Of a DNA stretch of 35,957 nucleotides, positions 1 to 35,957 are shown piece by piece. The notes under the pieces are model-generated. The model did no database searches. It saw nothing but the letters and a program-made list of their open reading frames with translations, and had not been told where the DNA came from. Each line of letters starts with the position of its first letter. The first letter of the stretch is position 1. This DNA is from a bacterium (lineage in GTDB: Bacteria; Planctomycetota; Planctomycetia; Pirellulales; Pirellulaceae). The stretch covers positions 1-35,957 of the forward strand of contig JANSWS010000025.1 of assembly GCA_024743355.1 (NCBI GenBank), written 5' to 3'. Position numbers and translations under genes: made by a program.

Positions 1-210
1 CGACACCAAGATCGAGGACCCGGCCGGATCTTCATCCAGCGCATCACCCATCATCTCGCTGATCACGCGCTGAATCTCTTCTGGTTTGAACTTCCAGCTG
101 GTTCCATCGCGGTAGCCGAAGATTTCTCGACGAGAAATCATTTCGACAACTTCTTCCGAGCTGACACCTAACTTTTTGGCCGCCTCTTCCAGCGGTACAA
201 AATTGGACAT
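1..210 (-). CDS. Helix-turn-helix (excisionase/MerR-like) protein, N-terminal part only
   Basis: Seventy codons are visible on the minus strand, from an ATG at 208-210 to the window edge, where the gene continues. An AGGAG lies about 10 bases upstream of the ATG and supports this start. The first 50 residues read as a small DNA-binding helix-turn-helix of the excisionase type: VPLEEAAKKLGVS forms the first helices, followed by SSEEVVEMISRREI and then GYRDGTSWKFKPEEI, the usual wing with a conserved Trp. After that the chain turns acidic (DALDEDPAGSS). Planctomycetes carry many proteins with this N-terminal module joined to long, poorly conserved or membrane-linked C-termini. The rest of this protein is outside the window, so its role cannot be assigned. 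The family call is inferred from the motif; the reading frame is seen directly. Confidence 0.75.
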   Translation of the reverse strand, partial: MSNFVPLEEAAKKLGVSSEEVVEMISRREIFGYRDGTSWKFKPEEIQRVISEMMGDALDEDPAGSSILVS

Positions 211-632
211 CGAATCCAAACTCCTAAGCCATTTGCAGCCACAACCCTTGGCGTCGGTGCCTCGAATGCTCGTCCGTTGAACCGTGTGACAGAAAAGTCA
301 GTGAAAAGTGGGAGGGAAAACCAACGCAAGTCAACCTGCTTCCGCGCCGACGCTGCACACATCCTACAGGGTGCTCGCGAATGTCGTTTGCAGGAATATC
401 CCAAACATCCGCTACGAACCCTGTCATCGGCGTGGCTCTCCGGATTGTAAAACCGCCGTTGAGAGGCAAAGCCTGCCGCTAAGCTTCTCGAGAGACCCAC
501 CCGGTGCGCGAACCGTCAACTTACCTATCCTAACTAATGTTCCTCCGAATTCGAAACCCTGCGGCATCGTTTTCGAGGTTTATAGCCAGCTTATGCCAAG
601 TTAATGCCTGTTCGTAGCAAGGATTCCAGCAA

Positions 633-674
633 ATCCCCACAACGAGACGCCCCACCACCGAAAATAGTGGGGAT
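633..674. repeat. Inverted repeat with two competing left arms
   Basis: ATCCCCAC at 633-640 is the exact reverse complement of GTGGGGAT at 667-674. A second left arm, CCCCAC at 650-655, pairs with GTGGGG at 667-672. Two mutually exclusive stems are therefore possible around the same right arm. There is no T-tract, so it is not a clear terminator. It lies about 250 bases beyond the stop of the minus-strand gene 927-1265. Confidence 0.4.
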
Positions 675-786
675 GGGAAGCTTGGCAAAGGGCATACCGG
701 GAAGTCGGCGAAACACAGTCAGGCCGGCAAAGAACCCTGCGGCGGATTCCTGACTGTAGCAGTGATCCGACTGTCGCAGCGGCCAG

Positions 787-832
787 ACTGCGGCAGCCTC
801 TAAACTGCGGCAGCCTCTAAACTGCGGCAGCC
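787..832. repeat. 17-base direct tandem repeat, about 2.7 copies
   Basis: The unit ACTGCGGCAGCCTCTAA occurs perfectly at 787-803 and 804-820. A third, partial copy (ACTGCGGCAGCC) follows at 821-832. A related but diverged half unit lies just upstream. It is non-coding and short, and looks like a simple minisatellite. Confidence 0.85.
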
Positions 833-926
833 AGCCAATAGAGAAATGGCCTCGAGGGGGCGCGAGAGCCGAGCCCAATTGCCGCCAGGCATTTATGCCA
901 GAGCTCGCCCACGGCGGCTAACGGGT

Positions 927-1265
927 TCAGGGCTGAACCTCTCGCAGTTCGCTGGGAAAAGGAGCCTCGGCGTTGAACTGCTCCATACGGAGATCCCATT
1001 GCATTCTGCGGACGCTCCGTAGCTGAATTTTTCCTTGACCGGGCTCGATATGGTAGACGGCCATCGAACGCTGGAGGGAGTCTACGACCACCAGTTGCTG
1101 AACGCCGGTGGGTAGCAAGGTAGAAACAACCTGCAGCGGATCCTGGTTGGACGACATCGGCGCCCGCTCTGTCTGGCTCATCACCGTCGGCGATCCGCTC
1201 AGGGCAGCCAGCACGGCAACTCCTAACGTTACCACCATTCCGGCTCGCATTTTCCAAGATTGCAT
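927..1265 (-). CDS. Small secreted protein, conserved hypothetical
   Basis: This 112-residue protein starts at an ATG (1263-1265) with GTGGAG about 7 bases upstream. Residues 1-30 form a signal peptide: a basic start (MQSWKMR), a hydrophobic core (GMVVTLGVAVLAAL) and a likely cleavage near SQ-TE. The mature part has alternating hydrophobic strands, for example GVQQLVVVDSLQRSMAVYHI and GKIQLRSVRRMQWDLRMEQF, suggesting a small beta-rich fold like one blade of a propeller. I recall similar short exported proteins in planctomycetes but know no function. It is transcribed away from the channel operon at 1492 across a 226-base gap, so the two promoters must be divergent. The stop codon lies inside a short palindrome at 924-939. 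Function unknown; the gene itself is well supported. Confidence 0.8.
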   Translation of the reverse strand: MQSWKMRAGMVVTLGVAVLAALSGSPTVMSQTERAPMSSNQDPLQVVSTLLPTGVQQLVVVDSLQRSMAVYHIEPGQGKIQLRSVRRMQWDLRMEQFNAEAPFPSELREVQP

Positions 1266-1491
1266 CTTTACACTCCACCTGCTTCAACATCCCTAAGTGG
1301 CCCCTCGGTCTTGCTATCCAAGAGGCTACGGTGGTTGATAGTTCGGGCTTCGATAAAAGCACAAGAGCAACTGGCGAGCTAGCAAATTGCCGAAAATCCG
1401 AGCCGACAAACTTCTCTAGACGTGGCTGCGAGCGTTCTTCACAATCCCGCGACCTGTGCCCAGACCGAATCGATGTGAGGAGCATGTCAAC

Positions 1492-2961
1492 ATGCGTTCA
1501 AAACGCCAAGTGAAACACGAGAGCTTTACGCAATCCTTGCTACCCGTGTTGCTACTGGGTTCCTTAGCCTCCGGGGTCTTTCTCGGATTGATTCTGGCCG
1601 GTCCTTTGGATTACGGCTTGCTCAGACGTTATTGCCTGAACCACCCAGTAGCCATTGCCTGCGTTTGTTTGTTCTTTGTGGGGATCATTACGCTGGTATT
1701 GAAATGGTACCAGGCGGTGGTACAAGCGGGTGCGACGCGAAAGGCAACGCTGGCGCTACACCAACTGACCATTGAGGGAGCGGAGATTCCGTCTCACCAA
1801 CGAGCGGAGTGGTTGGATGCCCACTGGCAGCGTCTGCATCGCGCGGTTGCTGAAAGCTGGATGGGTCGCCGACTAACCTCCGTGCTGGACCTTCAAATAC
1901 GTCGCGGCCGTCGACTTCAGTTGGAAGCGGACTTGCAATTGCTCAGCGATGCCGAAGCGGATCGTCAGCATGACAGCTATAGTCTGCTCCGCATTATCAA
2001 CTGGGCCATGCCGATGCTCGGCTTCCTGGGAACCGTGCTGGGCATCTCGCAGACACTGGGACAGCTCGACACGCAGATGCTTGCCTCGCAGCAGCAAGAC
2101 GCTATGAACCAGCTGACCGCTGGTCTCTATGTCGCGTTTGACACGACCGCGATTGCCTTGATCCTGACCGTGTTTTTGATGTTTCTGCAGTTTGGCGTCA
2201 GTCGCATCGAGCAGAGTTTGCTGTCCACCATCAGCATGGAATGCAATCCAGAATTGATCGCCTTCCTGGGAGCCGATCCCCACGATTCGCAATCCAGCCT
2301 CCTGGCCCCTGTCCGCGAGATGGCGGCCGACCTGGTTGCGGCAGTTCGCGAGTTGACCGAAAGCCAAGCCGAGATCTGGAGCCGTTCGATCAACGAAAGC
2401 CAGGAACAATGGTCGGATTGGACCATCCAAGCGGCTGAGACTATCGAGAACGGATTTGGTGAATCCCTGCGAGAATCCTTGGAAAAACACGTGTCCGGCA
2501 TGCAGTCGATTCAGAAGGACGCGCATTCGCATTTGGACGCCCGCTGGCAGCAGTGGCAAACAACTCTCAGCGAACAGGCTCGTACCATTCAAGGTCAGCA
2601 AAAGGAACTGGTTCGACAGACAGACGCTCTGCAAGGGCTGGCCGATGCCGTGCAGCAGTTGATCGGTCAAACCAGCGATCTGCAGAAACTCGAAGAAACC
2701 ATCAGTCAGAGTGTCGATCGCCTGAGCAAGCTCAATCATTTCGAAGAAGCTAGCCATTGCATGAGTGAGGCTGTCGCAGTCTTGGCTACCAGCCTGGAAC
2801 GAGCCGGATTGATTCGTGGGGCTCCTGTCCGTCCTCGCGTCAGCGGCGTTCGCGGAAAGAAGCATGAGCATTCAACTGACTGGGCAGCTGATACCGGCCC
2901 CGATAATGTGGAATCCGAAAAGCTATCGGCTAAAGATTCGATGAAAGGAAAAGCCGCATGA
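1492..2961 (+). CDS. MotA/TolQ/ExbB-family proton channel subunit with long coiled C-terminal tail
   Basis: The frame opens at a GTG at 1456, but the ATG at 1492 is preferred: GAGGAG lies at 1477-1482, nine bases upstream. This gives 489 residues. Four membrane segments are visible, near residues 16-38, 52-72, 167-188 and 211-236. The last two carry the family's signature: GFLGTVLGISQTL, then LTAGLYVAFDTTAIALI, with Thr residues facing the presumed ion path. Between segments 2 and 3 is a cytoplasmic helical region of about 95 residues. After residue 240 comes a tail of about 250 residues rich in Gln, Glu and Ser, predicted helical and probably coiled coil. Such channels form pentamers around paired single-pass partners and convert proton flow into motion. 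The next gene overlaps it by four bases (ATGA), so the two are probably co-translated. The tail recalls MotA-like ZorA, but no other Zorya gene is nearby. Family call firm; biological role unknown. Confidence 0.85.
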   Translation: MRSKRQVKHESFTQSLLPVLLLGSLASGVFLGLILAGPLDYGLLRRYCLNHPVAIACVCLFFVGIITLVLKWYQAVVQAGATRKATLALHQLTIEGAEIPSHQRAEWLDAHWQRLHRAVAESWMGRRLTSVLDLQIRRGRRLQLEADLQLLSDAEADRQHDSYSLLRIINWAMPMLGFLGTVLGISQTLGQLDTQMLASQQQDAMNQLTAGLYVAFDTTAIALILTVFLMFLQFGVSRIEQSLLSTISMECNPELIAFLGADPHDSQSSLLAPVREMAADLVAAVRELTESQAEIWSRSINESQEQWSDWTIQAAETIENGFGESLRESLEKHVSGMQSIQKDAHSHLDARWQQWQTTLSEQARTIQGQQKELVRQTDALQGLADAVQQLIGQTSDLQKLEETISQSVDRLSKLNHFEEASHCMSEAVAVLATSLERAGLIRGAPVRPRVSGVRGKKHEHSTDWAADTGPDNVESEKLSAKDSMKGKAA

Positions 2962-5048
2962 GCGGCTCAAAACGGAAACGCGAGTCCTTGGCTCCCAGCC
3001 TGTTTCCTTTTCTCGCGGTTTTGCTGTGCACCATGGGGGCTTTGGTTCTGATTCTGATGTTAGTCGTTTCAGCAGCCCAAGCCGATGCCGAGCAAATTGC
3101 GCAGCAGATCCAGGAACGCAAGGAGGAACTGGTCAGTCTGGCCGATCATGCCGTGGACTCCTATCGAAAAAAACTGGAGGACTCGCAGCTGGAACTGGAG
3201 AAGAAGCGGCTCCAGTTACAGCACTACGAAGAACACATCCTGGAACTGGCAAAAGAGCTGAAGGAACTCGAAGCACAACACGAACAAGCGCAGTCAGAAG
3301 AAGCAACCGCCGCCGATCTGGATCGTCATAAAGCCAAGATCTCTGAATTGGAAAGGCAGCTGGCTGAAGCCGAGGAAGAGCTAAAGGAACTTGAGAAGAA
3401 GCCCCAGGGCGACAAGCCGATCTTCGCGGTGATTCCCTATCGAGGTCCCAACGGAACCCACCGTCGTCCGATCTACCTGGAATGTACCTCGCAAGGCATC
3501 GTGCTGCAGCCTGAAGGTAACTTGATCAGCCTGCAAGATCTGCAGCCCCCGCATGGTCCAGGCAATCCCCTGGACGCAGCGTTGCGGGCGGTGCGGACTG
3601 AATACAAACCGGCCAATGGCGCAATTACGCGCACGGCTTACCCACTGCTGCTGGTGAGGCCATCCGGAATTCGCGCCTACGCGCTGGCCAGGTCGGCCAT
3701 GAGTGGCTGGGATGACCAGTTCGGCTACGAGCTGATCGAAGAAGAAATGGATCTGGCTTACCCCGAAGGCAAACCGGGTCTGCATGCAAAAGTCGAAGAC
3801 GCGTTGGCGCTCGCCCGGGAACGTCAGGCCGCATTGGTGATGGCCATGCCGGGAAGATATCAAATGGAACTGGATGACTTGTCGCCTTTGACGGGCAGTC
3901 AGGGTGGCGGCCGGGGAAGCCCAGCCACGGCGCGGGGTACTGGAGGATCGGCGGCGGGAGTCAACGCAACCGGCGGCTACGGCGGCTTGCCTGGATCGGC
4001 AAACGTGGCTGACTCGCAGAATCCTGGATCACGCTCCGCATCGGGCCCGAGCGGCATGGAAACGCTAACCACCAGCAATGCAGCGCCGGGAGATCGGCTG
4101 CTTGCCGGCGGGTCCGGCCAACCCGCAGGTCAAGCATTCGCCGATGGTACGGGGACCTTCGTGGAAGGCTCTTCGCCCATGTCATTCGAGGGCCAATCGC
4201 AAACTGGCAGCGATAGCAACTTCGGCTCGGCGGGGTCGGCATCCCCATCTGGAACGCTGGGTGCCCATAACCAAAATGGCGGCGGCCAAAGCGGTGGCAG
4301 CCAACCCCTTGCCGCGGGTTCGCTTGCATCATCGCCAACCTCCGCTGTAGCCAACGGAGCTGCAACGGACCAAAGCGGACAGGCTAATCAAGGACAGTTC
4401 GCAGCCTCTTCATCCAATGGCTCGGCCGAAGGCAGCGGAAGTTCTGCGGCTGCGTCGGGACAACCCGGACAATCTTCGGGAGACTCGACGACCTCGGCGG
4501 GAGCCCAGAGCGGGCAATCCTATCCCGGCATGTCGTCATCGATGGCCATGCAGAGCTCAAGCGGTAGTTCGACCCCCTCACCAACCGACTCCGAGATGGC
4601 GGAGCAGCAGGCAGCGCCGCAGTTCTCCATGAATGTGGATCTTTCAGATCGCGAACAGAATACGCGCCCCGTGGCAGCTGGCCGCGGTCGGGATTGGGCT
4701 TGGTCCGATGGTCCGCGCACACAAAACCCGATCGTCAGGTCGCTTTACCTGCACTGCTATGATGACCGTTGGATTCTGCTACCGGAAAACGGAAAACCCG
4801 ACCAAGGCTTTCTGATCCCTTTCGATGGAACGCCGGAAGAGCGGGCCGAGCTACTGGCGAAAGCTGTGCAGCGTCGCGTTGAAGAATGGGGATTCGCTTT
4901 GTCCGGCGGTTACTGGAAACCCGAACTGGTGGTCGACGTAGCTCCCGGCGCGGAATGGCGTTATCGACAACTCGTGCGACTGTTTGAAGGAAGTGGATTG
5001 GATATTCGCCAACGAACCAACACCGCCAGCCGCAGGGAGGCTCGATAG
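2958..5048 (+). CDS. Single-pass ExbD/TolR-like partner with duplicated extracytoplasmic domain and long low-complexity linker
   Basis: This 696-residue protein begins at the ATG overlapping the stop of the channel gene. Its order is: basic N-terminus; one membrane helix (about 13-39, FPFLAVLLCTMGALVLILML); charged coiled coil (about 42-150); a folded domain (about 155-305); a Gly/Ser/Ala/Gln-rich segment (about 314-565) with no predicted fold; and a second folded domain (about 590-690). The two folded parts look related: RPIYLECTSQGIVLQPEG matches RSLYLHCYDDRWILLPENG, and LLVRPSGIRAYALA matches LVVDVAPGAEWRYR. The topology matches TolR/ExbD, but the membrane helix lacks the protonatable Asp found in that family and in the next gene's product. 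It may serve as the non-conducting or stator-anchoring half of a heteromeric pair. The low-complexity part could span periplasm or bind wall or outer-membrane components. Role inferred only from context and topology. Confidence 0.75.
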   Translation: MSGSKRKRESLAPSLFPFLAVLLCTMGALVLILMLVVSAAQADAEQIAQQIQERKEELVSLADHAVDSYRKKLEDSQLELEKKRLQLQHYEEHILELAKELKELEAQHEQAQSEEATAADLDRHKAKISELERQLAEAEEELKELEKKPQGDKPIFAVIPYRGPNGTHRRPIYLECTSQGIVLQPEGNLISLQDLQPPHGPGNPLDAALRAVRTEYKPANGAITRTAYPLLLVRPSGIRAYALARSAMSGWDDQFGYELIEEEMDLAYPEGKPGLHAKVEDALALARERQAALVMAMPGRYQMELDDLSPLTGSQGGGRGSPATARGTGGSAAGVNATGGYGGLPGSANVADSQNPGSRSASGPSGMETLTTSNAAPGDRLLAGGSGQPAGQAFADGTGTFVEGSSPMSFEGQSQTGSDSNFGSAGSASPSGTLGAHNQNGGGQSGGSQPLAAGSLASSPTSAVANGAATDQSGQANQGQFAASSSNGSAEGSGSSAAASGQPGQSSGDSTTSAGAQSGQSYPGMSSSMAMQSSSGSSTPSPTDSEMAEQQAAPQFSMNVDLSDREQNTRPVAAGRGRDWAWSDGPRTQNPIVRSLYLHCYDDRWILLPENGKPDQGFLIPFDGTPEERAELLAKAVQRRVEEWGFALSGGYWKPELVVDVAPGAEWRYRQLVRLFEGSGLDIRQRTNTASRREAR

Positions 5049-5053
5049 CTCGG

Positions 5054-6031
5054 ATGAAGCGCAGCCACGCAGACGACATGGCGGTGGGCCAGGATTCCTT
5101 TCTGGACACAACGGCCAATCTGGTAGGAGTCCTGATCATCTTGGTAGTCGTTATCGGTACTAAGACCAAGATCGATGCTGTCGAATACGGCAAGCAACAG
5201 GCTGCTGCCGAAGCGGAATCACCGGTCGAGATCGAAGCCGCTCAGCGCGAGGCCAACGGTCTGGTGAACTCGCTCAATCAGCAGGCAGTGCGTCTTGCGG
5301 AGTACGAGCTGGAACTGGAATATCGGAAGAAGGAAAGAAACCTGCTGTTGGCTCAGGTATCTATGGCCCGAGAAGCAGTCCAGGAAAAGATCGATCAACT
5401 GGACTCGCAGAAGCGCGCCGAAGTAGAGCAAGCCTCACGCATCCGTGAATTGGAATCGCAGGTTTCCGAAGTCGAAGAACAGATTGGACAAGCGGACCTC
5501 GATCAGCGGCCAACGATTCTGTTAGAGCATCTGCCCACCCCGATGGCCCGCACTGTCTTCACCAAAGAGATGCATGTGCAACTCAAAGACGGGCAAGTAA
5601 CCGTCATTCCCTGGGACAGGCTGGTGCAGGCTCTCAAGGATCAAGTCCCACTGGCGGTACGCCGCAACGGCTCCCGACCGAGCATCGAAGAAACGCTTGG
5701 GCCCGTGGGTGGATTCCTCATGCATTATCGAATGATCGCTGTCTCCGGCGGATATGAATTGGAGCGTTTTGAGCTGGAAGCGACACCTACCGCGCCCAGT
5801 GAACCGCTGCAACTAGCCCTCTCATCCTCCGGTCGCTTACGTCTGGAACTTGCCAGCCGCGACCCGCATGAAACCGTGGTCACCGTCTGGGTTTATCCGG
5901 ACTCATTTGAGCAATTTCGCGCGCTCAAATCCAACATCTTCGACCAAGGCTTTTTATCGGCGGCGCGGCCACTACCAGACACCGTTCGCATCGGCGCTTC
6001 GCCGCGTGGCTCACGCAGCTCCGCCCAATAA
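5054..6031 (+). CDS. Single-pass ExbD/TolR-like partner carrying the membrane Asp
   Basis: This 325-residue protein starts at an ATG five bases after the previous stop; AGGGAGG at 5034-5040 is a plausible ribosome site. Residues 11-35 read VGQDSFLDTTANLVGVLIIL and onward. Asp18 sits at the mouth of the only membrane helix, as does the proton-carrying Asp of ExbD, TolR and MotB. Residues 50-145 form a coiled coil. The C-terminal half resembles the folded domain of the previous protein: MHVQLKDGQVTVIPWDRLVQ (about 173-192) and VVTVWVYPDSFEQFRALKSN (about 275-294) followed by a Gly-Phe turn. The likely role is the proton-binding stator partner of the 1492-2961 channel. It is the last gene of the operon, with a hairpin about 130 bases downstream. 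An OmpA-type peptidoglycan-binding domain, as in MotB, is not recognisable. Confidence 0.75.
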   Translation: MKRSHADDMAVGQDSFLDTTANLVGVLIILVVVIGTKTKIDAVEYGKQQAAAEAESPVEIEAAQREANGLVNSLNQQAVRLAEYELELEYRKKERNLLLAQVSMAREAVQEKIDQLDSQKRAEVEQASRIRELESQVSEVEEQIGQADLDQRPTILLEHLPTPMARTVFTKEMHVQLKDGQVTVIPWDRLVQALKDQVPLAVRRNGSRPSIEETLGPVGGFLMHYRMIAVSGGYELERFELEATPTAPSEPLQLALSSSGRLRLELASRDPHETVVTVWVYPDSFEQFRALKSNIFDQGFLSAARPLPDTVRIGASPRGSRSSAQ

Positions 6032-6160
6032 TTCTTGTGGAAGCCTTCGCGGAGTATCGCTCTCCGGCCTCTCTTGCAGCTTCTACGAAAGCCGAAGAGA
6101 ACCGCGGCTAACGCCAAAGCGGCTAATGGCTTTCGGATAGGTTCATACTCGTCAGCCCAG

Positions 6161-6180
6161 AACCTGTCTTCCGACAGGTT
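6161..6180 (+). terminator. Terminator-like hairpin after the channel operon
   Basis: AACCTGTC (6161-6168) and GACAGGTT (6173-6180) pair perfectly around a TTCC tetraloop. The hairpin lies 130 bases after the stop at 6031 and before the aminotransferase start. No long T-run follows, so termination strength is uncertain. Confidence 0.45.
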
Positions 6181-6282
6181 TCGGTCTCCCCAAACGCATC
6201 ACCACCCTACCCCTGCCAGGAACCTGCTGCTACTCTGAAACAGCTTTCGATCGGTTCCCAGTCCTCGTTTCTTGTGCCCACC

Positions 6283-7404
6283 ATGCCCAGTCGACATTCC
6301 TCATGGATCTCTGAACGCAGCCACTGTTTCGACAGCAGTGGAATTCGCAAAGTCTTTGATTTGGCTTCCAAGCTGAACAACCCGGTTAACCTAAGCATCG
6401 GACAACCGGATTTCGACGTCCCCGAAGCGGTCAAAGCTGCATGCATTGATGCCATCGAGGGGGGCAAGAACAGCTACTCACCCTCGCAGGGAATCGCACC
6501 GCTGCGGATGAAACTTCAGGAGCGGATCCAAGAACGCTTCCAGCACGAAGACCGTGATGTATTCATTAGCTCCGGAACCAGCGGCGGATTGGTTTTGGCC
6601 ATCATGAGCTTGGTCAACCCGGGCGACGAAGTCATCATCTTCGATCCCTACTTTGTGATGTATGTTCCGCTGGTTCAACTGGTCGGCGGCATACCGGTCG
6701 TGTTGGACACGTATCCGGATTTTCGAATTGACCTGGAGCGTGTGGCCGCGTCGATCAATGGGCGCACGAAAATGATCCTCTTCAATTCGCCGGGCAATCC
6801 AACAGGCGTCACCGCCACCAAGGAAGAGGTCATTGGGCTGGCCCAGCTGGCGGCGGAACACAATGTGGCCCTGATATCAGACGAAATCTACAGCCAATTT
6901 GTCTTCGACGGGGAATTGCTGACGCCCGCCGACTACAATCCGGACACAATCGTGATCGATGGCTTTTCCAAGAGCCATGCCATGACCGGCTGGCGGGTCG
7001 GTTGGGTACATGGCCCCACGGAAGTCATCCAGACGATGGTCAAGTTGCAGCAATACTCGTTTGTTTGCGCTCCTCAACCGGCTCAATGGGCCGGACTAGC
7101 CGCATTGGATGTGGACATGTCCGGCTATTGCGATGCGTATCGGGCCAAACGCGATCTGATGGTGCAGGGACTGAAGGATCACTTCGAATTTACGGTTCCG
7201 GGTGGCGCCTTTTACATGTTCGCCAAAGTCCCTAGCGGTAGCGCCACGGACTTCGTGAAGCGGGCCATTGAAAGAGAACTGCTGATTATCCCCGGGAATA
7301 TCTTCAGCCAGCGTGATACGCACATCCGCATTTCTTTCGCGGCCCCGGATGAGACATTGCACAAGGGCATCGAAATTCTGCGGGAACTCGCCGAGAGTCA
7401 CTAA
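6283..7404 (+). CDS. Pyridoxal-phosphate aminotransferase, class I/II
   Basis: This 373-residue fold-type I aminotransferase shows the full set of cofactor motifs (numbered from the ATG at 6283). NSPGNPTG at about 168-175 supplies the Asn that contacts the pyridine ring. DEIY at about 200-203 supplies the Asp and Tyr. DGFSKSHAMTGWRVGW contains Lys230, which forms the Schiff base. HIRISFA near the end provides the Arg that holds the substrate carboxylate. SIGQPDFDVP near the start is typical of aspartate- and aromatic-type enzymes (subgroup I-gamma). The substrate cannot be fixed from sequence; aspartate, alanine/valine or aromatic amino acids are possible. A GTG nine bases upstream (6274) is an alternative start; neither has a clear ribosome site. 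The gene converges on the ABC ATPase, leaving only 36 bases between stops. Confidence 0.92.
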   Translation: MPSRHSSWISERSHCFDSSGIRKVFDLASKLNNPVNLSIGQPDFDVPEAVKAACIDAIEGGKNSYSPSQGIAPLRMKLQERIQERFQHEDRDVFISSGTSGGLVLAIMSLVNPGDEVIIFDPYFVMYVPLVQLVGGIPVVLDTYPDFRIDLERVAASINGRTKMILFNSPGNPTGVTATKEEVIGLAQLAAEHNVALISDEIYSQFVFDGELLTPADYNPDTIVIDGFSKSHAMTGWRVGWVHGPTEVIQTMVKLQQYSFVCAPQPAQWAGLAALDVDMSGYCDAYRAKRDLMVQGLKDHFEFTVPGGAFYMFAKVPSGSATDFVKRAIERELLIIPGNIFSQRDTHIRISFAAPDETLHKGIEILRELAESH

Positions 7405-7440
7405 GGGCCTAGCTGCAGCGGCGGGCCAGCCTTAAGAATG

Positions 7441-8400
7441 TTAGATCTTGGCACCGGAGCCCTTAGTCAAAGCCATAAAGGCGGATTCCAAGTTCGTGGC
7501 TTTCTCGGTGAACTTACGCAAATCGAAACCCGCATGAACAATCTCGCTGGCCAAGCGACCGTAATCCTTGGCATCCGAGTTGAGCGTGACTTCCATCAGG
7601 CCGTTGTGCCGGGTGAGATCTTCGACCCACGCATGTGCCCTTAAGAACCTTTCGGCCTCATCTTGCCGATCGTCAGGCGTGACCACTACTTCTAGCACCG
7701 TGTTGGGGCGGACGGTTTTGATCAGCTTTTCAATCGAATCGTTGAACCCCATCTCACCACGATTGATGATCCCCACTTTGTTGCAAATATCCGCCAACTC
7801 CGGCAGGATATGGCTGCTGACGATAATGGTCTTGCCCATTTCTCCCAATTTTCGCAACAGATTTCGCATTTCGATACGTGCTCGCGGATCCAGCCCGGAA
7901 AGCGGTTCATCCAGCAGTAAGACTTGGGGATCATGCAAAAGTACGCGAGCCAGGCCCAGCCGCTGAGTCTGTCCACGCGAGAGCGTGTTGGCATAAGCGT
8001 CGCGTTTGAAATCGAGATCGACGATGTCTAGCATTTCATCGCATCGCTTGCGCCTCTGCGGACCTTGAATGCGGTAGGCGGCGGCAAAAAATTCAAGATA
8101 TTCAATGACGGTCATGTCGTCATAGACACCGAAGAAATCTGGCATATAGCCGACCAGTCGGCGGATTTCCTTGGGATGCGTGTAGATCGAATTGTCGCAG
8201 ACATAGGCCTCGCCGTAGGTTGGTGTCAACAACGTGGCGATGATCCGCATGGTCGTGGTTTTGCCCGCACCGTTGGGACCGATGAAGCCGAACAGGTCTC
8301 CCTCTTCCAATTCCAGATTAATGCCGCGTATGGCGTACATGTCGCCATACTTCTTGGTCAGGTTGGTTGTTCTAATCACGCTGCGGCTTTCCCATTTCAC
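7441..8400 (-). CDS. ABC transporter ATP-binding protein (ABC-2/GldA-type)
   Basis: This 319-residue ATPase has a Walker A GPNGAGKT at about 41-48, a signature LSRGQ (usually LSGGQ) at about 140-144, Walker B LLLDEP with a D-loop SGLDPRAR, and an H-loop His197 in VSSHILPELADICNKV. Residues 225-319 form the extra C-terminal domain typical of ABC-2 export and gliding-type ATPases. The longest frame starts with GTG at 8400. A GTG at 8379 would give the common family start MIRTTNLTKKYG and has GGGAAAG about 7 bases upstream, so it may be the true start. The upstream gene on the same strand ends 45 bases away and encodes a large membrane protein, its probable partner. No separate permease gene is visible nearby, which is unusual. 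Substrate unknown. Confidence 0.92.
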   Translation of the reverse strand: MKWESRSVIRTTNLTKKYGDMYAIRGINLELEEGDLFGFIGPNGAGKTTTMRIIATLLTPTYGEAYVCDNSIYTHPKEIRRLVGYMPDFFGVYDDMTVIEYLEFFAAAYRIQGPQRRKRCDEMLDIVDLDFKRDAYANTLSRGQTQRLGLARVLLHDPQVLLLDEPLSGLDPRARIEMRNLLRKLGEMGKTIIVSSHILPELADICNKVGIINRGEMGFNDSIEKLIKTVRPNTVLEVVVTPDDRQDEAERFLRAHAWVEDLTRHNGLMEVTLNSDAKDYGRLASEIVHAGFDLRKFTEKATNLESAFMALTKGSGAKI

Positions 8401-8445
8401 CCTGATAAATATGTTCGGTCCGTGTAGCCCTAGGACAACAGGCTA

Positions 8446-10887
8446 TCAAAATCTTTGCTCGGGCTTGCGAACAGGTATCAACAGCCGGAACCAAACGCGG
8501 TCCATTAACTGCTGTGCATCGACCGAAGTGTCATCTTCGTTGTTCACCTCGAGCGCAACCAGCGGCTCGTCCAATCGCCCAACCAGAATCGCGTAATCGG
8601 TTTCCAACAAATTGCTGTGATCCATCATCGGCTGATAGCGATGCGCCAGCGAAGTATAGTTGGAACCCGTGGCTGCCTTGTGGAACATCATCAATTCCAA
8701 CAGTCTGTCGACGGAGTCGCGGTCAGACGGATCCCACTTACGCGTCGAAACTTTGTCATCAATCTCCCGTCGCTCGTTCAGTTTGCGGGCGATGTCTTTG
8801 GGGATCGTGTCCGATGAGATGGTGACACGATCCCCGGCTGGAATTCGACTATTCAACCGGTAGAACCAGTTGTGATAAAAGATCACCGAATCCTTAACGT
8901 CAGCTGCAAACGGATTCTTGAACTCGCCGGTCAACTGGTCGACACCCGGGAGTTCGCTCAAATCAAAGTCCGTTTCGAGATCGATGGCGCCCGACCAATT
9001 TGCTGAGAAGCCTTTGCTGCCACCGGTTGGAATGCCCACTCCGAAAATGCTGGAACTGCGATCCGCTGCCAGCTCGATCCGATAAGGCGGCATTCCACGG
9101 TCGGTAGACAGCTGGGTATTGAGTCCACCCAACCCCTGACCGGGAAGGCCCTGCCAATCCAGCGTCACCGCGGCGCCATCCCCGCCGCGAGCCTGCACAT
9201 TCAGCTTCCGGGCGTTGCCGCAGTAGACATGCGACCAAAGCGTGCCCGTACTCGTGCCGGCTGCACCATCGATATCCAAGATCTGGACGGTATTTACGAG
9301 CACCCGATCTTCGTGCACCCAACTCCCCAACCAGGCCAAAGCCGAGCAAGCAAGCAGTAGCACCGCACCGGTAAACCACCAACTAACTTGGGGCCGCTTC
9401 AACCAGCGGACTGAGATCAAGTAATCGACGGGCCCGATCAAGAGCACAATGGCGATCAGTGCAGCTGAAATCTGACCGAATGAAATCACCCTCACGCCTT
9501 GAAAGACATCCAGGGTAGCCCTCAGTTGACCCACTAGATCATCGTAGCCCAAATAAGACGTATCAGCGGTTTGACTTTCCGCCACACTGCCCTCCAACAG
9601 CTTGCGATCCAAGTAGGGCTCGATCAACTTTTCCCAAAACAGTCGCCGGTCATCCCAATTATTGAAGGCTGGTGCGTCGAGATCCGAGAGAACAACTCGC
9701 ACGGTACCGTGACCGTGAGCAAAGGTGATCCACCAAGGAGTCGACCGCGAAAGGGTATCGGAAAATGCCAACTCGACCCGCCCCCGCTCGGCTTCAAAGC
9801 GGACGGCCGAAAACCGTTCCAGAGGATCTTGGGTGCCCACCAGCGACTCGAGTGCTCCCGGATCTGATATCACGCCTTGACCGAGCACGTTGCCGGGAAG
9901 TAATTTCAAAAAAGCACTCAACCCAACCTCGGGCGAAGGCGTCGTCGCGTTTTCAGTATCGCTGTCCGCGATCGGTTGGTTGCGTTCCCGGAAAGCCTCT
10001 TGCTGAGCCATGAGCTGTTCTGCAATTTGCGGAGAGACTGAAATCACGCAGCCCCCGCCATTGCGGATCCACAGGTCCAGGGCCTGCCACTTGTCGCCAA
10101 TCGCATCCAGAAACTCCACGTCTTGAGCTGCAATCAACAGCACATCGACGCTGGAATAGTCTCGCCAGTCCGGTGGCAACTGTTCGGGATCAGATATCAC
10201 CACAGTAGAAAAATTCGAGTCGGTACCGCTGGCATTCGAACGTAGCAGCTGTTCGAGTCCCAGGGATGAATTTAAAGCCAGCACCAGCGGCTGATCGGAA
10301 TCCAGACTTTGAAGGTCCTGACTTTCCGCGGGCACACTGGCCAGCACTTGGCCATCCGCATCCAGCAATTCAACCAACAACTCCAGCCCTGCTTGCCCCA
10401 CTCGGACGGGCAGCCATATTTCCGCTGATGAAGACTGCCATTCGGACTCGCCAAGGACTCGATCGTAGGCCACATCCACACCATCCCCATCGATGGATCG
10501 GACACGCACAATGCGTGCTGCCGACAGCAACGCGCCCTGAACTTCGACCCGCACCGGACAGATATGCCCAAGCTTCCAGGCCCCGGAAAACCCAACCTGT
10601 ACCGCTACATCCGCGGCCGCCGATTCCGAGTCGACAGGCTGCGGCGGCGCCTCGGCTTGCGCAACTGCCACTGCGATAGCCCAGGCCCAAATCAAGCATG
10701 TGACCCCACAACGCACTAGAAACGAATGCACAGCATCGTGGCGGATTACCCCGAGCCATGTTTGGGTCAAGTCAACAGCTCGCAGAGCGATAGCACCGCG
10801 GGATTGCGGGACAATTCCTAGCTGCCTGGACAGGCTTCCGCGCTGCTCAGAAGTTCGTGAGTGAGGCTTGCTGACAATAGAGCTCAT
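8446..10887 (-). CDS. Large membrane protein with extracytoplasmic glutamine-amidotransferase-like domain, partner of the ABC ATPase
   Basis: The open frame extends up to 11181, but its first part is Arg-rich, lacks domain features and probably is not translated. I place the start at the ATG at 10887 (813 residues). A GTG at 10731 is an attractive alternative because it begins directly on a signal peptide, VHSFLVRCGVTCLIWAWAI, cleaved after AVAQA. The mature part starts with beta-rich sequence. A Rossmann-like stretch follows (STVVISDPEQLPPDW, SVDVLLIAA, WIRNGGGCVISVSP) resembling the glutamine-amidotransferase-like fold seen in GldG-type proteins. Two membrane helices come later, around ISAALIAIVLLIGPVDYLI and WWFTGAVLLLACSALAW; the GPVDYL-x-WLKRP junction is typical of this group. 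A long soluble C-terminus follows. The adjacent ATPase suggests a shared export or envelope complex. Family identification is tentative. Confidence 0.7.
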   Translation of the reverse strand: MSSIVSKPHSRTSEQRGSLSRQLGIVPQSRGAIALRAVDLTQTWLGVIRHDAVHSFLVRCGVTCLIWAWAIAVAVAQAEAPPQPVDSESAAADVAVQVGFSGAWKLGHICPVRVEVQGALLSAARIVRVRSIDGDGVDVAYDRVLGESEWQSSSAEIWLPVRVGQAGLELLVELLDADGQVLASVPAESQDLQSLDSDQPLVLALNSSLGLEQLLRSNASGTDSNFSTVVISDPEQLPPDWRDYSSVDVLLIAAQDVEFLDAIGDKWQALDLWIRNGGGCVISVSPQIAEQLMAQQEAFRERNQPIADSDTENATTPSPEVGLSAFLKLLPGNVLGQGVISDPGALESLVGTQDPLERFSAVRFEAERGRVELAFSDTLSRSTPWWITFAHGHGTVRVVLSDLDAPAFNNWDDRRLFWEKLIEPYLDRKLLEGSVAESQTADTSYLGYDDLVGQLRATLDVFQGVRVISFGQISAALIAIVLLIGPVDYLISVRWLKRPQVSWWFTGAVLLLACSALAWLGSWVHEDRVLVNTVQILDIDGAAGTSTGTLWSHVYCGNARKLNVQARGGDGAAVTLDWQGLPGQGLGGLNTQLSTDRGMPPYRIELAADRSSSIFGVGIPTGGSKGFSANWSGAIDLETDFDLSELPGVDQLTGEFKNPFAADVKDSVIFYHNWFYRLNSRIPAGDRVTISSDTIPKDIARKLNERREIDDKVSTRKWDPSDRDSVDRLLELMMFHKAATGSNYTSLAHRYQPMMDHSNLLETDYAILVGRLDEPLVALEVNNEDDTSVDAQQLMDRVWFRLLIPVRKPEQRF

Positions 10888-11369
10888 GAAATGCGACAGT
10901 TCTGGGGGCCGTTGGTGAAACAGTCTTAGGCCGTTTCTCCGTACTTGCGGGCGGATGACTCGGGATGGCGTCTTCCGGCAGAGTGCATCGCGAAACCAAC
11001 TCAGCAATGGACGAGCCGCCGGTTTGTCTACGTTCGGCGAGCCGCAATGGATTCGCATCATGCACCCGGTTGAGCGATTTTTGCAGGAATTCCCGCACTG
11101 CCCAGCCCAATTCCAAACAGCCCGCTGGAAAACAGCGGCGTGTATAACAGCCACCTCCGCCCCGTCGCGTCCGGCGGACATGGTGCCGCCGCCGCCAGAC
11201 CTTGGATTTCGGCTTACAAGCTATCTGAAAACCATCCGTCGGTCGGCATGAGCCAAGGTTCTCTTGGGTTTAGGGACAGAACCGGACGGACGCATCGGGC
11301 TGGACGGGTTGGGTTGGGCTGCTGGGGTTCATGCCCAGGCGCGCATCGTTGCAACGGTGGGCGAGTTCC
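10888..11369. other. Intergenic region with a G-quadruplex motif
   Basis: About 480 bases between the 3' end of the DUF1080 gene and the preferred start of the large membrane protein. The minus-strand frame of the latter runs open through most of it, so part may be coding if the start is farther upstream. No other gene is convincing. The G-rich motif at 11306-11327 is listed separately. Confidence 0.5.
11306..11327 (+). other. Potential G-quadruplex
   Basis: Four G-tracts (11306-11308, 11311-11313, 11316-11318, 11324-11327) are separated by loops TT, TT and CTGCT, satisfying the usual G3+N1-7 rule on the plus strand. It lies about 45 bases beyond the stop of the DUF1080 gene, which is transcribed from the other strand. 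Confidence 0.6.
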
Positions 11370-12017
11370 CTAGGGCAAGCGCTTGACCTGCAGATTGCGG
11401 AAATAAACCAGGCTGTCGGGGTCATGAGCCTGAAGTGCAAAAGTACCCTGACCCAGCCTTCGTTCGAAATCTTTGGAGTCCGCTTGCTTGCCCTCGGGTT
11501 CGGTGTAATCGACCAAAGTCTTGCCATTCACCTTCAACTGAATTCGACGGCCCTGAACGATGATTTCTTGGGTGTACCATTCACCATCTTTTGCAGGCGG
11601 TTCGAACACATCCTGTACGCTATACAGACCGCTGGTTTTCTTCGGGTCCGTATGCGTGATGTTGACTTGGCATTCGTAGCCGTATTTTGGCCAGCCGGTC
11701 TCTTGATAGCGGGTATGAAAGTAGATTCCTGAATTGCTGCCTTGGGTTGTTTTCACTTCCGCTTTGAAGTGAAAATTGGTGAAGGGCTTGTCGTCTCCCA
11801 CGTAGAACAAGTGCGCGCGAGGACCGTGGCAAACCAGCATTCCATCTTCCACTTTCCAGCTGTCTGGATTCTCGTTCACTTTCCATCCCTGCAAAGTCTT
11901 ACCATCAAACATATCGATCCAGCCAGTATCCTCCTGAGCGGTCAAGATCGAGGCCGAAGAAGCGAAGAAGGCAAATAGCACCAGCAAGACATCGAAGCGG
12001 GAGAGGGCAAGTCGCAT
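11370..12017 (-). CDS. Secreted DUF1080 (3-keto-disaccharide hydrolase-like) protein
   Basis: The frame opens at 12188, but the ATG at 12017 has AGGA nine bases upstream and leads directly into a signal peptide, RLALSRFDVLLVLFAFFASS, cleaved near TAQ-ED. The 215-residue product is a single DUF1080 jelly-roll domain. GWIDMFDGKTLQGWKV is the family's usual opening. NFHFKAEVKTTQGSNSGIYF and YGYECQVNITH follow in the middle, and EIIVQGRRIQLKVNGK with GTFALQAHDPDSLVYFRNLQ closes it. Family members bind or hydrolyse glycosides, and some act on 3-keto-disaccharides. Planctomycetes have large DUF1080 sets linked to polysaccharide use. The length is normal for a one-domain member. Substrate unknown. 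Confidence 0.92.
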   Translation of the reverse strand: MRLALSRFDVLLVLFAFFASSASILTAQEDTGWIDMFDGKTLQGWKVNENPDSWKVEDGMLVCHGPRAHLFYVGDDKPFTNFHFKAEVKTTQGSNSGIYFHTRYQETGWPKYGYECQVNITHTDPKKTSGLYSVQDVFEPPAKDGEWYTQEIIVQGRRIQLKVNGKTLVDYTEPEGKQADSKDFERRLGQGTFALQAHDPDSLVYFRNLQVKRLP

Positions 12018-12109
12018 GGGGTCATTCCTGTGAATCCAACGATTGATCGACAGCAGCCCGAGACCGGGACTTGCTGGAAACTGGCGGCCAACAAAGCAAG
12101 CCAATGAAA

Positions 12110-12140
12110 AAGGCCAAGCTCCGTGCAAGAGCTTGGCCTT
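12110..12140 (-). terminator. Rho-independent terminator of the CxxCH protein gene
   Basis: A perfect 12-base stem (12110-12121 with 12129-12140) encloses a seven-base loop. Read on the minus strand it is followed by a T-run of about five. It lies 70 bases after the stop of the gene 12211-12627 and before the DUF1080 start, so these two genes are probably separate transcripts. Confidence 0.88.
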
Positions 12141-12210
12141 CCATTTTAGCCAATTCACCGAATGCCCGTGTCGATCGCCTTTGGGCACCGTGAATTTTCC
12201 GCTGAAATGC

Positions 12211-12627
12211 CTATTCCGGCTTTCCTTCGACGTTACCGCCTGGCAGCAGGTTGGCCTTCATACGATCCGCAAAGGTCTTATGCTTTTCATCGCCGCTCTT
12301 TTCTTCGGCGATCTTCTTGAAGATCTTGGTCAGCTGTTCTGCGTACTTCTCAGGGTCTTTCTTGAAATCCGCAATTGGGAACTCTTCTTTCTCCAAGGCT
12401 TCATGCAATGCCTTGCCATAAGGATTGCGCACCTGCTTCTTGTTTTCCTTGTTGACGTGACAGACATTGCATTTCGCTTCGTCTACCAGGCTCTTGAATT
12501 CCTCGTTTGCGTCCTCTCCAGCGTAGATAGCCTTGAACTGGTCGTTCAACTGCTTGATAGCGAAAACCGGAGTGGTGGCCATCATTGCGCAACTCGCGAC
12601 GACCACAGCCAGCAATACTCTCTTCAT
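12211..12627 (-). CDS. Small exported protein with one CxxCH haem-binding motif
   Basis: This 138-residue protein starts at the ATG at 12627, with AGGAGAG about 9 bases upstream. Residues 1-23 are a signal peptide (MKRVLLAVVVASCAMMATTPVFA). Residues 53-57 read CNVCH, the c-type haem attachment motif, within AKCNVCHVNKENKKQVRNPY. The C-terminal half is Lys/Glu-rich and helical. A single haem site plus a small helical body suggests a periplasmic monohaem cytochrome or a planctomycete-specific relative. No distal Met ligand is obvious: the only later Met is in FADRMKANL. Haem binding is therefore inferred from the motif only. The gene ends in a strong terminator and is probably monocistronic. 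Confidence 0.85.
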   Translation of the reverse strand: MKRVLLAVVVASCAMMATTPVFAIKQLNDQFKAIYAGEDANEEFKSLVDEAKCNVCHVNKENKKQVRNPYGKALHEALEKEEFPIADFKKDPEKYAEQLTKIFKKIAEEKSGDEKHKTFADRMKANLLPGGNVEGKPE

Positions 12628-12794
12628 CCGTTAACTCTCCTAGGTTCAAAATGGGGCCGGAGGATCCGGCACATATCACGACAGGTCCTGCAAGTTTGCG
12701 CGGGCGGGCTGATAAAATCAAGGGTTTGTCAGGAGCGAAACCTTGGCCGCAGCAGCGACGATTCTGGCCCTTTAGCAGCCACCTACGCCCGAAA

Positions 12795-12809
12795 CACCCC
12801 GTAGGGGTG
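12795..12809 (-). terminator. Short hairpin directly after the kinase stop codon
   Basis: CACCCC (12795-12800) and GGGGTG (12804-12809) pair around a three-base loop, five bases past the kinase stop (12815-12817). On the minus strand it is followed by TTTC only, so it is a weak candidate terminator. Confidence 0.5.
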
Positions 12810-12814
12810 GTGTG

Positions 12815-15373
12815 CTATTCAAGGCGAAATCCCGGCAGGAAGCGATCTTCGACGATTCGAAAATCCTCAAAGGAAGCACGCGAAAGTTCTATCATCGGGT
12901 CGATTGGCTTTAACCAACGAACTTGACGTTCGTTGCCACGTTCTTCGAACCAACCGTTTTGCGCTGCCTCATTGAATCCAAAGGAAAAGATTTCCGCACC
13001 GTCGCGATCGTAACATCGACAGAGAAGCTCCGAATTGCTGTCGTAGGCATTGTTACTACCTCTTAATAAGAAGCGGTCGAGGCAAGCAAGCACACTTTCC
13101 GTTCCCAGTCCCCGAATGGACAGATGGGAAGCACCGCGCCGCGAAGCATACACACAGCTTTCGCTGTTGCGATTCAAGCTCAACAGGGGCTGCTCGAACT
13201 CGCCATACTCAACTCGCGCGAAACCATCATCCAGGTAGAAAGTTGATGCTTCGCAATACATGCGCACGTTGCGTTCAATCTGCGCCCCCAAGCCTGCCGG
13301 CAGGTTCTCCAGATGCATTCCGACTCCTGCCAATGCCACCACCGAATCCAAGACGCTCGCGCTGAAGCGATGGTTTCCTCCCAGGTTCACCCGCAATCCA
13401 ATCAGGGAGGCGTCTCCGCGAATCAGACAACTGTCCTGGATTTCAAGCGTTGTGCTCTTGCCCTCGCTGTCGACCAGCGTGCCAAGTTGCTGATTGAGGT
13501 GAGCTTCATCCACGAGAAACGCAAAGACTTCCGCAGCCGGATTGGCGTTCGTAAACGTGACTATGACCTGCCTGAGAGTAATGCTGGAACTGCTATGCCC
13601 TCCCCACAAACCTACCTTACGACCGGGATAGACGGATGTCCCGTCGACTTCTATCTCCAACGCCTCGACGTCCACAGGCATTCCGTCGACCAGAAAGGCC
13701 GACTGCCAATCAACCAGCTCGCCCAGCAGTTGCGGCGGAACGACGATTTTGGGAAGGGTGCCGCTGCGGCCGCGTAGCTGTAAGGGATATCGAATCGTTA
13801 CTAGCCTCTCGAGAGGTACACTTCCGCGGATCTCGATCTCGGAGACTTCCGCGCGGCCAGCCAGCTCAATGGCTTCATCCAGGCTACTAGCCCATAAACC
13901 GCTGGCGACATCCGCAGGTCGTAATTGGCTGACCACCACGGGCAACCTGGATGGGCTCGCGGCGGCCGCGTAATCCACGGAAGGGTCATCACTGAGGCTT
14001 CGGCTCACGGGACTTGCCAGGCTCTCGTTGCCCAAAGTCTCGGTGGTTTCCAGAGAATCAGCGGGAGACAGGGCTGGCGTCTCCAGCGTGTTCGTTTGAT
14101 TTTCAGCCGTGCGACCGCTCCTCAATTCCGGCAATGCAAACCCACTCGAAAACGCTTGCATGCTCTGTAACCACAGCGTGCTTCCCAGCAAGAAGGCGAA
14201 AGCCACCAGCCAAGGCAGATTGGCTTCCAGCAGAGTCTTCTGTGCTACCGTCGGTGTGAACATCATGGTCCCGGGTAGTTGGCTCCGCGGTAGATCTTCG
14301 ATCTCGGCCAGGAGCAACAGATCATTGATCAGTTCGGCTGGAGTCTGGTAGCGATCGTGCGGTTGCTTAGCCATCAACTTCATCAGAATGGCATAGAGTT
14401 CATCGCTCAAGTCATCCCGCCAGGCTCGGGGATCGGGTGGAGGTACACTTCCATGCTTGAGTAATTTCTGCAGCACCGTGCCTTCGGAAAAGGGAGGCTG
14501 CCCGGTGAGCATGAAGAATAGAGAACAGCCGAGCGAATACAGGTCACTGCGAACGTCTGCGTCGCGTGGATTGCGAGCCTGTTCAGGAGAAATGTAATCA
14601 AAGGTGCCTAGAGTAACTCCGCTGGCCGTTGCATCCGCCGTGGATTGTTCGATGGCGGTTGTCCGGGCCAGCCCCATGTCCACAACTTTGACGATACCGT
14701 TCGCAGTCACCAATATGTTGGACGGCTTAATGTCCCGGTGCACGACTTCCCTCTCGTGCGCGTGCTGCAAGGCCTCGGCTACCTGTCGCGTAAAAAACAC
14801 CGCTTCGTCGACGCTCAGCGGTCCCCGCATACTGACCAGATCACGCACGTTGACCCCGTCGATGAACTCAAAGACGATATAGTTCCATCGATCGGACTCG
14901 CCAACATAGTAGACGCGGGCGATATTCGGATGGTCCAGGCGGGCCGCGGCTTGCGCTTCCAAGCGAAATCGTCGCAACGTTTCCGGATCGCGTTTGGAAG
15001 CAGGAATGACTTTGATGGCAACGATGCGATCCAATCGCAGATCGCGGCCACGAAATACCGCACCCATGCCTCCACCACCAATCATGCGTTCGACGGTGAA
15101 GTGATCTAGCTGCTTCCCCTCCAAGACCCGCGCCAACTCGCCAAGCGGTATGGATTCGTAGAATTGCTGGCTTCCAACCAGAGGTCTTTGGCTGATTATG
15201 GTAGGATCATTTTCGTCCGTATAACCGGAAATGGGTTCCGGGGTTTGGGCGGGATGCGAACGCGTAGATGCTTCCCCGGACGGAATGGGCGCTCGTCTGG
15301 GCAGTTCCAGCTCGGCCTCTGAACCGCGGACGCCAGCGTCCTCGCGTTGCGAGTCTGATCTACCTTGATTCAT
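12815..15373 (-). CDS. Membrane-anchored Ser/Thr protein kinase (Hanks type) with extracytoplasmic beta-rich domain
   Basis: A TTG at 15397 extends the frame, but the ATG at 15373 is preferred; this gives 852 residues. The kinase domain (about 90-355) is complete: glycine loop IGGGGMGAV, catalytic Lys121 in VAIKVI, loop HRDIKPSN with Asp214, DMG in place of the common DFG in VVDMGLA, and SPEQ with SDLYSLG. It is preceded by a disordered N-terminus of about 85 residues rich in Ser, Arg and Pro. A single membrane helix (about 386-405, LPWLVAFAFLLGSTLWLQ) follows. The remaining 440 residues lie outside the cytoplasm. After a Ser/Thr-rich stalk they contain repeating strand-turn segments (TVRYPLQLRGR-like, GNHRFSASVLDSVVAL) reminiscent of a parallel beta-helix. 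There are no PASTA repeats. The external part may sense a carbohydrate or wall ligand; this is inference. It is divergent to the 15565 sulfatase. Confidence 0.9.
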   Translation of the reverse strand: MNQGRSDSQREDAGVRGSEAELELPRRAPIPSGEASTRSHPAQTPEPISGYTDENDPTIISQRPLVGSQQFYESIPLGELARVLEGKQLDHFTVERMIGGGGMGAVFRGRDLRLDRIVAIKVIPASKRDPETLRRFRLEAQAAARLDHPNIARVYYVGESDRWNYIVFEFIDGVNVRDLVSMRGPLSVDEAVFFTRQVAEALQHAHEREVVHRDIKPSNILVTANGIVKVVDMGLARTTAIEQSTADATASGVTLGTFDYISPEQARNPRDADVRSDLYSLGCSLFFMLTGQPPFSEGTVLQKLLKHGSVPPPDPRAWRDDLSDELYAILMKLMAKQPHDRYQTPAELINDLLLLAEIEDLPRSQLPGTMMFTPTVAQKTLLEANLPWLVAFAFLLGSTLWLQSMQAFSSGFALPELRSGRTAENQTNTLETPALSPADSLETTETLGNESLASPVSRSLSDDPSVDYAAAASPSRLPVVVSQLRPADVASGLWASSLDEAIELAGRAEVSEIEIRGSVPLERLVTIRYPLQLRGRSGTLPKIVVPPQLLGELVDWQSAFLVDGMPVDVEALEIEVDGTSVYPGRKVGLWGGHSSSSITLRQVIVTFTNANPAAEVFAFLVDEAHLNQQLGTLVDSEGKSTTLEIQDSCLIRGDASLIGLRVNLGGNHRFSASVLDSVVALAGVGMHLENLPAGLGAQIERNVRMYCEASTFYLDDGFARVEYGEFEQPLLSLNRNSESCVYASRRGASHLSIRGLGTESVLACLDRFLLRGSNNAYDSNSELLCRCYDRDGAEIFSFGFNEAAQNGWFEERGNERQVRWLKPIDPMIELSRASFEDFRIVEDRFLPGFRLE

Positions 15374-15564
15374 GCTGCTGGTCACGAATCCGCCCAAAAA
15401 TTAAGGATTCACTGGAAACAAGACGTGCGTGCTGACAATTAGTCACCCCTCATCCATAATCACCATCCCCACCACGCAAGTCTAGCTTTCCCGGGGATCT
15501 TGAGCCCTGGTTTTCACCAATCTGTTGCGTCTTCTGCCATATTTGCGCAAAACAGGAGAATCTG

Positions 15565-16923
15565 ATGTCACGAGGCGTGCTTTCTTTCCTTGGCATGACG
15601 GCTTGCCTTCTCGTTTTAAATATGGCGGCGACCCGGGCTGCCACCCCCGACATTGTGCTGATCGTAGCCGACGACCTGGGGTGGGGCGATCTAGGCTGCT
15701 TTGGGTCCGACCAAGTGAAGTCTCCCGCGCTGGATCAGCTGGCCGCCTCCGGTCAAAAGTGGACGCAATTTTACGCCAATTGCTGCGTCTGCTCGCCGAC
15801 GCGAGCTTCCATTATGACAGGCTGCTATCCGGATCGTGTCGGCGTTCCGGGCGTAATTCGTACCCACCCGGAAAATAGCTGGGGAAAACTGGCCGACGTG
15901 GCCACGCTTCCAGAAATTCTGACTCAGGCAGGATATCGGACCGCATGTATTGGGAAATGGCACCTGGGCTTGGAAGCCGGCGATCATCCACTCGACCGAG
16001 GCTTCGCGCATTTCCACGGTTTTCTGGGTGACATGATGGACGACTACTTCGATCACCTGCGGCACGGTAACAATTACATGCGTCTGGGGCGCAAGACAAT
16101 CAATCCGGCCGGACATGCGACTTCCCTGTTTGCCAATTGGGCTATTCAAGCCTTGGATGAAATGTCGGCCCATGAACAACCCTACTTCCTATACCTGGCA
16201 TTCAACGCTCCGCACACTCCCATCCAACCGCCACTTCGCCAATTGCAGGCCGTGCAGAAGCGACTGCCGGACGTTGACTTGCCACGCGCCCAGCTCATCG
16301 CTCTGATCGAAGACATGGACAGTGCCATCGGGCGTGTCTTGCAGCGCGTCCGCGACACACAGCGTGAGACCCTGGTCGTTTTTGTGAGCGACAACGGAGG
16401 CCAATTGAATGTTGGCGCGGACAATGGAGACCTGCGAGGCGGAAAGCAATCCAAGTACGAAGGGGGCCTGAGAATCCCGGCCATTTTTTATTGGCCGGAA
16501 CACATTCCAGCCGGCACAACCACAGCCGCAATGGGAGTGACCATGGACTTGCTGCCGACGCTGTGCCAGGTAGCGCAGGCGGAACAGCCTGACGATATCG
16601 ATGGACAGTCGCTTGTGCCTTGGCTGAAAGAGCCAAGTTTGCAGGCAACCGAACGCGAAGTTTATTTTGTCCGCCGCGAAGGCGGACCTCAATACTGTGG
16701 CCTGACCATCGAAGCTCTGCGGATGGGCGATTGGAAACTTGTCCACAACTTGCCGACCCAAGCCTTTGAACTGTTTGACCTGAGCCAAGATCCCCTGGAA
16801 CAAAACGATCTCGCCAAGCAACAGCCCGCGCGTGTCCGCAGCCTGATGCAACGCATGATGAAACACATCCAACGAGCCGGCCAAGTTCCCTGGCAAGCAG
16901 CTGGCGATGGCTCACCGCAGTGA
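15565..16923 (+). CDS. Secreted sulfatase, formylglycine-dependent
   Basis: This 452-residue protein starts at the ATG at 15565, with AGGAG at 15554-15558. A signal peptide (about 1-25) ends near ATRAA. The mature enzyme opens with IVLIVADDLGWGDLGCFG, whose paired Asp residues (36-37) bind calcium. The signature CSPTRASIMTG places Cys76 for conversion to formylglycine, the catalytic residue of type I sulfatases. IGKWHLG and VVFVSDNGGQLNVGADNG, which carry metal and sulfate ligands, are intact. Length and motifs match arylsulfatase A-like enzymes that remove sulfate from polysaccharides. Conversion of the Cys needs a formylglycine-generating or anaerobic maturase enzyme encoded elsewhere. It converges with a second sulfatase of a different subfamily. 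Substrate not predictable. Confidence 0.95.
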   Translation: MSRGVLSFLGMTACLLVLNMAATRAATPDIVLIVADDLGWGDLGCFGSDQVKSPALDQLAASGQKWTQFYANCCVCSPTRASIMTGCYPDRVGVPGVIRTHPENSWGKLADVATLPEILTQAGYRTACIGKWHLGLEAGDHPLDRGFAHFHGFLGDMMDDYFDHLRHGNNYMRLGRKTINPAGHATSLFANWAIQALDEMSAHEQPYFLYLAFNAPHTPIQPPLRQLQAVQKRLPDVDLPRAQLIALIEDMDSAIGRVLQRVRDTQRETLVVFVSDNGGQLNVGADNGDLRGGKQSKYEGGLRIPAIFYWPEHIPAGTTTAAMGVTMDLLPTLCQVAQAEQPDDIDGQSLVPWLKEPSLQATEREVYFVRREGGPQYCGLTIEALRMGDWKLVHNLPTQAFELFDLSQDPLEQNDLAKQQPARVRSLMQRMMKHIQRAGQVPWQAAGDGSPQ

Positions 16924-16957
16924 GACACCAGCCTTCAAAGGCACACTCTTGAGCGCG

Positions 16958-16994
16958 AAGTGGCGATGCGAGCGGCGGACTCCCATCGCCACTT
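16958..16994. terminator. Inverted repeat between the convergent sulfatase genes
   Basis: AAGTGGCGATG (16958-16968) and CATCGCCACTT (16984-16994) form a perfect 11-base stem with a 15-base loop. It sits in the 123-base gap between the two convergent stops and could terminate both, although neither side has a T-run. Confidence 0.5.
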
Positions 16995-17046
16995 GATCAG
17001 CTGGCGACGGGTTACCATCATCTTCCTGCAAGTCGTTGCGGATAGC

Positions 17047-18576
17047 TCAGCGATACCACGCGGCGGCATCGGGCGAAGCATCTACCAACTGGGCAAGCTG
17101 TTCACGCATGCGCTCCAGGATTTCCCTGGAATCAACGTCCAAAGCCCGATTGAGTGTTTCAAGCGGATCCAAACGATGATCGTAAAGCTCGCGGGCGAGA
17201 ACCAAACCCGACTCGGGTCCCCGCCACTCTGTATAGCGATAGCGATCCGTCCGCAGCGAATAGCCCATCGCGGAAACCGGCTGAGAGTCCGTTGGGTACG
17301 CCGGGCGCGTATGCTGCGTCAGGGCATAGCCTTTCGTGGGCAGAGACGCATCACGCAGCACCGGGAGCAAGCTCCTTCCCTGCAACCCCTGCGGCATGGG
17401 CAGATCACAAAGCTCGACCAGCGTCGGATACAGATCCAACAGCTCCACCACCGATTGGACTCGCTGTGCTTTAGGCATACCAGGCGCAGAGATGATCAAG
17501 GGCACACGCGCATCGAGCTCAAAATTCGAAGTTTTTGCCCACAGACCATGTTCTCCCAAATGGAATCCGTGATCCGACCACAGTACCACCACGGTATTTT
17601 CGCGCAGTTCCAATGCATCCAATGCCTCTACGACCTTGCCGATCTGCGCGTCGACATAGCTGATAGCCGCGAAATAACCGTGTCTTAAAGCACGCACTTC
17701 GGCTTCGCTCAAGTCGCTACTTTGCTTGCCCACAAAACCGCGCAGAATTTCCCGTGAGTCATGCATGGCCAGCGAAGGAACGTTGCGCGGCGGTTCGGGA
17801 TTCTTGGGTAATTCAATCGCTGATCGATCATAGAGATCCCAATAGGCTTTCGGGGCGTTGAAGGGCGCGTGAGGCTTCCAAAATCCGACGGCCAAGAAAA
17901 GCGGTTTCGGCTCCGCCTGTTCCTCTACAGCCGCTTTCCATGCTTTGAGCCTGGCAATTGCCAAGTCCGCGATGCGCCCGTCAAAGTAAGCGTTATCGGG
18001 GACGTCGCGCATTTCCGTTCTCGGTGTAAGCGACAGGTTCTGTGGAACTTCCTGATCTTCAATCCATGGCTCATCCGTAGCGTGGGAAGCGTAATGCATG
18101 AGCGCCGGCTCACTCCACGATTCGGGATCTCCGCGGTACGCATCCTGACGCCAATTGTGAAAGATCTTGCCGATATCAATAGTCTGATAGCCCTGTTGCT
18201 TGAACCACTGCGGCAGGGTCACCACCTCGGGCAGGTTGGCACGAAAATGCGTCGGCAAATCCCACACACGCAGGCGATCCGGCCGCAGGCCCGTCAACAG
18301 AGAGGCGCGGGATGGATTGCAGACAGCTTGCTGGCAATAGGCTCTTTCGAAAAGCGTTCCATCCGCTGCCAACCGGTCAATATTCGGGGACAGGGCTTGG
18401 GTCTCGCCATAACACCCCAGTTCCACTCGCATATCGTCAACGGCGATGAATAGAACGTTGCAGGGTTCTCGCGGCAGCGCCCGCTGCGGACCACACATCA
18501 ACAGTAGAAGCAGGCTCCAGCAACATAACACGGAGCGTCGTGGCGAATGAGCGGCCGAAGGATTTACATTCATCAT
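17047..18576 (-). CDS. Secreted sulfatase, iduronate-2-sulfatase-like
   Basis: This 509-residue protein begins with two Met codons (18576 and 18573); either is possible. A signal peptide covers about residues 1-35 (SVLCCWSLLLLLMCG core). NVLFIAVDDMRVELGCYG carries the metal-binding Asp pair. The formylglycine site reads CNPSRASLLTG (Cys86): an Asn replaces the usual Ala of the CAPSR motif. The layout QALSPNIDRLAADGTLFERA, DIGKIFHNW and LWSDHGFHLGEHGLW is that of the iduronate-2-sulfatase group (family S1, K-PD-like architecture), which differs from the neighbour at 15565. It probably removes 2-O sulfate from uronic or related sugars; the substrate is inferred only. The PP2C gene lies 50 bases upstream on the same strand. 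Confidence 0.93.
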   Translation of the reverse strand: MMNVNPSAAHSPRRSVLCCWSLLLLLMCGPQRALPREPCNVLFIAVDDMRVELGCYGETQALSPNIDRLAADGTLFERAYCQQAVCNPSRASLLTGLRPDRLRVWDLPTHFRANLPEVVTLPQWFKQQGYQTIDIGKIFHNWRQDAYRGDPESWSEPALMHYASHATDEPWIEDQEVPQNLSLTPRTEMRDVPDNAYFDGRIADLAIARLKAWKAAVEEQAEPKPLFLAVGFWKPHAPFNAPKAYWDLYDRSAIELPKNPEPPRNVPSLAMHDSREILRGFVGKQSSDLSEAEVRALRHGYFAAISYVDAQIGKVVEALDALELRENTVVVLWSDHGFHLGEHGLWAKTSNFELDARVPLIISAPGMPKAQRVQSVVELLDLYPTLVELCDLPMPQGLQGRSLLPVLRDASLPTKGYALTQHTRPAYPTDSQPVSAMGYSLRTDRYRYTEWRGPESGLVLARELYDHRLDPLETLNRALDVDSREILERMREQLAQLVDASPDAAAWYR

Positions 18577-18626
18577 TGCACGCCCCGCAAAATAAGTCTC
18601 CGGAAAATCTGCCGATCCGTGGCGAC

Positions 18627-19859
18627 CTAGCGATCGGCACGGACCACAACGGCTGTCGCGTTATCGCGACCGGATTCATGAACCGCATGCTTGACCAGTG
18701 ATTCGGCTTCCGTTCTATCCGGCTCGGGATGCCGCACGAGATCCTCGATGCGGTTGTCCCACAAACCATCGGTAACCCCGTCGGTACACAGGACAAAGGC
18801 GTCTCCTGGCTGATACTCCAAGCAGCCGATGTGCGGATCCAGGTAGCGATGCCCGGCGCCCAAAGCCTGGTCCAAAGCGTTCTTTCGCGGGTGGTTGCGC
18901 GCCTCGCGTTCATTCAGCGTCCCTGCGCGTCGCAACCAACCCACGTGCGAATGATCGTGGGTCACCTGCTCGATGCCCGATTCGGCCGGCAGCCGATACA
19001 GGCGACTGTCGCCAATGTGAGCGAAATACAACCGACCGCTACGGAGCCACACCAGCGTCAGTGTGGCGCCCATATTGCGGCAATTCGCATCATGCCGGCC
19101 CAATTGCAGCATCGCCTGATGAATACTCGAAAACAGTTCACCCAGTACATCTCCGCTATAGGCGTGAAAACGTTCCTCCGATACACCGAATTGCTTGGGC
19201 AGCTGCAGCGTTATCTTGTCAATCGCAATGCGGCTGGCAAACTCACCGGAATTCTCGCCGCCCATACCATCACTGACCGCGAAAATATACTCGGCGTCGG
19301 ACAGCCGCGCCTCGCCGGTCTTCCCCAGGTATTGGATGCCGTGTTCATCCAGCATCATGGCCAGAAAAGCATCTTCATTGTTCTGTCGGCAAGTCCCACG
19401 GTCGGTCAGCCCGGACCAACGAATGCTTGTCGCCGAAGTCTTGCTCAGTCCGCTACCGCTGCTTTCGCCGGCTTCTTCCCAATCATCCCCAAGAATGGTG
19501 GCAAATTCAAAGTCGATGGCGCAAAATCTTCCATCCGACGCCCGATAGGTAATGTTGCGGGCAAAAGCATCATCGTGACGAACGCCGTACTTCTCCAACT
19601 CTGCGAAAATCTCCCGCGCCCGCTCTTCATCAATATGCTCGACGATCTGCCCGCAGTTGGAAGTAACGATCTTCAGCTGCGATGCGTCGGAATCCAGCAA
19701 TCGCGGCACGAAGGGACACTTCTTTTTTTCAAGATATCGCAGCACACGCACTTCGTTCGCAAACCGTTCTTCGGCCTTCGGTCCACGAAACGTCTTATGC
19801 ACCTTGCCGTCGTAGCCAATCTTGACGATCGCACGTTGTGTATTTTTAGCTTCCCGCAA
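18627..19859 (-). CDS. PP2C-type protein phosphatase fused to an N-terminal kinase-like domain
   Basis: The 410-residue frame starts with TTG (19857-19859). GAGG lies eight bases upstream, an in-frame TAA precedes it, and no ATG occurs before residue 168, so TTG is the likely start. Residues 10-125 resemble a minimal kinase fold: Lys22 and Glu36 can form the ATP-side pair, YGVRHDDAFARNI has the Asp-x-Asn pattern of a catalytic loop, and AIDFEF stands where DFG is expected. A glycine-rich loop is not obvious. Residues 148-408 are a complete PP2C metal-dependent phosphatase: NNEDAF (160-165), SDGMGGENSG (196-205), HIGDSRLYRL (281-290), LCTDGVTDGL (357-366) and GRDNAT (397-402) hold the metal-binding Asp residues. 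It probably reverses Ser/Thr phosphorylation and may regulate itself through the kinase-like part. The sulfatase downstream may share its transcript. Confidence 0.88.
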   Translation of the reverse strand: MREAKNTQRAIVKIGYDGKVHKTFRGPKAEERFANEVRVLRYLEKKKCPFVPRLLDSDASQLKIVTSNCGQIVEHIDEERAREIFAELEKYGVRHDDAFARNITYRASDGRFCAIDFEFATILGDDWEEAGESSGSGLSKTSATSIRWSGLTDRGTCRQNNEDAFLAMMLDEHGIQYLGKTGEARLSDAEYIFAVSDGMGGENSGEFASRIAIDKITLQLPKQFGVSEERFHAYSGDVLGELFSSIHQAMLQLGRHDANCRNMGATLTLVWLRSGRLYFAHIGDSRLYRLPAESGIEQVTHDHSHVGWLRRAGTLNEREARNHPRKNALDQALGAGHRYLDPHIGCLEYQPGDAFVLCTDGVTDGLWDNRIEDLVRHPEPDRTEAESLVKHAVHESGRDNATAVVVRADR

Positions 19860-19891
19860 ATTACCCGCCTCTTAATCCGCAGCCCTTTAAC

Positions 19892-19921
19892 AAAAAACGC
19901 CGCACCAATTTTGGCGCGGCG
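19892..19921 (-). terminator. Rho-independent terminator of the glutamine synthetase gene
   Basis: A GC-rich stem spans 19898-19921, about 11 pairs including one wobble, with an AT-rich tip. It is followed on the minus strand by six T residues (19892-19897). It lies 30 bases past the glutamine synthetase stop and just before the PP2C start, so the two genes are separate transcripts. Confidence 0.92.
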
Positions 19922-19950
19922 CAGGGAAACTTGCAATTTTTGCGTAGCGA

Positions 19951-20967
19951 TTAACCCACTTCGGCAATCGTCTTAACGATCCGTGCGATAATCTTGTAAG
20001 GGTCGGCCTGCGAATTCGGGCGGCGATCTTCCAAGTAACCCTTGTAATCGTTGTTGACGAAGGCGTGTGGCACGCGAATGGAGGCACCGCGGTTGGCGAC
20101 ACCCCAGTTGAACTTGTCGATCGACTGCGTTTCGTGCAGACCGGTCAAACGCAAGTGATTGTCGGGGCCGTACGCGGCAATGTGCTCATTGCGATACTTC
20201 TCAAAGGCGGCCATCAGCTTCTCGAAGTAGGCCTTGCCACCCTCTTCGCGCATCTTCTTGGTCGAGAAATTGGTGTGCATGCCCGATCCGTTCCAGTCCC
20301 CGCGTATGGGTTTGCAATGGAACTCAACATCCAGGCCATACTTTTCCGCAGTCCGCAGCAACAGATAGCGGGCGACCCACAGGTCATCGCAAACTTTTTT
20401 GGCGCCTTCGGCGAAAATCTGGAATTCCCACTGACCCTTGGCAACTTCTGCGTTAATGCCTTCGTGGTTAATTCCCGCATCCAATACCGCATCGATGTGG
20501 TCTTCCACAAACTGCCGGGCGATATCTCCCATTTCTCCGTAGCCAACGCCACAGTAGTACTTGCCCTGGGGCTCAGGATAACCTTCCTCGGGGAAACCGA
20601 AGGGACGTCCGTTTTCCATCAAGAAGTATTCTTGCTCGAAGCCGATCCACAGATCGGGATACTCGTCTCCGATGGTAGCACGATAGTTGGATGGGTGCGG
20701 CGTCATGTCAGGATTTAACACTTCGCACATGACGATGTAGCCATTTTTGCGAGACGTGTCCGGATACAGGCCCACAGGCTTGAGCATGCAATCCGAGCTA
20801 CTGCCCTCGGCTTGCTGCGTCGAGCTGCCGTCAAAGCCCCACACGGGACAGTCTTCCACGGACTTGGGCTCGTCCTTCACGATCTTCGTCTTGGCACGCA
20901 GATTGGGCTCGGGTAGGTAACCGTCTAACCAAACGTATTCCAGCTTGTACTTTGTATCCGATGACAT
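19951..20967 (-). CDS. glnII: Glutamine synthetase, type II (eukaryotic-like GSII)
   Basis: This 338-residue enzyme makes glutamine from glutamate, ammonia and ATP in the cytoplasm. VWGFDGSSTQQAEGSSSD (about 42-59) is diagnostic of the type II family. GFEQEYFLM provides metal-binding Glu residues. GVGYGEMGDIARQ, INAEVAKGQWEFQI and DWNGSGMHTNFSTK complete the ammonia and glutamate site, and NRGASIRVP near the end holds Arg residues for ATP and substrate. The length fits GSII (about 340-370), not the 470-residue type I, and there is no Tyr adenylylation site, so GlnE-type control is unlikely. The ATG at 20967 has only a weak AGAGAAG upstream. No nitrogen-regulatory site could be recognised in the upstream gap. 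It is monocistronic, with a strong terminator. Confidence 0.95.
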   Translation of the reverse strand: MSSDTKYKLEYVWLDGYLPEPNLRAKTKIVKDEPKSVEDCPVWGFDGSSTQQAEGSSSDCMLKPVGLYPDTSRKNGYIVMCEVLNPDMTPHPSNYRATIGDEYPDLWIGFEQEYFLMENGRPFGFPEEGYPEPQGKYYCGVGYGEMGDIARQFVEDHIDAVLDAGINHEGINAEVAKGQWEFQIFAEGAKKVCDDLWVARYLLLRTAEKYGLDVEFHCKPIRGDWNGSGMHTNFSTKKMREEGGKAYFEKLMAAFEKYRNEHIAAYGPDNHLRLTGLHETQSIDKFNWGVANRGASIRVPHAFVNNDYKGYLEDRRPNSQADPYKIIARIVKTIAEVG

Positions 20968-21434
20968 TCGTTACACACTTCTCTAAATAGAACAACTTGG
21001 GCAGGAAGACACTCAGCTGATTCGCTCAAGTAAGCTCCGCGGCAACACGCTTGGACCGCAAAACTACGAAATCCGCCTAGCGAATCCTTCGAATCCGCCT
21101 CTGAGCCCCGTTTACATCACTCAAGAGGAGAAGAACAAAACGACGAACGGACGAGTGCCCAGCAGTATCCCGGTGAACTCCTACCCGATCCTTCAGTCCG
21201 CGGCACGATGACTGCAAGTCAGCACACGCTGTCGACGCTGTCTGAGTAGATGGTTCAGCGTGAGCTCAGCGATGTCGGGCAATAAATTAACACGGGCTGC
21301 ATGTCTCTTCAAGTTGCCGTTGGGGCTAAGCTCAGGCAATAGAATGTCCTCCGCTGCTATTCTCACCGGACGCCGATTCGTCGGCTGATCCAGCGTGCGA
21401 ATTGCTGAACCGAGCAGCGCCCGCAGAGCTCCCG
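20968..21434. other. Intergenic region between nqrM and glutamine synthetase
   Basis: About 470 bases with no convincing gene. It must hold the glutamine synthetase promoter and the end of the nqr transcript. A small hairpin (GCCGA-TTCG-TCGGC, 21372-21385) is present. I looked for a sigma-54 promoter near the glutamine synthetase start and found none. Confidence 0.5.
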
Positions 21435-21800
21435 TTAATTGCTCTTGCAGGTGTCCATTTCCACCTTGCTGCAATCCTGCTGGGAACAATTCGGATCGCA
21501 ATCCGCAGTCTGAGTGGCCTGGGTGGATTCTGAGCATTCGCGTGCTGCGGACCAACTTTCGCTGTCAGCATCAGAATTCTTCGACTTGCCAGCCTGCATG
21601 CGACGCCCGAGTTCACGGCAGGCGGCATCGGGGTTAGTACACAAGGAACAACTGGTCTCACCATTTGCATCGGTTTGATTTGCCAAGCCACCGCAGCTGC
21701 CGCTGATGGCTCTCCGCCCTACCAGCACACCCACGGCCATGCCGCAAATGACCAGCAAAAACGCCGCCAGGGTAATCGCAAATACTATCACCACGCTCAT
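21435..21800 (-). CDS. nqrM: NqrM, maturation factor of Na+-NQR, with long Cys-rich tail
   Basis: The frame reaches up to 21884, overlapping apbE, but the ATG at 21800 lies four bases after the apbE stop and starts exactly on the family sequence; this gives 121 residues. One membrane helix (about 2-28) leads into GMAVGVLVGRRAISGSCGG, the hallmark of NqrM (DUF539), with Cys36. Further cysteines follow at 51, 54 and 62 and in the tail (89, 101, 105, 110, 118). NqrM is known to be required for assembly of NQR, probably by delivering the iron held between NqrD and NqrE. The first half matches the family; the last 50 residues are an extra polar, Cys-rich extension not usual in gammaproteobacterial NqrM. 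It is the last gene of the operon. Confidence 0.88.
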   Translation of the reverse strand: MSVVIVFAITLAAFLLVICGMAVGVLVGRRAISGSCGGLANQTDANGETSCSLCTNPDAACRELGRRMQAGKSKNSDADSESWSAARECSESTQATQTADCDPNCSQQDCSKVEMDTCKSN

Positions 21801-21804
21801 GGGA

Positions 21805-22905
21805 CTACTCACTTTCGTCTGTTCGATCACCACCCGCTTCCGCGTCGGATGGAATCGTCTCAAAGTCGGGGAAGTCGCGTTCAAAGCTCTCCGAGAGCTT
21901 GACTTCCATATCCTGGCCCGCAGCTACCACCAGCAGCACGCACCACCCCTCCTGGTTCGCCAAACGCAGACCTTCTTGCCAACCCAAACACATCATGCTG
22001 GTGGCAATCGCATCCGCTGTCTGACAATTATCCGCAATAACCGTTGCCGAAAGCAAATCTCCGGCAACTGGCCGCCCCGTCCTGGGATCGATGGTGTGGG
22101 AGAATCGCTGCCCATCGACAAAATAAAAGTTGCGATAGTTCCCGCTGGTGGCCATGGCACGGTCGCTCAATTCAAGCACGGCTAGAAGCGATCGCTGCTC
22201 CTCCGCGGGGCGTTCGATGCCGACCCGCCAGGGCTTTCCATCCAGGCGTTTGCCTCCTACTCGCACCTCACCGCCGACTTCAACAAAAAAATGCTCCACA
22301 CCTAGTTCGCGCAACACTTCCGCCACCCGATCCACGCCGTGACCTTTGGCAATTGCCGACAAATCGACCTGCAATAAGGGGTCCGACTTGCGGAGGGCCG
22401 GGGGATCCAGGCTGACCTCCAGTTTATCCAGGCCAGCGTGCCGACGCGTCTCCTCGATTTGCTCTTGGCTGGGCGTCTGATCGGGACGTGCGTCCGGGCC
22501 GAACCCCCACAGATTCACCAGCGGTCCTACGGTCACATCGAAGGCTCCGCCCGTCGTCTGCCCAATATGCAAGGCCGCATCGACGACCTGGGCGGTATCC
22601 GCTGAGACTGGAAACCAGGCTTGTGTATCGCGACTTTGATTGAACTTCGACAGTTCGGAATTGTCGATGTAGGTCGACATCTGCCGGTTGACCAGCTCCA
22701 GTTCGGAACTGATCCGCGCATTGAGCTCTTGCAACGACCAATCCGCCGAAGGCACGACGGTTACGGAGTACGTCGTACCCATAGTCCGACCAGCCAGCAA
22801 TTGGCTGGCTGTCTCAACCTCGGGTTTGCAGCCCACCGAGGTGGCCAAGACCACCAACATGCCCAAGACCTGGGCAGAAACATAGGCACGATGAGCGAAT
22901 TGCAT
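21805..22905 (-). CDS. apbE: ApbE, FAD:protein FMN transferase (lipoprotein)
   Basis: ApbE transfers FMN from FAD to Thr of target proteins; here the targets are NqrB and NqrC of the same operon. The ATG at 22905 is taken as the start, seven bases after the nqrF stop. A GTG at 22920 that overlaps nqrF is the alternative and would add five residues. The N-terminus is a lipoprotein signal (VLGMLVVLATSVGC, lipobox Cys about residue 26), placing it outside the cytoplasmic membrane. Family motifs follow in order: RTMGTTYSV, MSTYIDNSELSKFN, GGAFDVTVGPLVNLWGFG, DLSAIAKGHGVDRVAEVL, FFVEVGGEVRVGG, ATSGNYRNFY, SHTIDPRTGRPV and TADAIATSMMCLG, where the Thr/Asp pair binds magnesium. The protein is complete and of normal length (366 residues). 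Confidence 0.95.
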   Translation of the reverse strand: MQFAHRAYVSAQVLGMLVVLATSVGCKPEVETASQLLAGRTMGTTYSVTVVPSADWSLQELNARISSELELVNRQMSTYIDNSELSKFNQSRDTQAWFPVSADTAQVVDAALHIGQTTGGAFDVTVGPLVNLWGFGPDARPDQTPSQEQIEETRRHAGLDKLEVSLDPPALRKSDPLLQVDLSAIAKGHGVDRVAEVLRELGVEHFFVEVGGEVRVGGKRLDGKPWRVGIERPAEEQRSLLAVLELSDRAMATSGNYRNFYFVDGQRFSHTIDPRTGRPVAGDLLSATVIADNCQTADAIATSMMCLGWQEGLRLANQEGWCVLLVVAAGQDMEVKLSESFERDFPDFETIPSDAEAGGDRTDESE

Positions 22906-22912
22906 GGCCGTA

Positions 22913-24136
22913 TTAGCCACCGAAATCGTCGTAGGCGATGTTCTCGGGCTCGACCCCCAGATCGTCCAACATCTTGAACACAGCCGCGTTCATCATCGGA
23001 GGTCCGCACAGATAATACTCGATGTCTTCTGGAGCCGGATGATCCTTGAGATAGTTATCCAATACGACTTGATGGATGAATCCCACGTAGCCGTCCCAAT
23101 TGTCCTCAGGCTTCGGCTCGGACAACGCAATATTGAATTTGAAGTTTGAAAATTCTTCTTCTATACCGCGGAAGTGATCGATGTAGAACAGCTCCTTCAA
23201 ACTGCGGCCCCCATACCAGTAGCTGACTTTGCGGTGTGTCTTGCGATTCTTGAACAGCTCGAAAATGTGGCTTCGTAGCGGAGCCATTCCAGCACCGCCG
23301 CCGATATACAGCATCTCGGCGTCTGTATCCTTGATGAAGAATTCGCCGTAAGGACCTGAAATGGTGACCTTGTCTCCAGGCTGTAAACCGAAGATGTAAG
23401 AACTCATCTTGCCCGGCGGCGTGCCTTCCGGCGCACGGGGTGGAGGCGAGGCAACCCGCACGTTGAGCATGATGATGCCCTTCTCGCCCGGGTAGTTGGC
23501 CATGGAATAAGCTCGCACTACCGTCTCATCGACCTTGGAAACGTACCTCCACACATCGTACGTGTCCCAATCCTCGCGAAACTGCTCTTCGATTTTGAAG
23601 TCTTTGTAGTGAACCACGTGAGGTGGGCACTCGATTTGGATGTAGCCGCCCGACTTGAAATCGACCTGCTCGCCTTCGGGCAATTCCAGGATCAATTCCT
23701 TGATGAAGGTGGCCACATTGCGGTTCGAGCGAACCGTGCATTCCCACTTCTTCGTCTCGAAGACCTCGGGGGGCACTTCGATCTTCATGTCTTGCTTGAC
23801 GGCAACCTGGCAGCTGAGCCGGTAGCCTTCTTTGGCTTCGCGGTTGTTGATGTGAGATCTCTCGGTTTCCAGGATCTCGCCCCCTCCTTCGGTGATCCTT
23901 ACCAGACATTGGGCGCAGGTACCGCCGCCGCCGCAGGCACTGGATACGAAGATTCCTTCATCGGCCAAAGCCCCGAGCAATTTCCCACCCGCTGGAACCG
24001 AGATCTTCTTGGACTCGTTGATCTCCAACGTGACATCACCGGAAGGCACAAAAGCCTTCTTGGCACCCAGGATGATCATGACCAGCGCGAGCACGACCAA
24101 CGTGAAAACAACTACACCGAGAAAGACGATTAACAT
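22913..24136 (-). CDS. nqrF: NqrF, NADH-oxidising subunit of Na+-NQR
   Basis: This 407-residue subunit is the electron entry point: it oxidises NADH and passes electrons through FAD and a [2Fe-2S] cluster. Residues 1-24 form the membrane anchor ([20 protein letters not shown]). The cluster ligands are Cys68, Cys74 and Cys77 in [11 protein letters not shown] and Cys109 in [19 protein letters not shown] (about 210-225) is the FAD site, [14 protein letters not shown] the NADH phosphate loop and [13 protein letters not shown] part of the nicotinamide domain; YLCGPPMMN and DDFGG close the protein as in the family. It is separated from nqrE by 95 bases, the widest gap inside the operon, and is followed closely by apbE. 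Confidence 0.97.
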
Positions 24137-24231
24137 GGTGGATCTTCAGCTCCCAATTAACTCGCCCCGCAAAACTGTGCGAGCCGACGAAGTGTATTTT
24201 CCCGGAACCCCAGCAACTAAATTCCAAGCAA

Positions 24232-24855
24232 CTAGAGTTGGATTCCCGAGAACGCCAAGAAGGCCAGGGCTATCAAGCCCACCGTCACAAAGGTGATACC
24301 CAAACCTCTCAATCCCGCAGGGATGTCGCTATAACGCATTTTCTCGCGGACGGCCGCCAGGGCTACTACCGCCAAAGCCCAACCGAAACCCGAACCGAAA
24401 CCAAACACCACCGCCTGGGGAAAGTTGTAATCACGCTGCTCCATGAACAGTGAGCCCCCCAAAATCGCACAGTTAACGGTGATCAATGGCAGGAAGATAC
24501 CCAACGCGTTGTACAGCGGGGGAAAAAAGCGATCCAAGACCATCTCCAAGATCTGCACACTCGCTGCGATGACACCGATGTAAGTGATCAAACCCAGGAA
24601 CGAGAGATCTACGTTAGCGTAATAATCACTGCCCAAGGTGTTGGCCAAGGCCCCATCCTTCAGCACGTACTGATACAGCAGATTGTTCACGGGAACCGTA
24701 ATTGTCTGCACGGCAATGACGGCAATGCCCAGCCCGATAGCTGTTTTAACGTTCTTGGATACCGCCAAAAACGTGCACATTCCCAAAAAGAAGGTCAGCG
24801 CCAGGTTTTCGACAAAAACCGCTTTCAGGAACAAACTTAAATAGTATTCAACCAC
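24232..24855 (-). CDS. nqrE: NqrE, membrane subunit of Na+-NQR
   Basis: This 207-residue, six-helix membrane subunit, together with NqrD, forms an inverted pair that holds an iron centre and helps sodium transport. It begins [20 protein letters not shown], the typical NqrE opening, and contains [13 protein letters not shown] with a Cys of the intramembrane iron site in the first half and [10 protein letters not shown] with the matching Cys in the second half. [10 protein letters not shown] and [20 protein letters not shown] are also characteristic. It starts two bases after the nqrD stop (nqrD ends at 24858, nqrE starts at 24855). Length is normal for the family. Confidence 0.96.
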
Positions 24856-24857
24856 GC

Positions 24858-25484
24858 TTATGCCTCCTCAATTTGCTCTGGCTTAAACGTTCGGATAACC
24901 CAAATGATCGCCCCGATGATGAAGAACGCACTTGGAGACAGTAGCATCAGTCCATTGGGGGTATACCAACCATCGCTGGTCACCGGATTGAGAACAGTGA
25001 TGCCGAACAGAGTTCCGGAACCAAACAGCTCTCGAAAAAATGCCACCACCATCAAGATAAAGCTATAACCCAGCCCATTGCCGACACCGTCGAGAAAGCT
25101 CAGCTTGGGATCGTTCTTCATCGCGAAGCCTTCGGCTCGCCCCATGACGATGCAATTGGTAATGATGAGACCGACAAAAACACTGAGCCGCTTGCTGATA
25201 TCAAACAAGAAGGCTTTCAGAATTTGGTCGACGATGATTACCAAGGACGCTATCACCACCATCTGCACGATGATGCGGATGCTGCTCGGAATGCGATGAC
25301 GAATCAGCGAAACCGAGGCACTGGCACATGCTGTCACCGCGATGACGGCGATGCTCATCACCAGCGAGGTGGACATCTGAGTTGTAACGGCCAAGGCCGA
25401 ACAGATACCCAGGATTTGCAAACCAATGGGGTTGTTATCGAAAATCGGCTTTAACAGTACTTCTTTTGCCGATGGTGCAGCCAT
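24858..25484 (-). CDS. nqrD: NqrD, membrane subunit of Na+-NQR
   Basis: This 208-residue protein with six membrane helices is homologous to NqrE and inserted in opposite orientation. It opens [20 protein letters not shown], which is diagnostic of Nqr[11 protein letters not shown] supplies the first-half iron-ligand Cys and [19 protein letters not shown] the second. [22 protein letters not shown] and the end [12 protein letters not shown] match the family. It lies three bases after the nqrC stop and two bases before nqrE, so it is translated in a tight block. Confidence 0.96.
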
Positions 25485-25487
25485 GAG

Positions 25488-26315
25488 TTAGGCTCCTTGT
25501 TGCGAAGCAAGTCGTTTGAAGTAAGGACCAAATCCCTCGTCGCTAAACCAGTACTTCAGCATGGAGTCGACGCCGCGGCTGGTGATAGTGGCCCCTGAGA
25601 GTCCATCCACCATGTACTTGGCATTCTCCGAGGAAGGTGCGCCCTTAGCCACACCGACTCGAATATCATTGTTCGACGCATCCTCGACATCCACGCCATC
25701 TTCGTAGATTTGCTTGCCGACCCACTTGGATTTCCATTTCGGATTCTCGACCTCTCCACCCAGGCCCGGCGTTTCACCGTGCTCGTAGAATGTCAAGCCT
25801 TGAATCGTCCGCAGGTCGTTGTCGACAGCCACATATCCATACAGTGTCGACCACAGCCCCATACCGTAGATGGGTACGATGTACTGCTGAATCTTGCCCT
25901 CGTCTTGAACCAGGAACACCCAAGTTCGTTTCTCGCGTCGGGCTTGGCCGATATCGACTGGACCATCCACGGGAACACTTCTTTCCGGATCCTTGGCGGC
26001 CTTTCTCGGATCGAAAGTCGCCTCAGCATCCTCGATGTACTCGCCGGTGTCGATATCCAGAAGCTTCCGCGTAACCTTCTGCTCGAATAGCTTCTCAACT
26101 TCCGAAGATGACATATCGGCGGCGGAAATTTCTTGACCACCGCGATCCACGGTCAATCCAGCCGCAGCCAGAATGTTTCTCTGCTGATCCAGCGCCTTGT
26201 TCTTGACCTGAAACTTCTTCAAGCCCACCGCGGCCGTGCTAACCAGCAAAGAACACACGACGCACAGGGCTAAAGAGACGACCAAAGTATTGGCAATCGA
26301 ATCTTTAGGTAGCAT
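25488..26315 (-). CDS. nqrC: NqrC, FMN-carrying subunit of Na+-NQR
   Basis: The ATG at 26315 is chosen because GGAGGT lies nine bases upstream; the longer frame to 26363 lies inside nqrB. It gives 275 residues. The start overlaps the end of nqrB by 11 bases, and the ribosome site is embedded in the last nqrB codons. A single membrane helix covers about 8-31 ([20 protein letters not shown]). The rest lies outside, including [18 protein letters not shown] and the flavin site [11 protein letters not shown], where Thr243 is expected to carry covalent FMN added by Apb[11 protein letters not shown] is also typical. The protein is slightly longer than the usual 255-265 residues because of an acidic insert around 85-125. 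Confidence 0.96.
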
Positions 26316-27654
26316 ATCGGATCGACCTCCGCTTGATATTGGCTTGCACGACAAAGTAGTCAATCAGTGGCGCGAACACATTGCCAAACAGAATGGCCAA
26401 CATGATGCCCTCCGGAAACGCAGGGTTGATCACACGGATCAAGATGGTCATGCCACCGATCAAAGCCCCATAGAACCATTTGCCTGTATCCGTCATTGAC
26501 GCGCTAACTGGATCCGTAGCCATAAACACGGTTCCGAAAGCAAATCCACCCACCAGGAAGTGCCACAACGGAGAGACTCCGAACATGGGATTGGTCTCAC
26601 TTCCCACCATGTAGATCAGCGACGAAAAGCCCAGGGCTCCGATGCAAACCCCGGCCATAATCCGCCAGGAGCCGATGCCTGTGGCAATCAACACAGCCGC
26701 TCCCAACAAACAAGCGAACACACTGGTTTCGCCCATCGAGCCGGGGATCCAACCCCAAAAACAATCCCAAGGAGTCAAGGCTGTCGCAGCCACACTCTCG
26801 CTGGCCACCGAGGCAGCCGTAGGAATCTCGGCCAGAGAATCCACCACGCGGCTATAACCTTTGTCAGCCATGACCGACGGGGTTGTGGCAGCCAGCTGCC
26901 CCAGAGCGGTTGCCCCGGAATAACCGTCGACGACCGTTTTCTCAACGCCGTCAACCACGGTGGTCGTAGCCACGCTGGCAGCCGTCCACACCTTGTCACC
27001 GCTGATCTGACCGGCATAAGCAAAGTACAAAAAGGCTCTGGCGGTAAGGGCTGGGTTCAAGAAATTGCGACCGGTTCCACCAAAGATCTCCTTCCCCACA
27101 ATCACACCAAACATGATGCCCAGGGCAACCTGCCACAAGGGAATCGCGGGGGGTAAGGTCAGGGGAAACAGCAAACCGGTAACCAAAAAGCCCTCATTGA
27201 CTTCATGGCCGCGGACAATACTAAAAATGACTTCCGAGATACCACCTGCTGTCATGCACACGATATATACGGGCAGAAAGAAGATCGCACCGTAGATGAA
27301 GTTGTCTAAGAAGCTCGAGGGATTGTGCCCCAAGCCGAGCATGGAATGAATGCTATGATGCCAATCGAATGCGGGCTGCAAACCAGCAGCTTCCAAGTTC
27401 TGAATCGCCAGATTGGCCTGGTAGCCCGTATTCCAAAACGCCATCAGGACACAAGGAATGAGAGCTACGACGACCATGCTCATCATCCGCTTCAAATCCA
27501 AAGCATCACGCACGTGCGTGCTGCCCTTGGTCACCTGGCCAGGCGTATACAAAAACGTATCGCCAGCCTCGTACAGCGGATAGAGCTTTTCGAACTTGCC
27601 GCCCTTATCAAAGAGCGGATGAAGCTTGTCGAGCGTTTGACGCAGAAACTTCAT
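26305..27654 (-). CDS. nqrB: NqrB, main membrane subunit of Na+-NQR
   Basis: This 449-residue, many-helix subunit carries covalent FMN, riboflavin and part of the sodium and quinone path. It begins [33 protein letters not shown] contains Thr249, the expected FMN attachment site. [39 protein letters not shown] and TDPVSASMT are strongly conserved family segments, and the end [11 protein letters not shown] is characteristic. A short variable insert (about 218-240, [11 protein letters not shown]) lies before the flavin site. It begins eight bases after the nqrA stop and overlaps nqrC at its end. Hydrophobic segments fill most of the chain, consistent with nine or ten helices. Confidence 0.97.
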
Positions 27655-27662
27655 AGTGAAAA

Positions 27663-29018
27663 TTAACCCTCTTTTTCAATCTTGAGCAGATTGTCCCTAA
27701 GAATCTCGCCGTATTCATACTTGCCCGGACAGACGAAGGTACACAACCCTAGATCCTCTTCATCCAATTCCAAGCAACCCAACTGCTGAGCCGATGCCGT
27801 ATCGCGCGAAATCAAGGCACGCAGCAACGGTGTGGGGATCAGATCGAGAGGCATGACCTTTTCGTAAGTTCCGATAGGCACCATGGCTCGCTCACTGCCG
27901 CCCGTGCTGGTAGTCAATCCGAAGCGCTTGGCACCCTGCCAGGCGGATGCGAAGGCTCTGGTCACCGAAAACTTGTCAAACCCAGGCATCTGCCAGCCAA
28001 GCAATTCACGCTCATGCCCTTCCTCCAGGCATGAGATCTGCAAGTGATAACGCCCTAGATAGCCGGTCAACTCCTCGAACTGTCGGCCACACAGCACCGA
28101 CCCGGAAATGACGCGGTTGTCACCTGCCTTCAGCTCACCATCAACCAGCTGCTTGAGGCTTGCGCCCACCTGAGTTCGCAACAATCGCGGAGAACTAACC
28201 GCCGGCCCAGCCAGCGAGACAACGCGACTGAAATCCAACTGGCCGGTGACGAACAATCGACCAATCGCCATCACATCCTGGTAATTCAAATACCAGTTCA
28301 CGCGTCCGATGCTGGCTGGCTTCAGAAAATGCATGTGCGTTCCGACCAAGCCGGCCGGATGTGGCCCCGTAAACTCCGCCACCACGGTTTTCGCAACCGA
28401 CTCTCCCGGAATGGTGGACTTGGCACCACGGCATAGAAACACATCACCATCCGTGAGATGGGCGATCACTTCCAAACCGGCCGTGAAAAATTCGCCGTGC
28501 CCCTCGACCACGAAGGAAGGATCCGCCGCCAAAGGATTGGTATCGATGGCCGTCACAAAAATTGCGCGGGGTGCATCGTCGCCGGGAGCCGGCACTTTAC
28601 TAAAGGGACGCGAGCGGAGACTGGTCCAAAGCCCGGACGCAACCAACTTTTCCACAACCTGCTCGCGGGACAAGCCGGCCAAAGCCCCGGGCTCGGTAGC
28701 ACCAAAGTCGCGACTCTGCTGATCGCCCTCTTTATCCACAATCAACGATAAAAAACGCCGCTTCGCCCCACGGTTGATGGAATGGACGCGGCCTGCGGCC
28801 GGCGACACGTAGGTCACCCCTTCCGTCTTCTTGTCCGAAAACAGAGGTTGACCCAATTCCACATGATCGCCCTCGGATACCAACAAGGTCGGCCGCATTC
28901 CGATGTAGTCATCGGCCACCAGGGCCACCTGTGATACTTCCTTGGCATCTATTTTCCGATCGGGCTCTCCCGTCAGCGGGATGTCCAACCCTCGACCAAT
29001 TTCAAACCGTTCGACCAT
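27663..29018 (-). CDS. nqrA: NqrA, cytoplasmic subunit of Na+-NQR
   Basis: This is the first gene of the nqr operon, 451 residues, without membrane helices. It opens [14 protein letters not shown], close to the family pattern, followed by [20 protein letters not shown] and [20 protein letters not shown], a biotinyl-like fold seen in NqrA and Rnf[19 protein letters not shown] and [14 protein letters not shown] are also typical. The end [20 protein letters not shown] is strongly conserved. NqrA helps form the ubiquinone site. Upstream lies a 287-base gap with a CRP/FNR-like palindrome about 46 bases before the start, suggesting regulated transcription. All six structural subunits follow in the standard order A-F. 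Confidence 0.97.
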
Positions 29019-29063
29019 TGCCTAGGCTCTCTCGTCGACCGCCGCCTGTCCGCAGTCGAAACT

Positions 29064-29081
29064 TTGTGAAAGTTTTCACAA
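29064..29081. promoter_or_regulatory. CRP/FNR-type palindrome upstream of nqrA
   Basis: TTGTGAAAGTTTTCACAA is an inverted repeat with 8-base arms and a 2-base centre. It matches the consensus TGTGA-N6-TCACA of CRP-family regulators exactly (29065-29069 and 29076-29080). It sits 46-63 bases upstream of the nqrA start codon, in the gap without genes. An AT-rich stretch (TATTTTAAACAA on the minus strand) lies just upstream of it and could contain promoter elements. Regulator identity is inferred. Confidence 0.65.
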
Positions 29082-29270
29082 GCACTTGTTTAAAATAATC
29101 CCGCAGCATCTGGGTGCGGCGGGAACCTCTGTGGGTCAACCAATATGACGCTGTCTTGGCAATCTGACAACGCCTTCTGATCTACGCTAAAAGCTGTTTC
29201 GTTGTTCTCTGCAGTCCGTTCGTCAACGGAAGCAAGGCTCACACCAGCCCGAGTCGAAATGGCACAAGGT

Positions 29271-29327
29271 GGTAGAAGCTGCCGAGGGAGGCTTGCAAAG
29301 GAAAACTAACCCTCCTTTGCTTCTACC
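29271..29327 (-). repeat. Nested inverted repeats over the end of the helical-repeat gene
   Basis: GGTAGAAGC (29271-29279) pairs with GCTTCTACC (29319-29327). Inside, GCAAAGGA (29295-29302) pairs with TCCTTTGC (29313-29320); the two right arms share two bases. The structure covers the stop codon of gene 29306-30313 (minus strand) and may act as a terminator or 3' stabiliser. Confidence 0.55.
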
Positions 29328-30313
29328 GCGACTTCCTCGGGATATTCCTGGGCATAGACTGCAGCCGCCTCGCGGGCCGGTGCTTGCCAACCCAGTTCCC
29401 GCAACAAATCCCTTCTTTTCTTCAGCAGCCATTGCGGATCCACCGTATCACCATAGGTTTCAAGCAATCCCAAGGCCCGACCGTACCAGCCGTCGTGACG
29501 CAACATCCGGATATCCAGCAACACAAACTCGGACCGGATCTGAGAACCCAGCAGCTGGCGCAACTGCGTGTAGGCCGCCAGCAAGCGAGCCTGATGCTGC
29601 TCGGGGTCGGGCAGAGGGCTCTCGGAGACTACCTCCGGCAGCCCACGATAGATCAGAGCCCTGCCGAGCCGATATAAGCAGTAGGCGCGAGCCAATCCAA
29701 TTTTGTCGTCATCATCTTCGATTTGCTGTAGCTGTTGCTCCAGATATTGGGCGGATTCGGCAATGGCATCGGCATACTGCTTGCGATATTGACGCTGATC
29801 AATCCAATGCAGGTGAAGCTGTCGCAAGCCGAGATCGTCAGGCTGCTCGGCGAGCGCTGCACGGAGCGCCTTGGTATCCCGGGCGGTCGGTTGGGCTCCC
29901 GCTCCCAGCAATTTTCGGCGAAGCGATGCGGCAGTACCGTTGGGATCGATAATCGGCTCAGCGCCCAGAGGTCCGGGCCTGGCGCCAGCCTCCCACAAGG
30001 GATCGGTGGAAAGCTGTTTTGGCTGCCAACTCTCGAGCCATTTCCGCTGGGCTTTCAACTCCAATTCCATCTCGGAAGTCGCCCCACTCGCAGCGCTGGA
30101 TCCCAACGTTGACAGCTGTTCTTCGATGGCAGCTAATTGGGCTTCGCGCCACTTCTCGCCGGTATCCTCAACCGACAGCACACTGAGCTGACCCTTGGCT
30201 GTCGCATTGCAGAATGCGAGCCAACAGACGCATAGAATCCAGCAGGCATATCTTGGCTGCGGAGACGGCAGGCCGCCGAAAGCGTGGAATCCAGTTCGAA
30301 AGGGCTTGCTCAT
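29306..30313 (-). CDS. Exported helical-repeat (TPR-like) protein, unknown function
   Basis: The frame opens at 30382. The Met at 30313 is preferred because it is followed by a short basic region and a signal core, RYACWILCVCWLAFCNATA; 30328 is an alternative, and no ribosome site is clear. The product is about 335 residues. After a charged N-terminus the chain is nearly all helical: GLARAYCLYRLGRALIYRGL, RLLAAYTQLRQLLGSQI and WYGRALGLLETYGD resemble tetratricopeptide-type helix pairs, and residues 150-300 are Leu/Gln/Ala-rich. I do not recognise a specific family. It lies upstream of nqrA on the same strand but 287 bases away, with an inverted repeat at its end, so it is probably not part of the nqr operon. 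It is divergent to the His-rich lipoprotein. Confidence 0.7.
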   Translation of the reverse strand: MSKPFRTGFHAFGGLPSPQPRYACWILCVCWLAFCNATAKGQLSVLSVEDTGEKWREAQLAAIEEQLSTLGSSAASGATSEMELELKAQRKWLESWQPKQLSTDPLWEAGARPGPLGAEPIIDPNGTAASLRRKLLGAGAQPTARDTKALRAALAEQPDDLGLRQLHLHWIDQRQYRKQYADAIAESAQYLEQQLQQIEDDDDKIGLARAYCLYRLGRALIYRGLPEVVSESPLPDPEQHQARLLAAYTQLRQLLGSQIRSEFVLLDIRMLRHDGWYGRALGLLETYGDTVDPQWLLKKRRDLLRELGWQAPAREAAAVYAQEYPEEVAVEAKEG

Positions 30314-30699
30314 CGTTTCCCACTGCATTGGAACACCAAGGGGCGGACGTTTTGGCTGGAGGAAGTCCTTCAAGACTGCCAAGCCAGGACAGGTTGCTCG
30401 CGATGTGATTTGCTAGCAGCCCCATGCGGCCGAGTTTGCCAGCTTCATAGCCAACATTGTAGTTGCTCTGGGACACCTAAGCAGACAATTGGTCGGATAC
30501 GCCAAGCAGCACAGGCTGAGTTGAAAACAACCTGCCTTCCAGCGGCAGTCACTTGAGCCAGCCGCCTTCGCCAGTGAGTCATTCCGCCACTTGGCTCCGA
30601 TCCCGATTGCGTCCAAAATCGTAGCACACCACAAGCGTGTTCCTTGAACCGCAATTTCCATGTTCCGAAACATCGTCGATTTTGAAAGGTCCGCCAACG
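30314..30699. other. Divergent intergenic region
   Basis: About 385 bases between the divergent helical-repeat gene and the His-rich lipoprotein. It should contain both promoters. Short open frames here are rich in Cys, Arg and Trp and look non-coding. I recognise no clear operator or RNA. Confidence 0.5.
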
Positions 30700-31182
30700 A
30701 TGCCACGATACCTCGCCATTCTGGCTTTGGTTGCTCTTACCCTGCCCTCTCAACTCGGTTGTGACAGTCAGCCAGCTCCCCAGGCTTCCGCACCCTCCGA
30801 GACGACAGGCGCGTCCTCCGAAAGCCATGCCGGTCACTCGCATGGCCACGATGAAGTGGGACCTCACGGGGGCCACTTGTTACACCTGGAACCTTCCCAA
30901 GTACATGCGGAATGGACCCACGATGACGACAGCCATCTGATCACAGTCTTTCTAGATGACTTCGACGCCGACAAAATCGAGAACGCTAAATTCGTAGTCC
31001 AGGTCGGTGATCAAACCGAAGAGTTCGCTCTTGCTTCCGGTGAGCAAGGTTGGACAGTGACCAGCGAGGCCTTGATGAATCACATCAACATGGGTGAAGC
31101 TGCGGACGTCCAGTTGGTAGTAACCGACGACGAAGGGGACCACACCAGCAAGATTGAAGCTCACGATCACCACCATCACTAA
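30700..31182 (+). CDS. His-rich lipoprotein, probable metal-binding
   Basis: The frame opens at 30637, but the ATG at 30700 follows AAAGGT by nine bases and begins a lipoprotein signal: MPRYLAILALVALTLPSQLGC, with the lipid Cys at residue 21. This gives 160 residues. A Ser/Ala/Pro linker follows, then HAGHSHGHDEVGPHGGHLLH, rich in His, with a GPHGG element like those in efflux-associated metal-binding proteins. The middle is a beta-rich domain (HAEWTHDDDSHLITVFLDDF, KFVVQVGDQTEEFAL, VQLVVTDDEGD). The protein ends in HDHHHH. His clusters at both ends suggest zinc, copper or nickel binding at the cell surface. No transporter gene is next to it, so it may act alone or with partners elsewhere. 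Metal specificity is inferred only. Confidence 0.82.
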   Translation: MPRYLAILALVALTLPSQLGCDSQPAPQASAPSETTGASSESHAGHSHGHDEVGPHGGHLLHLEPSQVHAEWTHDDDSHLITVFLDDFDADKIENAKFVVQVGDQTEEFALASGEQGWTVTSEALMNHINMGEAADVQLVVTDDEGDHTSKIEAHDHHHH

Positions 31183-31222
31183 GTTCTACACCGGTTCCCC
31201 TGCCGAAGCGAATGTAGTGCAT

Positions 31223-31257
31223 GCGGGCGCGCCACCTGAAGTGATCAGGGGGCCCGC
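31223..31257 (+). terminator. Stem-loop downstream of the His-rich lipoprotein
   Basis: GCGGGC (31223-31228) pairs with GCCCGC (31252-31257). An inner stem CCTGA/TCAGG (31235-31239, 31245-31249) encloses a five-base loop. It begins 41 bases after the stop. There is no T-run, so its role as terminator is uncertain. Confidence 0.4.
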
Positions 31258-31618
31258 CTGCCTATCAGCAGCCAAACGCTCTGCCCAACAACCGTCATGC
31301 GCTGCAGCAGATGAGTTTGGCACTGGCCTGCGGATGGGATGGGAGCATCACCCGGGACCCTGCCGGCTAGGCTTCTTTCCGCGCCGGCGACATGCGGCTC
31401 ATACGACTCCCCCTGGCCTTCCCCTCTCATCACCGACCTGCAGACCTGTTGAAGCACGACCCGAGCGGCTGCACAACCGTTACGTTCCAACCCATCGCTT
31501 CAACACGAACAGATTCGCCAACCGCTGACGTTTATCTACGACGAAAACTACTTCTTGATCCGTACTCTCGACAAAGTGCGGTATGTTTTCTCGACAACTT
31601 GGCAATCTTGGCTCATTG

Positions 31619-31632
31619 CGCGATCGATCGCG
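31619..31632. promoter_or_regulatory. 14-base perfect palindrome upstream of gene 31698
   Basis: CGCGATCGATCGCG is self-complementary and lies 66-79 bases before the ATG at 31698. CATTG (31614-31618) and CAATG (31641-31645) add distant complementary flanks. It could be an operator; no regulator is identified. Confidence 0.35.
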
Positions 31633-31697
31633 AAGTTGCTCAATGCGTTGGCTCGCTGCCGCTACAAGGCCCGTATCTGATTTCTGGGGGGAAGAAG

Positions 31698-32192
31698 ATG
31701 GCTAAGTCTCCGAAGACATCCGCAAACGAATCCACAAACGAAAACAATCTGTCCGCTAGTGCGGGTGATCAAGAAGTTCAAATGGACCGCCGCTGGCGAA
31801 AAGATCGACGCAACACAGAGGACTGCAATGCGGAATTGGATGACGAGACTTCCGTGGACGAGCCCAAATTCAACCCACCACGCCGCAAGAAACAGCGTCG
31901 CCGTCAGATTGATCCGACGACCTGCGAGCGGGATTACAATGACGAAGAGATCCGCTTCATGAGAGCCATGGATGACTACAAGCGGGACAGTGGACGTATG
32001 TTTCCGACCTGCAGCGAGATCTTGGAAGTGGTCCGCAGCCTCGGCTACTCCAAGCTGACAGAAGAAGAGCAGCAGATTCTGGAAAGCATCCAAGAGGTCG
32101 AAAATGACCTGGAAGAAGCCACGCGTCGACTGACAGCCAATCGACAGCTGGGAGTCGATCCCAACGGGTTGGACGAAATTATCGATCATTGA
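31698..32192 (+). CDS. Conserved small acidic/basic protein, unknown function
   Basis: The ATG at 31698 lies right after a purine-rich GGGGGGAAGAAG that serves as ribosome site; the longer frame from 31392 is not supported. The 164-residue product has no signal or membrane helix. The first 60 residues are disordered and charged, followed by a basic cluster ([10 protein letters not shown], about 65-74). The C-terminal part is helical: [40 protein letters not shown], then an acidic helix [20 protein letters not shown]. The [16 protein letters not shown] pattern looks like a conserved planctomycete domain, possibly a winged-helix-like fold, but I cannot name a function. A strong terminator follows directly, so it is monocistronic. 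Confidence 0.82.
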
Positions 32193-32222
32193 TCCACGGT
32201 CCGCGGGCGAAACAATAATCTC

Positions 32223-32252
32223 ACCCTGGTCTGCATCAGACCAGGGTTTTTT
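32223..32252 (+). terminator. Rho-independent terminator after gene 31698-32192
   Basis: A perfect 11-base stem (32223-32233 with 32237-32247) has a three-base loop and a run of six T residues (32247-32252). It lies 30 bases past the stop, a textbook intrinsic terminator. It also isolates the PSD1 gene, which must have its own promoter just downstream. Confidence 0.95.
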
Positions 32253-32343
32253 CGTTGGCTCCTGGGCGGACTCTTTCGCTCAACGGATGATTGCGATCGG
32301 CTACAATGCCTTTGTTCGCGAGAATCTTACATGGGAAACGCCA

Positions 32344-35300
32344 ATGGGCTCGCTGCCAACCACATCTTGCGGGCTTGCCACCGGATTATCTACCGCCCGA
32401 CCAAACATACTGCGGCTGAGCTTGATGACTTGGGCGCTCCTGGCTTGGCCTGTCGCCGTTCAGGCCCAAAGCTTGGAGGTTCAAGTTCGCAAGCTGCTCT
32501 CGGGGCGTTGCTTTGCCTGCCACGGTCCGGATCAGGCCCAACGCCAAGGAGGATTCCGCTTAGACCTTGAGTCATCTTTCACCGAGCCAGCCGACTCCGG
32601 AACTATTCCGATTGCCCCGGGAGAACCCGATCAAAGCGAGTTATTGCGGCGACTGTCCAGCCCGGATGATTCCGAGCGAATGCCGCCTCCTGAATTTGGC
32701 GGCCCTCTCAGCGAAGAGGAGATTCGTCTGCTGCGGAAATGGATCGAGTTGGGGGCCAAGCTACCGCGACATTGGTCTTTCGTACCCCCGCAACCTGCCA
32801 GGATTCCTGATTGGAGCGGCATCCAGCCCGCCATTCGCCGCAGTTTTCCTGAGTGGAGTCAGCATCCCATTGACCGATTCGTCTTGCAAACCATGCAGAC
32901 ACAACAACTCGCCCCCTCGCCCGCGGCTGAGAAATACGTTCTGTTGCGTCGTTTGAGTCTGGACCTGACCGGCCTGCCACCCACGCTTGAAGAGCTCAAG
33001 CACTTTGAACAAAACAGTTCACCGGAGGCTTACACGGCCGAGGTCGATCGTTTGCTGGCTTCTCCGCGTTTCGGCGAACACTGGGCAGCCCGCTGGCTGG
33101 ATCTGGCTCGCTACGCGGATTCGGCCGGTTATGCGGACGATCCACCGAGAACCATCTGGGCATATCGTGATTGGGTCATTCGAGCCTTCAATGGCAATCT
33201 CGGCGTGGATCATTTCACCAGGGATCAGATAGCCGGTGATTTGCTTGCCGACAGCTCCGAAGATCAATTGATCGCTACCGCATTCCATCGCAATACCTTG
33301 ACCAACAACGAAGGTGGCACCAATGACGAAGAGTTTCGCAACGTGGCGATCGTTGACCGCGTGAATACCACCATGTCAGTGTGGATGGGTCTGACCATGG
33401 GCTGCGCCCAATGCCACACGCACAAGTACGACCCCTTCACTCAGCAGGAGTACTTTCAGCTATTTGCGATTTTCAATCAAACTCAAGATGCGGACCGCAA
33501 GGACGAACAACCGGTCCTGGATCTTTTCACACAGGCCCAGAAGCAGCAGCGTCAAGAGCTGCGACGGCTGCGAAGTGAATTGCAGACCGAATTCGCCGCC
33601 CAGAAAGCAAAGCAGGCTGACGCCTTCGAAAGCTGGCGGCGGGAGCTGACCGCACCGGCCTGGTCATCCTGTCAGCCGCTGGAATTCCGCTGTTGGACCG
33701 GAGAAGACATCAACGAGGATTGCGAAGCCAGCTTTGAAGAGATGCACCGCGTCCGGATTCACACGGGCGACACGATGCCCGACCAGGCCCGCTATCGGTT
33801 GACACTGCAGCTGCCCGAGGAATTTAATGCTCAGCCCATCACCGGTCTTTCCCTGGTCAGCTTGCCGGATGCCAGTCTTCCGGGTGGCGCTGCGGGTCTG
33901 GGGGATGGCAGTTTTGTCATCACTCATGTCCAACCCGCGCTGATCCGAGAGTCCGACGATTCGGCAGACACCCCCTGCCCTCTCCCCTTGCGGCAGGCAT
34001 TTGCCGATTTCGCTCCCGAGGGCTTCCCGGCTCAGGCGGCCGTGGATGAAGACCCGTCATCCGGTTGGGCCGTCGACGGGCTGGAGGCAACATCTCACCG
34101 CATTTCCTTCGTTTTTGAGCGCCCCTTCGTGGTGGGCAAGAATTCCCGGCTGGAGCTGACAATCGATCAACAATCCCCACGAGCGCAGCATCTGCTGGCC
34201 AGCTTTCGCGTCGAAGCAACCCGGGCGGAGCATCTGTCGCACTGGGCCGCCATGAGCCCAGAGTTGCGTGCCCTACACAACCAGGCACAGCCAGAAATCC
34301 CAGCCGATAACGGCCCCTTGCTGGATTTTTTTGTGCAACAAGTGGCCGATGAATCCCGCCGTGTTTGGGAGCGGCTGCAACAAGCCGAGCAGCAACTGAA
34401 AAGTATCCAAGCCTACACCAACGTTCCCATCATGCGCGAGCTGGAAGCGTCACGCCGCCGTGATACTTTTGTACAAATCCGTGGCAGTTACAAAGCGTTG
34501 GGAACCCGGGTGGATCCGGGTACTCCGGCGGCCTTACATCCGTCCCAAGTCACCCCGGAACGCGAGTTCATGAATCGCTTGGATCTGGCCGCCTGGCTGA
34601 CCAGTACAGAAAACCCATTGACTGCCCGTGTGTGGATGAATCGACTTTGGGAATCGCTGTTTGGAATCGGATTGGTCCGTAGCAGTGAGGAATTTGGAGC
34701 GCAAGGCGAACTCCCCTCGCATCCCGAGTTGCTTGATTGGCTGGCCCTGGAATTCATGGACTCCGGCTGGGATTACAAATGGATGCTTCGGAGCATAGTA
34801 ACCAGCCAGACCTATCGTCAGTCGGCAGCAGTTGAGGCTGATGCGATCCTCCGCGACCCTGACAACGTGTGGCTGGCCCGTGGTCCCCGAGTTCGGCTGA
34901 CGGCCGAGATGATTCGGGATCAGGCCTTGGCTCTCTCCGGCTTGCTGTCTTCCAAGATGTATGGACCGCCGGTGCGCCCACCGCAACCGGACATGGGACT
35001 CAAGGCCGCCTTCGGCAGTGCCACGGACTGGGAGCCCAGTCATGGTGAAGATCGTTTTCGGCGAGGACTCTACACGAACTGGAGACGCTCCAATCCCTAT
35101 CCTTCGCTGGCCATGCTGGATGCCTCCAGTCGCGAAGTCTGCTTGCTGCAACGTCAGGTAACGAACACGCCCTTACAGGCGCTGGTGACCTTGAACGACC
35201 CTGCCTTCGTCGAGGCCGCGCAAGGGCTGGCCCGTCGCGTCGTTATTCATTCCGCCGCTCTGAATAACACGCAACGGCTGAAGACCATCTTCAAACTGGC

Positions 35301-35517
35301 TACCGGCCGCGAGCCAGACAGCGGCGAGTTAGCAACTCTGGAACGCCTGCTGCAAACCGCCGAGGAACACTTGGCCAAGAATCCGGAAGCAGCTCGAAAA
35401 CTAGCCAGCGAACCGCTGGGCCCCCTACCGGATGCAGCCGACCCCGTTCTGATGGCTGCTTTTACCGCCGTATGCAATGTCGTTTTGAATCTCGATGAAC
35501 TACTCATGAAACGCTAG
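32344..35517 (+). CDS. PSD1-type protein: planctomycete cytochrome c domain, DUF1549 and DUF1553
   Basis: The frame opens at 32287. The ATG at 32344 (1057 residues) is preferred because it shortens the stretch before the signal region (LRLSLMTWALLAWPVAVQAQ); 32287 remains possible, and neither has a strong ribosome site. Domain order: haem-type domain with CFACHG (about 56-61) and RMPPPEFGGPLSEEEIRLLR, the planctomycete cytochrome C-like domain; DUF1549 (about 135-380) from HPIDRFVLQTM through RWLDLARYADSAGYADD; a second CAQCH in GCAQCHTHKYDPFTQQEYF; a variable middle with coiled coil; and DUF1553 (about 755-1040) with NPLTARVWMNRLWESLFG and SEEFGAQGELPSHPELLDWL. Such proteins are abundant in planctomycetes, are thought to act in periplasmic oxidation of sugars or polysaccharides, and are nearly always followed by a DUF1501 gene, as here. 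Exact reaction unknown. Confidence 0.93.
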   Translation: MGSLPTTSCGLATGLSTARPNILRLSLMTWALLAWPVAVQAQSLEVQVRKLLSGRCFACHGPDQAQRQGGFRLDLESSFTEPADSGTIPIAPGEPDQSELLRRLSSPDDSERMPPPEFGGPLSEEEIRLLRKWIELGAKLPRHWSFVPPQPARIPDWSGIQPAIRRSFPEWSQHPIDRFVLQTMQTQQLAPSPAAEKYVLLRRLSLDLTGLPPTLEELKHFEQNSSPEAYTAEVDRLLASPRFGEHWAARWLDLARYADSAGYADDPPRTIWAYRDWVIRAFNGNLGVDHFTRDQIAGDLLADSSEDQLIATAFHRNTLTNNEGGTNDEEFRNVAIVDRVNTTMSVWMGLTMGCAQCHTHKYDPFTQQEYFQLFAIFNQTQDADRKDEQPVLDLFTQAQKQQRQELRRLRSELQTEFAAQKAKQADAFESWRRELTAPAWSSCQPLEFRCWTGEDINEDCEASFEEMHRVRIHTGDTMPDQARYRLTLQLPEEFNAQPITGLSLVSLPDASLPGGAAGLGDGSFVITHVQPALIRESDDSADTPCPLPLRQAFADFAPEGFPAQAAVDEDPSSGWAVDGLEATSHRISFVFERPFVVGKNSRLELTIDQQSPRAQHLLASFRVEATRAEHLSHWAAMSPELRALHNQAQPEIPADNGPLLDFFVQQVADESRRVWERLQQAEQQLKSIQAYTNVPIMRELEASRRRDTFVQIRGSYKALGTRVDPGTPAALHPSQVTPEREFMNRLDLAAWLTSTENPLTARVWMNRLWESLFGIGLVRSSEEFGAQGELPSHPELLDWLALEFMDSGWDYKWMLRSIVTSQTYRQSAAVEADAILRDPDNVWLARGPRVRLTAEMIRDQALALSGLLSSKMYGPPVRPPQPDMGLKAAFGSATDWEPSHGEDRFRRGLYTNWRRSNPYPSLAMLDASSREVCLLQRQVTNTPLQALVTLNDPAFVEAAQGLARRVVIHSAALNNTQRLKTIFKLATGREPDSGELATLERLLQTAEEHLAKNPEAARKLASEPLGPLPDAADPVLMAAFTAVCNVVLNLDELLMKR

Positions 35518-35589
35518 CGACGCACCGCACCGATCTCGTTGGCTGCCCCGCCCACATGCCCCGCCGAATCACCCACCCATGGAACGCTC

Positions 35590-35957
35590 ATGCATCCCAT
35601 CCTCGAACACCTGCAGCTGAAAACTCGGCGTTACTTTCTCCAGCACAACATGCTTGGATTGGGCGGCCTGGCTCTCTCGAGCTTGATGGGCGGCTCAACG
35701 AAGGCCGCTTCCAGCCAGTCACCAGGCCCGCACTTCCATGGAAAAGCGAAACGCGTCATCTATCTACACATGACAGGCTCGCCACCCAACCTGGATTTGT
35801 TCGACTACAAACCCTCGCTGATCCGGCATCATGGAGAGGCATGTCCCGAATCCTTTCTGGCCGGCCGCGAATTCGCCTTCACCTCCGGCACACCTACGCT
35901 ACTCGGAACGCCGCAGAAATTCAGCCGTGCCGGCGAAGCCGGTTTTTGGATGTCAGA
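35590..35957 (+). CDS. DUF1501 protein, N-terminal part only
   Basis: The gene begins at an ATG 72 bases after the PSD1 stop and runs off the window; 122 codons are visible. The N-terminus has a twin-arginine type signal: TRRYFLQHNMLGLGGLALSS (about 12-31), followed by a small-residue region, suggesting export in folded form. VIYLHMTGSPPNLDLFDYKP is the DUF1501 hallmark, equivalent to the first metal-binding strand of the sulfatase/alkaline phosphatase fold to which this family belongs. It is the standard partner of PSD1 proteins and probably in the same transcript. Substrate unknown; the rest lies outside. Confidence 0.93.
   Translation, partial: MHPILEHLQLKTRRYFLQHNMLGLGGLALSSLMGGSTKAASSQSPGPHFHGKAKRVIYLHMTGSPPNLDLFDYKPSLIRHHGEACPESFLAGREFAFTSGTPTLLGTPQKFSRAGEAGFWMS

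Follow-up and report, generated by a model that had tools for sequence, protein, structure and literature searches.

The A-B-C locus and its products

Three co-directional genes, here called A, B and C, lie in a row on the forward strand of the 35,957-nucleotide stretch of planctomycete DNA that was analysed (the window). The stop codon of A and the start codon of B share the sequence ATGA, giving a 4-base overlap, and a gap of 5 bases separates B from C. The three-gene set, its coordinates and both spacings were confirmed as originally predicted. The features are as follows, with details in brackets.

1492..2961, + strand: gene A, MotA/TolQ/ExbB-type channel subunit, 489 aa (ATG at 1492; PF01618 E 5.6e-12)
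2020..2043, + strand: first pore motif GFLGTVLG, A residues 177-184 (Thr181 in 88/89 visible A sequences)
2134..2160, + strand: second pore motif AFDTTAIAL with Thr218/219 and the unusual Asp217, A residues 215-223
2212..2958, + strand: long helical tail with a conserved C-terminal segment, A residues ~241-489, ~250 residues (alignment)
2958..5048, + strand: gene B, Asp-less single-pass coiled-stalk partner, 696 aa (alignments; model)
3000..3068, + strand: transmembrane helix LFPFLAVLLCTMGALVLILMLVV, B residues 15-37 (acid-free; Ala20 codon 3015-3017)
3468..3881, + strand: first folded periplasmic domain, B residues 171-308 (model; kin to the B' domain of the second family described below, hhalign E 2.5e-9)
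3882..4637, + strand: disordered Gly/Ser/Gln-rich linker, B residues 309-560 (pLDDT mostly <50)
4641..5042, + strand: second folded domain, seemingly a duplicate of the first one, B residues 562-695 (hhalign; similar helix/strand order in the model)
5054..6031, + strand: gene C, Asp-bearing single-pass coiled-stalk partner, 325 aa (alignments; model)
5093..5161, + strand: transmembrane helix DSFLDTTANLVGVLIILVVVIG, C residues 14-36 (Asp18 codon 5105-5107)
5564..5998, + strand: folded periplasmic domain, C residues 171-315 (model, blocks mostly with pLDDT >90)

Protein A is a subunit of the proton-channel family. It matches PF01618 with 46 bits against a curated cut-off of 22.9, the same profile is found at E ≤0.01 in 20/20 aligned A homologues, and both pore motifs of the predicted MotA/TolQ/ExbB signature are present. 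Thr219, like Thr181, occurs in 88 of the 89 visible A sequences, placing a pore threonine in each of the last two helices; we take this pair to be the counterpart of the ExbB threonine. Position 217 is Asp in 85 of the 89 sequences, Ala in two, Gly in one and Asn in one, and this unusual acid in the last helix had been missing from the earlier description. Hydrophobic stretches at residues 16-34 and 52-70 bear out the N-terminal helix pair that had been described as extra, but the pair is extra only relative to ExbB, because the four-helix layout of A resembles that of MotA. Three of the four helices scored above threshold, the GFLGTVLG helix being taken from its motif. The tail has the expected length and presumably lies on the cytoplasmic side, as is usual for the family.

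Proteins B and C each have one helix followed by a coiled stalk, as had been proposed. The predicted structure of B (pLDDT 69) comprises the helix and stalk and two folded domains, of which the second, lying beyond the linker, is an addition to the earlier description. The two domains appear to be related to each other (hhalign probability 90, E 1.4e-6 in one run; probability 58, E 1.4e-5 in the other), and the linker between them has a roughly estimated median length of 242 aa over 66 B sequences. As the second domain sits on a disordered linker of ~250 residues, B could be an output arm. The model of C (pLDDT 87) has a helix at residues 14-54, a long stalk and a single folded domain with extra strands in its middle. 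In the C helix Asp18 is accompanied by a second acid, Asp14, at the N-terminal end, and the claim that an Asp at the membrane mouth is found only in C proved correct for the window.

Conservation of the cluster and the Ala/Asp split

Searching a phylum sample of 294 genomes with the N-terminal 298 residues of B (E ≤0.001) gave matches in 40 genomes, many of them weak. Within the window's own class the match was found in 20 of 21 genomes, the source genome included, and was absent from G105; the order A-B-C is present in 19/19 of the other class genomes, all 19 having been chosen for their B match. A second set of loci comprised the best 80 of 389 C-profile relatives in one scan of named genomes; these 80 carry planctomycete names, apart from one named merely 'bacterium'. 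The order is present in 70/80 of these loci, C lying near a contig end with A or A and B cut off in the other 10, and the 4-base A/B overlap recurs in 64 of the 70. Across 297 genomes of the class (E ≤0.001) the C profile was found in 251 and the B profile in 261, where the weakest matches may reflect coiled coil alone. In a few genomes just one of the two is strongly matched, for example B in G380 (99% complete) and G494 (95%), and C in G436 (68% complete). The proposed three-gene synteny is supported, with the exceptions described below. We had looked for the genes lying apart and for a conserved acid in the B helix; neither was found, the order being as just given and Asp occurring at B20 in 2 of 90 visible sequences.

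Clustering of the neighbouring genes gave no family that recurs at over 32 of the 100 loci, and the most frequent one is mostly on the opposite strand. At a minority of loci a 424-aa HTH_17 protein and a 112-aa protein are encoded divergently upstream. The attempt to derive a function from a conserved neighbour was dropped, since none is common to most loci. As A-B-C is present in most of the sampled class genomes, a core envelope task seems a better candidate than defence.

Comparison of the B and C profiles with hhalign points to homology of helix and stalk (E 6.7e-13, probability 97.8), and Ala20 of B falls on Asp18 of C unaided. In this register the conserved residues of the B and C helices pair up, Phe18 with Phe16, Ala20 with Asp18, Cys24 with Asn22 and Gly27 with Gly25. 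Ala and Asp codons are in general one base apart; the codons here, GCG for B20 and GAC for C18, differ by two base changes. The periplasmic domains of B and C gave no significant profile comparison, and Foldseek searches of the two models against the PDB gave no match at E ≤0.001 (best 1.5e-2 for C and 1.8e-3 for B). The weak matches have what we take to be an RNase-H-like topology, and the idea of ExbD-fold periplasmic domains in B and C was dropped on the Foldseek result.

We fetched 99 loci and read the two positions in fixed alignment columns; the B site is not visible in nine of them, the C site in one and the full triple A217/B20/C18 in 11. Position 20 of B is Ala in 87 of 90 visible sequences, Thr in one and Asp in two, and position 18 of C is Asp in 98/98; Asp18 is likewise invariant in 57/57 aligned C sequences. 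Over the 88 visible triples the combinations are D/A/D (82), A/A/D (2), and D/T/D, G/A/D, N/D/D and D/D/D (1 each). The pattern of Ala20 in B and Asp18 in C is far beyond chance. Motifs of families of the class that are more distantly related were read by eye; there B has Ala in six, Thr in one and Ser in one of eight loci, and C has Asp in 11/11.

The split between an Asp-bearing and an Asp-less partner is repeated in a second planctomycete family, A', B' and C'. B' is ~264-276 aa long with the motif FPF-L/M-S, C' is ~370 aa long with SLLDTM, and A' starts with a zinc-ribbon-like stretch that fell below the Pfam cut-off in the one A' checked. Homology to the main family is clear for both partners (B-B' E 3.8e-26, C-C' E 5.7e-31). 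Ser occupies the Asp position in 12/12 B' sequences. C' has Asp in 6/6 aligned sequences and also in every C' that a pattern picked up, at 11 of 12 loci. Of the 294 genomes in the phylum sample, the 12 with B' are also the 12 with strong C' matches (E <1e-40); in five of the 12 (G048, G069, G181, G227 and G238) C' lies far from A'B', and both are kept. The equivalent of Asp217 is Asp in 9 of the 11 A' read and Asn in two, where it is paired with Ser in B'.

Asp occurs at B20 in just two loci, L089 and L148, both of which also have Pro17 replaced by Ser or Thr. In a tree of the joined A, B and C columns both loci fall inside Asp-less clades with support 1.0, L148 as sister to L138, so that Asp has most simply been regained twice in B. 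Their A pore motifs are altered, to GILGGI and ALDVLAM in L089 and to GLLGTV and FNTT in L148, and among 88 loci residue 178 of A is other than Phe only in these two, which suggests that B20 meets the A pore. Residue 181, 217, 218 or 219 of A is altered in 7/88 loci, both Asp-regained ones included, with a chance value of 0.0055 from a test that was framed after seeing the data and ignores relatedness (L138, the sister of L148, is among the seven). Where B20 is Ala or Thr (86 loci), five loci are also changed at these positions, L138 among them. By terminal branch length among 90 sequences L148 is second-longest and L089 ranks 26th; in view of the long L148 branch, part of the co-variation of B20 with A, which comes from two events, could be due to rapid evolution overall. 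At L075, where an A-like protein lies near two partners that both bear Asp, its equivalent of residue 178 is Phe, which speaks against a strict rule for that residue. A strict rule in which Asp moves between A and B is ruled out by L137, L147, L156, L089 and L075.

The other exception concerns the family f108, in which matches to C persist in 11 genomes, in 11/11 without the SFLD motif and its Asp. The FPF motif is likewise absent from B in 9/9 genomes in which it was read, the B of L271 being a fragment. One hydrophobic helix is retained in each of the two proteins, and in L264 Gly replaces Asp in an otherwise recognisable C helix. B and C adjoin at all nine loci read, and nine longer stretches around B-C gave no A profile match. 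All 12 f108 genomes searched encode one weaker A-like protein with the motifs GFIGTVEGI and FDST, the gene for which lies away from B-C in the 10 genomes where the place of B-C is known; this protein might act in trans. On the simplest reading, the Asp is kept for a linked channel, and B and C share a bond of their own.

Comparison with known systems

The original prediction had called both partners ExbD-type, and this part did not hold. No Pfam family scores above cut-off in the B and C proteins of the window, PF02472 is absent from the Pfam results at E ≤0.001 for 20 B and 20 C proteins, and a PF02472 search of the source genome gave no match at the A-B-C locus. In hhalign comparisons with local ExbDs neither C nor B was significant (B probability 7.8, though in register). 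By the tests run, neither B nor C belongs to the ExbD family. C shares with ExbD/TolR an Asp in the first part of its single helix, without a PF02472 match, and B has neither the match nor, in all but the two exceptional loci, the helix Asp. Like ExbBD and TolQR the locus combines a PF01618 ring protein with a single-pass Asp-bearing partner, and a 5:2 architecture would follow by analogy; it differs in its second, Asp-less partner, in the long tail of A and in periplasmic domains that are unmatched to ExbD/TolR.

Two unlike partners beside one channel gene have precedents. The source genome has its own exbB-exbD-exbD set, likewise one A-type gene and two unlike B-type genes, which differs in having Asp in both ExbDs. 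Asp is present in all 30 distinct ExbDs (33 with repeats) from the source genome and relatives, a comparison set of proteins caught by a pattern in which loci without a pattern match are uncounted. In the AglRQS system of Myxococcus gliding, too, two different TolR-type genes stand in a row behind a single MotA-type gene, and passages of PMC9389320 and PMC3169522 state that it is unknown whether its axle is mixed. In those passages AglQ and AglS both belong to PF02472 and have a conserved Asp, whereas neither B nor C of the window reaches a Pfam cut-off and the Asp is missing from B. AglRQS and the tandem exbD genes are therefore precedents for two unlike partners, so having two is not new in itself; the consistently Asp-less partner is the new part, and our searches within open-access PubMed Central brought up no account of an axle partner that lacks the Asp as a conserved trait. 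GldLM, as treated in part of PMC8986121, offers a different likeness, for the ring protein GldL carries an essential acid, a Glu, in its own helix and the GldM axle is without an essential acid; there, however, the axle is a dimer of one protein, whereas here C keeps an invariant Asp.

Protein A shares its long tail with ZorA, and 8vvn and 8vvi were the best solved matches to its profile, with coiled coil contributing; these chains are presumably ZorA, as the Zorya paper names those entries. The NCBIfam ZorA model scores 19.7 bits against a cut-off of 500, the three genes include no ZorB or effector, and PADLOC, which lists no cut-offs, gave weak ZorA/ZorB matches alone (best E 0.0014). Zorya is a defence system of patchy distribution, whereas A-B-C occurs in most of the sampled class genomes. 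We found no OmpA-like peptidoglycan-binding domain among the window proteins or in the 20 C and 20 B proteins (E ≤0.001), and no TonB or TolA family match for B in the window protein or the 20 B proteins. The earlier observation that the three genes hold no OmpA, TonB, TolA or Zorya model was upheld at cut-off. Zorya, Tol-Pal, Ton and the flagellar stator were ruled out by the profile cut-offs and by the partners missing from the three genes.

A putative proton motor with a mixed axle

On balance we think it somewhat probable that A, B and C make up a proton motor of the 5:2 type whose axle mixes B with C and bears a single carboxylate. Five A subunits would form the ring, and one B and one C helix would share its pore. 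C would be the proton carrier through Asp18, the sole carboxylate of the axle, and the B helix would be a relative of the C helix in which the Asp position has become fixed as Ala. B would serve as an arm passing force to a distant envelope target by way of its tether of ~250 residues and the second copy of its periplasmic domain. The position of B in the pore, its 1:1 pairing with C, rotation or stepping, and the output of force are points that we infer; placement in the pore is by analogy, as profile comparison gave no significant relationship of B or C to canonical ExbD. The strongest support for a mixed axle comes from the two helices being of common descent and in register, from the fixed Ala/Asp split in two families and from the Asp regained at B20.

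The main rival to the mixed axle, which we judge unlikely, is an axle formed by a C homodimer with two Asp, with B outside the ring as a force-collecting arm of the TonB/TolA kind. B has the plan of such a protein, with a single helix, a stalk, a long tether and a terminal domain; in TonB and TolA, according to passages of PMC12905483, the helix attaches to ring subunits and not to the pore. An acid is unnecessary in a helix of this sort. Yet the B helix is related to that of C and in register with it, B20 has mutated back to Asp twice, and B' keeps the motif at a length (~264-276 aa) that is too short for a tether and second domain. An improbable alternative would have the acid shifted from B to A, at Asp217, in the manner of GldL, making the C Asp just one of several acids. 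The presence of Asp217 in 85/89 visible A and 9/11 A' read fits this, as do the Glu in the helix of GldL itself (PMC8986121, in part) and the Asn at 217 of L148, where B has regained Asp. It is contradicted by L137, L147 and L156, with Ala20 in B yet Ala or Gly at 217, by L089, which regained Asp in B but retains Asp217, and by the Asn of two A' whose B' has Ser; of the three sites, only C Asp18 is invariant as an acid.

Two further readings carry less weight still. One A gene might supply two complexes, a non-conducting, structural A5B2 and a conducting A5C2, and the same choice is open for AglQ/AglS in passages of PMC9389320; B and C adjoin even without a linked A, however, and we consider this reading quite improbable. 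Most improbable of all, to our mind, is that A-B-C is no motor but an envelope scaffold or a gated channel without rotation. In its favour, the search of neighbour families found no output partner, none being present in more than 32/100 loci, but the conserved pore Thr and the C Asp fit proton coupling, and the C Asp is absent where A is unlinked, in f108.

In the scheme for TolAQR, the two Asp residues exchange protonation at every 36-degree step, as a section of PMC12905483 describes. The single-carboxylate axle of the mixed B/C motor could not run such a two-Asp exchange, and so it would be expected to need roughly half the protons for each turn or to act as a ratchet. More tentatively, and with rather less confidence than in the mixed axle itself, we suggest that A-B-C may represent widespread rotary proton motors with an obligately asymmetric axle, in which C would be the sole carboxylate and B an acid-free arm, power would be delivered at every second 36-degree step at a cost of ~5 protons per turn and not 10, and the design would have been kept in at least two Planctomycetota gene families.

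Stepping models for ExbBD, TolQR and MotAB rest on two alternating axle acids, as set out in parts of PMC12905483. If the mixed axle is real, a natural motor with one acid would test the need for two acids, the proton cost of each step and the possible use of mixed axles by AglRQS-like sets. A-B-C would then also point to an envelope machine, so far uncharacterised, that most of the sampled Planctomycetia possess.

Genes around the locus

In a minority of loci (L038:9570-11235, from a relative's genome, and its relatives), a 112-residue protein and an HTH_17 protein are encoded divergently upstream of A, the MotA/TolQ/ExbB-type channel subunit. Ten further ORFs scanned in the window at 6274-35517 were ordinary in appearance; two had no family match, and the others were:

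aminotransferase
ABC ATPase
3-keto-disaccharide hydrolase
Ser/Thr kinase
two sulfatases
Fer2/FAD oxidoreductase
PSCyt1/PSCyt2/PSD1 protein

Relatives of the single-pass partners

At L075:3977-8396, two proteins, each with an SLSFLDA helix, are encoded close to a MotA-like gene, and the first carries a von Willebrand A domain (PF13519); this set may exemplify a two-Asp state. Additional single-pass proteins in L210 and L213, with the helix motif LELLLDTICN, represent another type of Asp-bearing relative.

In the f108 genomes (L261, L263-L266, L268, L271-L273), B still adjoins C, with neither a linked A gene nor the helix motifs (FPF in B, SFLD in C); several of these B proteins have a Glu close to the helix start. 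Each of 12 f108 genomes examined (L280-L291) encodes one A-like protein with the motifs GFIGTVEGI, in the third helix and containing a Glu, and FDST. These proteins possibly constitute a separate motor type.

The C-terminal segment of A

Downstream of its variable coiled tail, A has a strongly conserved C-terminal segment (residues ~416-440 of the window's A protein, alignment A3 of A homologues), which reads FEETLHSL-AAVHLLTAR in most relatives. Such conservation beyond a variable tail suggests a cytoplasmic partner for this segment.
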